NCBI GenBank assembly: GCA_030727405.1
Contig: JANRBR010000031.1
Span: 17,182 to 61,862, forward strand
Length of the DNA stretch: 44,681 nt
Reading direction: 5' to 3'
From: Crocinitomicaceae bacterium
GTDB lineage: Bacteria; Bacteroidota; Bacteroidia; Flavobacteriales_D; Crocinitomicaceae
Part shown: piece by piece, positions 1-44,681 of the stretch
How positions within the stretch are numbered: position 1 is the stretch's first letter
Layout of the letters: the number at the start of each line of letters is the position of its first letter
Notes under the pieces: generated by a model
Told to the model about the DNA's origin: nothing
The model's input: the letters and a program-made list of their open reading frames with translations, nothing else
Database searches by the model: none
Position numbers and translations under genes: made by a program

Positions 1-116
1 AATAAACAATAATCGCATGGGTCTGTTTCTATGTTTCAACAAAGATGCAAAATAAAAATAACACGCAGATATTGCAAAAACTTGTAATATTGCGCTTGTT
101 GTTAAAATCGTAAAAA
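1..116. other. Upstream non-coding edge of the window
   Basis: AT-rich stretch before the first gene. I see no coding region, hairpin or repeat. An imperfect -7-like TAATATTG at 85-92 lies 24 bases before the rfbC start, but no -33 TTG is properly spaced from it, so the rfbC promoter is unresolved and may lie outside the window. Confidence 0.4.
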
Positions 117-659
117 GTGAAAGTAATAGCTGAATTTCCGGAAGGACTCATTTCTTTTTATCCAAGCATATTTTCGGATGACCGAGGGCTTTTCTTGGAG
201 ACATTTCAACATGAATTCTATGCGAATCACCTCGGTAATTTCGCATTTCCTCAAGACAATTTATCCAAATCCCACAAAGGGGTTTTACGCGGCCTCCATT
301 TTCAAGCACCTCCATTTGATCAAGGGAAATTAGTCCAAGTCATAGCTGGAAGCGTGTTAGACGTAGCCGTTGACCTTCGGAAAAATTCACCTAGTTTCGG
401 AAAACATTTCAAAATCATTTTAGATGCTCAACAGCGAAATCAACTCTGGATTCCTCCTGGTTTCGCACATGGATTTTTATCTTTAGAAGACGATACGCTT
501 TTTTCCTACAAATGCACGAATACATATAGCAAAGACCACGAGGGATGCTTGCGTTGGGATGATCCTGTAGTTGGCATCGATTGGGGCATTGAAAATCCAA
601 TTGTATCAGAAAAAGACCAACTTGGCACACTGCTTCATGATTTACAAAGTCCATTTTAA
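117..659 (+). CDS. rfbC: dTDP-4-dehydrorhamnose 3,5-epimerase
   Basis: A 180-residue RmlC/RfbC-family cupin enzyme that epimerises dTDP-4-keto-6-deoxyglucose at C3 and C5 in cytoplasmic dTDP-L-rhamnose synthesis for surface polysaccharide. Family motifs appear in order: DDRGLFLETF near residue 21, GVLRGLHFQ with the catalytic-base His near residue 60, QGKLVQVIAGSVLDVAVDLR, and WIPPGFAHGF followed by a Tyr-containing YKCTN segment. Length is normal. The start is GTG at 117, which puts the usual short beta strand at the N terminus. No other rhamnose-pathway genes are in view. The next gene, uvrA, begins 5 bases downstream, so the two may be co-transcribed. Some family members act on other dTDP-sugars, so the exact product is inferred. 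Confidence 0.93.
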   Translation: MKVIAEFPEGLISFYPSIFSDDRGLFLETFQHEFYANHLGNFAFPQDNLSKSHKGVLRGLHFQAPPFDQGKLVQVIAGSVLDVAVDLRKNSPSFGKHFKIILDAQQRNQLWIPPGFAHGFLSLEDDTLFSYKCTNTYSKDHEGCLRWDDPVVGIDWGIENPIVSEKDQLGTLLHDLQSPF

Positions 660-664
660 GTTTC

Positions 665-3490
665 ATGCAAAAAAAATCAACCAAAGGATTACAAGAAACC
701 ATCGATATTTACGGAGCGAGGGAACATAATTTAAAAAATGTAACGCTTCAAATACCTCGAAATGAATTAATTGTATTCACCGGGCTTAGCGGAAGCGGAA
801 AATCAAGTTTAGCATTTGACACCATTTTTGCAGAGGGACAACGGAGGTACATTGATACGTTTTCAAGTTACGTCAAACAATTTATTGGCGGACTCGAACG
901 ACCGGATGTCGATAAAATTGATGGACTTAGTCCTGTTATTTCCATTGAACAAAAAACGGTTTCCAGGTCACCTAGGTCAACGGTCGGAACGATTACTGAA
1001 TTGTACGATTTCTTCCGATTGTTATTTGCGCGCATTGGAACGGCATATTCCTATGTGACAAATGAGCCCATGGTGAAATACTCGGACGATGCCATCTGTC
1101 AGCGAATAGAAAAAGACTTTCATGGCCGAAAAGTTGCCTTCCTTGCTCCTAAAATAAAAGGACGCAAGGGACATTACCGCGAACTTTTTGAACAAATTCT
1201 TCGAAACGGATATACCAAAGTTCGGGTGGATGGGGAAATTAAGGAAATCGTGAAAGGAATGAAGTTGGACCGATATAAAATTCACGACATTGAAGTGGTG
1301 GTCGACCGCATGCTCATTGGACAAGTGGATGAAAAGCGCGTTTATGATTCCGTTTTGATTGCCATGAAAATGGGCGAATCAGCAATGATGGTCATGGACC
1401 TCGAAGCAGACACGGTAAAGCATTACAGCCGGTCTTTAATGTGTCCAACAAGTGGAATTAGTTACCCAGAACCTGAACCTAGCCTATTTTCCTTTAATTC
1501 TCCCTATGGCGCTTGTCCATGTTGCAAAGGACTTGGTGAAGTAAGCGAAATCGACATTGATAAAATCATACCGAACCCTTCTTTATCTATCCGAAAAGGA
1601 GGATTTGCTCCATTAGGTGAATACAAACGCATCTGGATATTCGAGAAGATGGAATCCATCCTCCTAAAACAAGGATACTCCATTAACACGCCGATTGCAG
1701 ATTTAGACGAGGAATTGATTCAGTTGTTTTTGTATGGAAATGAGGACATGGAAATGAATACGAAGTCCAACGAAGATCGCTTCGAAGGAATTGCCAATTT
1801 CATGTCACGGCATTCCGAAGACAGTTCAGCTGGAATTCAACGTTGGGCTCAAGGATTCATGAATAAAAAAATGTGTCCAGATTGTCATGGAACACGGATC
1901 CGTAAAGAAGCGCTCCAATTTAAATTGAACAATCAAACGATTGGCGACATCGCTTTTATGGACTTTGAACAACTGGACCGTTGGGCGAATGAAATTGAAG
2001 CACATTTGAATTCCGATCAAAAACTCATTGGCGCCGAAATCCTGAAAGAAATCAGAACCCGCATTCGATTCATATTGGAAGTTGGATTAGACTACCTCAC
2101 GCTGCATCGAAGTGCCAAAAGTTTATCCGGTGGTGAAGCACAACGCATCCGACTAGCGACCCAAATTGGAACAGAATTAATTAATGTCTTGTATGTTCTA
2201 GATGAGCCATCTATTGGACTGCACCAACGAGACAATACAAAACTCATTCAATCCTTAAAACGGTTGAGAGACGTCGGTAATTCGGTCTTGGTTGTTGAAC
2301 ACGACAAGGAAATGATTGAAGCAGCGGATTTCATTGTGGACATTGGTCCGGGAGCTGGCTCTTTTGGTGGAAACATCGTGAGTGCTGGAGACCTACAATC
2401 AGTATTAAGCAGTAATTCATTGACTGCGCAATATTTAAATGGAAGGCGAAAAATTGAAGTACCCGAAAAACGACGAAAAGGCAACGGAAATCAACTTACA
2501 TTAAAAGGAGCGAATGGACACAACTTGAAAAATGTTCAATTCTCCATTCCACTCGGCACTTTTACGTGTGTAACAGGAGTTTCTGGGAGTGGTAAATCCT
2601 CCCTCATCAATCAAACGCTCTACCCGCTATTAATGAATCACTTTTACCAGGACATCCGAAAACCACTGGAGTATAAGTCCATCGAAGGATTGGAGCACCT
2701 TGATAAAGTGATTGAAATTGATCAAAGTCCAATCGGTAGAACACCAAGGTCAAATCCAGTCACCTACACAAAGGTTTTCGATGAAATTCGAAGCCTTTTT
2801 GCTGCTTTGCCAGAATCCCAAATTCGAGGATATAAAGCCGGGAGGTTTTCCTTTAATGTAGCTGGCGGAAAATGTGAAACATGCAATGGCGGCGGTTTGA
2901 AATTAATCGAAATGAACTTTCTGCCAGATGTTTACGTTGAATGTGAAACCTGCAATGGGAAACGTTATAATCCAGAAACCTTGGAAGTACGTTACAAAGG
3001 AAAAAACATTTCGGATGTCCTCAACATGACCATTGAAGAATCAGTTCCCTTCTTTGAAAATCACCCCAAAATCTTCCGGATATTAAGCACCTTGCAACAA
3101 GTTGGACTCGGATACATTAAACTTGGTCAATCCTCCACCACTTTGTCTGGAGGCGAGGCACAACGAATTAAACTTGCGACTGAACTCGCGAAAAAAGCCA
3201 CAGGAAAAACCATTTACATCCTAGATGAACCCTCCACTGGATTGCATTTCGAAGACATTCGAATGTTGCTAGATGTACTTCAACGATTGGTCAATGAAGG
3301 AAATACAGTTTTAGTCATCGAACACAACATGGACATTATTAAAATCGCAGACCACATCATTGACCTTGGTCCAGAAGGTGGATTCAGAGGAGGAACTATA
3401 CTGTTCAATGGAACACCCGAACAGATGGTTAAAAAAGCACAAGCAAAATCGCATACCGCAAAATATTTGGCTCCAGAATTAACGAAATGA
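665..3490 (+). CDS. uvrA: Excinuclease ABC subunit UvrA
   Basis: A 941-residue damage-recognition ATPase of nucleotide excision repair, which acts as a dimer loading UvrB on damaged DNA. Two ABC modules are visible: Walker A GLSGSGKSS near residue 39 and GVSGSGKSS near 640, and two LSGGEAQRI signatures followed by LDEPS Walker B boxes. The C-terminal zinc module is complete (Cys737, Cys740, Cys760, Cys763). The first zinc module is irregular: Cys260 is followed by Ser263 where the second Cys is expected, then Cys284 and Cys287, with an extra Cys286. The glycine-rich C-terminal tail found in some UvrA proteins is not obvious. It follows rfbC by 5 bases with no functional link. Confidence 0.97.
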   Translation: MQKKSTKGLQETIDIYGAREHNLKNVTLQIPRNELIVFTGLSGSGKSSLAFDTIFAEGQRRYIDTFSSYVKQFIGGLERPDVDKIDGLSPVISIEQKTVSRSPRSTVGTITELYDFFRLLFARIGTAYSYVTNEPMVKYSDDAICQRIEKDFHGRKVAFLAPKIKGRKGHYRELFEQILRNGYTKVRVDGEIKEIVKGMKLDRYKIHDIEVVVDRMLIGQVDEKRVYDSVLIAMKMGESAMMVMDLEADTVKHYSRSLMCPTSGISYPEPEPSLFSFNSPYGACPCCKGLGEVSEIDIDKIIPNPSLSIRKGGFAPLGEYKRIWIFEKMESILLKQGYSINTPIADLDEELIQLFLYGNEDMEMNTKSNEDRFEGIANFMSRHSEDSSAGIQRWAQGFMNKKMCPDCHGTRIRKEALQFKLNNQTIGDIAFMDFEQLDRWANEIEAHLNSDQKLIGAEILKEIRTRIRFILEVGLDYLTLHRSAKSLSGGEAQRIRLATQIGTELINVLYVLDEPSIGLHQRDNTKLIQSLKRLRDVGNSVLVVEHDKEMIEAADFIVDIGPGAGSFGGNIVSAGDLQSVLSSNSLTAQYLNGRRKIEVPEKRRKGNGNQLTLKGANGHNLKNVQFSIPLGTFTCVTGVSGSGKSSLINQTLYPLLMNHFYQDIRKPLEYKSIEGLEHLDKVIEIDQSPIGRTPRSNPVTYTKVFDEIRSLFAALPESQIRGYKAGRFSFNVAGGKCETCNGGGLKLIEMNFLPDVYVECETCNGKRYNPETLEVRYKGKNISDVLNMTIEESVPFFENHPKIFRILSTLQQVGLGYIKLGQSSTTLSGGEAQRIKLATELAKKATGKTIYILDEPSTGLHFEDIRMLLDVLQRLVNEGNTVLVIEHNMDIIKIADHIIDLGPEGGFRGGTILFNGTPEQMVKKAQAKSHTAKYLAPELTK

Positions 3491-3591
3491 CTCAAATTGA
3501 ATGATAAATCTTTTTTGACTGGTCATTCATTGGATAAATTGAATTAATTTTACGCCCGAAAACGAAAATTAAATACTTAAACTAGAATAAA

Positions 3592-3909
3592 ATGGCAGTA
3601 GAAATCACAGATGCGAACTTTGACGAATTAGTCATGAAGTCCGATAAACCAGTTGTTGTTGATTTTTGGGCTGAGTGGTGTGGTCCTTGCCGCATGATTG
3701 GTCCAGTTATCGAAGAAATGGCAAATGAATACGAAGGAAAAGCAGTTATTGGAAAAGTAAATGTTGACTTAAACTCAGGTGTTTCTGCTCAATTTGGTGT
3801 CCGAAGCATTCCAACGGTTTTGTTCATTAAAAACGGTGAAGTAGTTGATAAATCTGTCGGAGCTGTTCCAAAAGCAATCCTAGAAGAAAAACTGAATTCA
3901 CTAATGTAA
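3592..3909 (+). CDS. trxA: Thioredoxin
   Basis: A 105-residue cytoplasmic thioredoxin that reduces disulfides in client proteins such as ribonucleotide reductase. The active site WCGPC has Cys30 and Cys33, preceded by VVDFWAEW, and the cis-proline loop is SIPTVLF. There is no signal peptide, unlike the two TlpA-like proteins near 31 kb. A weak promoter candidate, TAATTTTA at 3545-3552, lies about 40 bases upstream. A strong terminator follows directly, so trxA is probably monocistronic. Confidence 0.96.
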
Positions 3910-3913
3910 TTTC

Positions 3914-3937
3914 AAAGGGAGTTCGCTCCCTTTTTTT
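3914..3937 (+). terminator. Rho-independent terminator after trxA
   Basis: Perfect 8-bp stem AAAGGGAG (3914-3921) and CTCCCTTT (3926-3933) with a TTCG loop, running into an uninterrupted T tract to 3937. It begins 5 bases after the trxA stop. Confidence 0.9.
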
Positions 3938-3942
3938 ATGCC

Positions 3943-4650
3943 ATGAAAGATTTTTTAAGAAGATTAAAGTATTACGGCCTAGGTTTCATTATCGGGACAA
4001 TCATGGTTGTTTTCATGTTCGATAACAAGGGCTGTAGTTGGTTTCCATCCAATCGGGTAAAAGACAATTTGTTTAACCGAATGATCGTGATCAATCCAGA
4101 CAATCTTCATTTCATAAAAGATCAAGGCTTTTCAGAATCGGCCTTTTTGAAGACCATTCAAGATGGAGATGTTGATTTTGGAAAAAGTAAAAAACAAGGC
4201 TTAGATAAAGTTTACCGCATTGATTACCAAACACCAAGTGGCATAAAGCAACATTGCTTTATGACCATGGGAGACGAAAGCTTCATCACAGAAGTCATCT
4301 TTTCCAAACAAAACGCCCTAAAAGTCACACCGAGCAAATCCGATATTAGGGACGGGAAGATTCTGTTTTTCCCTAAAAATCAATTTTTATTTTACATGGA
4401 CTCCTCTCAAGTTTTTCAAAAAGAAATGAAGGAGGCGGGTGTTTCTAACGACAAACAATTGAACCTATTGATTCGTAAATTTGGTGAATTTTCATTCAAT
4501 TACGCTCAATTAAACACACATCCTAAACCCATTCACGGCATACGTTTTCAGACCAAGAAAGGTGCTAAGGAATCACTTTGCGTACAATGTATCTGGTTCA
4601 AAGATAAAATCAAAGTCTATTCCCTAAAAAGAGAAGCAAAGGATTTCTAA
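3943..4650 (+). CDS. Membrane-anchored DUF4258-like protein
   Basis: A 235-residue protein with an N-terminal hydrophobic segment (about residues 10-27, YYGLGFIIGTIMVVFMF) and no clear cleavage site, so it is probably anchored with the rest in the periplasm. The N terminus and the later segment with GDVDFGKSKKQ recall small flavobacterial proteins labelled DUF4258; the name rests on memory of that pattern. The C-terminal half, after about residue 125, looks like a second copy of the same type of domain or an unrelated extension. No catalytic motif is visible. The start codon sits 5 bases after the trxA terminator T tract, so expression needs read-through or an unrecognised promoter. Function unknown. 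Confidence 0.6.
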   Translation: MKDFLRRLKYYGLGFIIGTIMVVFMFDNKGCSWFPSNRVKDNLFNRMIVINPDNLHFIKDQGFSESAFLKTIQDGDVDFGKSKKQGLDKVYRIDYQTPSGIKQHCFMTMGDESFITEVIFSKQNALKVTPSKSDIRDGKILFFPKNQFLFYMDSSQVFQKEMKEAGVSNDKQLNLLIRKFGEFSFNYAQLNTHPKPIHGIRFQTKKGAKESLCVQCIWFKDKIKVYSLKREAKDF

Positions 4651-4715
4651 CAAATTTGGACTTTTTATTGTTAATAAATTGACTTTTGTCAGTGTTTCAC
4701 CGTCTTAGCTTTTAG

Positions 4716-4723
4716 TAACTTTG
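4716..4723 (+). promoter_or_regulatory. -7 box upstream of lpxD
   Basis: TAACTTTG, an exact match to the Bacteroidota -7 consensus TAnnTTTG, ends 4 bases before the lpxD ATG at 4728. Transcription would begin at or within a few bases of the start codon. No correctly spaced -33 TTG is visible (nearest is 4686-4688, 27 bases away). Confidence 0.65.
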
Positions 4724-4727
4724 ATTA

Positions 4728-5768
4728 ATGGAATTTACAGCTGAACAAATCGCTGGCCTTTTACAAGGAGAAGTTGATGGGAATCCATCAGTTTGTGTAA
4801 GTGGGCTAGCAAAAATTGAAGAAGGTTCAGAAGGCTCACTTAGTTTTCTTTCCAATCCTAAATACGAGGAATTCATTTACACGACAGGATCAAGCATCTG
4901 TATTGTCAACAAAACCTTTCTTGCAGCTAAATCCTTGCCCAAACAATTAACGCTGATCCGAGTAGACGATGCCTATGCGTGCTTCGCAAAATTACTTGTA
5001 CTTTATAACAATATGAATCGCAAGGAACCTGCCATTGAACAACCAAGCTTCATTCATGAAACAGCAACTCTTGGCCTTGACCCTTATGTAGGGGCATTCG
5101 CATACATCGGGAAAAATGTGCGCATCGGGAACAATGTTCAAATTTATCCAAATGTTGTGCTTGGGGACAATGTTCAAATCGGGGACAATTCCATACTTTT
5201 TGCGAATGTCAGCATCTATGCCGATTGTCAAATTGGACAAAACGTGATCATTCACGCAGGTACGGTGATTGGTTCGGATGGATTTGGTTATGCACCAGAT
5301 GAGAACCGGGTGTATCAAAAAATTCCTCAAATCGGAAATGTCATCATTGAGGATGACGTTGAAATTGGTTCCAATTGCTCCATTGACCGCGCTACAATGG
5401 GTTCGACGTTTATTCGAAAAGGTGTCAAAATCGATAACCTTTGTCAAATTGCACACAACGTAGATGTAGATGAGCATACGGCTATGGCTGCTCAAGTTGG
5501 AATTGCCGGTTCTGCAAAAATTGGGAAACATGTGATGATCGGTGGTCAAACCGGCATTGCTGGACACCTTCACATTGCAGATGACACGAAAATTGTTGCG
5601 CAATCTGGTATTCCATCATCGATAAAAAAAGCGGACACCTTAATGGGATCTCCTGCTTTTCATCACAATGACTTTAAACGATCCTATTTAGGATTCAGGA
5701 AATTACCTTATATCTTATCCAAAATCTATGAGTTCGAAAAACAATTAAAAGAACTCACTAAAAAATAA
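4728..5768 (+). CDS. lpxD: UDP-3-O-acylglucosamine N-acyltransferase LpxD
   Basis: A 346-residue cytoplasmic enzyme of lipid A synthesis that adds the N-linked 3-hydroxyacyl chain from acyl-ACP to UDP-3-O-acyl-glucosamine. Residues 1-100 form the LpxD N-terminal uridine-binding domain ([16 protein letters not shown]). From about 110 the chain is a left-handed beta-helix of hexapeptide repeats ([13 protein letters not shown] and similar). The catalytic His is His243 in [19 protein letters not shown]. The C-terminal helix ends in basic residues. It leads a lipid A operon, with lpxC-fabZ 5 bases downstream. Confidence 0.96.
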
Positions 5769-5773
5769 TTTGA

Positions 5774-7174
5774 ATGACTGAAAAACAACGCACGCTAAAA
5801 GAAGCAATTGTTTTTAATGGTGTAGGACTTCACACAGGCGAAGCTGTCACCATGGAAATTTGTCCAGCTAATGATAACCACGGATACAAATTTCAACGAG
5901 TTGATTTAGAAAATCAACCAATCATCAAAGCGGATGTCGATTTCGTAGTTGCTACAGATCGCGGCACAACCCTGGAACAACATGGCGCTCGAGTGTATAC
6001 GACAGAACATGTTCTTGCAGCGTTATATGCTTGTCAAGTGGACAACGCGCTCATCAAAATAAATGGTCCAGAAATTCCCATCATGGATGGTAGTTCCATT
6101 CTTTTTGTCAATGAAATTGAACGTATTGGTTATGAGGATCAGTCTGCTGACCGTGAATATTTTGAATTAAATGAGAATATTCCGTGGGAAGACCTAGAGA
6201 AAGGAATTGAGTTCTTAGCGATTCCGGATATTAATTACCGATTAACGGTCATGGTGGACTATAATTCGCCAGTGCTTGGTACCCAGCATGCAAGCATGTA
6301 CCAACTGAAAGACTTCAAAAAAGAAATTGCTCGCTGTCGAACTTTTGTATTTCTGAGAGAACTGGAATATTTGGCGACGAATAACCTCATCAAAGGTGGT
6401 GATTTGGATAATGCCATTGTTTTAGTGGATCGACCAGATGTGAGTCAAGAAGAATTGGACCGACTTGCTAAACTGCTCGGTAAGGATAAATTGCAAATTT
6501 CCATTGATGGTATTGGTGTTTTGAATAGCACTAAATTACAATACGAGAACGAACCAGCTCGACATAAATTATTAGACATTGTTGGTGATTTGGCCTTGGT
6601 AGGAAAACCGATTAAAGCACACATCTTAGCTGCTCGACCAGGACATTCCGGAAACGTACGCTTTGCCAAAGTGTTGAAAGAGCAAATTAAAAAACAACAA
6701 AATCAAGGCAGAATTTTCGATTTATCGAAAGATCCAGTTTATGACATCAATGACATTGAACGAATTCTCCCGCATCGATACCCCTTTTTAATGGTGGATA
6801 AGATCATGGAAATTCATGAAAACTCAATCATCGGAGTGAAAAACATCACCATGAACGAACCACAGTTTACGGGACATTTCCCTGGTAACCCGGTGTTTCC
6901 CGGAGTTCTTCAAATTGAAGCTATGGCGCAAGTTGGTGGGATTTTCGCCCTGACAAAAGTAGAAGACCCACATTTATATTCGACTTATTTCATGAAAATT
7001 GACAACGTTCGATTCAAACAAAAAGTCATGCCAGGAGATACCGTAGTTTTCGAATTGGAATTAACATCGCCCATCCGAAGAGGTTTAGTTGAAATGAGCG
7101 GAAAAGCTTTTGTGAATGGAAAAGTTGTTTCCGAAGCAAGCATGCTCGCACAAATAATTAAAGACAAAGAATAA
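5774..7174 (+). CDS. lpxC/fabZ: Fused UDP-3-O-acyl-GlcNAc deacetylase / 3-hydroxyacyl-ACP dehydratase (LpxC-FabZ)
   Basis: A 466-residue bifunctional protein. Residues 1-305 are LpxC, the zinc deacetylase for the committed step of lipid A synthesis: Glu78 and His79 in TTEHVL, His264 and Asp268 in HKLLDIVGD, and catalytic His291 in ARPGHSGNVRF. Residues about 320-466 are FabZ, the hot-dog-fold dehydratase of fatty acid elongation: ILPHRYPFLMVDKI, then His368 in GHFPGNPVFPG and Glu382. The fusion is typical of Bacteroidota. It joins the two enzymes that compete for 3-hydroxyacyl-ACP-derived flux, so one chain may balance lipid A against phospholipid. lpxA begins on the base after its stop codon. 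Confidence 0.97.
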   Translation: MTEKQRTLKEAIVFNGVGLHTGEAVTMEICPANDNHGYKFQRVDLENQPIIKADVDFVVATDRGTTLEQHGARVYTTEHVLAALYACQVDNALIKINGPEIPIMDGSSILFVNEIERIGYEDQSADREYFELNENIPWEDLEKGIEFLAIPDINYRLTVMVDYNSPVLGTQHASMYQLKDFKKEIARCRTFVFLRELEYLATNNLIKGGDLDNAIVLVDRPDVSQEELDRLAKLLGKDKLQISIDGIGVLNSTKLQYENEPARHKLLDIVGDLALVGKPIKAHILAARPGHSGNVRFAKVLKEQIKKQQNQGRIFDLSKDPVYDINDIERILPHRYPFLMVDKIMEIHENSIIGVKNITMNEPQFTGHFPGNPVFPGVLQIEAMAQVGGIFALTKVEDPHLYSTYFMKIDNVRFKQKVMPGDTVVFELELTSPIRRGLVEMSGKAFVNGKVVSEASMLAQIIKDKE

Positions 7175-7951
7175 ATGATTTCATCCTTAGCTTCGGTTTC
7201 GAAAGATGCCCAAATTGGACAAAACGTCCGAATTGATCCCTTTGCCGTCATTCACGAAGATGTCATCATCGGGAATGGAACCCGAATTCATTCGAACGTC
7301 GCATTGTATCCTGGAACACGCATCGGCGAAGACTGCGAAGTCTTTCCTGGTGCTGTATTGGGCGTAATACCACAAGATCTAAAATTCGACAATGAATACA
7401 CGACTGTTGAAATTGGGAATAACACCAAAATTCGAGAGTGCGTGACCATTCATCGTGGAACGAGCGACAAAATGAAAACGGCTGTTGGAGACAATTGTTT
7501 ACTCATGACCTATGTTCACGTTGCGCACGATTGTCAAATTGGAAACAACGTAATTTTAGCAAGTTACACCGGGCTTTCTGGTCATGTAATCATTGATGAT
7601 TTCGCCATACTTGAAGGCAAAGTAGCTGCACAACAATTTGCACACATTGGTAAACACGCTTTTATCGGAGGAGCATCGTTGATTCGAAAAGATGTACCGC
7701 CTTACATCAAAGCGGCACGTGAACCACTAACCTTTGCTGGAGTCAATTCGGTTGGACTGAGAAGAAGAGGTTATTCAGATGAACAAGTTAGGGAAATAGA
7801 AGACATTTACCGAACGCTTTACGTTCAAAATAGCAACATTTCAAAAGGCTGTGAAGCTGTTCTTCAAAGCATGGATAAAACACCCCTTCGGGATGAAATC
7901 ATTGGTTTCATACAGTCGTCCGATAAAGGAGTAATTCGAGGGATGATTTAA
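7175..7951 (+). CDS. lpxA: UDP-N-acetylglucosamine O-acyltransferase LpxA
   Basis: A 258-residue first enzyme of lipid A synthesis, which transfers a 3-hydroxyacyl chain from ACP to UDP-GlcNAc. A hexapeptide-repeat beta-helix covers about residues 1-190, followed by a helical C-terminal part starting GLRRRGYS. The catalytic-base position is His118 in HVAHDC. The conserved HQF segment of most LpxA proteins reads AAQQF (Gln153 in place of His). The ATG directly follows the lpxC-fabZ TAA with no gap, suggesting translational coupling. rlmD begins 1 base after its stop. Confidence 0.95.
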   Translation: MISSLASVSKDAQIGQNVRIDPFAVIHEDVIIGNGTRIHSNVALYPGTRIGEDCEVFPGAVLGVIPQDLKFDNEYTTVEIGNNTKIRECVTIHRGTSDKMKTAVGDNCLLMTYVHVAHDCQIGNNVILASYTGLSGHVIIDDFAILEGKVAAQQFAHIGKHAFIGGASLIRKDVPPYIKAAREPLTFAGVNSVGLRRRGYSDEQVREIEDIYRTLYVQNSNISKGCEAVLQSMDKTPLRDEIIGFIQSSDKGVIRGMI

Positions 7952-7952
7952 G

Positions 7953-9380
7953 ATGAAGAGAGGTGATGAAATTTCCGTTGAAATAACGGATTATGCTTTT
8001 GGAGGAAGAGGAATTGCAAAATTAGAAACGGAACACGGTCAATTCGTTGTTTTTGTAGACAATACTTTCCCAGGTCAAACCGTACGCGTTCGCATTGAAA
8101 CAAAACGCAAAAATTACGCGGAAGCAAAATTGATGGAAGTTGAAAAACGCTCCGAATTTGAAACCGAAGTAAGGTTTCAAGAAATCTCTGGCGGACCATA
8201 TATCCATGTTCCTGTTGAAAAACAGGAAGAAGTGAAACAAGAATCCACCCTGACAACTTTTGAACGATTGAGTGGAATACCAAACATACGTTCACACTTT
8301 GATGCCTTCATATCCTCTCCAAAGCACTATTTCTACCGCAATAAGATGGAATATAGTTTCTCGTGCATCGAACATGATTTGGATACGAACGAAGAATTAG
8401 ACGACGCCTTTGCATTAGGATTTAAACGCAGAGGGACTTGGTGGAAAGTAGAAAGCCTGAATAAAGCCTCTGGAATGTTCGATGAAGAGTGGGAAACCAA
8501 ACTTCGCGACATTCGTTTATACCTAAAAGCAACTGATTTACCCGCGTGGCATCCGCCAAAAAAGACAGGCTTCTTTCGCCACATTGTCGTGAGAAAATCC
8601 TTTCACACGAATCAACTTTTAATCAACCTGGTGACTTCATCAGATGAGAAAAAACAATTTAATGTTGCTGATTTTGCCTCTTTTTTGCAAAACCTCTTAC
8701 CGGGACGTATTGCTGGACTCTGGCACACCGAAAATGACAACGTAGCCGATCGAGCTAAAATTGAAAATGGTTCATCTAAACTCATTTTTGGTCAAGAAGT
8801 GATTGAAGAGGTGCTTTCCGGATTAACGTTTCAAATTTCCATGGAGAGTTTCTTTCAAACGAATCCTGCATGTGCAGAACTGCTTTATGCCAAAGCGTTG
8901 GATTATGTGTTCGAAGAAGAAATTCCAGCCGAAAAAGTGGTGATGGATTTATTTTGTGGAACAGGAACAATCGGACAATTACTTGCCAAAAGAAATGATG
9001 CTGTGCGCATTGTTGGAGTAGATATCATTGAGAAAGCAATTGAAGACGCAAGGGAAAACGCCTTAAAAAACGGCATTCATAGCATTGATTTTTACGCAGC
9101 AGATGTTGGAAAATTCCTGAAAGAATATCCGCATTACCAAGGAAATATTTCGTGCATCGTTTTGGATCCTCCAAGAGCCGGAATCGCACCAAAAACGCTT
9201 CAAAAAGTCATCGATCTTGGCGCAAAACACATCGTTTACATTTCGTGTAACCCATCTACCCAAGCGCGCGATGCAAACACCTTAAACGAAGCGGGGTATA
9301 TACTAGAAAAATATGCGCTAGCAGATCAATTTCCTCATACGGGACACATCGAGTCGATTGCCAAATTTGTCCGCAAATGA
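7953..9380 (+). CDS. rlmD: 23S rRNA (uracil-C5)-methyltransferase, RlmD/TrmA family
   Basis: A 475-residue SAM-dependent RNA m5U methyltransferase. Residues 1-65 form a TRAM RNA-binding domain. The methyltransferase core holds FFQTNP near 300, the SAM motif DLFCGTGTIG near 332, DPPRAG near 405, and catalytic nucleophile Cys432 in YISCNPS. The iron-sulfur cysteines of E. coli RlmD are absent: the region aligned with CGGC reads ISGGPYIHV (about 78-85), and the fourth Cys near 172 is also missing. It could be an RlmD or an RlmCD-type enzyme; the target uridine is inferred. It lies between lpxA and cinA and overlaps cinA by 4 bases. Confidence 0.87.
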   Translation: MKRGDEISVEITDYAFGGRGIAKLETEHGQFVVFVDNTFPGQTVRVRIETKRKNYAEAKLMEVEKRSEFETEVRFQEISGGPYIHVPVEKQEEVKQESTLTTFERLSGIPNIRSHFDAFISSPKHYFYRNKMEYSFSCIEHDLDTNEELDDAFALGFKRRGTWWKVESLNKASGMFDEEWETKLRDIRLYLKATDLPAWHPPKKTGFFRHIVVRKSFHTNQLLINLVTSSDEKKQFNVADFASFLQNLLPGRIAGLWHTENDNVADRAKIENGSSKLIFGQEVIEEVLSGLTFQISMESFFQTNPACAELLYAKALDYVFEEEIPAEKVVMDLFCGTGTIGQLLAKRNDAVRIVGVDIIEKAIEDARENALKNGIHSIDFYAADVGKFLKEYPHYQGNISCIVLDPPRAGIAPKTLQKVIDLGAKHIVYISCNPSTQARDANTLNEAGYILEKYALADQFPHTGHIESIAKFVRK

Positions 9381-10615
9381 ACATTGAAATACTCGCAATC
9401 GGAGATGAATTATTGATTGGTCAAACCATCAACACAAATGCATCTTGGCTTGGTCAAGAATTATCGAAAATCGGTGCTCGGGTAACTCGTTCTGTTGTCA
9501 TTGCAGACGATAAACAACGGATTTTAGATGCACTCGACCAATGCTATACTGAAACAGATTGCATCATTATCACTGGCGGACTTGGTCCAACGAAAGATGA
9601 CATTACGAAACATACTTTGTGTGAGTACTTTGAAACAAAGCTCGAAATACATCAACCTACGCTTAAGAAGATAGAAGATTATTTCAAATCACGGAATCGT
9701 CCCATGCTTGAATCGAATGTTCAACAAGCAGCATTACCCGTCGCATGTGAAATATTGTCAAATAACTATGGCACTGCCGCCGGAATGATGTTTGAGAAAA
9801 ATGGACGCTATTGCGTTTCGCTTCCTGGTGTTCCATATGAGATGAAAGGAATTGTTTTGGAAGAGTTGATGCCGCGATTAGCGCAACGTTTTCAATTGAA
9901 AGCAATGTTTCATTATACCATTTTAACCCAAGGCATAGGAGAGTCCTTCCTGGCCGAACAAATTGCAGATTGGGAAGACCGCATTCGTGAAAGGGGCTTT
10001 GGTTTAGCTTACCTCCCATCCCCAGGAGTGGTTAAATTGCGCATCACTTCGTATGAAGGAAAGCAAGATGAAGCAGAAATCATGGCCTTTTTAGCTGAAT
10101 TAAACGCACGACTTCCTGAGTCCGTATTTGGATACGAACAAGATACATTACCCGAGGTAGTTGGGAAACAACTGAAAAAAGAAAACCTGAGCATTGGAAC
10201 AGTTGAAAGTTTAACCAGTGGTTTGCTTGCCCAACATATTACGAGTATTTCAGGAGCGTCCGATTATTTTATGGGGTCTTTACTCACCTATTCGAATGAT
10301 TTAAAAAACCGACTTTGTGGCGTGTCCGTTGATGCCATATTGAATCATGGAGCGGTAAGTGAACAAGTTGCTTTGGAAATGGCAGAAAAAGGACGCTTAA
10401 AACTCGGCGTGGATGTCTGTATCTCTACAACTGGAATTGCTGGACCTACTGGAGGAACGAGTGAAAAACCCGTTGGATTGGTATGGGTTGGATTAGCATT
10501 TTCAGGTAAATCCATGGCGCGTAAATTTCAATTTGGAGATAACCGTGAACGAAATGTTCAAATGACGGTATTAAGTGCCTTGAATTGGTTGCGTTACGAA
10601 TTGTCGCAACGGTAA
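9377..10615 (+). CDS. cinA: CinA-family protein / NMN amidohydrolase
   Basis: A 412-residue two-domain protein. The N-terminal molybdopterin-binding-like domain (1-170) starts with IGDELLIGQTINTN and has TGGLGPTKDD near 66. The C-terminal PncC-type domain (about 255-412) has the TVESLTSGLLA region with the presumed catalytic Ser, and TTGIAGPTGGT with KPVGLVWVG. CinA proteins deamidate nicotinamide mononucleotide for NAD recycling, and the N-terminal domain can have ADP-ribose pyrophosphatase activity. The usual ESCTGG reads ESLTSG here. ATGA overlap with rlmD. The stop codon abuts the stop codon of the opposing TonB receptor gene with no spacer. Confidence 0.92.
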   Translation: MNIEILAIGDELLIGQTINTNASWLGQELSKIGARVTRSVVIADDKQRILDALDQCYTETDCIIITGGLGPTKDDITKHTLCEYFETKLEIHQPTLKKIEDYFKSRNRPMLESNVQQAALPVACEILSNNYGTAAGMMFEKNGRYCVSLPGVPYEMKGIVLEELMPRLAQRFQLKAMFHYTILTQGIGESFLAEQIADWEDRIRERGFGLAYLPSPGVVKLRITSYEGKQDEAEIMAFLAELNARLPESVFGYEQDTLPEVVGKQLKKENLSIGTVESLTSGLLAQHITSISGASDYFMGSLLTYSNDLKNRLCGVSVDAILNHGAVSEQVALEMAEKGRLKLGVDVCISTTGIAGPTGGTSEKPVGLVWVGLAFSGKSMARKFQFGDNRERNVQMTVLSALNWLRYELSQR

Positions 10616-13027
10616 TCACCTCCCTTCGATTCGATACGTATACTGTAACATCACCGTTCTTGGGGCTTCAATTTTGAGCGGACGCAGCGAATAAGTCCGA
10701 TTGAACACATTGCTGCCAATCAATGCTAACTTATGGTTATCTGAGAAATGAACACTTACACGAGCGTCAAATATCCAATTGCCAAAACGATGCGATTGAA
10801 AATAATCCATATAGGTTAAATCTTGTAAAAGTTCATTATCAATCGTCACCTGCTCAAAGTCCTTAATAATGGCATCCATGTTTACGATTTTTGAAAAGTA
10901 CTTCGCACTTATTCCAAGTGAAAATTTCTTATTCCAGGTGTGCTCCACGTCCAATTTAACGTTATGAAGAAAGCGGTACTTCAGAATTCCTTTACTGGGA
11001 TCAAGGGAAGTGGATTGGTAACTAAAAACCCGGTTCAATGAATCTGTGGCATACACATAATTTGGACTTAAGGTAATGGGAACAATGTAATTATATCCCA
11101 ATAAAAAACTCAATTCACTTTTCGACGAAAGTGCTGCTTGTCCAGCATAAGAAATGTCTATTCCCGTCACCCTTGAATTTCCCGTGTTTAAAAACATAAA
11201 ACCTGCACTCGATCCCATTGCTTGCACGGAAGTTAATTCATGCCAAATACCAAACATGTATTCAATCGTGTTTTGATATTCCTGCCAGAATCCAGCTAGG
11301 TCCAAATACCCCAACACATTGCCTACCTTAATGCCTTGCTTAATGCCTATTTCAGCATTCCAGCTACTTTCAGGTTTCAAATTTGGATTCGGGAAAACGC
11401 CAAAATTTCCGACGCCTGTTTTAATGAACCTTTCGGTGATTGTCGGGAAACGAAATCCTTGTCCATACGATGCCCTCAAAAAAGTTGCTTTGTGAATTTT
11501 ATACGTAGTACCCGCTCTAAAAATTGGTTTGCTTGCTTGAATCGTATCATTCAACTGAAAATATTCATAACGTCCACCTGCCGAAAGATTTAAACGATCA
11601 TTCCATTTGCTTTCGAATTGTGAGTAAATGGAAACATTCCAAACTTGGTTGTTCGGAGAACCCGAACCAACATAGATATTTGCCTCTGACTGCGTTAAAG
11701 TACTTGTCACTCCCGCAATCATCTCAATTTGTTTCCATTCGGATATTTTTCGCTGGTACATGTAATCCCCGTAATACGTCATGGCTTTATTGGATTGATT
11801 CGCAGACATTTGATTGTCCACTTTCAACAACCTTGACCGAAGGTAATGCCTGCCTTTTGTCTCACTTAAATAATGAATAAAGGGATCCACATTGAAAATG
11901 AATTGGTCTTGCAAAAAAATGGCTCCTGGATAGGCCCTAAATAATCCGGATGAATCATTTAACCATGCCAAGGGCATCGCGGTATGCATTTTCATAAAGT
12001 TACCATTCAGTCCGTAATACAATCCATTTACTTTTTCAGAACGGTAGCGCAGGTTAAAATTCAATCGTGCACGTTTTGATACAAGGTCTTTTTCGGAAAA
12101 ATTGGTAATTGTGTCTGGAAAAATGGTTGCGACAAGGGAATCTGTTTTTGGTGGACCTATATATCCGTGGTCTAAATTTAAATTGCCTCCTAGTACAAGG
12201 TCCAATCGACCCATGCGTCGTGTATGCAAAAAGCTTAAACCATAAATGCCCGGATAACGTTCATTCCATTTCATGGATGCATCGGAAGGAGCCGAATATG
12301 CACCAGAATATACGTGTAATTTCGTCAGTGGCTTTGCCTTTGGATAGGCTGTCCGGATATGAATCGACCCTGACAATGCTGAACTGCCCGAAAGGACAGA
12401 TGCCGCACCTTTTGTCACTTCGACTTGACTGATATTTTCTACCGGAATAAATCCCCATTCTGGTCGACCTGCATCCCCTGATAACATGGGCATATCATCC
12501 ACAATAACGGCAACTTTCGACCCCACTCCAAACGTAAAACCACTTCCCCCGCGTATTTGTGGTTCTCCGTCTAAAATATTTAGACCAGGAGTTTGGTCTA
12601 AAGCGGTTTCAATGCTTCGTGTGTTCTTGTTTTCGATTAATTCAGGTTTTAAAACCAACATGGTTACGGTTTGCTCTTCGATTGGTTTGTCGAATTTGCC
12701 CACCATTACCTTGACTTGTGCCACATTTTGAACAAGGTCATTTAAAGTGAAATCATGTAAAACATCCGTTTGGAGATTTTCAAGTAAAAAAGAATCCACT
12801 TGCATTCCATCGAATTTACATACAAGCATGTGTGAGCCTTTCTCTAACTGGAGTTCGTAAGATCCATCTGATTTGGATAAAACACCCGTACGTTGTCCGA
12901 CAACACTGATCCTTGCGCTACTCAGAATCTGCTGATGTTGGTCATAAACCGTTCCACTCACTTTCAGGGATTGAGCAAAAATGGAGGAAGAGAAAAGTAG
13001 GAAAAAAGCGAAAACTAGAAACCTCAT
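10616..13027 (-). CDS. TonB-dependent outer membrane receptor
   Basis: An 803-residue TonB-dependent transporter. A signal peptide (residues 1-18, ending SSIFAQ) leads into a carboxypeptidase-like regulatory domain at about 20-95 (VSGTVYDQHQQILSSARI). The plug domain at about 120-230 has the typical TPGLNILDGEPQIRGGSG, VIVDDMPML and VEVTKGAASVLSGSSA segments. The rest is a beta barrel ending in an aromatic-rich strand (VMLQYTYRIEGR). Length and layout suit a transporter of small ligands (metal chelate, cobalamin or similar) rather than a SusC protein of about 1000 residues; no SusD partner is present. The ligand cannot be read from sequence. It starts 9 bases after the T9SS-sorted PCMD gene, so the two form an operon. 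Confidence 0.9.
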   Translation of the reverse strand: MRFLVFAFFLLFSSSIFAQSLKVSGTVYDQHQQILSSARISVVGQRTGVLSKSDGSYELQLEKGSHMLVCKFDGMQVDSFLLENLQTDVLHDFTLNDLVQNVAQVKVMVGKFDKPIEEQTVTMLVLKPELIENKNTRSIETALDQTPGLNILDGEPQIRGGSGFTFGVGSKVAVIVDDMPMLSGDAGRPEWGFIPVENISQVEVTKGAASVLSGSSALSGSIHIRTAYPKAKPLTKLHVYSGAYSAPSDASMKWNERYPGIYGLSFLHTRRMGRLDLVLGGNLNLDHGYIGPPKTDSLVATIFPDTITNFSEKDLVSKRARLNFNLRYRSEKVNGLYYGLNGNFMKMHTAMPLAWLNDSSGLFRAYPGAIFLQDQFIFNVDPFIHYLSETKGRHYLRSRLLKVDNQMSANQSNKAMTYYGDYMYQRKISEWKQIEMIAGVTSTLTQSEANIYVGSGSPNNQVWNVSIYSQFESKWNDRLNLSAGGRYEYFQLNDTIQASKPIFRAGTTYKIHKATFLRASYGQGFRFPTITERFIKTGVGNFGVFPNPNLKPESSWNAEIGIKQGIKVGNVLGYLDLAGFWQEYQNTIEYMFGIWHELTSVQAMGSSAGFMFLNTGNSRVTGIDISYAGQAALSSKSELSFLLGYNYIVPITLSPNYVYATDSLNRVFSYQSTSLDPSKGILKYRFLHNVKLDVEHTWNKKFSLGISAKYFSKIVNMDAIIKDFEQVTIDNELLQDLTYMDYFQSHRFGNWIFDARVSVHFSDNHKLALIGSNVFNRTYSLRPLKIEAPRTVMLQYTYRIEGR

Positions 13028-13036
13028 TCGCTGAAA

Positions 13037-13966
13037 TTACGGAATGAACAATTTTTGACTTTCCCCAAGGTAATTCAATAGGTATTGTCCTGAAGGCAAG
13101 GTTTTTCCGATCATTTGAGAAAGGATTCCTTTTTTTACAAGTTGCCCAGATATACTGTAGATGCTTAGTTCAGCATCCAAAGACAAGTCCTTCGACATCA
13201 AGCCATGAAGCGTAGAATAGTACAATTGTACAGGTGAGGACAATTCACCTAGAGAACTCGCATTGTAAATTAATTCAATGTCATCCAATAGTACTTCGTC
13301 ATTTGCTGCACCTCCACCCGGGTTTTTATTTGTAGCAAAAGTCAATAAAATAAATTCTGGCACGGGCATTAATCCAACTTGGACCTCATAATTAAAAGGA
13401 GATGAAAACCTTGCCCAGCTTCCTGCTGTTGGAGAATAATTTAACTCAGCACGCGCCACAACATGGGGTTGAGATGCCGCATCAATCGGATCATGTGCGT
13501 CATAATTATCGTGAATGATCGCATGCATGCGTGCTTGTTGACTACTTGCAGCGGTGTATTTTGCCCAAAAAACGATGGAATCAGGAACAACGGTTAAGGG
13601 TTCTGAAAAAAGGGTGTCCGAAGTTTTCGAATAGTTATAATTCAGTGGACTAGAAGCAGTAGTGCTACCCATGTTGATTTGACCCAAGGTTAAGGCACCA
13701 TTTGCAACAATTCCCAGCGTACTTTTAGACCAAATTCGAGCACAATAAGCTCCTGAAGCATTCGGCCGAATCGCTGTGGATTGCTCGACTTGTTGAGAAC
13801 CGAAGGATACAAGTCCACCTGTGCCACTTTTAAATCCATTCCAATTACTAGGTTCTTCGGTTGTTAGACCAAGGTTATCCCAAGACTCCATGTTGCCATT
13901 CGATATTTGCTGGGCAGATGAGAAAAAGGATAAAAACAATAAATTTAAGGTGTAAAATTGCTTCAT
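13037..13966 (-). CDS. PCMD-like protein with T9SS type A sorting domain
   Basis: A 309-residue secreted protein. The signal peptide is residues 1-19 (ending FFSSAQ). The body (20-230) resembles the Bacteroidota putative carbohydrate metabolism (PCMD) domain: NGNMESWDNLG, PSNWNGF, a DSIVFWAKY strand and the closing LLDDIELIYN. The last 75 residues form a type A T9SS sorting domain (LSIYSISGQLVKKG, LPSGQYLL), so the product should cross the outer membrane by T9SS and be surface-attached or released. It is the first gene of an operon with the TonB receptor, so it may bind or deliver that receptor's ligand. The domain name rests on recognition of the pattern. Confidence 0.75.
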   Translation of the reverse strand: MKQFYTLNLLFLSFFSSAQQISNGNMESWDNLGLTTEEPSNWNGFKSGTGGLVSFGSQQVEQSTAIRPNASGAYCARIWSKSTLGIVANGALTLGQINMGSTTASSPLNYNYSKTSDTLFSEPLTVVPDSIVFWAKYTAASSQQARMHAIIHDNYDAHDPIDAASQPHVVARAELNYSPTAGSWARFSSPFNYEVQVGLMPVPEFILLTFATNKNPGGGAANDEVLLDDIELIYNASSLGELSSPVQLYYSTLHGLMSKDLSLDAELSIYSISGQLVKKGILSQMIGKTLPSGQYLLNYLGESQKLFIP

Positions 13967-13986
13967 AGTTGTAAGTATAGGTTAAA

Positions 13987-13994
13987 CAAATATA
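13987..13994 (-). promoter_or_regulatory. -7 box for the PCMD/TonB receptor operon
   Basis: On the minus strand this reads TATATTTG, an exact TAnnTTTG match, ending 20 bases before the ATG at 13966. No -33 TTG at normal spacing is seen. Confidence 0.5.
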
Positions 13995-14043
13995 ACGAAA
14001 ATCAGTTTGATTCATCGCTCTCTAAATTACACGCAGAATTGCG

Positions 14044-14051
14044 TAACTTTG
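14044..14051 (+). promoter_or_regulatory. -7 box upstream of queE
   Basis: TAACTTTG, an exact TAnnTTTG match, ends 5 bases before the queE ATG at 14057. It supports that start over a longer reading and predicts a leaderless message. Confidence 0.6.
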
Positions 14052-14056
14052 TTTTC

Positions 14057-14680
14057 ATGTCAGACAATGTAAATCAGGAAAAAAGAGAATTACCTATCAT
14101 GGAACACTTCTTCACCATTCAAGGAGAAGGATTCCATTCTGGTCGAGCTGCCTATTTTATTCGAACAGCCGGTTGCGATGTTGGATGTGTGTGGTGTGAC
14201 GTGAAAGAAAGTTGGACAAGTTCCGAAACACAGCTCATGTCCATTGATGCCATTCTGAAAGAAGTGAACAAGGTAAAAGCGTCTTTTGTCGTAATTACAG
14301 GTGGCGAACCAACCATGCATTCCTTGGTTTCATTGGTGAATTTATTGCACCACCAGGGAATTGAAGTAGCCATCGAAACGGCTGGAGTTTACCACTTAGA
14401 TGCACCCATCGATTGGTATTGTTTTTCTCCTAAAAAATTCAAGCAACCCATTCAAGAAGCATATGAAAAAGCGAATGAATTAAAAATCGTTGTCAACCAT
14501 GTTTCTGATTTAACTTGGGCAGAAGAACATGCAACTAAGGTAGGGTCTGATTGTCGACTATTCTTACAAGTAGAATGGGAAAAACGTGAAAAATTACTGC
14601 CTTTGGTCATCGAATATGTGAAGAGTAACCAAAAGTGGAAAATTTCGTTACAAACACACAAATACATGAATATTCCCTAA
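14057..14680 (+). CDS. queE: 7-carboxy-7-deazaguanine synthase QueE
   Basis: A 207-residue radical SAM enzyme that converts carboxytetrahydropterin to 7-carboxy-7-deazaguanine in queuosine synthesis. The N-terminal EHFFTIQGEGFHSG is followed by the CX3CX2C cluster motif in AGCDVGCVWCD and the SAM-binding VITGGEPTMH. Length fits short QueE proteins. The frame stays open upstream to 13958, but residues before this ATG have no QueE character, would overlap the divergent PCMD gene, and would include the -7 box, so 14057 is preferred. No queC or queD is in the window. The following PorE-like gene starts on the next base after its stop. Confidence 0.93.
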   Translation: MSDNVNQEKRELPIMEHFFTIQGEGFHSGRAAYFIRTAGCDVGCVWCDVKESWTSSETQLMSIDAILKEVNKVKASFVVITGGEPTMHSLVSLVNLLHHQGIEVAIETAGVYHLDAPIDWYCFSPKKFKQPIQEAYEKANELKIVVNHVSDLTWAEEHATKVGSDCRLFLQVEWEKREKLLPLVIEYVKSNQKWKISLQTHKYMNIP

Positions 14681-16696
14681 ATGCGAAACGTACTACTTCT
14701 CACCACATTTATTCTATTGTTTTTCGGTTGTTCAACGGCACAATTCCCTTATTCCACCTCCAATAAAAAAGCAATTCATCTATTCGAACTTGGTGAAAAA
14801 GCACCAAAAGAACTAATGGACCCCTCAACAGGTGCTTATGATTTTTTAAGTGGAATAGATTATTTAAACAAGGCCATTGAAAAGGACTCCAATTTTTGGG
14901 AAGCACATCTTCTGAATGGTGAATTCAACGAGATTATTCGGAATTACAAAGGAGCCATTTACCACTATAAAAGAGCCTTAGAAATTGACCCAAACCATAG
15001 CATTAGTGGTTCCACTGTTTATCGATTAGCAACTTGCCAGATGGCCATTGCTGATTATGACGGCGCCTTAAAGAACTGCGAGGTTTATTTAAAAAATCCA
15101 AATGCGAAAGAAGAAAATTTCGGTACGGTTCGACGCATGCAAGATTGCGCCAATTTTGCGAAATACGCGATTAGTCATCCAAAACCATTCGAACCCAAAA
15201 ACATTGGTGCATCGATCAATACACATTTATCAGAATACTATCCTACCATTACAGTGGATGGAAAAACTTTTTTGTTTACGCGTAGGTTGGTTGAAAATTT
15301 GGGTGGAAATTCCAATGAACAAGAAGACTTTTATATTTCACATCAAAATGATGGTTTTTGGAGTCCATCTTACCCCATGCCTAGAAATGTGAATACGCCT
15401 TACAACGAAGGTGCACCAACCATTTCCCCGGATGGAAAAAGTTTGATTTTTGTTGCCTGTACAGACGAAAGCGGAGTGGATTACGGAGAAAACAGACAAG
15501 GTAAAGGGAGTTGCGATTTATTCATTACTCAACAAATTGGAAAAAAATGGAGCAACCCAATAAACCTTCCTGGAAAAGTCAATTCAAGTCATTGGGAAAC
15601 GCAGCCTTCTCTTTCTGCAGATGGAAAAACCCTTTACTTTATTCGCGGTTTGCGAAGCAGGGACGGCAAAAAAGATTCTGACATCTATGTTGCGCATTTA
15701 CTGGCAGATGGAAGTTGGAGTGTTGCAGAGCCCTTACCTCCGCACATAAATTCGAATCAAAACGAAGAATCGGTATTGATTCACCCAGATGGAAAAACAC
15801 TCTACTTCGCCTCTCGAGGTCATGTAGGAATGGGAGGACTGGACTTGTATGTTTCTCGAATGGATGCAAAAGGAAATTGGGGCGTTCCGCAAAACCTTGG
15901 ATATCCGATTAATACTCTTTCGGATGAAAATTCACTGATGGTTTCTCCAGAAGGAGACATTGCCTATTTTGCATCGGATCGTCCTGGTGGATTTGGCTTA
16001 ATGGACATTTATTATTTCGAATTACCGAAAGAGGATCAGCCCATTAAAACCTTGTACTTCGATGGAATGGTTTACGATGCTAAAACCAATGCACCACTCG
16101 GGGCAAGTTTTCAATTAACGAATTTATCTACTGGACAGTTGGTGATACAGTCCAAAGCCGATGCATCGGATGGAACATTTTTGGTGCCGCTGCCCATCAA
16201 TTCAGATTACGCCATCGAAGTGAATCATCCAGGTTATTTACCTTATTCCTTGAATTTCAATATGACCCTTAAGGAGAATGAACAAAGTTACCATTTAATG
16301 ATTCCCTTAAATTCAGAAAATTCGTCTACCGAAAACATCTTAACCAACGTTTTCTTTGATTTAAACCAAGCCAAACTTCGACCAGAGTCCATCGTCGAAT
16401 TAACCTCTTTTGCCAATTACCTTAAAGCGCATGCCCAACTAAAAATAGAAATTGGCGGACACACGGATTCGCGTGGAAATGCACAGGATAATTTAACCTT
16501 ATCCACCAATCGCGCAAAGGCAGTGTATGAATTCCTGATATCAAAAGGAGTTTCTTCTGATCGTTTAACGTATAAAGGTTACGGATCAAGTTCCCCAATC
16601 ATTACAGACACTGCTATAAATGCACTTTCTTCAGCAGTGGAAAAAGAGAAAGCACACCAAAAAAATCGTAGGACTACCTATATCATTCGACCATGA
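14681..16696 (+). CDS. PorE-like T9SS lipoprotein (TPR, PD40 propeller, regulatory domain, OmpA)
   Basis: A 671-residue outer-membrane lipoprotein. The signal peptide ends at Cys17 (LLFFGC; the -3 position is Phe, loose for a lipobox). TPR repeats at about 55-150 (AIYHYKRALEIDPNHS) are followed by a WD40-like/PD40 beta-propeller at about 190-450 with repeated SPDGKSLIFVA and SADGKTLYFIRG blades, a carboxypeptidase-regulatory-like domain at about 465-540, and an OmpA peptidoglycan-binding domain at about 555-671 (GGHTDSRGNAQDNLTLSTNRA). This is the domain order reported for PorE, the T9SS component linking the outer-membrane complex to peptidoglycan. Proteins of this layout have several paralogs per genome, so the assignment is probable rather than certain. 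It overlaps the prenyltransferase gene by 4 bases. Confidence 0.8.
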   Translation: MRNVLLLTTFILLFFGCSTAQFPYSTSNKKAIHLFELGEKAPKELMDPSTGAYDFLSGIDYLNKAIEKDSNFWEAHLLNGEFNEIIRNYKGAIYHYKRALEIDPNHSISGSTVYRLATCQMAIADYDGALKNCEVYLKNPNAKEENFGTVRRMQDCANFAKYAISHPKPFEPKNIGASINTHLSEYYPTITVDGKTFLFTRRLVENLGGNSNEQEDFYISHQNDGFWSPSYPMPRNVNTPYNEGAPTISPDGKSLIFVACTDESGVDYGENRQGKGSCDLFITQQIGKKWSNPINLPGKVNSSHWETQPSLSADGKTLYFIRGLRSRDGKKDSDIYVAHLLADGSWSVAEPLPPHINSNQNEESVLIHPDGKTLYFASRGHVGMGGLDLYVSRMDAKGNWGVPQNLGYPINTLSDENSLMVSPEGDIAYFASDRPGGFGLMDIYYFELPKEDQPIKTLYFDGMVYDAKTNAPLGASFQLTNLSTGQLVIQSKADASDGTFLVPLPINSDYAIEVNHPGYLPYSLNFNMTLKENEQSYHLMIPLNSENSSTENILTNVFFDLNQAKLRPESIVELTSFANYLKAHAQLKIEIGGHTDSRGNAQDNLTLSTNRAKAVYEFLISKGVSSDRLTYKGYGSSSPIITDTAINALSSAVEKEKAHQKNRRTTYIIRP

Positions 16697-17622
16697 AACA
16701 TTTCTTACAACTCGTTCGAGCAAAGAACCTCGTCATCATATTGTTGACGATGATTGGCGTCGCTTTCTATTTAATGAAGGGGAATTACTATCAAAAGGTA
16801 GACTTTCATGTGATCGATTATGGCCTATTGATTTTTTCCACCATGATCATTGCGGCAGCAGGAAACGTGATTAATGATTATTTCGATGTCAAAGCCGATC
16901 GAATAAACAAACCTGAAAAACTGATTCTTACGCGTTTTATGAAGCCTAGATGGGCCATCCTTTGGCACCTCACGTTCAACTTAATCGCCTTTTTGATTGC
17001 GCTATACCTATCCTTTAAATACTCAACGCTCGTATTCGTTTTTATTCATTTGATTTCCATCAACTTGCTATGGCTTTATAGCGTTCAATTAAAACGAGTT
17101 TTGATCATCAGCAATTTAACGATTGCCTTTTTAACGGCATTGGTTCCATTGCTTTCGGTTTTTTTCTTCAAAGTACTCAATGAAAGCGACTTGCCTTTTT
17201 CCCCTTACAACCAAAATTCTTGGTCAACAAACTTAAATTATTCTTTCATCTATTTCCTGGCGGCATGTGCATTCATTCAAAATCTTGCACGGGAAATCAA
17301 CAAAGACATTCATGACGTAAAAGGTGATTTGGCGACACATGTCACTTCGCTCCCAATAAAAATCGGCAAAGAAAAAGCTTCCTTTCTGACCATTTTTCTC
17401 ATTCAACTACCCTTGGTTTTATTCATCGTTAGTTTTTATGTTTTTGAATGGATTTCGGTGAATAAGGCAACCATGGTCTTGTTGCTTTTATCCGGTGCAG
17501 TAAATTTCGCTAGTGCATTAATCTACCTCATCAAAAAGGATTCAACCATCGTCTGGATCAATCACCTCATGAAATGGTCCATGTTTTTCGGATTGATCTG
17601 TTTATTCTCGAATAGCATATGA
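16693..17622 (+). CDS. UbiA-family prenyltransferase (possible DGGGP synthase-like)
   Basis: A 309-residue integral membrane enzyme with about eight hydrophobic segments. Both Mg-prenyl-diphosphate motifs are intact: NDYFDVKAD (Asn61, Asp62, Asp65, Asp69) and DIHDVKGD (Asp205, Asp208, Asp212). UbiA enzymes attach a prenyl chain to an aromatic acceptor or, in the digeranylgeranylglyceryl-phosphate synthase branch, to a glycerol-phosphate lipid. Bacteroidota carry a member commonly labelled geranylgeranylglycerol-phosphate geranylgeranyltransferase, and this protein looks like it, but the acceptor is not readable from sequence. Menaquinone (MenA) or heme (CtaB) roles are less likely. ATGA overlaps join it to the genes on both sides. 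Confidence 0.85.
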   Translation: MKHFLQLVRAKNLVIILLTMIGVAFYLMKGNYYQKVDFHVIDYGLLIFSTMIIAAAGNVINDYFDVKADRINKPEKLILTRFMKPRWAILWHLTFNLIAFLIALYLSFKYSTLVFVFIHLISINLLWLYSVQLKRVLIISNLTIAFLTALVPLLSVFFFKVLNESDLPFSPYNQNSWSTNLNYSFIYFLAACAFIQNLAREINKDIHDVKGDLATHVTSLPIKIGKEKASFLTIFLIQLPLVLFIVSFYVFEWISVNKATMVLLLLSGAVNFASALIYLIKKDSTIVWINHLMKWSMFFGLICLFSNSI

Positions 17623-18176
17623 ACATTGTCTTAGGTTCCGCTTCACCAAGAAGAAGTGAATTATTGTGTCAAATGGGTTTTGATTTTCGCATCCTCAAAG
17701 CCGATTGCGACGAACATTTTAATGAAAAGGACACACCGGAGGAAATCGTCAACTCCATTTCCCAACAAAAAGCTGACGCCCTAATCCAAGAAGTTCAAGT
17801 AGGTGAGTTGCTGATTTGTGCGGATACCATCGTAGTTTTAGAACAACAAGTTATTGGAAAACCCACAAGTGAAGATGATGCCATTCAACTACTAAACCGG
17901 ATCTCAGGGAAGAAACACGATGTATATACAGGTGTGATTCTAATAAAAGAAGACAAGCGCGTTGCTTTCACTGTGAAGACATCTGTATTTTTCAGAGAAC
18001 TTAGTACCGAAGAAATCGTCCATTATGTAAAAAAGCACCAACCTTTGGATAAGGCTGGATCCTATGGTATTCAAGATTGGATTGGCCTCATTGGCGTTCA
18101 AAAAATTGAAGGCTCATACACCAATGTAATGGGTTTGCCTACCCAAGAACTTTATCAAGCCTTAAGACAATTTTAA
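17619..18176 (+). CDS. maf: Maf-family nucleoside triphosphate pyrophosphatase
   Basis: A 185-residue house-cleaning pyrophosphatase that hydrolyses non-canonical or excess nucleoside triphosphates (dTTP, UTP or m5-modified forms depending on subfamily). The N-terminal LGSASPRRSELL is the substrate-phosphate signature. CADTIVVLEQQVIGKP holds the catalytic Asp, and DKAGSYGIQ is the conserved C-terminal loop, which favours the dTTP/UTP (YhdE-like) subfamily. It overlaps the prenyltransferase gene by 4 bases and is last in a queE-porE-ubiA-maf operon closed by a terminator. Confidence 0.94.
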   Translation: MNIVLGSASPRRSELLCQMGFDFRILKADCDEHFNEKDTPEEIVNSISQQKADALIQEVQVGELLICADTIVVLEQQVIGKPTSEDDAIQLLNRISGKKHDVYTGVILIKEDKRVAFTVKTSVFFRELSTEEIVHYVKKHQPLDKAGSYGIQDWIGLIGVQKIEGSYTNVMGLPTQELYQALRQF

Positions 18177-18214
18177 TCATAAAAAAAGCCATCTTACGAT
18201 GGCTTTTTTTATGA
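18177..18214. terminator. Bidirectional terminator between maf and the OmpA-like gene
   Basis: A perfect 17-bp inverted repeat: TCAT, seven As and GCCATC (18177-18193), loop TTAC, then GATGGC, seven Ts and ATGA (18198-18214). A tracts on one arm and T tracts on the other let it work for both converging operons. Confidence 0.92.
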
Positions 18215-18231
18215 TCCCTTAAGATCTTATC

Positions 18232-19482
18232 TTACATTTTTGTGACCTTAAACTCAACGCGACGGCATTTCGCATCTTTCACATCTTGCTCGTCATCTTC
18301 TACAATTTCCAAACTTGGTGTCGTAAAACTGTTGTATTTTTTACCTAATCTGTCTTCAGCAATTCCTTGTTTAACAAATTCTCCTACGACAAGCTGTACT
18401 CTTTTCTGATCCAAGTCTAAGTAATCTTCATTTTCTTTACTCGCTTTGTCCTCCAATTCATCGTTGTTACCAATCACATCAATATTCATGGAAGGATTCG
18501 CTTTCATAAGTTCGATGACATAATTGATGTTATCTTTCGCATTTTGTGTAAGTGATGCTTTACCTTGACGGAAATAAATTGGATGTGCTTCGATTTTTTG
18601 AGCAAGGGTCATTTTTTCTGTAATCTCAGGCTCTTTGTCATATATTAACGTCGAGAATTTATCTTCGATTTTCGGTGGACGAGCATTGTAGCAAGCGCAC
18701 TCTGAAGCGTTGTCAACCAAACGAATGAAGATATTATCGATGTAATAATACGCATGAGGAAGCGCATCCGTCTCACTGTCTTTCGGCTTTTTTACTGCCT
18801 TAAATCGCGTTGTCTCGTTGCGATCAAAATTTCCTATTGTGATGTATTTCTCATCACCCTTCGCTGTATACATGTTACAAACCTTCTCCCAACCAAAAAA
18901 TCCACTATGAACAGTATTCAAGGTTCCTTTAAGAACGTGATCGTTGGATACATAAATGGCACCCGGCTCACCTGTTCCTGGATTTTCTTTTGAAAAATAG
19001 GCTGCCAAGTTGTTACAGGCAAATTTAGAAGATTCACTTAAGGAAAGTGAGTATTCCACACAATACGTCAAACCTTTTTTCAAAGTAATTTGTGAATCAT
19101 CTTTTAACAATTGAATGGTAATGTATGAACGCTCTCCCGCCGTTTTTCCTGATTTATATGCAACGATTCCAGCATATACATCTCCCCCATTTTCAGTAGT
19201 TGGATCTTCTTTCCCATAGATGTTCACCGGAAGACCAACATCTCCTGTTCCGTCTCTGTGAAAAACTTCTGCTTTCAATTCAGTGGGTGAACTCACCCCT
19301 TTATTCACGATGTCAATGTTATTTAAATCGGTCACATCTTCTCCTTTCACATGCTCAAACGTCATGTTCAGAACCTCTTTTTCATTTGTTTTTTTGTTTT
19401 TCTGAGCATAGCTCGTTGAAACAGACATGAATGCCGCAAATGAAAGGGCCACATATCCAAAAGTTCTTCCTTTAAATTTCAT
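18232..19482 (-). CDS. OmpA-family outer membrane protein
   Basis: A 416-residue exported protein with a signal peptide (about 1-26, ending STSYAQ). Residues about 40-255 form a beta-rich, galactose-binding-like region ([14 protein letters not shown], then [13 protein letters not shown]). The C-terminal 130 residues form an OmpA-like domain ([19 protein letters not shown], ending [10 protein letters not shown]). The usual HTD motif reads NND, but the Asp and the later Arg (DQKR) remain, so peptidoglycan binding is possible. An acidic insert ([10 protein letters not shown]) precedes the final strand. The start overlaps the end of hemE by 11 bases, giving tight coupling with an unrelated enzyme. 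Specific role unknown. Confidence 0.78.
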
Positions 19483-20503
19483 AACTTTTTACTGTATTTA
19501 TAAAAACTTTTACTTTTTCTGGGTCAATATCGGGATACACCCCGTGACCCAAATTTACAATATGTCTTTGACTTTTAAATGATTTTAACAATTTTCTTGT
19601 CTCATTTTCAATTAATTCGTCCGAGCCATACAACACACACGGATCTAAATTCCCTTGTAATGTCTTCGATTCCTTAACCAAAGTTCGTGCCACGTCCATG
19701 GACATATTCCAATCCAAGCCAATTGTTGTGCAAGGTAAGCTTGCTAATTTTGGCAATGATGTTATCGCTCCTTTCGAAAAAACGGTAAATGGAATACCCG
19801 GTATCGCCTCGGCAATTTGACGAATGTAGTGAATGCCAAAGGCCTCGTATTGTTCATCACCAAGAATTCCCGCCCACGAATCAAACAGCTGTAGTGCATC
19901 TGCACCTGCTTCGACCTGTGCTTTCAAATAGGCAATTGTCACATTGGTGATTTCTTGCAATAATTCATGTGCTAATTCTGGCTGCGTGTACAGTAATTTT
20001 CTCGACTCTGAAAAAGTTTTAGATCCCTTTCCTTCAACCATATAACAAAGGATGGTCCAAGGAGCTCCGGCGAAACCGATTAAGGGAACCCTTCCAGCTA
20101 ATTCTTTTTTTGTTAGACGTATGGCTTCTAACACATAGGACAATCGATCTTGAACATCAATGTTTCGATCGATGAAATTCATTTGCTCTCGCGAACGAAT
20201 CGTTCTTTCAAACCACGGTCCTTTTTGTTCGATCATTTGATACGTCAATCCCATCGCTTCTGGAACAACGAGAATGTCAGAGAAAATGATGGCTGCATCT
20301 ACTCCCAGTAAGTCAACAGGCTGAATGGTTACCTCAGCTGCAAATTCCGGTGTTTCAACCAATTCTTTAAATCCAGATAATTTCGCTCGTACCGCTCTAT
20401 ACTCTGGTAAAATCCTTCCCGCTTGACGCATTAACCAAACTGGATAACGCTCTATTTGCTCTCCTCGAGCAGCGCGTAAAAATAAATCGTTCTGTAATTT
20501 CAT
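19472..20503 (-). CDS. hemE: Uroporphyrinogen decarboxylase
   Basis: A 343-residue cytoplasmic enzyme that decarboxylates the four acetate side chains of uroporphyrinogen III to give coproporphyrinogen III in heme synthesis. Both family signatures are clear: [16 protein letters not shown] near residue 21 and [13 protein letters not shown] near 145. The C-terminal [15 protein letters not shown] holds the conserved His. ATG at 20503 is preferred; the longer TTG reading at 20512 starts inside the TAACTTTG promoter box. No other heme genes are nearby. It overlaps the downstream OmpA-like gene by 11 bases. Confidence 0.96.
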
Positions 20504-20509
20504 TGACTG

Positions 20510-20517
20510 CAAAGTTA
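20510..20517 (-). promoter_or_regulatory. -7 box upstream of hemE
   Basis: Minus-strand TAACTTTG, an exact TAnnTTTG match, ends 6 bases before the hemE ATG. It fills the 19-base gap after ung, so hemE can be expressed separately from the purT-ung genes. Confidence 0.6.
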
Positions 20518-20522
20518 GGGAA

Positions 20523-21206
20523 TTACCATTGAATTTCCCTTTGTTCCATCATTCGTAAAAATTCATTGGTTTTGCTAAAGTGCTTGCAACCAAAAAATCC
20601 TCGATGAGCGGACAAAGGAGAAGGATGTACCGACTTCAATATGAGGTGTTTCGATGAATCAATGTAGTGTTCCTTCGCAATCGCTTTTGCTCCCCATAAA
20701 ATAAAAACAACGCCCATTTTTTCTTCGTTTATCGATTGAATAACGGCATCAGTAAATTTTTCCCATCCGAATCCTTTGTGAGAGTCAGGCTTGCCCTCCT
20801 CAACAGTTAATGAAGCATTCAACAAAAGCACACCTTGTTCTGCCCATCTTGCCAAGTTTCCATTTTCAGGCATCGGAATACCGAGGTCCAATTGAATTTC
20901 TTTGAAAATATTTAATAAACTTTTGGGGAATGGCTTTACATCCGGTTCCACTGAAAAGCACAGGCCATGCGCATGTCCTTTCGTCGGATAAGGATCTTGT
21001 CCGAGTATGACCACTTTTAATTGATCAAAGGGACATAAATCAAAGGCCCTGAAAATCTGAGATCCTTTCGGGAAAATTCTTCCATTTTGTTCTTTGTACG
21101 CCAATCGAACTTGTTCTGTTAACTGCGTGAAATATGCTTGTTGAAATTCTCTTTCTAACACATTTTTCCAAGAATCATGAATGGCTATGCTCATTTCAGT
21201 GCGCAT
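20523..21206 (-). CDS. ung: Uracil-DNA glycosylase, family 1
   Basis: A 227-residue base-excision repair enzyme that removes uracil from DNA. The catalytic water-activating loop is [18 protein letters not shown], the uracil-binding segment is [12 protein letters not shown], and the minor-groove/His loop is [17 protein letters not shown] with the catalytic His. The ATG at 21206 shares its A with the stop codon of the upstream BNR gene (TAATG), which supports coupling. An in-frame ATG at 21194 is an alternative, and the frame is open to 21236. It sits among exported-protein genes with which it shares no obvious role. Confidence 0.95.
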
Positions 21207-22495
21207 TAGTTTTCTGTATCGATTATCGCAGTCCACAAGGTGATTTTTCCTTCGTCCATTCTAGGCCAAATTGGTCGGATTCTACCATTCACTGCTGTAA
21301 TCCCAAGATAATCACCAAAAAACACCTTGTTGCTGGGTGTAAAGGGTCGCTCAGAAATGATTTCCTCCTGAAAGGTTAAACCTGCATCCGAACTTGTTGC
21401 CCAGACAACATCTGTCGCTTTTCCTGTGTGATTTCTTCGGTCGTAATAGACAAAATGTAGGTCTCCGGTTGATTGATCTATGCACATTGTCGTTAAAAAT
21501 TGATGCGTTTTGGTTTGATCTTGATTCACTCGCGAAGGTTCAGACCATGAATTTCCACCATCGGTCGATTTCATCAACCAAACATCTGTATTCTCGCTGC
21601 CATTGCGTTGATCACACCAATTTAAATAAAGCGTTCCTTGATTTGGTCCGCTGCTCATATCTGACATTAAAAACGGGAGTCCATTCGCTCTAAAAAACCC
21701 AGGAATCGTAAGGTCCCAACCACCGACTTGGTTCGACAAATGTTTTTCTTCTTCCAACCAGGTCAAACCACCATCCAAGGATTTTTGAAACATTAATCCC
21801 TTTGGTCCGGTCCATGTCACATAAATCTCACCATTGGGTCCTAATGCAGGCACGGCCCCTTCGACCGTATTATCACCATCCAAACAATCTCCACCAAATT
21901 TAGAGATGCGAATAGGCTTTGTCCAAGATTTTCCGCGGTCCAACGATTTAGAAAAGACAATGATGGAACTATCCTTAGGATCCGCTGAGTCATATGCATC
22001 AAACTGTGTCCATGTCATATATACCACATGCGTTTTCGGATCAATCACGACCCAGTGCTTATCTTGAACTTTTTCGCCATTTCGCGCAGGAAAGGTTCCT
22101 TGATTGAATTTACCTTTTACCGTTTCAGAAGTTTGACAAACAATTCGATCTAGGTGAACCCCTTTGGGATAATCGGACAAATGAAAATAATACAAACGTC
22201 CTAATTGATCAAACTGCAATACCGGATCACCGTATACACCGTAGGTACTGGACATTTTTTTACTGGCCCAGGTCAACCCACCATCCAAGGAATAATGGTA
22301 ACCTTTCAAGACCGATCCCGCCGCAATTTCATCGTTATTTAAAGGATTAATTGCAATGGATGGTTCACATTCATTAAAGGGATAAGCTGCATTAACTGGT
22401 GGGATTTGAACATTCTTATACCCGAGTTGACCAAAAATAGAAGTAGAAAATAAGAGGCAAAAATTAGCGAAGCCAATAATGAAGACGTTTTTCAT
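21206..22495 (-). CDS. Exported BNR/Asp-box repeat protein (sialidase-fold)
   Basis: A 429-residue exported protein with a signal peptide (about 1-22, ending SIFGQ). At least five Asp-box motifs (SxDxGxTW type) are visible: SLDGGLTW twice, SLDRGKSW, STDGGNSW and SSDAGLTF, spaced as blades of a beta-propeller. This fold is shared by sialidases and many non-enzymatic proteins. The sialidase Arg triad and an FRIP-type motif are not evident, so enzyme activity is not claimed. It lacks a T9SS sorting domain. Its start overlaps the last 32 bases of the M61 peptidase gene, so its signal peptide and the peptidase C terminus are coded by the same DNA in different frames. Confidence 0.82.
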   Translation of the reverse strand: MKNVFIIGFANFCLLFSTSIFGQLGYKNVQIPPVNAAYPFNECEPSIAINPLNNDEIAAGSVLKGYHYSLDGGLTWASKKMSSTYGVYGDPVLQFDQLGRLYYFHLSDYPKGVHLDRIVCQTSETVKGKFNQGTFPARNGEKVQDKHWVVIDPKTHVVYMTWTQFDAYDSADPKDSSIIVFSKSLDRGKSWTKPIRISKFGGDCLDGDNTVEGAVPALGPNGEIYVTWTGPKGLMFQKSLDGGLTWLEEEKHLSNQVGGWDLTIPGFFRANGLPFLMSDMSSGPNQGTLYLNWCDQRNGSENTDVWLMKSTDGGNSWSEPSRVNQDQTKTHQFLTTMCIDQSTGDLHFVYYDRRNHTGKATDVVWATSSDAGLTFQEEIISERPFTPSNKVFFGDYLGITAVNGRIRPIWPRMDEGKITLWTAIIDTEN

Positions 22496-24227
22496 TCGAG
22501 GAAGATTTAGTCAATAAAAATTGTGGTTTTTTGAAATTTCGAATGGTCACATGAACAGAAAACAATAACTCATCGCGTGCAATCAAGAGGTCACAAGCTT
22601 CCAAATTACTAAGTCCATACAACATTCCTTCTAACATGGATTGATCAACACGGTAGGCATTGCAACCAATGATTTCATCTCCGACACTAATTCCTGCTTC
22701 TTCGGCACTAGAACCGAATCGAACAGACTTCACCATCACTTTCCCTCCTTCTTCTCTAAAAGAAGCTCCAAAAGATGGATTATTAGTGCTAACATCTTGA
22801 ACCGATAATCCTACCGGAGCATAAAATTCTTTGTAGGGGATGATCTCTGTTCCATCCACGTATTTAAGAAAGAACTCATCCATGTTTTTACCCATAAATT
22901 TGGCAAGTTCCTTTTTAAATTCAGCCTCAGAAAATCCACGTTTTAATCCTTCGTAATAGGTTTTGTACAGCTGTTGCATGAAATGATCCAAACATTTTTT
23001 TCCGTCCGATTCCGCAACAATCATTGCATCAATCACAGATGCCAAAACGGATCCTCTTGAGTAATAGGTCATCGAAGTATTCGAACTATTCTCATTTGGA
23101 CGATAAGCCTTCACCCATGCATCAAAACTTGCATGAGCGACAGGTTGAACGCGTGACCCAGGTGTTCCTTCTACGTAATTAATGGAAGATTGTAGCTTGG
23201 CTAAAAAAGTTTCTTCCGAATAAAAACCAGTTCGACGAAGAATCAATTCGTCGTAATAGGAAGTAAATCCTTCCATTACCCAAAGCAAACTAGTATAATT
23301 CTCTTCATCGTAATTGAAGGGACCTAATTCAATTGGACGAATGCGTTTTACGTTCCACAAATGAAAGTATTCGTGAGCGACCAAATTCAAGAAATTAACG
23401 TATTGTTGACCGGCATATGTCCACCGATTGACGCTTAGTACACACGAATTCATGTGTTCCAAACCTCCTTGTCCATCCACGACATTATGTACGATGAACG
23501 TATAATTTTTATTCGGGTTTATTCCAAAAACAGCTGTTTCCGCTTCGACAATTTTCGCCATGTCACGTTTTAAGTCATTGACATCGTAATTCGCTTCACC
23601 ATACATGGCAACAGTATGCGTAACACCAGCAGAGGTGAACTCAAAAATTTCTTGGTTTCCAATTTCCAATGGGCAGTCGACGAGCTGGTCATAATTTTCA
23701 AATAAAAACCGCTGTCCATTAGACTTGTCCGTTTCGGCAAAAGGAAGTGAAGTGGAAATTCGCTTAAACGATTCATGTGGAAAAACAGTTAAGGTTCCAG
23801 ATTGATTTTTTGCTTTATCCACATACATAAAGATCCCTGATCCACTTACAAATCCATGACTTAGATCCAAAAATGGCGTACGAACAGAGACTTCAAAAGA
23901 ATACACTTCGTATTTCACTTGGATATTTTTCTCTGATCCAGCATCTATGACCCATGCATTTTTTGATTTTTTAGACACTTTAAGTGCTTTTCCATCTTTT
24001 GTAAAAGCCTTCACCAAATTGATGTTTTTCGAAAACTCACGCACCAAATAGGAACCTGGAGCCCAAACGGGAAGTTTGACTTCCACTTGTTTATCGCTGT
24101 TTTCAGAGATGTTCATTTGAACCTCGAAATAGTGATTTTGTGGCTTTGGCATTCGTAGTTCATACGAAACGTTCATCCCAAATGTAAACATGGGAATGAA
24201 AAGGGTTATAAACAGTAATTTTTTCAT
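22464..24227 (-). CDS. M61-family metallopeptidase with PDZ domain
   Basis: A 587-residue exported zinc peptidase of the glycyl-aminopeptidase (M61) family. A signal peptide covers about 1-17. The N-terminal beta domain (20-200) includes [17 protein letters not shown]. The catalytic domain has GLEHMNS near 255, HEYFH (His285, Glu286, His289) and the third ligand Glu319 in [17 protein letters not shown] domain at about 475-565 contains [16 protein letters not shown]. The family prefers N-terminal Gly or Ala; the natural substrates here are unknown. It overlaps purT by 4 bases upstream and the BNR gene by 32 bases downstream. Confidence 0.92.
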
Positions 24228-25384
24228 CTAATTTGAATTTTTGCAGCCGTTAATTTTGCTTTTTCGACCAAATCTTGAACAGAATCTGTGCCAAACGTTA
24301 AGGCAACGGCCATTCGCCGATAAGGTCTTGTCGTTGGTTTACCGAAAATACGCACTTCCGTGTTTTCTTGACTCAATGCCTCAGAAACGCCTTCGTAAAC
24401 AGGTGTTTTATCAGAAGAATCATGGGCTAGAATAACCGCACTTGCTCCGTTTTGCAAGTGTTCGATTTTTGGAATTGGCAATCCAAGCACCGCACGTGCA
24501 TGCAGCTCAAATTCACTTAAATTTTGAGTACCTGCAAGCGTAACCATACCTGTATCGTGAGGACGAGGGGATAATTCAGAAAAATAAGCCCCTTCTTTGG
24601 TAATGAAAAACTCGACACCCCATATTCCTGCTCCACCGAGCGCTGAAGTCACTTTAGATGCCATTTCTTGCGCTTCCGTTAAGTGTGCAGAATTCATCGG
24701 CATAGGTTGCCAACTTTCTTGGTAGTCTCCACGTTCTTGACGGTGACCTATTGGCGGACAAAATAAGGTAGGACCATTCTTTTGAGTCACCGTTAAAAGC
24801 GTGATTTCGTAATCAAAATCAATGAATCCCTCTACAATGACCTCTTTTAGATCTCCCCGAGAACCTTCCATCGCATAATCCCATGCTTTTTGAATGTCTT
24901 CTGAGTTTTTAATCACCGATTGTCCTTTGCCAGAACTCGACATCAATGGCTTTACAACGCAAGGCATTCCACAGACTTCTACACCTGCAACCAATTCTTC
25001 GTAACTTGTTGCATAACGGTATGTCGCTGTTCGGACTCCTAAATCTTTTGCCGCTAAATCACGTATTGCTTTTCGATTCATGGTGAAATTTGCCGCTTTC
25101 GCACTAGGCACTACTTGAATTCCTTTTGATTCATAATCATAAAACCGCTCCGTGCGAATTGCTTCAATTTCAGGAACAATCAAATCAGGTTGGTGCTTCG
25201 CTACGATTCGATCAAGTTCACCCCCATCGAGCATGTTGATGACTTCGCAAGCATCCGCAACCTGCATGGCTGGAGCACCAGCATAACTATCTACTGCAAT
25301 GACGTGTTGTCCATAACGTTGACAAGCAATCACAAATTCTTTTCCGAGTTCTCCCGAACCCAATAGTAGGATCTTTTTATTCAT
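24224..25384 (-). CDS. purT: Formate-dependent phosphoribosylglycinamide formyltransferase PurT
   Basis: A 386-residue ATP-grasp enzyme that makes formyl-GAR from GAR, formate and ATP in purine synthesis, a folate-independent alternative to PurN. The N terminus has [10 protein letters not shown]. Substrate-contact segments are [15 protein letters not shown] and [15 protein letters not shown], and the ATP-grasp metal site is in [17 protein letters not shown]. The frame runs open to 25639, but the first 85 residues of that reading are not PurT-like and cover the divergent promoters, so ATG 25384 is used. It heads the minus-strand gene run to 18.2 kb. PurK is excluded by the PurT-specific motifs. 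Confidence 0.95.
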
Positions 25385-25388
25385 AGAG

Positions 25389-25420
25389 CAAAAGTAGTGA
25401 AACAAGAAAAACTTTTCAAA
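25389..25420 (-). promoter_or_regulatory. Bacteroidota-type promoter of purT
   Basis: On the minus strand TTTG (25420-25417), 20 bases, then TACTTTTG (25396-25389), matching both -33 and -7 consensus elements at normal spacing. The box ends 4 bases before the purT ATG, so the message is probably leaderless. Confidence 0.75.
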
Positions 25421-25480
25421 GTATAAACGAGGATTCCAAACATATGACATCCTATGATACATAAGGAAAGCAAATTTTGT

Positions 25481-25488
25481 TAACTTTG
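25481..25488 (+). promoter_or_regulatory. -7 box upstream of the VTC-domain gene
   Basis: TAACTTTG, an exact match, ends 11 bases before the ATG at 25500. No -33 TTG is at normal spacing. It is divergent from the purT promoter, with the two -7 boxes about 85 bases apart. Confidence 0.55.
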
Positions 25489-25499
25489 GCTTAACATCT

Positions 25500-26258
25500 A
25501 TGAACGAAATCAACGATTTACTGACTCCATTTGAGCCCATTACATTAAAGGAAATGGACCGTGTCAAGTTGATGAATCGCATGGACACAAAGTTTGCCTT
25601 TCGAACAAGTGACCTGAGTAAACTCTTACCATTGCTCACGGAACATTACCGTGTATTGACGATAGAAGGGACAAATATGCCACATTACGAAAGCCTCTAT
25701 TTCGATGACGAACGATTTTCTTTTTTTAAAGATCATCACAACGGGAAAGGTGACCGCTTTAAAGTGCGCATTCGTAAATATGTAGAATCCAATCTTTTCT
25801 TTTTAGAAATCAAACATAAAATCAAAGGACGAACTGACAAAAAACGCATTGTTACGGATCAATTCAATGAGGTTTTACCTGAAAGTGACCTCGCTTTTGT
25901 TCAAAACGAACTGCATTCTAATAAAAATTTGGTTCCCACCATGTGGAATTCATTTCAACGAATTACCCTTGTTTCAAAAACGGAGAACGAACGATTAACC
26001 CTCGACTTCAACATCCTTTTTGAAAAAGACGGAATAAAAAAATCTTTCAATAAATTGGTGATTGCCGAGTTGAAACAAGAAGACTTAAACCGCAATTCCG
26101 CATTTTACCAAGTAATGAAAGGACACCAAATTCGACCTTATCGACTCAGTAAATATTGCCTTGGTTCAGTGGAAATTTACGGTGAAGACAAATTAAAATT
26201 CAATCGTTTTAAGAAAAAATTACTTTATTTAAAAAAAATAAATCATGATGCTATTTAA
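25500..26258 (+). CDS. VTC-domain protein (putative polyphosphate polymerase)
   Basis: A 252-residue soluble protein matching the VTC/triphosphate-tunnel-metalloenzyme fold. Visible features are [11 protein letters not shown] near residue 25, YESLYFDDE near 63, the basic strand [10 protein letters not shown] (Arg86, Lys88, Arg90, Arg92), LEIKHKIKG with Glu103 and Lys105, a late acidic IAELKQE (Glu190) and RLSKYC near 215. In yeast Vtc4 this fold makes polyphosphate from ATP inside a basic tunnel. Bacterial members are named polyphosphate polymerase domain proteins, mostly without biochemical proof. The next gene, a DUF4956 membrane protein, overlaps by 14 bases, a pairing seen in many bacteria. 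No ppk or ppx is in the window. Confidence 0.82.
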
Positions 26259-26919
26259 TTCTCTTTTACTTCCTTTAAAGAAAGCGGCCGTTTCAGGATC
26301 TGCACTATCTTGGTTCAGTGATGATTTTTATGTTTTGCTGATCCGTCTGGGAATAAACATGCTGTTTCTTACCATTTTGATTCGTTTTCTATACTACCCT
26401 AAAACACAACGAAAAGATTATTTATTCACCTATTATTTGATCGGAACTATCACATTTTTCTTGTGTTTTGGCTTGATGCAAATGGACATTGACACAGGAA
26501 TGGGCTTGGGATTATTTGCCATTTTCGGAATCATCCGTTACCGTACCGATGCGATAGAAATAAAAGAAATGACCTACTTATTCATGATCATTGGGATAAG
26601 TGTGGTGAACGCTTTAGCATCGAATGAATTAAGTATTTCGGAGGTGGGAGTTATTAATGTTTCCGTTGTTTTGTTAACGTTTATTTTGGAGAACCTTTGG
26701 TTGATGAAACACGAAACCCGCAAAACAATCAACTATGAGCGCATTGATTTAATTACTCCTGAAAAATATGACGAAATGAAAGCAGACCTAGAAAAACGAA
26801 CGGGGCTTTCCATCAACCGTGTTGAAATCGGGAAAATTGATTTCTTAAATGACACCGCTCAAATTCGCATTTTTTATTTTGCCAACGATCAAGCTTTTTC
26901 AGATTATCACAATCAATAA
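26245..26919 (+). CDS. DUF4956 integral membrane protein
   Basis: A 224-residue membrane protein with about four or five hydrophobic helices (near 28-50, 59-78, 84-98, 109-125 and 133-150) and a soluble C-terminal domain of about 70 residues. The conserved core GLGLFAIFGIIRYRTDAIEI joins helices three and four and is the hallmark of DUF4956. The gene overlaps the VTC-domain gene by 14 bases, so the two products very likely act together. By analogy with eukaryotic VTC, where a membrane part moves the nascent chain, it may be a channel or anchor; this is inference. ATG ATG at the start makes 26248 an equally possible initiation site. Confidence 0.8.
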   Translation: MMLFNSLLLPLKKAAVSGSALSWFSDDFYVLLIRLGINMLFLTILIRFLYYPKTQRKDYLFTYYLIGTITFFLCFGLMQMDIDTGMGLGLFAIFGIIRYRTDAIEIKEMTYLFMIIGISVVNALASNELSISEVGVINVSVVLLTFILENLWLMKHETRKTINYERIDLITPEKYDEMKADLEKRTGLSINRVEIGKIDFLNDTAQIRIFYFANDQAFSDYHNQ

Positions 26920-26923
26920 AGCG

Positions 26924-26931
26924 TATCTTTG
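26924..26931 (+). promoter_or_regulatory. -7 box upstream of lpxK
   Basis: TATCTTTG, an exact TAnnTTTG match, ends 3 bases before ATG 26935. The in-frame TTG at 26929 is the last part of this box and is therefore not taken as the start codon. Confidence 0.6.
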
Positions 26932-26934
26932 AGC

Positions 26935-27951
26935 ATGAGAAAAATCGCTCTACTTCCTTTTACGATTTTATACTGGCTCATCACATTTACTAGGAATGTC
27001 CTGTTTGACGTTGGCATCCTGAAATCATTCAAGATACCTGGCAAATCTATTTCTGTAGGGAATTTATCTATTGGAGGATCTGGAAAGACACCAATGGTCC
27101 AATATTTAACAAGGCTTTTACAGGAAGAATATTCCATTCAAATTCTCAGCAGGGGCTACGGCAGATCATCCAAAGGATTTCGACAAGTAACGAAATTGGA
27201 CAATGCGCAAACCGTGGGTGATGAACCACTTACCTACTTTGAGAAATTTTCAGAAAAAGTTTCCATTTTTGTCTGTGAAAAACGACTTGAAGGCGTACTT
27301 AAAATGAAAGCCATCCATTCAGGGGCAACAATTATCCTGGACGATGCCTTCCAACATCGCTATGTTACCCCTGGTCTACAATTAATACTTACGCCCTTTC
27401 ACGATCAATTCATTCGCGATTGGCACTTACCTTCAGGTAATCTGAGGGAAGCAAAAGAAGGAGCGAACCGCGCTGACGCCATTATCATTACAAAATGTCC
27501 AAAACTCACAGAAGATGAGCGAGAACATCACCGTAAAAACTACGAAGCGTATCAAAAACCCCTCTTTTTTTCAACCATAGAATACGGAGAATTTCAAGCC
27601 ATAGGCTTGCCAATTCAAGAAATGAAGAACATATTATTGGTCAGTGGAATTTCATCCAGTACTTCATTGAAAAACCACTTAATGGAAAAGCATCACGTGG
27701 AGGAGCTGAAGTTTGGTGACCATCATTCGTTTACACCTACCGACATCAAGGAAATTCACAGAAAATTTGATACCTTTGCAGACAAGGAAATGTCCATTGT
27801 GACAACGGAAAAAGACTTGGTGAAAATCAATGAGCTACTTTCCGAAGAAGACAAAAAGCACTATCCTTGGTACGTTCTTCCGATTACAGTGAAAATGGAG
27901 GACGAACAAGCGTTTAATTCGATGATAAAAGATTATGTTAGAAGCAATTAA
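26935..27951 (+). CDS. lpxK: Tetraacyldisaccharide 4'-kinase LpxK
   Basis: A 338-residue membrane-associated kinase that phosphorylates the 4' position of the lipid A precursor. An N-terminal hydrophobic/amphipathic segment (5-25) docks it to the inner membrane. The Walker A motif is SVGNLSIGGSGKTPMV near residue 42, followed by LSRGYGR and DDAFQHR, typical of LpxK. The ATG at 26935 is preferred because the upstream TTG lies in the promoter box. It overlaps the PNP gene by 17 bases. With lpxD, lpxC, lpxA and lpxH it supplies a large part of the lipid A pathway in this window. Confidence 0.95.
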   Translation: MRKIALLPFTILYWLITFTRNVLFDVGILKSFKIPGKSISVGNLSIGGSGKTPMVQYLTRLLQEEYSIQILSRGYGRSSKGFRQVTKLDNAQTVGDEPLTYFEKFSEKVSIFVCEKRLEGVLKMKAIHSGATIILDDAFQHRYVTPGLQLILTPFHDQFIRDWHLPSGNLREAKEGANRADAIIITKCPKLTEDEREHHRKNYEAYQKPLFFSTIEYGEFQAIGLPIQEMKNILLVSGISSSTSLKNHLMEKHHVEELKFGDHHSFTPTDIKEIHRKFDTFADKEMSIVTTEKDLVKINELLSEEDKKHYPWYVLPITVKMEDEQAFNSMIKDYVRSN

Positions 27952-28747
27952 AGAAACAGCGGCATTTATTAAAGCCAAAACAAGCATTGAACCAAGCATT
28001 GGAATCATTCTCGGCACAGGACTGGGTGGACTCGTGAAAGAAATCGAGATCATCGATGAAATTCCCTATGAAACCATTCCGAATTTCCCTGTATCAACGG
28101 TGGAAAGTCATTCGGGCAAACTCATTTTTGGTCGTCTAGGCGGGAAAAATGTTGTCGCCATGCAGGGACGTTTTCATTATTACGAAGGATATAATTTGCA
28201 ACAAGTAACTTTTCCTGTTCGGGTAATGAAATTGCTCGGAATCGAACGCTTGTTTGTAAGCAATGCTTCTGGAGGCGTGAATCCAGATTTCCAAGTAGGT
28301 GAAATCATGATCATGAATGACCACATTAATTTATTTCCTGGAAATCCCCTGATTGGAAAAAACATCGATGAATTAGGTCCGCGTTTTCCTGACATGAGTG
28401 ATCCATACGACGAAACCATGATTGCTATGGCAAAAACGATTGCAGAGGAATTATCCATTAAAGTATCCGTTGGTTGCTATGCTGGACTTACGGGTCCAAC
28501 ATTGGAAACGCCATCCGAGTATAAATACGTTCGTGTTATTGGTGCCGATGCGGTTGGGATGTCTACGGTACCGGAAGTAATTGTGGCTCGACATATGAGC
28601 ATTCCATGTTTTGCGATATCCATCATCACGGATTTAGGTGTACCTGGGAAGATTAAAAAAGTAAGTGTACAAGACGTTATCGAGGTTGCAAGTCGACAAG
28701 AACCAAAAATGACGCAAATCATGAAAGAACTAATTTCACGCATTTAA
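27935..28747 (+). CDS. Purine nucleoside phosphorylase, trimeric class
   Basis: A 270-residue nucleoside phosphorylase of the NP-I family, trimeric low-molecular-mass class. Phosphate-site motifs are GIILGTGLGGL near residue 22, ESHSGKL near 57 and QGRFHYYEG near 77; then VSNASGG near 108, GPTLETPSEYK (Glu191) and GADAVGMSTVPEV near 203. Glu191 is the residue for 6-oxopurines (human Glu201). The position of human Asn243 is Asp233 (SIITDLG), and the position of human His257 appears to be Val245 (KVSVQDV), both as in MTA phosphorylases. Substrate preference is therefore open: inosine/guanosine, adenosine or methylthioadenosine. It overlaps lpxK by 17 bases; gatB follows 5 bases later. Confidence 0.9.
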   Translation: MLEAIKETAAFIKAKTSIEPSIGIILGTGLGGLVKEIEIIDEIPYETIPNFPVSTVESHSGKLIFGRLGGKNVVAMQGRFHYYEGYNLQQVTFPVRVMKLLGIERLFVSNASGGVNPDFQVGEIMIMNDHINLFPGNPLIGKNIDELGPRFPDMSDPYDETMIAMAKTIAEELSIKVSVGCYAGLTGPTLETPSEYKYVRVIGADAVGMSTVPEVIVARHMSIPCFAISIITDLGVPGKIKKVSVQDVIEVASRQEPKMTQIMKELISRI

Positions 28748-28752
28748 TTATT

Positions 28753-30207
28753 ATGGAAGAATCCATTCGCGATAAGTACGAAGTAGTCATAGGATTGGAA
28801 GTCCATGCTCAAATGTTGACTAAAACCAAAGCCTATTCAAACGACGTCAATGAATACGGTGCGGCTCCTAACTCCAACATTAGTGTTGTGACACTTGGAC
28901 ATCCAGGAACATTGCCTGTGATGAATAAGAAAACCATCGAATTTGCCATTAAACTTGGACTTGCATGTGATGCACATATAGCACCTGCGCAACATTTTGC
29001 TCGGAAAAACTATTTTTATCCTGACTTGCCGAAAGGGTATCAAATCACACAAGACACCACGCCCATTTGTACGGGTGGACACATCATCGTCCGAACAGAT
29101 GATGGCAGTGAAAAATCCATTGGTTTGACTCGAATTCACATGGAAGAAGATGCCGGAAAGAGCATTCACGACGTAGACGTTTACGATACATTGGTCGATT
29201 TAAATCGCGCCGGCACTCCCCTATTGGAAATCGTTTCTGAACCAGACATTCGCTCATCGGTTGAAGCATATAACTATTTAACGGAAGTCCGCAAACTCGT
29301 TCGATACCTAGATATTTGTGATGGAAACATGGAAGAAGGATCCTTGAGATGTGATGCCAATATTTCCGTTCGCTTGAAAGGCGTTTCAGAGTTTGGAACA
29401 AAGGTGGAGGTGAAAAACATGAACTCCATACGAAATGTACAACGCGCGATCGAATTTGAAATTATACGTCAAATTGAAGTCCTTGAAAATGGAGGTTCAC
29501 TTTCCCAAGAAACAAGGGCATTCGATGCCTTAAAAGGAATCACCATTTCCATGCGATCAAAAGAAGCGGCGAACGATTACCGTTATTTTCCAGAGCCTGA
29601 TCTACCACCGATTAGCATCACGAAGGAGCAAATTGACTTGGTCTCCAAGGACATGCCTGCATTGCCTCGTGTGTTGTTTAAACGTTATACTTCCGAATTT
29701 GGATTGTCTGAATACGATGCTTATAACATAACTGACAACAAAGGAATTGCCTTGTACTATGAAAGCATTTTAACTCATACTAAGAATTACAAAGCAGCAG
29801 CAAATTGGTTGATGGGAGATGTAAAATCCTATTTGAATGAATTTGGAATTGAAATGGAAAAATTCCCGATTAAACCACTAACGATTGCTCAATTAATTCA
29901 CTTGGTTGAAGAAGGAAAAGTTTCCAATTCCGTCGCTTCTCAAAACATTTTTCCTGCGTTAATTGAATCGGATGAAAGTCCTTTGCAAATCGCAGAACGC
30001 CTCAACTTGATTCAAAATTCAGACGAAGATGCCTTGAAAGGTTTCATTTTAAATGTTTTTGAATTAAATCCGGATGAAGTAGCACGATACAAAGCAGGTG
30101 AAAAACAACTCACTGGTTTTTTCATGGGACAATTAATGAAAGTTTCACAAGGCAAAGCCGATCCAAAATTGGCAAATGGATTATTAAGACAAATGCTTGA
30201 CGCATGA
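28753..30207 (+). CDS. gatB: Asp/Glu-tRNA amidotransferase subunit B
   Basis: A 484-residue kinase-like subunit of the GatCAB complex, which converts Glu-tRNA(Gln) or Asp-tRNA(Asn) to the amide form. The N terminus is EVVIGLEVHAQML; ARKNYFYPDLPKGYQITQ, HMEEDAGKSIHD, DLNRAGTPLLEIVSEPD and EVKNMNSIRNVQ are diagnostic. A helical YqeY-like tail at about 335-484 binds the tRNA. The zinc-binding cysteines of some GatB proteins are absent near residue 30 (AYSNDVNEYG), as in other zinc-free members. gatA and gatC are elsewhere. It overlaps the following TlpA-like gene by 4 bases. Confidence 0.97.
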   Translation: MEESIRDKYEVVIGLEVHAQMLTKTKAYSNDVNEYGAAPNSNISVVTLGHPGTLPVMNKKTIEFAIKLGLACDAHIAPAQHFARKNYFYPDLPKGYQITQDTTPICTGGHIIVRTDDGSEKSIGLTRIHMEEDAGKSIHDVDVYDTLVDLNRAGTPLLEIVSEPDIRSSVEAYNYLTEVRKLVRYLDICDGNMEEGSLRCDANISVRLKGVSEFGTKVEVKNMNSIRNVQRAIEFEIIRQIEVLENGGSLSQETRAFDALKGITISMRSKEAANDYRYFPEPDLPPISITKEQIDLVSKDMPALPRVLFKRYTSEFGLSEYDAYNITDNKGIALYYESILTHTKNYKAAANWLMGDVKSYLNEFGIEMEKFPIKPLTIAQLIHLVEEGKVSNSVASQNIFPALIESDESPLQIAERLNLIQNSDEDALKGFILNVFELNPDEVARYKAGEKQLTGFFMGQLMKVSQGKADPKLANGLLRQMLDA

Positions 30208-31400
30208 AAGATTGGATGAAAAAATATAAAATGTGGTTGTACATTGGGTTGTTTGCCTCCATCCTTGGTGGCATCATCTTGTACAACAAAAGCCAAAAGG
30301 ATTCTGCTGAATTAAATGGATTGGAAGCAAATTTTTCAGTGAAAGGAACCATTAAAGATGCTGACGGATTAATGTTATATGTGGAAGCACCAAGTGACAA
30401 AGGAACGATTCCAGTGGCCGAATGTGAAATTGACTCGGATGGCTCCTTTGAAATCATCGGAAATATTCCTGGATTAGGATACTATTTCCTAAGGTTGGGA
30501 AATGAACAAAACAGCCTCATTCCCATCACCCTAAGACCAGAGGATCACTTGAAAATTAATACTACGGTTGCGACCTTTGTTTCTGAACCAAATGCTTCTG
30601 GAACCGATTGGAGTAGCACCATGAATAGTTATCTGAAGGAATTCAATCGCTTTCAAAAGGCCCAAGAGAAACTTCAAATGAATGCCGAGAATCGAAGCAA
30701 GGAGGAAGTGTCAAAATTATTCTTGAACGAGAAGCGCAAAATGGAAGCTTTTTCTCGTGCACGCATGATCAAAAATCCGAGCAATGCCTACAACATTATT
30801 CTTTCCATGGATTTGCTTCCGAGCATGAGTTTTGAAGATTGGGATGCCAGTAACTTGGAAACTTTGCGCAGCGTTGCAGAAGCATTTGAAGAAAAATACA
30901 TCGGTCAACCGGCAGCAGAAACGTTTCGAAATCAATATGAGCAAATTGAGATCGCCTACTATGATTATTCTTCCACCTTGAATGGTACGCGAGCCGCTCC
31001 AGAAATTGCCTTGCCGAATCCAGATGGAAAGGTGTTGAAATTATCGGATTTAAAAGGAAAGGTCGTATTAATTGACTTCTGGGCCTCATGGTGTGGACCT
31101 TGTCGTGCAGAAAATCCCAATGTGGTGCGATTATATGAGAAATATAAAAACAAAGGTTTTACCGTGTTCTCTGTTTCCCTGGATGATGAAAAAAGTAAGT
31201 GGAAAGATGCCATCCGAAAAGATAATTTAAGTTGGCCGACGCATGTAAGTGATTTGAAAGGTTGGAAATCCCCGGTGGTAACATCCTATGGCTTCGATGG
31301 AATCCCTTTCACTGTATTAGTAAATAAAGAAGGGAAAATGATCGGAAAAAACCTTCGTGATCTGAAATTAGAAGAAAAATTAAACGAGTTATTCAAGTAA
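30204..31400 (+). CDS. TlpA-family thiol-disulfide oxidoreductase with DUF4369-like domain (copy 1)
   Basis: A 398-residue envelope protein. The N-terminal hydrophobic helix (10-27) has no clear cleavage site, so it is probably an inner-membrane anchor. A DUF4369-like beta domain (45-125) and a helical linker precede a TlpA/AhpC-type thioredoxin domain (about 263-398) with FWASWCGPC (Cys297, Cys300) and cis-proline in GIPFTVLV. Such proteins reduce or repair disulfides in the periplasm, for example in cytochrome c maturation; the client is unknown. It sits one base before a paralog with the same layout. ATGA overlap with gatB. Confidence 0.85.
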   Translation: MKDWMKKYKMWLYIGLFASILGGIILYNKSQKDSAELNGLEANFSVKGTIKDADGLMLYVEAPSDKGTIPVAECEIDSDGSFEIIGNIPGLGYYFLRLGNEQNSLIPITLRPEDHLKINTTVATFVSEPNASGTDWSSTMNSYLKEFNRFQKAQEKLQMNAENRSKEEVSKLFLNEKRKMEAFSRARMIKNPSNAYNIILSMDLLPSMSFEDWDASNLETLRSVAEAFEEKYIGQPAAETFRNQYEQIEIAYYDYSSTLNGTRAAPEIALPNPDGKVLKLSDLKGKVVLIDFWASWCGPCRAENPNVVRLYEKYKNKGFTVFSVSLDDEKSKWKDAIRKDNLSWPTHVSDLKGWKSPVVTSYGFDGIPFTVLVNKEGKMIGKNLRDLKLEEKLNELFK

Positions 31401-31401
31401 C

Positions 31402-32514
31402 ATGAAAAAAGGAATTTTTATTTTACTTTTCGCTTTGCCATCCGCTTTGTTTGCTCAAAAAACAATCAACGCAACCGTTTCGGGAATGATATTCAATGCG
31501 AAAGTAGATTCTGTGTACCTGTCTCAATTCTTCGGTACGTATTACAAAAATTATGCAGGAACTCCATTGGATAAAAAAGGAGTCTTCCAAATGGAACTCA
31601 GTTTACCTGCCTCAGATTATTACTATTTACGCGTAGGAAATGAAAACATCCATTTGATTTTGAAAAATGGAAGCGATATTAAAGTGTATGGAGATGGAAG
31701 TAAGCTAGGTGATTTCTGTAATTTTGTTGGATCGGATGAATCAAAGGCGATGAACGATTTTTCGCACGTTTCGGACAAGTGGAAGGCCAAAAGCGATTCA
31801 GCGGTTCGCGCCATCCAAACGGACCCTAGTCGAGAAAAGATTATCAATGATTACATGACACAAGAATTTTACAAATTCAATAGTGAACTACAAGGTTTCA
31901 TTGGTGCCAATCCGAATTCTCCAGCGCTCATACTTGCTCTTGCCAACATGAACGCACAACAAGACCCGAAAACCTATGAAAACGTTCTGAATCAACTATA
32001 TTCTGTTTTCAGTGAGAGTCCGACCGTTCAAGCATTTTATTCCAATTTTAATGATTTAAAGAAGCAGGTAGAAGACGCTCAATTGCTTTCTCCGGGTAAA
32101 ATGGCACCAGAGTTTTCTGAATTAAATACGGATCGAAAAAAATCATTGAAACTCTCTGATCTTCGTGGCCAAATTGTTTTAATCGATTTCTGGGCTTCCT
32201 GGTGCGGACCTTGTCGTAAGGAAAATCCAAATGTGGTAAAAACTTATGAGAACTATAAAAAAGATGGATTCACTATTGTCAGTGTATCATTGGATACCGA
32301 TGCACAAAAATGGATGAAAGCGATCGAACAAGATCAACTTAGTTGGCCAAATCACGTGAGTGACTTGGGTGGATGGAATAGCAAAGTAGCTCAATTGTAC
32401 CAGGTGACAAGCGTGCCATTTACGGTGCTTATTGATCGAGAAGGAAGGGTGATAAAAACGAATTTAAGAGGTCCAGCACTCGAAGAAGAACTTAAACGCA
32501 TTTTTGGTCATTAA
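31402..32514 (+). CDS. TlpA-family thiol-disulfide oxidoreductase with DUF4369-like domain (copy 2)
   Basis: A 370-residue paralog of the preceding gene. It has a cleavable-looking signal peptide (1-18, ending SALFAQ) instead of a membrane anchor, a DUF4369-like region (20-110), a helical linker, and a thioredoxin domain from about 232 with FWASWCGPC (Cys268, Cys271) and cis-proline in SVPFTVLI. The two C-terminal domains match closely (VLIDFWASWCGPCR, ENPNVV, LSWPNHVSDL), so they arose by duplication and then took different tethering. The stop overlaps the lpxH start as TAATG. Confidence 0.85.
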   Translation: MKKGIFILLFALPSALFAQKTINATVSGMIFNAKVDSVYLSQFFGTYYKNYAGTPLDKKGVFQMELSLPASDYYYLRVGNENIHLILKNGSDIKVYGDGSKLGDFCNFVGSDESKAMNDFSHVSDKWKAKSDSAVRAIQTDPSREKIINDYMTQEFYKFNSELQGFIGANPNSPALILALANMNAQQDPKTYENVLNQLYSVFSESPTVQAFYSNFNDLKKQVEDAQLLSPGKMAPEFSELNTDRKKSLKLSDLRGQIVLIDFWASWCGPCRKENPNVVKTYENYKKDGFTIVSVSLDTDAQKWMKAIEQDQLSWPNHVSDLGGWNSKVAQLYQVTSVPFTVLIDREGRVIKTNLRGPALEEELKRIFGH

Positions 32515-33302
32515 TGACTTCACAAAAAAAATACACCTATTTTGCTTCGGATTTTCATCTGGGGACACCTGATTCAGGTAGCAGCCGCAAACGAGAAACA
32601 GAAATCATCCAATGGTTAACTTTCATTGAAAAGGATGCCGAGGAGCTTTTTTTAATTGGAGATATTTTTGATTTTTGGTTTGAATACAAAACAGTCGTTC
32701 CAAAAGGATATGTGCGTCTTCAAGCAAAAATTGCCCAATTTGTTGAAAAAGGAATCCCGGTTCATTTCTTCAAGGGAAATCACGACATGTGGATGTTCCA
32801 TTACTTTCAAGAGGAATTAGGAATTCAACTTCACTCCGACGAATACTGCTTCGAAAAAAATGGCAAACGTTTTTTCGTGGCACACGGTGATGGACTTGGT
32901 CCTGGAGACTACAAATACAAATTCATCAAACGTGTTTTTCGAAACCCAATTTGCCAATGGGCTTTTGCACGTTTACATCCTAATTTCGGCATTTCAATTG
33001 CAAACTTTTTCTCTCGGAGCAGTCGAAAAAGTGGCCAATCCAAAGACATGATTTATGCTGGTAAAGAAAATGAATGGTTGTATCATTTTTCCGAACAGCA
33101 ACAAAAAACAAACCCACACGATTATTATATTTTTGGACATCGACATTTACCCTTGGAATTAACGATTAATCAAGGCCTGTACATCAACACGGGAGAGTGG
33201 TTGTATGCACAGACTTTTGCGCGATTCGATGGAAATAGCCTAGAAATGTGTCGTTGGGAAAATGAAAAAATAGTATCCTACGATGCAAAACGAGAGGACT
33301 AA
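32514..33302 (+). CDS. lpxH: UDP-2,3-diacylglucosamine diphosphatase, LpxH family
   Basis: A 262-residue calcineurin-like phosphoesterase that cleaves UDP-2,3-diacylglucosamine to lipid X and UMP at the inner membrane. Metal-binding motifs appear in order: ASDFHLG near residue 11, GDIFDFWFEYK near 49, GNHDMW near 86, HGDGLGPGDYKYK near 123 and GHRHLPLEL near 205. The insertion between the fourth and fifth motifs suits LpxH substrate binding. It begins on the last base of the TlpA-like stop codon and overlaps tsaE by 20 bases. Confidence 0.93.
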   Translation: MTSQKKYTYFASDFHLGTPDSGSSRKRETEIIQWLTFIEKDAEELFLIGDIFDFWFEYKTVVPKGYVRLQAKIAQFVEKGIPVHFFKGNHDMWMFHYFQEELGIQLHSDEYCFEKNGKRFFVAHGDGLGPGDYKYKFIKRVFRNPICQWAFARLHPNFGISIANFFSRSSRKSGQSKDMIYAGKENEWLYHFSEQQQKTNPHDYYIFGHRHLPLELTINQGLYINTGEWLYAQTFARFDGNSLEMCRWENEKIVSYDAKRED

Positions 33303-33726
33303 ACGTTGGGAACGGATTTCGCTGGAATCACTTGTCCTGGTTGCTGATGAACTGCTTAGCCTCTTTCCACAACCGGTTTTTATTGCCATTCAAGGTGAAA
33401 TGGGCGCAGGGAAAACGACCTTTGTTCAAGCATTGCTTCGTTCCTTAGGAATTGAAAAAACAGATGGCTCGCCTACTTATGCCATCATTCATGAATACAT
33501 CCGTAAAACAGGCTCAAAAATATACCACTTGGACTGCTACCGCATTGAAAATGAACAAGATCTAGCTCAACTAGGACTAGAGGAATTGTTTGAAGAACAT
33601 GCGTATTTCTTTGTAGAGTGGCCAGATAAAATTGAACATATTCTTCCAGAACACACGAATTGGCTGTATATTCGTTGTGAACCTGAAGGTGAACTAAGAG
33701 AAATCGTCCTACATTATGATAACTGA
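33283..33726 (+). CDS. tsaE: tRNA t6A biosynthesis ATPase TsaE
   Basis: A 147-residue P-loop ATPase that works with TsaB and TsaD in threonylcarbamoylation of A37 in ANN-decoding tRNAs. Walker A is GEMGAGKTTFVQALL near residue 39, followed by SPTYAIIHEY, HLDCYRI, LGLEELF and FFVEWPDK, all typical. Normal length. It overlaps lpxH by 20 bases and the dehydrogenase gene by 11 bases. Confidence 0.95.
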   Translation: MQNERTKRWERISLESLVLVADELLSLFPQPVFIAIQGEMGAGKTTFVQALLRSLGIEKTDGSPTYAIIHEYIRKTGSKIYHLDCYRIENEQDLAQLGLEELFEEHAYFFVEWPDKIEHILPEHTNWLYIRCEPEGELREIVLHYDN

Positions 33727-34936
33727 TCCCGAATTATTAAAAACACTCATCCAAAAAGGCAGCCTTCTTCCCAAAGAAGAGATGCTTGAGGTACGTAAGA
33801 AAAAAGGAAATTTGTTTATCGGAATTCCAAAAGAAACTTCTTTTCAAGAACGTCGTGTCGCTCTTGTTCCAGAGGCCGTTACCTTGTTGGTTTCAAACGG
33901 ACACCAAGTACTGATGGAGTCTAAAGCGGGAGAAGGATCTAATTTCACGGATAATGAATACAGTGAAGCCGGTGCGCAAATTGTTTATGATCGAAAAGCA
34001 ATCTATAGCTGCGACATCATCTTAAAAGTTGCTCCGCCTTCTGAGGAAGAAGTAGAGTTGATGACAGGCAATCAAACTTTCATTTCTGCCCTTCAAATTT
34101 CGACACAACCAAAAGAAATCCTTCAAAAATTAATTGCCAAAAAAGTAACAGCCATTGCCTGGGACTATATCCAAGATGAAGAAGGGGTGTTTTCGATCGT
34201 TCGTACGATGGGAGAAATTGCTGGAACGACTTCCATTCTAGTTGCTGGAGAATTGCTTTCTTCTTTTTCACAGGGAAAAGGACTCATGCTTGGAGGAATT
34301 GCTGGGGTACAACCTGCCGAAGTGGTGGTAATTGGCGCTGGAACCGTTGGTGAATTTGCAACACGTGCTGCACTTGGACTTGGTGCTTCCGTTAAGGTTT
34401 TTGACAATTCACTCACCCGATTAAGACGGCTTCAAAACGACTTAAGTTCACGCGTTTATACGTCCATCATACAACCAAAAGTTTTAGCTAAGGCTGTTCG
34501 ACGTGCAGATGTTGTTATAGGTGCGTTGCGCTCACCAATTGGACGCACGCCTTGTGTGGTCAATGAGGAAATGATTGAAAGCATGAAATCAGGATCTGTC
34601 GTAGTTGATGTAAGTATTGATCAAGGTGGTTGCTTTGAAACTTCTAGGGTAACAAACCACAATGATCCCACATTCATCAAGCATGGAGTGGTTCATTATT
34701 GTGTTCCCAATATTGCTTCCCGTGTAGCACGCACAGCGTCCTTTGCTTTGTCCAATACGTTTTCTCCGATGATTCTAGAAATGGGAGAAAAAGGAGGTGT
34801 TGTGGACCTGATTCGCACGCACAGTGGATTTCGAAATGGAGTGTATATGTATAAAGGTATTTTGACAAATGAAGTCCTTGGGAAAGTTTTTGATTTGAAA
34901 TACAAGGATATTCACTTGCTACTTCCCGGTATGTAA
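33716..34936 (+). CDS. Alanine dehydrogenase-like NAD(P)-binding protein
   Basis: A 406-residue protein of the alanine dehydrogenase/PNT family. It has an extra N-terminal helix of about 30 residues, then GIPKETSFQERRVALVPE, substrate Lys104 (IILKVAPP), a Rossmann motif VVIGAGTVGEFA near 205, VVDVSIDQGGCFETS near 300 and HYCVPNIASRVARTAS near 330. The catalytic His of classic alanine dehydrogenase appears to be Gln127 (SALQIST), so activity on alanine/pyruvate should not be taken for granted. The clade is common in Bacteroidota under the name alanine dehydrogenase. It overlaps tsaE by 11 bases, and its TAATG stop overlaps the next gene. Confidence 0.82.
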   Translation: MITDPELLKTLIQKGSLLPKEEMLEVRKKKGNLFIGIPKETSFQERRVALVPEAVTLLVSNGHQVLMESKAGEGSNFTDNEYSEAGAQIVYDRKAIYSCDIILKVAPPSEEEVELMTGNQTFISALQISTQPKEILQKLIAKKVTAIAWDYIQDEEGVFSIVRTMGEIAGTTSILVAGELLSSFSQGKGLMLGGIAGVQPAEVVVIGAGTVGEFATRAALGLGASVKVFDNSLTRLRRLQNDLSSRVYTSIIQPKVLAKAVRRADVVIGALRSPIGRTPCVVNEEMIESMKSGSVVVDVSIDQGGCFETSRVTNHNDPTFIKHGVVHYCVPNIASRVARTASFALSNTFSPMILEMGEKGGVVDLIRTHSGFRNGVYMYKGILTNEVLGKVFDLKYKDIHLLLPGM

Positions 34937-35388
34937 TGAGTCCCATTGTTCCCTTAAATTTACCAAAAACACCGCTTCAATTAATCCGAATTGATCAGGA
35001 AATCTGGGTAAATTGCTTGATTCGAAAAAAGAAAATCATCTTGACTCCCGAAGAATGGGTTCGTCAGCATTTTATCGCATTTTTACATCACCAACAAGGA
35101 TTTCCAATTTCGCGCATTGCTGTCGAAAAATCGATTCAATACGGGTCATTGACCAAACGTTGGGATATTTTAGTATACGACGCCAATTTCCATCCCTTAG
35201 TTTTAATTGAATGCAAAGCACCATCTGTTTCAATTTCGAAGGATACCTTATACCAAGCGTTGACCTATCAAAAAGAAATGCAGGGACGGTTCATTATCTT
35301 AACGAATGGACTCGATCACTCCACTTTTGAAGTGGATTTGATCCATCAAACCTTCATTGAAAAGAAGGAAATACCAAGAAATTCTTAG
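34936..35388 (+). CDS. Orphan HsdR N-terminal-domain protein (PD-(D/E)xK fold)
   Basis: A 150-residue protein resembling only the N-terminal nuclease-type domain of type I restriction HsdR subunits. PEEWVRQHFIAFLH precedes a PD-(D/E)xK-like core: KRWDILVYDANFHPLVLIECKAP with Asp, then Glu-x-Lys, and a following helix TLYQALTYQ. No helicase region, HsdM or HsdS is present, and the surroundings are housekeeping genes. Stand-alone versions recur in Bacteroidota, so a core cellular role (DNA or RNA processing) is more plausible than restriction. The stop overlaps the stop of the opposing DUF4924 gene. Confidence 0.75.
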   Translation: MSPIVPLNLPKTPLQLIRIDQEIWVNCLIRKKKIILTPEEWVRQHFIAFLHHQQGFPISRIAVEKSIQYGSLTKRWDILVYDANFHPLVLIECKAPSVSISKDTLYQALTYQKEMQGRFIILTNGLDHSTFEVDLIHQTFIEKKEIPRNS

Positions 35389-35936
35389 TTATTTAAGTAA
35401 TTCCATTCACCCGATTTCATGCGCTGGTATTCCCGAGCGAGGTAGGCTAATTGAATGCGCATCAAATCAAAAGCAGCCTCCGTTTCGGCACTGATTTCTT
35501 TTTTTCGCATTTTCAACTGAAGTTTCATCGACATGGCATGCATGAGAATTTCGACATCTTGTCGTTGCGCCATATTCGATTTTTGCTTGAATTCCACCAA
35601 TGCTTCCTGCGCATCCTCACACAACGTTTTGTATTTGGCATCGTTCATAACGGTTAACAAACTATTGTGCAAATAAGTTAGTTCCACTAATATTTCTTGA
35701 ACTTCATCAATGTGACCTTCTTTCTGAAGTCCTTTAGATTTCATTTCACGCACCAACTGTTCATACCAAGTAATTTGCTCACTCAATTGAAAGGAATCGC
35801 GAATGGCCGGTTCCAATACCTGAGCTTTGATCAGCTCGATATCTAAATTCAAGGAACGAACCAATTCTTCTATTTGAAACAAATAAAGGATGTATTCCGC
35901 TACGTTTTCTATTTTTTTTGACTCTGTTGGACGCAT
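35385..35936 (-). CDS. DUF4924-family protein
   Basis: A 183-residue all-helical cytoplasmic protein with no signal peptide or membrane segment. The N-terminal ENVAEYILYLFQIEELVRSL, the WYEQLVREMKSKGLQKEGH segment and later helices match what I recall of the Bacteroidota-only DUF4924 family. No catalytic motif is seen. It is the last gene of the siaC-ompH operon, 1 base after the OmpH/Skp-like gene, and its stop overlaps the converging HsdR-N gene by 4 bases. Function unknown. Confidence 0.65.
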   Translation of the reverse strand: MRPTESKKIENVAEYILYLFQIEELVRSLNLDIELIKAQVLEPAIRDSFQLSEQITWYEQLVREMKSKGLQKEGHIDEVQEILVELTYLHNSLLTVMNDAKYKTLCEDAQEALVEFKQKSNMAQRQDVEILMHAMSMKLQLKMRKKEISAETEAAFDLMRIQLAYLAREYQRMKSGEWNYLNN

Positions 35937-35937
35937 C

Positions 35938-36537
35938 TTATTTTAGTTCCTTTTCGATTTGTGCTTGATTTTCGTTTAAGAAATTCACGAATTCGGAGGT
36001 CACATCCATCGATGGGTTGATAAAGTTGATTTGTCCACCAGCACCATGCATTAACAACAAGTCTATTTGATGATTTTCACTATATTTTTTACCCAAAGCT
36101 TCGATTTTTTTATTGACCGCTTCCAAAGACTTCATTGCCTCCTCCTCTATTTTTGCACCTTCTGTCTGCTGGTATTGCATGATTTGATTCTGCATTTCCT
36201 GCGCTCTTTGTTGAACTTGAGCAATTTCATTTTGAGAAAGTAAACCTCCACGTGCTTCCGCATCCTTCTTTGTTATAAACGCTTCATACGCTTTTGTTCT
36301 GCGTTGAACTTCTACTTCAAAGGCATTTTGTTTCTTCTTGATGATTCCTTCCTCCTTTTTGAAAAATTCAAAATGTGCTTTGATGCTATCGTTTGAATAA
36401 TAAGCGATTTTCAATCCGCCCAAAGATTTCGTTTCCACCTTTGGTGTGGTATCTTTTTTCGCAGGTGCTTTGTCACTACAAGAAGAAAAGATCGTTAGAC
36501 CTAGGATTGTTGCTGAAAGTAATAATTTCGTTTTCAT
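35938..36537 (-). CDS. OmpH/Skp-like periplasmic chaperone lipoprotein
   Basis: A 199-residue predicted lipoprotein with a signal peptide ending at Cys20 (TIFSSC). After a Lys/Pro/Thr linker comes an OmpH/Skp-type domain: a short strand GLKIAYYSNDSIKAHF, a long charged coiled coil (about 65-150, rich in Glu, Lys and Gln), and a closing strand region (IDLLLMHGAGGQINFIN). Skp holds unfolded outer-membrane proteins on their way to the Bam complex. Lipid anchoring differs from soluble E. coli Skp but is frequent in Bacteroidota. It lies 4 bases after the small conserved gene. Confidence 0.82.
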   Translation of the reverse strand: MKTKLLLSATILGLTIFSSCSDKAPAKKDTTPKVETKSLGGLKIAYYSNDSIKAHFEFFKKEEGIIKKKQNAFEVEVQRRTKAYEAFITKKDAEARGGLLSQNEIAQVQQRAQEMQNQIMQYQQTEGAKIEEEAMKSLEAVNKKIEALGKKYSENHQIDLLLMHGAGGQINFINPSMDVTSEFVNFLNENQAQIEKELK

Positions 36538-36541
36538 AAGC

Positions 36542-36781
36542 TTAATTTGATTGTATGATGTTTGTCCAATCGTTTCTCATTTCAATGAAACGATGAATGC
36601 ATTTAGTTAAAAAAGCACCTTCTATAAGGGATTCCAATTGATCGATTTGCGGGAAATCAGCTTCGTTTACTTTAAAGGATTGTTCAAAATTATCCAAGGA
36701 AACATTCAAAATGAATTTACCATTATAGGCATGAAGTTGAATGAGGAATCGTTCGTGAGGAATCTGTTTAATCAATCGCAT
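36542..36781 (-). CDS. Small conserved hypothetical protein
   Basis: A 79-residue cytoplasmic protein starting MRLIKQIPHERFLIQLH (an in-frame ATG at 36796 adds five residues). It has alternating beta strands and a C-terminal helix (FIEMRNDWTNII). I recognise the pattern as a conserved Bacteroidota small protein without an assigned function. It sits between the SiaC-family gene and the Skp-like gene in one operon, which argues it is real. Confidence 0.65.
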   Translation of the reverse strand: MRLIKQIPHERFLIQLHAYNGKFILNVSLDNFEQSFKVNEADFPQIDQLESLIEGAFLTKCIHRFIEMRNDWTNIIQSN

Positions 36782-36816
36782 AGACAAAAATAGCAATTTT
36801 CCATTGCCTGCCTCAT

Positions 36817-37206
36817 TTAGGCGATAGGAAAAGGCTTCAATACATCAAATTCAAATCCGATTTGTGTCAATTGCTCCATATCCTTGCCTAATTCAAGCAT
36901 GTCCAAATCGTTTTCCTCGTAGTTCCAATGCACATGAACATCACTACCCTCTTTTAAAATATCGTTTAACACATAAAGCACCTCTACTAGAGCAGAAGAG
37001 GAACTAGTATCCAAGGAATCAATAAACAGGTTTAAACATGTTTTTTTTGCAGGTTGAATACTGTATGCCTTCACCCAAGAAAGTACAGGCTGCCAAAAAG
37101 CAACAGAATCTTGATCAATTGATTTCCCACTAATCTCCATTATTCCGTTCGAAAGAAAGGAAACGAGGGGTGTTTGTTCGGTTTGGGCAATAACTAAATG
37201 ATCCAT
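36817..37206 (-). CDS. SiaC-family (DUF1987) regulatory phosphoprotein
   Basis: A 129-residue protein of the DUF1987/SiaC family: IAQTEQTPLVSF, MEISGKSI, PVLSWVKAY, LFIDSLDTSSSSALVEVL, VHVHWNYEENDLDMLELG. In Pseudomonas SiaC is phosphorylated on a Thr by the kinase SiaB, dephosphorylated by SiaA, and controls a diguanylate cyclase. The equivalent Thr here is Thr67 in DTSSS. No SiaA, SiaB or GGDEF protein is in the window, so the partner is unknown. It heads a minus-strand operon with the small protein, the Skp-like protein and DUF4924. Confidence 0.83.
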   Translation of the reverse strand: MDHLVIAQTEQTPLVSFLSNGIMEISGKSIDQDSVAFWQPVLSWVKAYSIQPAKKTCLNLFIDSLDTSSSSALVEVLYVLNDILKEGSDVHVHWNYEENDLDMLELGKDMEQLTQIGFEFDVLKPFPIA

Positions 37207-37222
37207 ATGATAATAAGAGGGC

Positions 37223-37230
37223 CAAAATTA
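37223..37230 (-). promoter_or_regulatory. -7 box of the SiaC-family operon
   Basis: Minus-strand TAATTTTG, an exact TAnnTTTG match, ends 16 bases before the ATG at 37206, giving a leader of roughly ten bases. Confidence 0.55.
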
Positions 37231-37320
37231 GGGAAACATGAATAATTCTTAAAATATTTAGACATCTATTTGTCTTTTTTTTCAATCTGATGCAGAAGTC
37301 TAAACTTATACAACTCATAA

Positions 37321-37339
37321 TGTGTTACTTAGTGACACA
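37321..37339. promoter_or_regulatory. Near-palindrome, possible operator
   Basis: TGTGTTAC, TTA, GTGACACA: 8-bp half sites with one mismatch around a 3-base centre. It lies between the two divergent promoters, about 30 bases upstream of the plus-strand -7 box. The regulator is unknown; it does not match the CRP spacing. Confidence 0.35.
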
Positions 37340-37368
37340 GATTTACAACGCAAATCAACGCTTATCGT

Positions 37369-37376
37369 TACTTTTG
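37369..37376 (+). promoter_or_regulatory. -7 box, candidate promoter of the RRM gene
   Basis: TACTTTTG, an exact TAnnTTTG match. It would give a leader of about 180 bases, far longer than for other genes here. A weaker TAATTTCG at 37507-37514 is the alternative. Confidence 0.4.
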
Positions 37377-37565
37377 AATCAACAAAAGCATGAAAATCCA
37401 TGAAAAACTGTCCTGATTTCACCCAAAAAGTTTCTTGAGATTAAAATAAAATAAAAAGAAACCAATCTTTTTTTCGATTCCATGAGGTGTTTTTGATTTT
37501 TTATCCTAATTTCGGACTGTTAATTCTTACTAATAACAAGTAAAACCGTTGCTTTTTAAACATTT

Positions 37566-38171
37566 ATGACCAGTATTTTTGTTGCCAAATTAGATTTTGG
37601 AGTGACCAATGAACAATTAAGACAATTGTTCGAACAACATGGTAGCGTAATTAAAGTGAATGTCGCTACTGACAGAGAAACAGGTAAATCAAGGGGCTTT
37701 GCCTTTGTTGAGATGGCGAATCGTGAAGAAGCCATGAATGCCATTAATTCGCTGAACGGGCACATGATTAATGGCCGTGACATTGCTGTCAAAGAAGCTG
37801 AACAACGTGGAGATTCTCGTCCAAACAACAATCCTCGTGGAAACACCGATTTTCAACGTCCTTCATCCCCTCGAACCGATGACCGTCGTCCTGGTTCTGC
37901 CATAGGTTCGGACACACCTGTTGTTATTCCCCCTTTGGATGCCTTAAAAACAGAACCTCGCAAGAAGGTGAATAAAGAGCGTAAACCTGGGGATTCTGAT
38001 AACGACAATCGCAACAAAAAACCAAAAATGGATGCGTACAAGAAAAGCGGTAAAGCCAACCGTTTCTTCGACGACGACGATGATGAGGATTTTGACGACG
38101 ATTTGTTCTCTTACAAAAAAAGAGAGGATGAGGAAGATTTGGAGGAGGATGACGATGAGGATTTCGCATAG
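37566..38171 (+). CDS. RRM RNA-binding protein with acidic disordered tail
   Basis: A 201-residue protein. One RNA-recognition motif fills residues 1-78, with RNP2 IFVAKL (4-9) and RNP1 KSRGFAFV (41-48). Residues 80-165 are low-complexity, rich in Arg, Asn, Pro and Lys. The end (168-201) is strongly acidic (runs such as DDDDDEDFDDD and EEDDDEDF). Bacterial single-RRM proteins bind RNA and in cyanobacteria are often cold-responsive. The long basic linker plus acidic tail is more elaborate than the short Gly-rich tails common elsewhere and could modulate RNA binding or condensation. Its long leader suggests post-transcriptional control. Function in vivo unknown. Confidence 0.88.
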   Translation: MTSIFVAKLDFGVTNEQLRQLFEQHGSVIKVNVATDRETGKSRGFAFVEMANREEAMNAINSLNGHMINGRDIAVKEAEQRGDSRPNNNPRGNTDFQRPSSPRTDDRRPGSAIGSDTPVVIPPLDALKTEPRKKVNKERKPGDSDNDNRNKKPKMDAYKKSGKANRFFDDDDDEDFDDDLFSYKKREDEEDLEEDDDEDFA

Positions 38172-38199
38172 CTTTTAACGCTATTCGGTTCTTTCGTCG

Positions 38200-38207
38200 T
38201 ACCTTTG
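38200..38207 (+). promoter_or_regulatory. -7 box upstream of the CCA-adding enzyme gene
   Basis: TACCTTTG, an exact TAnnTTTG match, ends 6 bases before ATG 38214. The in-frame TTG at 38205 belongs to this box. Confidence 0.6.
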
Positions 38208-38213
38208 GGCCCC

Positions 38214-39650
38214 ATGTCATCGAATTACGCAGATAAATTAACACACCCTGTATTTAAAGTTGTAGCAAAACATGCGACAGAACATGGCTTGGATGCTTAT
38301 GTAATCGGTGGTTTCGTGCGGGACTTAATCATGGAAAAACCATCCAAGGACATTGATATACTCGTTCTTGGTGACGGTCCACAACTTGCAGAGGATGTAG
38401 CGAAAATTCTTCGTGTCAAAAAAGTCAGTGTCTTTAAAAATTTTGGTACGGCTCACTTTAGGTACAAAGACCTCGACGTAGAATTTGTAGGTGCAAGAAA
38501 GGAGTCCTACACAAAAGAATCTCGTAAACCAACCACCGAGCAAGGAACCTTGCAGGACGATCAAAACCGCCGAGATTTTACCATAAACACGCTCGCACTT
38601 AAATTGAACGGACCTTCGTTTGGAGAGTTAGTTGATCCATTTGGAGGTGTGAAAGACATCGAAAAAGGAATCATCCGAACCCCATTAGAACCGGAGATTA
38701 CCTTTAGTGACGATCCTTTAAGGATGTTGCGCGCCATTCGATTTGCCACTCGATTCAACTTTCAAATTGAACGATCGTGCTTGGAAGCAATGAAAAAACA
38801 CGCTTCCCGATTGGAAATTATTTCACAAGAACGCATCACGGAGGAAGTGAATAAAATCATTCTCACAGACACCCCTTCTCGTGGATTTAAATTATTGAAT
38901 TCAACAGATTTACTTAAGCAGTTTTTTCCAGAAATGATTGCCTTGCACGGTATTGAAACCATCAATGGCAAAGCGCACAAAGATAATTTCTATCACACAC
39001 TCGAAGTACTGGATAATTTAGCCATGAATAGCGATTCGCTTTGGTTACGCTGGGCCGCCATTTTACACGATATTGCCAAGCCACCCACGAAGCGTTTTGA
39101 CCCGATTGCTGGCTGGACTTTTCATGGACACGAAGAACTTGGAGCAAAAATGGTCCCGCGAATTTTTTCAAGGTTGCGCTTACCGCTCGACTTCAAAATG
39201 AAGTATGTACAAAAACTTGTTCGACTGCATTTAAGACCGATTTCTCTGGTAAAAGGATCCGTGACGGATTCCGCCATCAGGCGTTTACTTAATGAAGCTG
39301 GGAATGACATTGAAGACCTCATGTTGCTCTGCAATGCAGATATTACCTCGAAAAATGAATTCAAGGTTAAACGGTATAAAAAGAACTTCGAACTCGTTTC
39401 TGAAAAATTGAAATTGGTAGAAGAAAAAGACCGCATCCGAAACTTCCAACCGCCAGTTAGTGGTGAATTAATCATGAAAACATTTCAAATTGGACCATGT
39501 TCCGAAATTGGCACCATTAAGTCGCACATCAAAGAAGCCATTTTAGAAGGAACAATAGAAAACTCTTTCGATGAAGCGGTGGCCGAAATGTTACGATTGG
39601 GAAAAGAATTGGGATTAACCGCTGCATTCAATCCTAGTTTGGAGAAATAA
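38214..39650 (+). CDS. cca: CCA tRNA nucleotidyltransferase / poly(A) polymerase family with HD domain
   Basis: A 478-residue class II nucleotidyltransferase that adds or repairs the 3' CCA of tRNAs. This matters here because the tRNA-Glu genes in the window do not encode CCA. The active site has GGFVRD (Gly32-Asp37) and DIDILV (Asp46, Asp48). RRDFTINTLAL near 119 and the ERITEEVNK helix near 207 are typical. A C-terminal HD domain has AAILHDIAKP with His285 and Asp286, which in related enzymes acts as a phosphatase or phosphodiesterase. ATG 38214 is chosen over an upstream TTG in the promoter box. Poly(A) polymerase activity cannot be excluded. Confidence 0.92.
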   Translation: MSSNYADKLTHPVFKVVAKHATEHGLDAYVIGGFVRDLIMEKPSKDIDILVLGDGPQLAEDVAKILRVKKVSVFKNFGTAHFRYKDLDVEFVGARKESYTKESRKPTTEQGTLQDDQNRRDFTINTLALKLNGPSFGELVDPFGGVKDIEKGIIRTPLEPEITFSDDPLRMLRAIRFATRFNFQIERSCLEAMKKHASRLEIISQERITEEVNKIILTDTPSRGFKLLNSTDLLKQFFPEMIALHGIETINGKAHKDNFYHTLEVLDNLAMNSDSLWLRWAAILHDIAKPPTKRFDPIAGWTFHGHEELGAKMVPRIFSRLRLPLDFKMKYVQKLVRLHLRPISLVKGSVTDSAIRRLLNEAGNDIEDLMLLCNADITSKNEFKVKRYKKNFELVSEKLKLVEEKDRIRNFQPPVSGELIMKTFQIGPCSEIGTIKSHIKEAILEGTIENSFDEAVAEMLRLGKELGLTAAFNPSLEK

Positions 39651-39653
39651 TAG

Positions 39654-39661
39654 TAACTTTA
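39654..39661 (+). promoter_or_regulatory. Near-consensus -7 box upstream of the pRiA4b-like gene
   Basis: TAACTTTA differs from TAnnTTTG at the last base. It ends 22 bases before ATG 39684, directly after the cca stop. Confidence 0.35.
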
Positions 39662-39683
39662 CCTTAAGTGTAAAAACAACAAA

Positions 39684-40244
39684 ATGCCAGGATTAAAATT
39701 CAGAGTATTATTGGATTCAGACAAAAATGAGGAGGTTTTTAGGGACATCTTAATTAGCGACGCCAGTGACTTTGAATCCTTTTATCATGCCATCATGAAA
39801 TCGTTTGATTTTAAAGGTGATCAAATGGCCAGTTTTTACGTTTCCAACGACGAATGGGATAAAGGACATGAAATCAGTTTGCTCGATATGTCTTACGATG
39901 ACGATTCCATCGACTCTCCAGCATCGGTTATGAAAAATGCCATCATCAAAGACTTTCTTGAAGAACCAGATCAACGGTTTATTTTAGTCTATGATTTCAT
40001 GAAAATGTGGATTTTCTTGATCGAATTAATCGGTTTTGACCGCAACGAACCGAAGATACCTGAAATGCTGATCGCTATTGGATCTGCTCCCAAAGAAGAA
40101 TCAAGGGAAGAGCTCCAAGAAGAATTATTTCTAGAAAACGAACACATGTCATCGAACGATGATGAAGATGAATTTGGCTTTGATGAATTTGATGACGATT
40201 ATTCTGACGACGATTTAAGCGATTACAACGAGTACGAATATTAG
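39684..40244 (+). CDS. pRiA4b ORF-3-like protein with acidic tail
   Basis: A 186-residue cytoplasmic protein. The body resembles the plasmid pRiA4b ORF-3 family (also labelled IS1096 passenger TnpR-like): KFRVLLDSDKNEEVFRDILI, DASDFESFYHAIMKSF, ASFYVSNDEWDKGHEISLLDM and FILVYDFMKMWIFLIEL. Despite the label no transposase or inverted repeats are near. The last 40 residues are almost all Asp, Glu, Ser and Tyr, like the tail of the RRM protein 1.5 kb upstream. Biochemical role unknown. The methyltransferase gene starts 1 base after its stop. Confidence 0.68.
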   Translation: MPGLKFRVLLDSDKNEEVFRDILISDASDFESFYHAIMKSFDFKGDQMASFYVSNDEWDKGHEISLLDMSYDDDSIDSPASVMKNAIIKDFLEEPDQRFILVYDFMKMWIFLIELIGFDRNEPKIPEMLIAIGSAPKEESREELQEELFLENEHMSSNDDEDEFGFDEFDDDYSDDDLSDYNEYEY

Positions 40245-40245
40245 C

Positions 40246-40959
40246 ATGGAAAAACCACATCAAGATCCAATTGGTCAGGCCATTTTGGATTATAGCAAAA
40301 CAAAAAAACCTTTCGATATCATTGTTTCTTCGGATTTATGTGATGACGACATCATTCCAATTGAGGTGCTTTTCCGCGCCTACAATGAAATGCCCGAATT
40401 AGAACAATTGGCCATTAAACTATGTGAAGGACAAGTGTTAGATGCCGGTGCAGGAGCTGGGGTTCATGCCAAGGAACTCATTAAACGCGGGCACACGGTT
40501 TTTGCAATAGACACTTCCGAAGGAGCAGTGGAATATATGAAAAGCCAAGGGATCTCTGCAAAGCAAATAGACTTTGAATCATACAATCCCCCTGCAAAAT
40601 TTGACACCATTCTTTTGCTCATGAACGGCATTGGAATCGCAAAAAAGAAATCCAATCTATTGAATTTTCTAAAAAATGCCGGAGAGAAATTAAATAAGGG
40701 AGGTCAAATCATCTGCGATTCATCGGACGTGAAGTACTTATATGAAGACGAGGATGGCTCTTATTGGATGGATTTGAATTCGGAGTACTACGGAAATTTC
40801 AAGTTCCAAATGCATTACAAAAAAATGAGTGGACCAGAATTCCCATGGCTCTACGTCGATTACGACACCTTGCATGAAACTGCTACCCTTGCAGGCTTTC
40901 AATGCAAAAGGGTTTTTGACCTCGAAGCACATTTTCTGGCACAGTTAACCAAAATATGA
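40246..40959 (+). CDS. Class I SAM-dependent methyltransferase
   Basis: A 237-residue soluble methyltransferase. The SAM-binding glycine motif is VLDAGAGAGVHAKEL near residue 65, the acidic end of the second strand is FAIDTSEGA, and the post-motif region has DTILLLMNGIGIA. The segment SYWMDLNSEYYGNFKFQMHYKK near 168 may shape the substrate pocket. The substrate is not inferable. Spacing of 1 base to the preceding acidic protein suggests a shared transcript. Confidence 0.82.
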   Translation: MEKPHQDPIGQAILDYSKTKKPFDIIVSSDLCDDDIIPIEVLFRAYNEMPELEQLAIKLCEGQVLDAGAGAGVHAKELIKRGHTVFAIDTSEGAVEYMKSQGISAKQIDFESYNPPAKFDTILLLMNGIGIAKKKSNLLNFLKNAGEKLNKGGQIICDSSDVKYLYEDEDGSYWMDLNSEYYGNFKFQMHYKKMSGPEFPWLYVDYDTLHETATLAGFQCKRVFDLEAHFLAQLTKI

Positions 40960-40972
40960 TCGTATTCTGCAA

Positions 40973-41422
40973 ATGAAAATTCCTTTTTTCTTTTCATTGT
41001 TTTCACTTTTCTTGTTGATGGGATGTAGCTATTCCGATGAACAACTAAGCGAATTTGATAAAAAAATAGAACGCTTTATTTCAAAAAAGAAATTCGTTCA
41101 CATGGAAAAATCCGAAACGGGTCTCTATACTAAAATAATGAAAAAAGGTACCGGAAGGGAACTATTATTGACCGATAGTATCGGAGTAACCTATACCGGA
41201 AGCTTATTATCTGGGAAAATTTTTGACGAACAAAAGAAAACCATTTATTTGCCGCTTCGTGGAATGATAGAAGGATGGAAAGAAGCCTTGATCGGACAAA
41301 AACAGGGAGTGCAAATAAGAATGATTATCCCACCTCAATTAGGATACGGTGCCGGCGGAATGGATAAAGTTCCGGGAAATGCGGCCTTGTATTTTGAAAT
41401 GAGCGTGAATGATGTGAAATAA
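40973..41422 (+). CDS. FKBP-type peptidyl-prolyl isomerase lipoprotein
   Basis: A 149-residue predicted lipoprotein: the signal peptide ends LFLLMGC at Cys18, a helical segment follows, then an FKBP domain (about 45-149) with SIGVTYTGSLLSGKIFDEQ, GMIEGWKEALIGQKQG and IPPQLGYGAGG. It should speed proline isomerisation during folding of envelope proteins. Flavobacterial GldI (gliding-linked FKBP lipoprotein) is similar but usually longer, and no other gld genes are in the window, so the gliding link is not asserted. Confidence 0.88.
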   Translation: MKIPFFFSLFSLFLLMGCSYSDEQLSEFDKKIERFISKKKFVHMEKSETGLYTKIMKKGTGRELLLTDSIGVTYTGSLLSGKIFDEQKKTIYLPLRGMIEGWKEALIGQKQGVQIRMIIPPQLGYGAGGMDKVPGNAALYFEMSVNDVK

Positions 41423-41434
41423 ATGTAGTTTTCC

Positions 41435-41464
41435 TTGTCATTATCGCCACATTGATTAATTTTG
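41435..41464 (+). promoter_or_regulatory. Bacteroidota-type promoter of sucD
   Basis: TTG (41435-41437), a 19-base spacer, then TAATTTTG (41457-41464): both elements at consensus spacing. The start site would be near 41471, leaving a leader of about 20 bases. Confidence 0.8.
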
Positions 41465-41489
41465 ACCACGCAAAAATAGAAGTAATCTT

Positions 41490-42365
41490 ATGAGTGTTTT
41501 AGTAAATAAAAATTCCAGAGTCATCGTTCAAGGTTTTACAGGAAGTGAAGGAACTTTCCATGCAAGCCAGATGATTGAATTCGGTACAAATGTTGTTGGT
41601 GGAGTAACACCAGGAAAAGGTGGAAGCACCCATTTGGATCGACCAGTATTTAATACAGTAGCTGATGCTGTTTCAAGCACAAAAGCTGATACTTCCATTA
41701 TTTTTGTTCCACCTGCATTTGCAGCGGATGCAATTATGGAAGCTGCTGAAGCTGGCATCAAGGTCGTTGTGTGCATCACCGAAGGTATTCCTGTCAATGA
41801 CATGGTGAAAGCCAAAGAATACATTAAAGGATTTGATACACGTTTAATCGGACCGAACTGCCCAGGTGTCATCACCGCTGGTGAGGCAAAAGTTGGCATC
41901 ATGCCAGGATTTGTTTTTAAAGAAGGAAAAATCGGAATTGTTTCTAAATCTGGAACATTAACATACGAAGCAGCTGATCAAGTAGCTAAAGCAGGAATGG
42001 GCATCACCACTGCCATCGGAATTGGAGGAGATCCAATCATCGGTACAACGACACGTGAGGCGGTTGAGCTTTTAATGAATGATCCTGAAACGGAAGGAAT
42101 CGTAATGATCGGAGAGATTGGTGGAAACCTAGAGGCAATTGCCGCTAAATGGATCAAGGAAAATGGTACAAAACCAGTGGTGGGATTCATCGCAGGTGAA
42201 ACGGCACCAAAAGGAAGAACCATGGGACATGCTGGAGCAATTGTTGGTGGTAGCGACGATACAGCGGAAGCTAAAAAACGCATCATGCGCGAATGTGGCA
42301 TCCATGTCGTTGATTCACCTGCACAGATTGGAGCAAAAATGGCCGAAGTAATGAACATGAAATAA
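41490..42365 (+). CDS. sucD: Succinyl-CoA ligase alpha subunit
   Basis: A 291-residue subunit of succinyl-CoA synthetase in the TCA cycle; with SucC it converts succinyl-CoA to succinate with substrate-level phosphorylation. The CoA-binding Rossmann part starts [16 protein letters not shown], followed by [18 protein letters not shown] and SKSGTLTYE. The phosphorylated His is His247 in [11 protein letters not shown]. Full length. sucC is not adjacent, so the subunits are coded separately. It has its own promoter and terminator and is monocistronic. Confidence 0.97.
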
Positions 42366-42385
42366 TCAGTAGATTATCGACCTAT

Positions 42386-42414
42386 AAAAAAAAGCGCTTC
42401 ATGCGTTTTTTTTT
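42386..42414 (+). terminator. Terminator after sucD
   Basis: A tract and GCGC (42386-42397), loop TTCAT, GCG and nine Ts (42403-42414); three GC pairs, one G-T pair and eight A-T pairs. It starts 20 bases after the sucD stop. The AT symmetry would allow some function on the other strand for the converging porin gene. Confidence 0.75.
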
Positions 42415-42446
42415 GTGCTCAACATTTTCACTTTACGCCGTTTTGA

Positions 42447-44186
42447 CTAATTCCAAAAATCCCAAGTCAAACCAATTTTGATTTGCATCGAAGGAAAAAC
42501 ATAATTTGGAACAAAGGCCGTACTTGGATCCGTCCAAAAAGAACCTAAGTTGTCTACGCATACGAAAAATCGAAAGGTCTCCACTTCCAATGCTGTGGTA
42601 AAGCAGAGGTTTGCAAAGCCATTTTGCGCTGCATTATTGGACTGTAATAAATTAAAAACACCCATTTGTGGAATGAATTGACGCTGTTGAAACGAACTCA
42701 AATAATGTGCGTCCAAGGCAAAAAGCATGCGGAGTTTTTTCGCCTTGAAAACACCACCCTTCCATTCAACATGAACACTTGCGTGATGCTGAGGTTGGAA
42801 ATTTAAGTCATTCGAAAAATGGGTCCAACGATAGGTTGGTTGAATTTGAAATCCTTTCTTCGCCCATGAGGCGGAAGCAACAAATCGTTGACCGATTCCA
42901 TTACTTGGCCCTGCATCATTCCTCCAAGTCCCTAATACATCATCATATACATAGACATTTTTGAATTCAAAGAACTCATATCCAACTTCCATATGAACGG
43001 AAGCTAAACTTTTCAAAAGGGATAAACGAATGAATTGATTCCGTTGTTTATTTAATGTATTTAATTGGTATTGAACATTATTGCTGAAATAATTTCGCTG
43101 CATCAACTCCGGAAGGATGGTTTGAAGGTGATGTGTTATTTTGGCTTGCATAAAGGCCAGGGGAAGACGTATGTTACTTGTAGAAATGAATCCATTACCA
43201 GCACCAAATAGATTGATTTCATCCTGATGCGCTAGTTGCAGTTTACCCGAACGATAGGACAATTCATTTTTCAACCAAAACTCCATTGTATCTCTGTACT
43301 GGACTTGATCATGCCAGCTACGAAAACGATGATTCAAGGAACTTTGAACATTGAAATGATGCGTTTCAAAGTAAACACCAAGGTCATTATTAGTCCCCCT
43401 TTCACGAAAGACGTCTATGGTTGTATCCGAATTCCAATAAGTATTTTGATAAATCAAGCTCAATTCCGCTTCCTCTTGGTAATCTCTTTTTGACTCAAGA
43501 AATTCATGTTTAGCATAAAGACCGAATCCAATCAGGGAATCTTTATTGAAATCATAGCGATGCTGCCAGCGAACGAATGAAAGCGAGTGCGTTGATCGTG
43601 CATTGTCCTTCTGAACAGCTTGAAGGTTTAAGTCCACCCCTTCCAGCGGGGAAGCACTAAATAAACCATTGGACCAAGCGCGATTGACACTTTCCTTGCC
43701 AGCTTGAAGATCCATTGAATAGCGTGTGCCTGCTTTGTTCACTCGGGCATTGAAATCCTGAAAAGAAAAAGCATCATTTCGTAAAAAACCATTTCCATTG
43801 GTTTTATCAAAAGACACATTTACCAATACATGGTTTTTAAATGCTTCTTGAAAGTCCACCTTTAAGCGTTGCGAACCTTGAGCACCAAAGCCATAGAAAA
43901 ATCCTAAATGAGGCAAAGCGGAAAAAATCAATTGGTTTTCTTTTGCCTTCAATGCATTCAGAGAACTTCCGTTAGAGGAATAAAGTTGAAAAGGAGAAAG
44001 ATAGGTGGCATTCGGAGCAACATAGAAGCTTGCTTGGAAGGACTCCATGTTTTTGGATATGGTATCTAGATCTCCACCCGTACGGTAGATACTTTTTAGG
44101 GTATCTATCTTTTGAAAAAATGCAGATTGTCCATTCGAAACCGAGTAAACAGCAAGAAACAAACAAGACAAGAATCCTTTTTTCAT
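42447..44186 (-). CDS. Putative outer membrane beta-barrel porin
   Basis: A 579-residue exported protein with a signal peptide (1-19, MKKGFLSCLFL to SNGQ). After a short periplasmic stretch the chain is a long series of alternating hydrophobic/polar strands with aromatic girdles (for example RLKVDFQEAFKNHVLVNVSF, HASVHVEWKG), closing with a strand ending LTWDFWN, as needed for Bam insertion. It resembles the large Bacteroidota putative-porin group. No plug or TonB box is seen, so passive transport or adhesion is more likely than TonB-driven uptake. The frame is open to 44246, but ATG 44186 gives a proper signal peptide and avoids the rpsT terminator. Confidence 0.72.
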   Translation of the reverse strand: MKKGFLSCLFLAVYSVSNGQSAFFQKIDTLKSIYRTGGDLDTISKNMESFQASFYVAPNATYLSPFQLYSSNGSSLNALKAKENQLIFSALPHLGFFYGFGAQGSQRLKVDFQEAFKNHVLVNVSFDKTNGNGFLRNDAFSFQDFNARVNKAGTRYSMDLQAGKESVNRAWSNGLFSASPLEGVDLNLQAVQKDNARSTHSLSFVRWQHRYDFNKDSLIGFGLYAKHEFLESKRDYQEEAELSLIYQNTYWNSDTTIDVFRERGTNNDLGVYFETHHFNVQSSLNHRFRSWHDQVQYRDTMEFWLKNELSYRSGKLQLAHQDEINLFGAGNGFISTSNIRLPLAFMQAKITHHLQTILPELMQRNYFSNNVQYQLNTLNKQRNQFIRLSLLKSLASVHMEVGYEFFEFKNVYVYDDVLGTWRNDAGPSNGIGQRFVASASWAKKGFQIQPTYRWTHFSNDLNFQPQHHASVHVEWKGGVFKAKKLRMLFALDAHYLSSFQQRQFIPQMGVFNLLQSNNAAQNGFANLCFTTALEVETFRFFVCVDNLGSFWTDPSTAFVPNYVFPSMQIKIGLTWDFWN

Positions 44187-44191
44187 AAAAG

Positions 44192-44199
44192 CAAACATA
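44192..44199 (-). promoter_or_regulatory. -7 box of the putative porin gene
   Basis: Minus-strand TATGTTTG, an exact TAnnTTTG match, ends 5 bases before ATG 44186 and begins 2 bases after the rpsT terminator T tract. No -33 element at normal spacing. Confidence 0.5.
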
Positions 44200-44201
44200 A
44201 C

Positions 44202-44225
44202 AAAAAAAGGGGCTCGAGGCCCCTT
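44202..44225 (-). terminator. Terminator after rpsT
   Basis: Read on the minus strand: AAGGGGC stem, 5-base loop, GCCCCTT, then a T tract (stem arms 44219-44225 and 44207-44213; T tract 44208-44202). It starts about 20 bases after the rpsT stop. Confidence 0.85.
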
Positions 44226-44246
44226 AACAATTGGATATTTATGCAA

Positions 44247-44498
44247 TTACATTTTATTCACTCGTACTTGCAATCCTGATTTCAAGTTTGCAGCTTTATT
44301 CGAGTGAATGATGTTTCTTTTTGCTAATTTATCTAACATCGCAACAACCTTCGGTAACATTGCTTCCGCTTCTGTTCGAACTTTTGTCTCACGTAATTTA
44401 CGTAGTGCGTTACGAGTTGTTTTGTGTTGGTATTTGTTCAATACACGTTTTGCGTCGTTTGAACGAATACGTTTGATAGCTGATTTATGGTTTGCCAT
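44247..44498 (-). CDS. rpsT: 30S ribosomal protein S20
   Basis: An 83-residue very basic helical protein of the small ribosomal subunit. MANHKSAIKRIRSNDAKR is a diagnostic S20 start, and KRNIIHSNKAANLKSGL near the C terminus is also typical. It binds 16S rRNA during early assembly. It lies 47 bases downstream of a tRNA-Glu on the same strand and is closed by a strong terminator. Confidence 0.97.
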   Translation of the reverse strand: MANHKSAIKRIRSNDAKRVLNKYQHKTTRNALRKLRETKVRTEAEAMLPKVVAMLDKLAKRNIIHSNKAANLKSGLQVRVNKM

Positions 44499-44545
44499 AA
44501 CTTAATTGTTTATTAAAAACGTTCTAAAATTCTTTAAATCCTTCG

Positions 44546-44617
44546 CAGCCCATAGGAGAATCGAACTCCTGTTTCCAGGATGAAAACCTGGCGTCCTAAC
44601 CACTAGACGAATGGGCC
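44546..44617 (-). tRNA. tRNA-Glu (anticodon TTC)
   Basis: A complete 72-base tRNA on the minus strand: acceptor GGCCCAT pairing with ATGGGCT (one G-U pair), D arm GTCT/GGAC, anticodon stem CCAGG/CCTGG with loop TTTTCAT (anticodon TTC), and T arm AGGAG-TTCGATT-CTCCT. CCA is not encoded and must be added by the CCA-adding enzyme. Confidence 0.96.
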
Positions 44618-44627
44618 AAAAACTTGG

Positions 44628-44681
44628 CAGCCCATAGGAGAATCGAACTCCTGTTTCCAGGATGAAAACCTGGCGTCCTAA
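44628..44681 (-). tRNA. tRNA-Glu (anticodon TTC), second copy, cut by window edge
   Basis: The 3' 54 bases of a second tRNA-Glu, identical base for base to the first copy over the visible part, including the TTC anticodon. Its 5' D-arm and acceptor bases lie beyond the window. A 10-base spacer separates the copies, so they form a tandem array read toward rpsT. Confidence 0.93.

Follow-up and report, generated by a model that had tools for sequence, protein, structure and literature searches.

The window, by which we mean the whole analysed stretch of 44,681 nucleotides, belongs to a genome of 2.23 Mb in 42 contigs (99.75% complete), whose closest named relatives are metagenome bins of the Crocinitomicaceae and Flavobacteriales, with VTC identities of up to 91%. 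Two genes are found in succession at the locus, encoding a VTC-domain protein and a DUF4956 protein (Table 1; the coordinates of both reading frames include the stop codons). The overlap of the two genes and the positions of both frames were as the earlier note on this DNA had given them, and both products scored above the respective Pfam cut-offs. In a Pfam scan with E values up to 1, PF09359 was the only match of the first protein, in which no SPX domain was found, and PF16316 the only match of the second. No NCBIfam model matched either protein, and no tandem repeats were found at the locus.

Table 1. Coordinates of the VTC and DUF4956 genes and of their main features, given as positions in the window (A1, A2, A9 and A10 are the alignments described in the text).
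Feature	Position	Strand	Remarks
VTC-domain protein, 252 aa	25500..26258	+	PF09359, 98.6 bits (cut-off 23); triphosphate-tunnel fold; putative polyphosphate polymerase; short-type class
Basic strand R86-K88-R90-R92 of VTC	25755..25775	+	R86, K88 and R90 47/47, R92 46/47 (A1); all four 71/71 (A10)
E190 and K192 of VTC (= Vtc4 E426, K428)	26067..26075	+	E190: 46 E and 1 D of 47 (A1), 71/71 (A10); K192: 46/47 (A1), 71/71 (A10)
K218 of VTC (= Vtc4 Lys458)	26151..26153	+	47/47 (A1), 71/71 (A10)
Overlap of the VTC and DUF4956 reading frames, 14 nt	26245..26258	+	
DUF4956 protein, 224 aa	26245..26919	+	PF16316, 191.2 bits (cut-off 30.6)
R98-Y99-R100 of DUF4956	26536..26544	+	both Arg 57/57 (A2); 67 and 66 of 68 (A9), the rest Lys
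C-terminal strand-helix-strand-strand, ACT-like domain of DUF4956	26713..26880	+	from the secondary structure of the model

The gene pair is followed on the same strand by an lpxK frame (26929-27951), which starts 9 nt 3' of DUF4956. For 20 of the 80 named loci the stretch that was fetched also holds an LpxK homologue, and these loci are all among the closer relatives (L113-L144). On the other side, the purT frame as listed (24224-25639, minus strand) has a GTG start inside the VTC gene; since the purT models cover this frame only from residue 85-89 onward, the true start of purT is probably the ATG near 25384, with purT and VTC divergent. Further downstream (30204-32514, plus strand), two neighbouring genes belonging to one cluster have the look of TlpA-type thioredoxin-fold proteins, a label given from the sequence.

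The occurrence of the two families was analyzed in 277 Bacteroidota genomes. VTC was detected in 47 genomes and DUF4956 in 73, including all 47 of the former, as compared with 26 of the 230 genomes without VTC (Fisher p 1e-34, calculated per genome with no kinship correction). The VTC genomes are spread over 35 of 131 genera, and among 14 control genomes the same three matched both families. In 50 of the 53 VTC loci that have a DUF4956 gene on their contig, this gene lay within 1000 nt of VTC, while in the other three it was found 2.7-2.9 kb away with genes between. Similarly, in 75 of the 80 named loci DUF4956 was located directly downstream of VTC on the same strand, and most of these 75 pairs overlap, typically by 1 to 41 nt. 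Four of the five exceptions (L120, L183, L188 and L192) lie at or near a contig end, and the fifth, L158, is a true exception. The recurrent pairing that the earlier note had claimed is thereby borne out at the level of both genomes and loci. Phage records contained no DUF4956 match.

The VTC proteins fall into two classes, according to whether the match spans 594-612 nt (short-type) or at least 654 nt (long-type); one gene cut by the start of its contig (G022:C91) was placed in the long class by hand, and one fragment with no DUF4956 on its contig (G022:C160) was dropped. The division is mirrored in the partner: DUF4956 scored 153-205 bits in all 19 short-type loci and 39-70 bits in all 34 long-type loci, and class swaps between the two proteins were observed in none of the 53 loci, including those of family f7, which holds both classes. 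The VTC and DUF4956 distance matrices, compared over 123 pairs without L091 and L095, gave a correlation of 0.948 (0.645 for the short class taken alone and 0.948 for the long class), part of which reflects shared species history; the best of 500 permutations reached 0.174. VTC and DUF4956 are a real, widespread, tight and co-evolving pair.

Residue conservation in the VTC protein was assessed in two alignments. A1 comprises 47 of the 54 VTC matches in the 277 genomes searched (G011, G135, G019:C11, G019:C20, G254:C18 and two partial G022 copies are omitted), and A10 comprises 71 close relatives, namely the window and 70 of the 80 named loci. Ten residues of the window protein align with residues of yeast Vtc4: K31 (K200), R90 (R264), R92 (R266), K105 (K281), K114 (K294), R154 (R361), R165 (R373), E190 (E426), K192 (K428) and K218 (K458). 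All ten were invariant in the 71 sequences of A10, and each was retained in at least 45 of the 47 sequences of A1, the equivalents of K200, R264, R266, K281, R361, E426 and K458 in at least 46. The basic residues, whose conservation in homologs had been proposed as a check, are therefore kept in close and wider relatives alike. Among the residues which the earlier note had singled out, Lys105 is invariant (47/47 in A1), and the late acidic position is E190. The basic strand Arg86/Lys88/Arg90/Arg92 is conserved as claimed, but only in part as a feature shared with Vtc4: R86 and K88 stand opposite Ala260 and Ala262 of the yeast protein in the alignment and are thus not common to it. The Vtc4 variant R264A/R266A/E426N is reported to be catalytically impaired (PMC9911596), and the invariant glutamate is described as a metal ligand (PMC4641920), its match to E426 being taken from our own alignment.

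In all sequences of both alignments (47/47 and 71/71) an acid, D or E, occupies position 29, two residues ahead of the tunnel lysine; yeast Vtc4 has Thr198 there. Acids near this position are what we take to be a mark of hydrolase-type tunnel enzymes. In the hydrolase-type acidic patch, which was placed by spacing, as an inferred position, and with AtTTM3 Glu90 left unplaced among its four positions, R27 and K192 are basic and position 29 is D or E throughout. The tunnel hydrolase AtTTM3 carries Glu2 and Glu4 near the region of position 29, the exact alignment being inferred (PMC4641920). Owing to this acidic position and the nearby hydrolase glutamates, a polymerase reading, although likely, is not secure.

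The AlphaFold model of the VTC protein (pLDDT 94.8) matched the Vtc4 structure 3g3r best among PDB entries (E 8.5e-13, TM 0.65), and the top 13 matches were all VTC subunits, placed before YgiF and other tunnel enzymes. These matches include the non-catalytic Vtc2 and Vtc3, so that the fold alone does not demonstrate catalysis. Single-sequence comparison of the window proteins with the PDB gave no match; the VTC family profile recovered Vtc4 at E 4.9e-20. Taken together, residue conservation and the predicted fold support the presence of a Vtc4-like active core in the VTC protein.

The model of the DUF4956 protein (pLDDT 84.1) contains five long helices, at residues 26-50, 58-79, 84-101, 106-124 and 131-155, in agreement with the earlier description of a membrane protein of four to five helices bearing the DUF4956 signature. 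That description did not include the C-terminal strand-helix-strand-strand domain. In a Foldseek search with this model the ACT domains of aspartate kinase were listed, none of them significantly, and no solved structure, channels included, gave a significant match (best of any kind, E 0.097). Lysine and arginine residues are concentrated in the stretches 47-57, 98-107 and 151-164 (mean 3.9, 3.1 and 2.7, versus 1.5, 1.0 and 1.2 in the other loops), a distribution which predicts an N-out, C-in topology. With this orientation, R98 and R100 are predicted to lie at the cytoplasmic mouth, at the end of helix 3. Both arginines are conserved in alignment A2 (57 sequences of both classes) and, save for lysine replacements, in A9 (68 sequences, from the window and 67 of the 75 named loci).

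The kinship of DUF4956 was examined by profile comparison. The long-type profile resembles the MgtC/SapB family (PF02308) along 191 columns, which take in the C-terminal domain (hhalign 97.6%, E 3.7e-12), and the MgtC Pfam model matched three long-type DUF4956 proteins, identified by coordinates, at 25.6, 21.2 and 21.1 bits, all below the cut-off of 31.4. The window protein itself did not match PF02308 in the Pfam scan, and no direct similarity to MgtC was detected with the profile of its short-type class. The MgtC link of this class therefore runs via the long class, with which it compares at 94.2%; controls against the unrelated membrane family DUF6580 gave 0.2%. Profile comparison and the structural model identify DUF4956 as distantly related to MgtC and as bearing an ACT-like tail. 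We know of no demonstration of a pore in the MgtC family.

The earlier note had proposed the same division of labour as in eukaryotic VTC, in which a catalytic tunnel domain is coupled to a membrane part. The membrane helices of eukaryotic Vtc belong to what we take to be the DUF202 family. A relationship of DUF4956 to DUF202 was rejected, the hhalign probabilities against bacterial DUF202 being 0.9% and 2.2%. No DUF202 gene was found in the genome of the window. Of 61 genomes examined, the 15 with VTC all lacked DUF202, and 13 of the 46 others had it. Three of the control genomes have VTC, however, and one of these, that of Corynebacterium glutamicum, carries DUF202 as well; it also gave matches to DUF4956, CotH and PPK2, and none to PPK1. 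The proposed equivalence is thus not supported for the membrane component, which is unrelated to that of the eukaryotic complex and related to MgtC instead.

The genes surrounding the pair were grouped into clusters for 75 of 76 stretches, the remaining one (L108) containing neither gene. Gene calls around the loci were mechanical (longest non-overlapping frames) and are wrong in GC-rich loci. In 29 of the 34 long-type loci a gene for a periplasmic adaptor (membrane fusion protein) was found no more than two genes away (21 from cluster c3 and 8 from cluster c2). The identity of these adaptors follows from HlyD Pfam matches in c2 members, from the similarity of c3 to c2 (98.9%) and from the occurrence of AcrA, MacA and EmrA among the PDB matches of c3. 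In 14 of the 19 short-type loci the pair was accompanied by an outer-membrane barrel cluster, in which all four members scanned matched DUF2490; this cluster also occurs near the pair in 32 of the 80 named loci. DUF2490 is present in 95 of the 277 genomes, mostly in the taxonomic class of the window, and its co-occurrence at the genome level is therefore uninformative. One locus (L070) carries CotH, DUF4956, HlyD, a TolC-type OEP and VTC consecutively in this order. In the window, as in the single congener fetched (L042), none of the adaptor, barrel and CotH genes is adjacent to the pair, and lpxK lies downstream instead.

DUF4956 occurs without VTC in 26 of the 277 genomes, and 22 such loci were fetched (all but those of G038, G100, G163 and G222). 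In 14 of them (L052, L058-L068, L110 and L111) DUF4956 is followed by an adaptor, and in one (L054) an OEP was observed. One VTC genome has a second DUF4956 gene (L069), after which a phosphate-selective-porin-like gene and CotH follow in that order. In other phyla, 4 of the 16 plasmid records with a VTC match were examined, the fourth of which has no gene table. The other three carry CotH-VTC-DUF4956 (Deinococcus), DUF4956-VTC-phytase-like (Aminobacter) and DUF4956-VTC-phosphate transporter-phytase-like (Nitratireductor). These neighbours make the pair part of a wider complement of envelope genes in relatives, and suggest a product that is directed to the cell surface.

Several other arrangements were observed around the loci. 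In L082, L087 and L088, an alpha-amylase with starch-binding modules lies 5' of adaptor-VTC-DUF4956 (L088 was scanned, the others assigned by cluster). In L076, L077, L090 and L091, the pair stands beside a cluster whose Pfam matches, as scanned in L077, are SdiA-regulated and phytase-like, which recalls the phytase-like genes on the alphaproteobacterial plasmids. Among the VTC-less loci, L049 and L050 carry a short-type DUF4956 gene, after which comes one for a protein that may be CotH-like; in L049, which was scanned, a calcineurin-like phosphoesterase that weakly matches purple acid phosphatase comes after DUF4956 as well. In L053, L055, L056 and L057, all of genus g7, a MORN-repeat protein precedes a 185-aa DUF4956 with no VTC (L053 scanned, the others by cluster). 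Cluster c7, a 410-aa protein after the adaptor in 13 loci, may be a TolC-type protein (probability 29%), and cluster c34 may be CotH-like (48%). A suspected fusion of VTC to another domain in G135 was discarded: the frame of 757-778 aa (L024, L095) is a GC-rich open frame, the N-terminal part of which matched no local profile.

CotH matches (E up to 0.001) were detected in 46 of the 47 VTC genomes versus 56 of the 230 others, counted per genome with no kinship correction. G238 was the only VTC genome lacking CotH, and the control genome of Bacteroides ihuae has a VTC match and no CotH match. In at least 13 of the 53 Bacteroidota VTC loci, from coordinates read by eye, CotH lies within 3.5 kb of VTC. 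The genome of the window contains five CotH matches, none beside the pair; in a stretch elsewhere in this genome (L108, G000:C17), a CotH gene (6690-8111, plus strand) is flanked on both sides by alpha-amylase-like genes, beyond which SusC-like and SusD-like genes occur, these labels being taken from the translations. According to a hydropathy rule, 37 of the 43 proteins that belong to cluster c4 or match its profile have a signal-like N-terminus. The 27 longer c4-profile matches in the named loci include 18 with CotH, 21 with a secretion tail and at least 12 with both, the profile also picking up proteins that share the secretion tail alone. In view of these N-termini and tails, many of the CotH kinases are probably located outside the cytoplasm.

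Polyphosphate synthesis in bacteria is usually ascribed to PPK1 and PPK2 (PMC8776046). PPK1 was found in 249 of the 277 genomes and, from a list read by eye, in 45 of the 47 VTC genomes, G134 and G078 being the only ones without it. The comparison of genomes with and without ppk, which the earlier note had suggested, thus indicates that VTC is mostly additional to PPK1, and a role of VTC as its replacement is unsupported. The genome of the window likewise contains PPK1 and Ppx-type genes, while PPK2 was not found in it. Together, these observations argue for a separate pool of polyphosphate rather than a substitute synthase.

The reading we place first, though we would give it somewhat less than an even chance, is that the pair constitutes an inner-membrane polyphosphate synthase, whose product is destined for the cell envelope rather than for a cytosolic store. 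VTC would act in the cytoplasm as a Vtc4-like tunnel enzyme, transferring the gamma-phosphate of ATP to a phosphate chain at the inner face of the membrane and docking on the five-helix, MgtC-like DUF4956, the ACT-like tail of which would probably sense a ligand and gate the activity. The two invariant DUF4956 arginines at the cytoplasmic mouth would take up the polyanion and pass it to the periplasm. Beyond the membrane, the partners would depend on the lineage, namely an adaptor with or without a TolC-type channel in the long class and a DUF2490 barrel in the short class. Exported CotH kinases and phytase-like proteins would also handle the chain there, and the chain, or a product of it, would be used in the envelope. 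Of the parts, docking of VTC on DUF4956 is highly probable and polymerase activity of VTC probable, while passage of polyphosphate through the membrane has somewhat less than an even chance. The acidic position 29, the lack of a significant match of DUF4956 to solved structures, the action of Salmonella MgtC through PhoR, the absence of adaptor, barrel and CotH genes beside the pair of the window, the control Bacteroides ihuae with VTC and no CotH, and the SIR_1593 deletion in Streptococcus intermedius, described below, all weigh against this envelope synthase.

Nearly as likely as the envelope synthase, and a possibility to be taken seriously, is an anchored and regulated synthase that leaves its polyphosphate in the cytosol, with DUF4956 serving as an MgtC-like regulator or anchor that has an ACT-like sensor and no pore. 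The MgtC homology and the ACT-like tail point in this direction, as do the failure of DUF4956 to match a solved channel significantly and the report that MgtC of Salmonella works through the binding of PhoR (PMC6658541). An export role is suggested, conversely, by the adaptor or barrel gene that accompanies the majority of pairs in other lineages and by the 14 VTC-less loci in which DUF4956 precedes an adaptor; moreover, nearly all VTC genomes already possess PPK1, the usual synthase.

We regard it as unlikely that VTC is no polymerase at all but a tunnel phosphotransferase or hydrolase, which would act on another (poly)phosphate and tune exopolysaccharide or CotH-dependent surface assembly. 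The Vtc4 residue Lys458 is described as catalytic, while its counterpart in the hydrolase AtTTM3 is reported to be of little effect (PMC4641920), and the equivalent K218 is invariant in the VTC proteins; the position of AtTTM3 Glu171, aligned from E169 (= E426), is basic in this family (K192). The presence of an acid at position 29 in every sequence would nevertheless fit such an activity, as would a fold that is common to hydrolases and cyclases, the altered Pel amount and aggregation ascribed to the streptococcal cassette (PMC12345266), and AtTTM3 itself, for which no polymerisation is reported despite a similar tunnel centre (PMC4641920).

It is improbable, in our estimate, that the pair exports polyphosphate via the adaptor and outer-membrane route as a phosphoryl donor, or donor store, for surface or periplasmic CotH kinases, which would sit where ATP is scarce; if true, this would account for CotH in 46 of the 47 VTC genomes and for the phytase-like and phosphate-transporter neighbours. 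The notion that the two genes came together by chance, as members of an unremarkable operon with lpxK and purine nucleoside phosphorylase, draws on the closeness of lpxK and its recurrence in named loci and is refuted by the pairing across phyla, lpxK being variable and DUF4956 constant (75 of 80 loci, 47 of 47 genomes and three annotated plasmid loci), which leaves it a negligible probability.

If the envelope synthase is real, it would represent a second, compartment-directed pathway of bacterial polyphosphate synthesis, in which a membrane-bound Vtc4-like polymerase coexists with PPK1 within envelope gene sets, and a possible source of phosphate for kinases outside the cytoplasm. The analysis also takes DUF4956 out of the 'unknown' by its kinship to MgtC and its defined partner, and shows the cassette of CotH, polymerase and DUF4956 to be independent of Pel.

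Some earlier reports touch on these families. A clostridial locus listed in 2010 contains CotH and two VTC genes, and behind each of the latter lies a gene for a membrane protein of 222-226 aa (PMC2879425); from their size we would guess that these membrane proteins are DUF4956. In Bacteroides thetaiotaomicron, adjacent genes of DUF4956 and DUF2490 are both listed in a table of the iron response (PMC10434189). CotH is listed in a stalk gene set, with no polyphosphate (PMC8250860), and the 'VTC' of another report is a different domain (PMC6514570). The earlier note had considered polyphosphate synthesis by the bacterial pair largely unproven; consistent with this, no assay of a bacterial VTC protein was found in the accessible text of the open-access literature, subscription papers and preprints lying outside the scope of the search.

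Compared with the tunnel domain of yeast Vtc4 (PDB 3g3q/3g3r, 8i6v and 7ytj), the bacterial protein is alike in fold and in catalytic residues, including those equivalent to Lys458, Glu426, Arg264 and Arg266. In contrast to Vtc4, it has no SPX domain, bears an acid at position 29 and the invariant R86 and K88, and is partnered by DUF4956 instead of DUF202 helices. The closest bacterial counterpart is the Gram-positive Pel accessory cassette (SIR_1594-1592), which as described consists of the same protein families as here (PMC12345266; PMC7112168). In streptococci, clostridia and bifidobacteria, cotH, the polyphosphate polymerase gene and DUF4956 are reported to adjoin Pel genes (PMC7112168), and the MgtC domain of four membrane segments and the ACT tail of the streptococcal DUF4956-like protein are already in print (PMC12345266). 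In S. intermedius, loss of the DUF4956-like SIR_1592 or of the CotH gene is reported to alter the amount of Pel and reduce aggregation, and the available account describes no aggregation defect upon deletion of the VTC gene SIR_1593 (PMC12345266).

The analyses described in the same 2025 paper did not find the three-gene synteny outside Pel (PMC12345266). Unlike the Gram-positive cassette, the Bacteroidota and Deinococcus loci of CotH, VTC and DUF4956 lie outside Pel. PelG was detected above the cut-off in none of the 47 VTC genomes, sub-cut-off partial matches in G055 and G135 being on other contigs than VTC, and the genome of the window gave no PelG match. Each family by itself was known before, as was the cassette of Gram-positive bacteria; the present analysis adds the near-obligate pairing in two classes, the association with adaptors and barrels, and the presence of these genes outside Pel.
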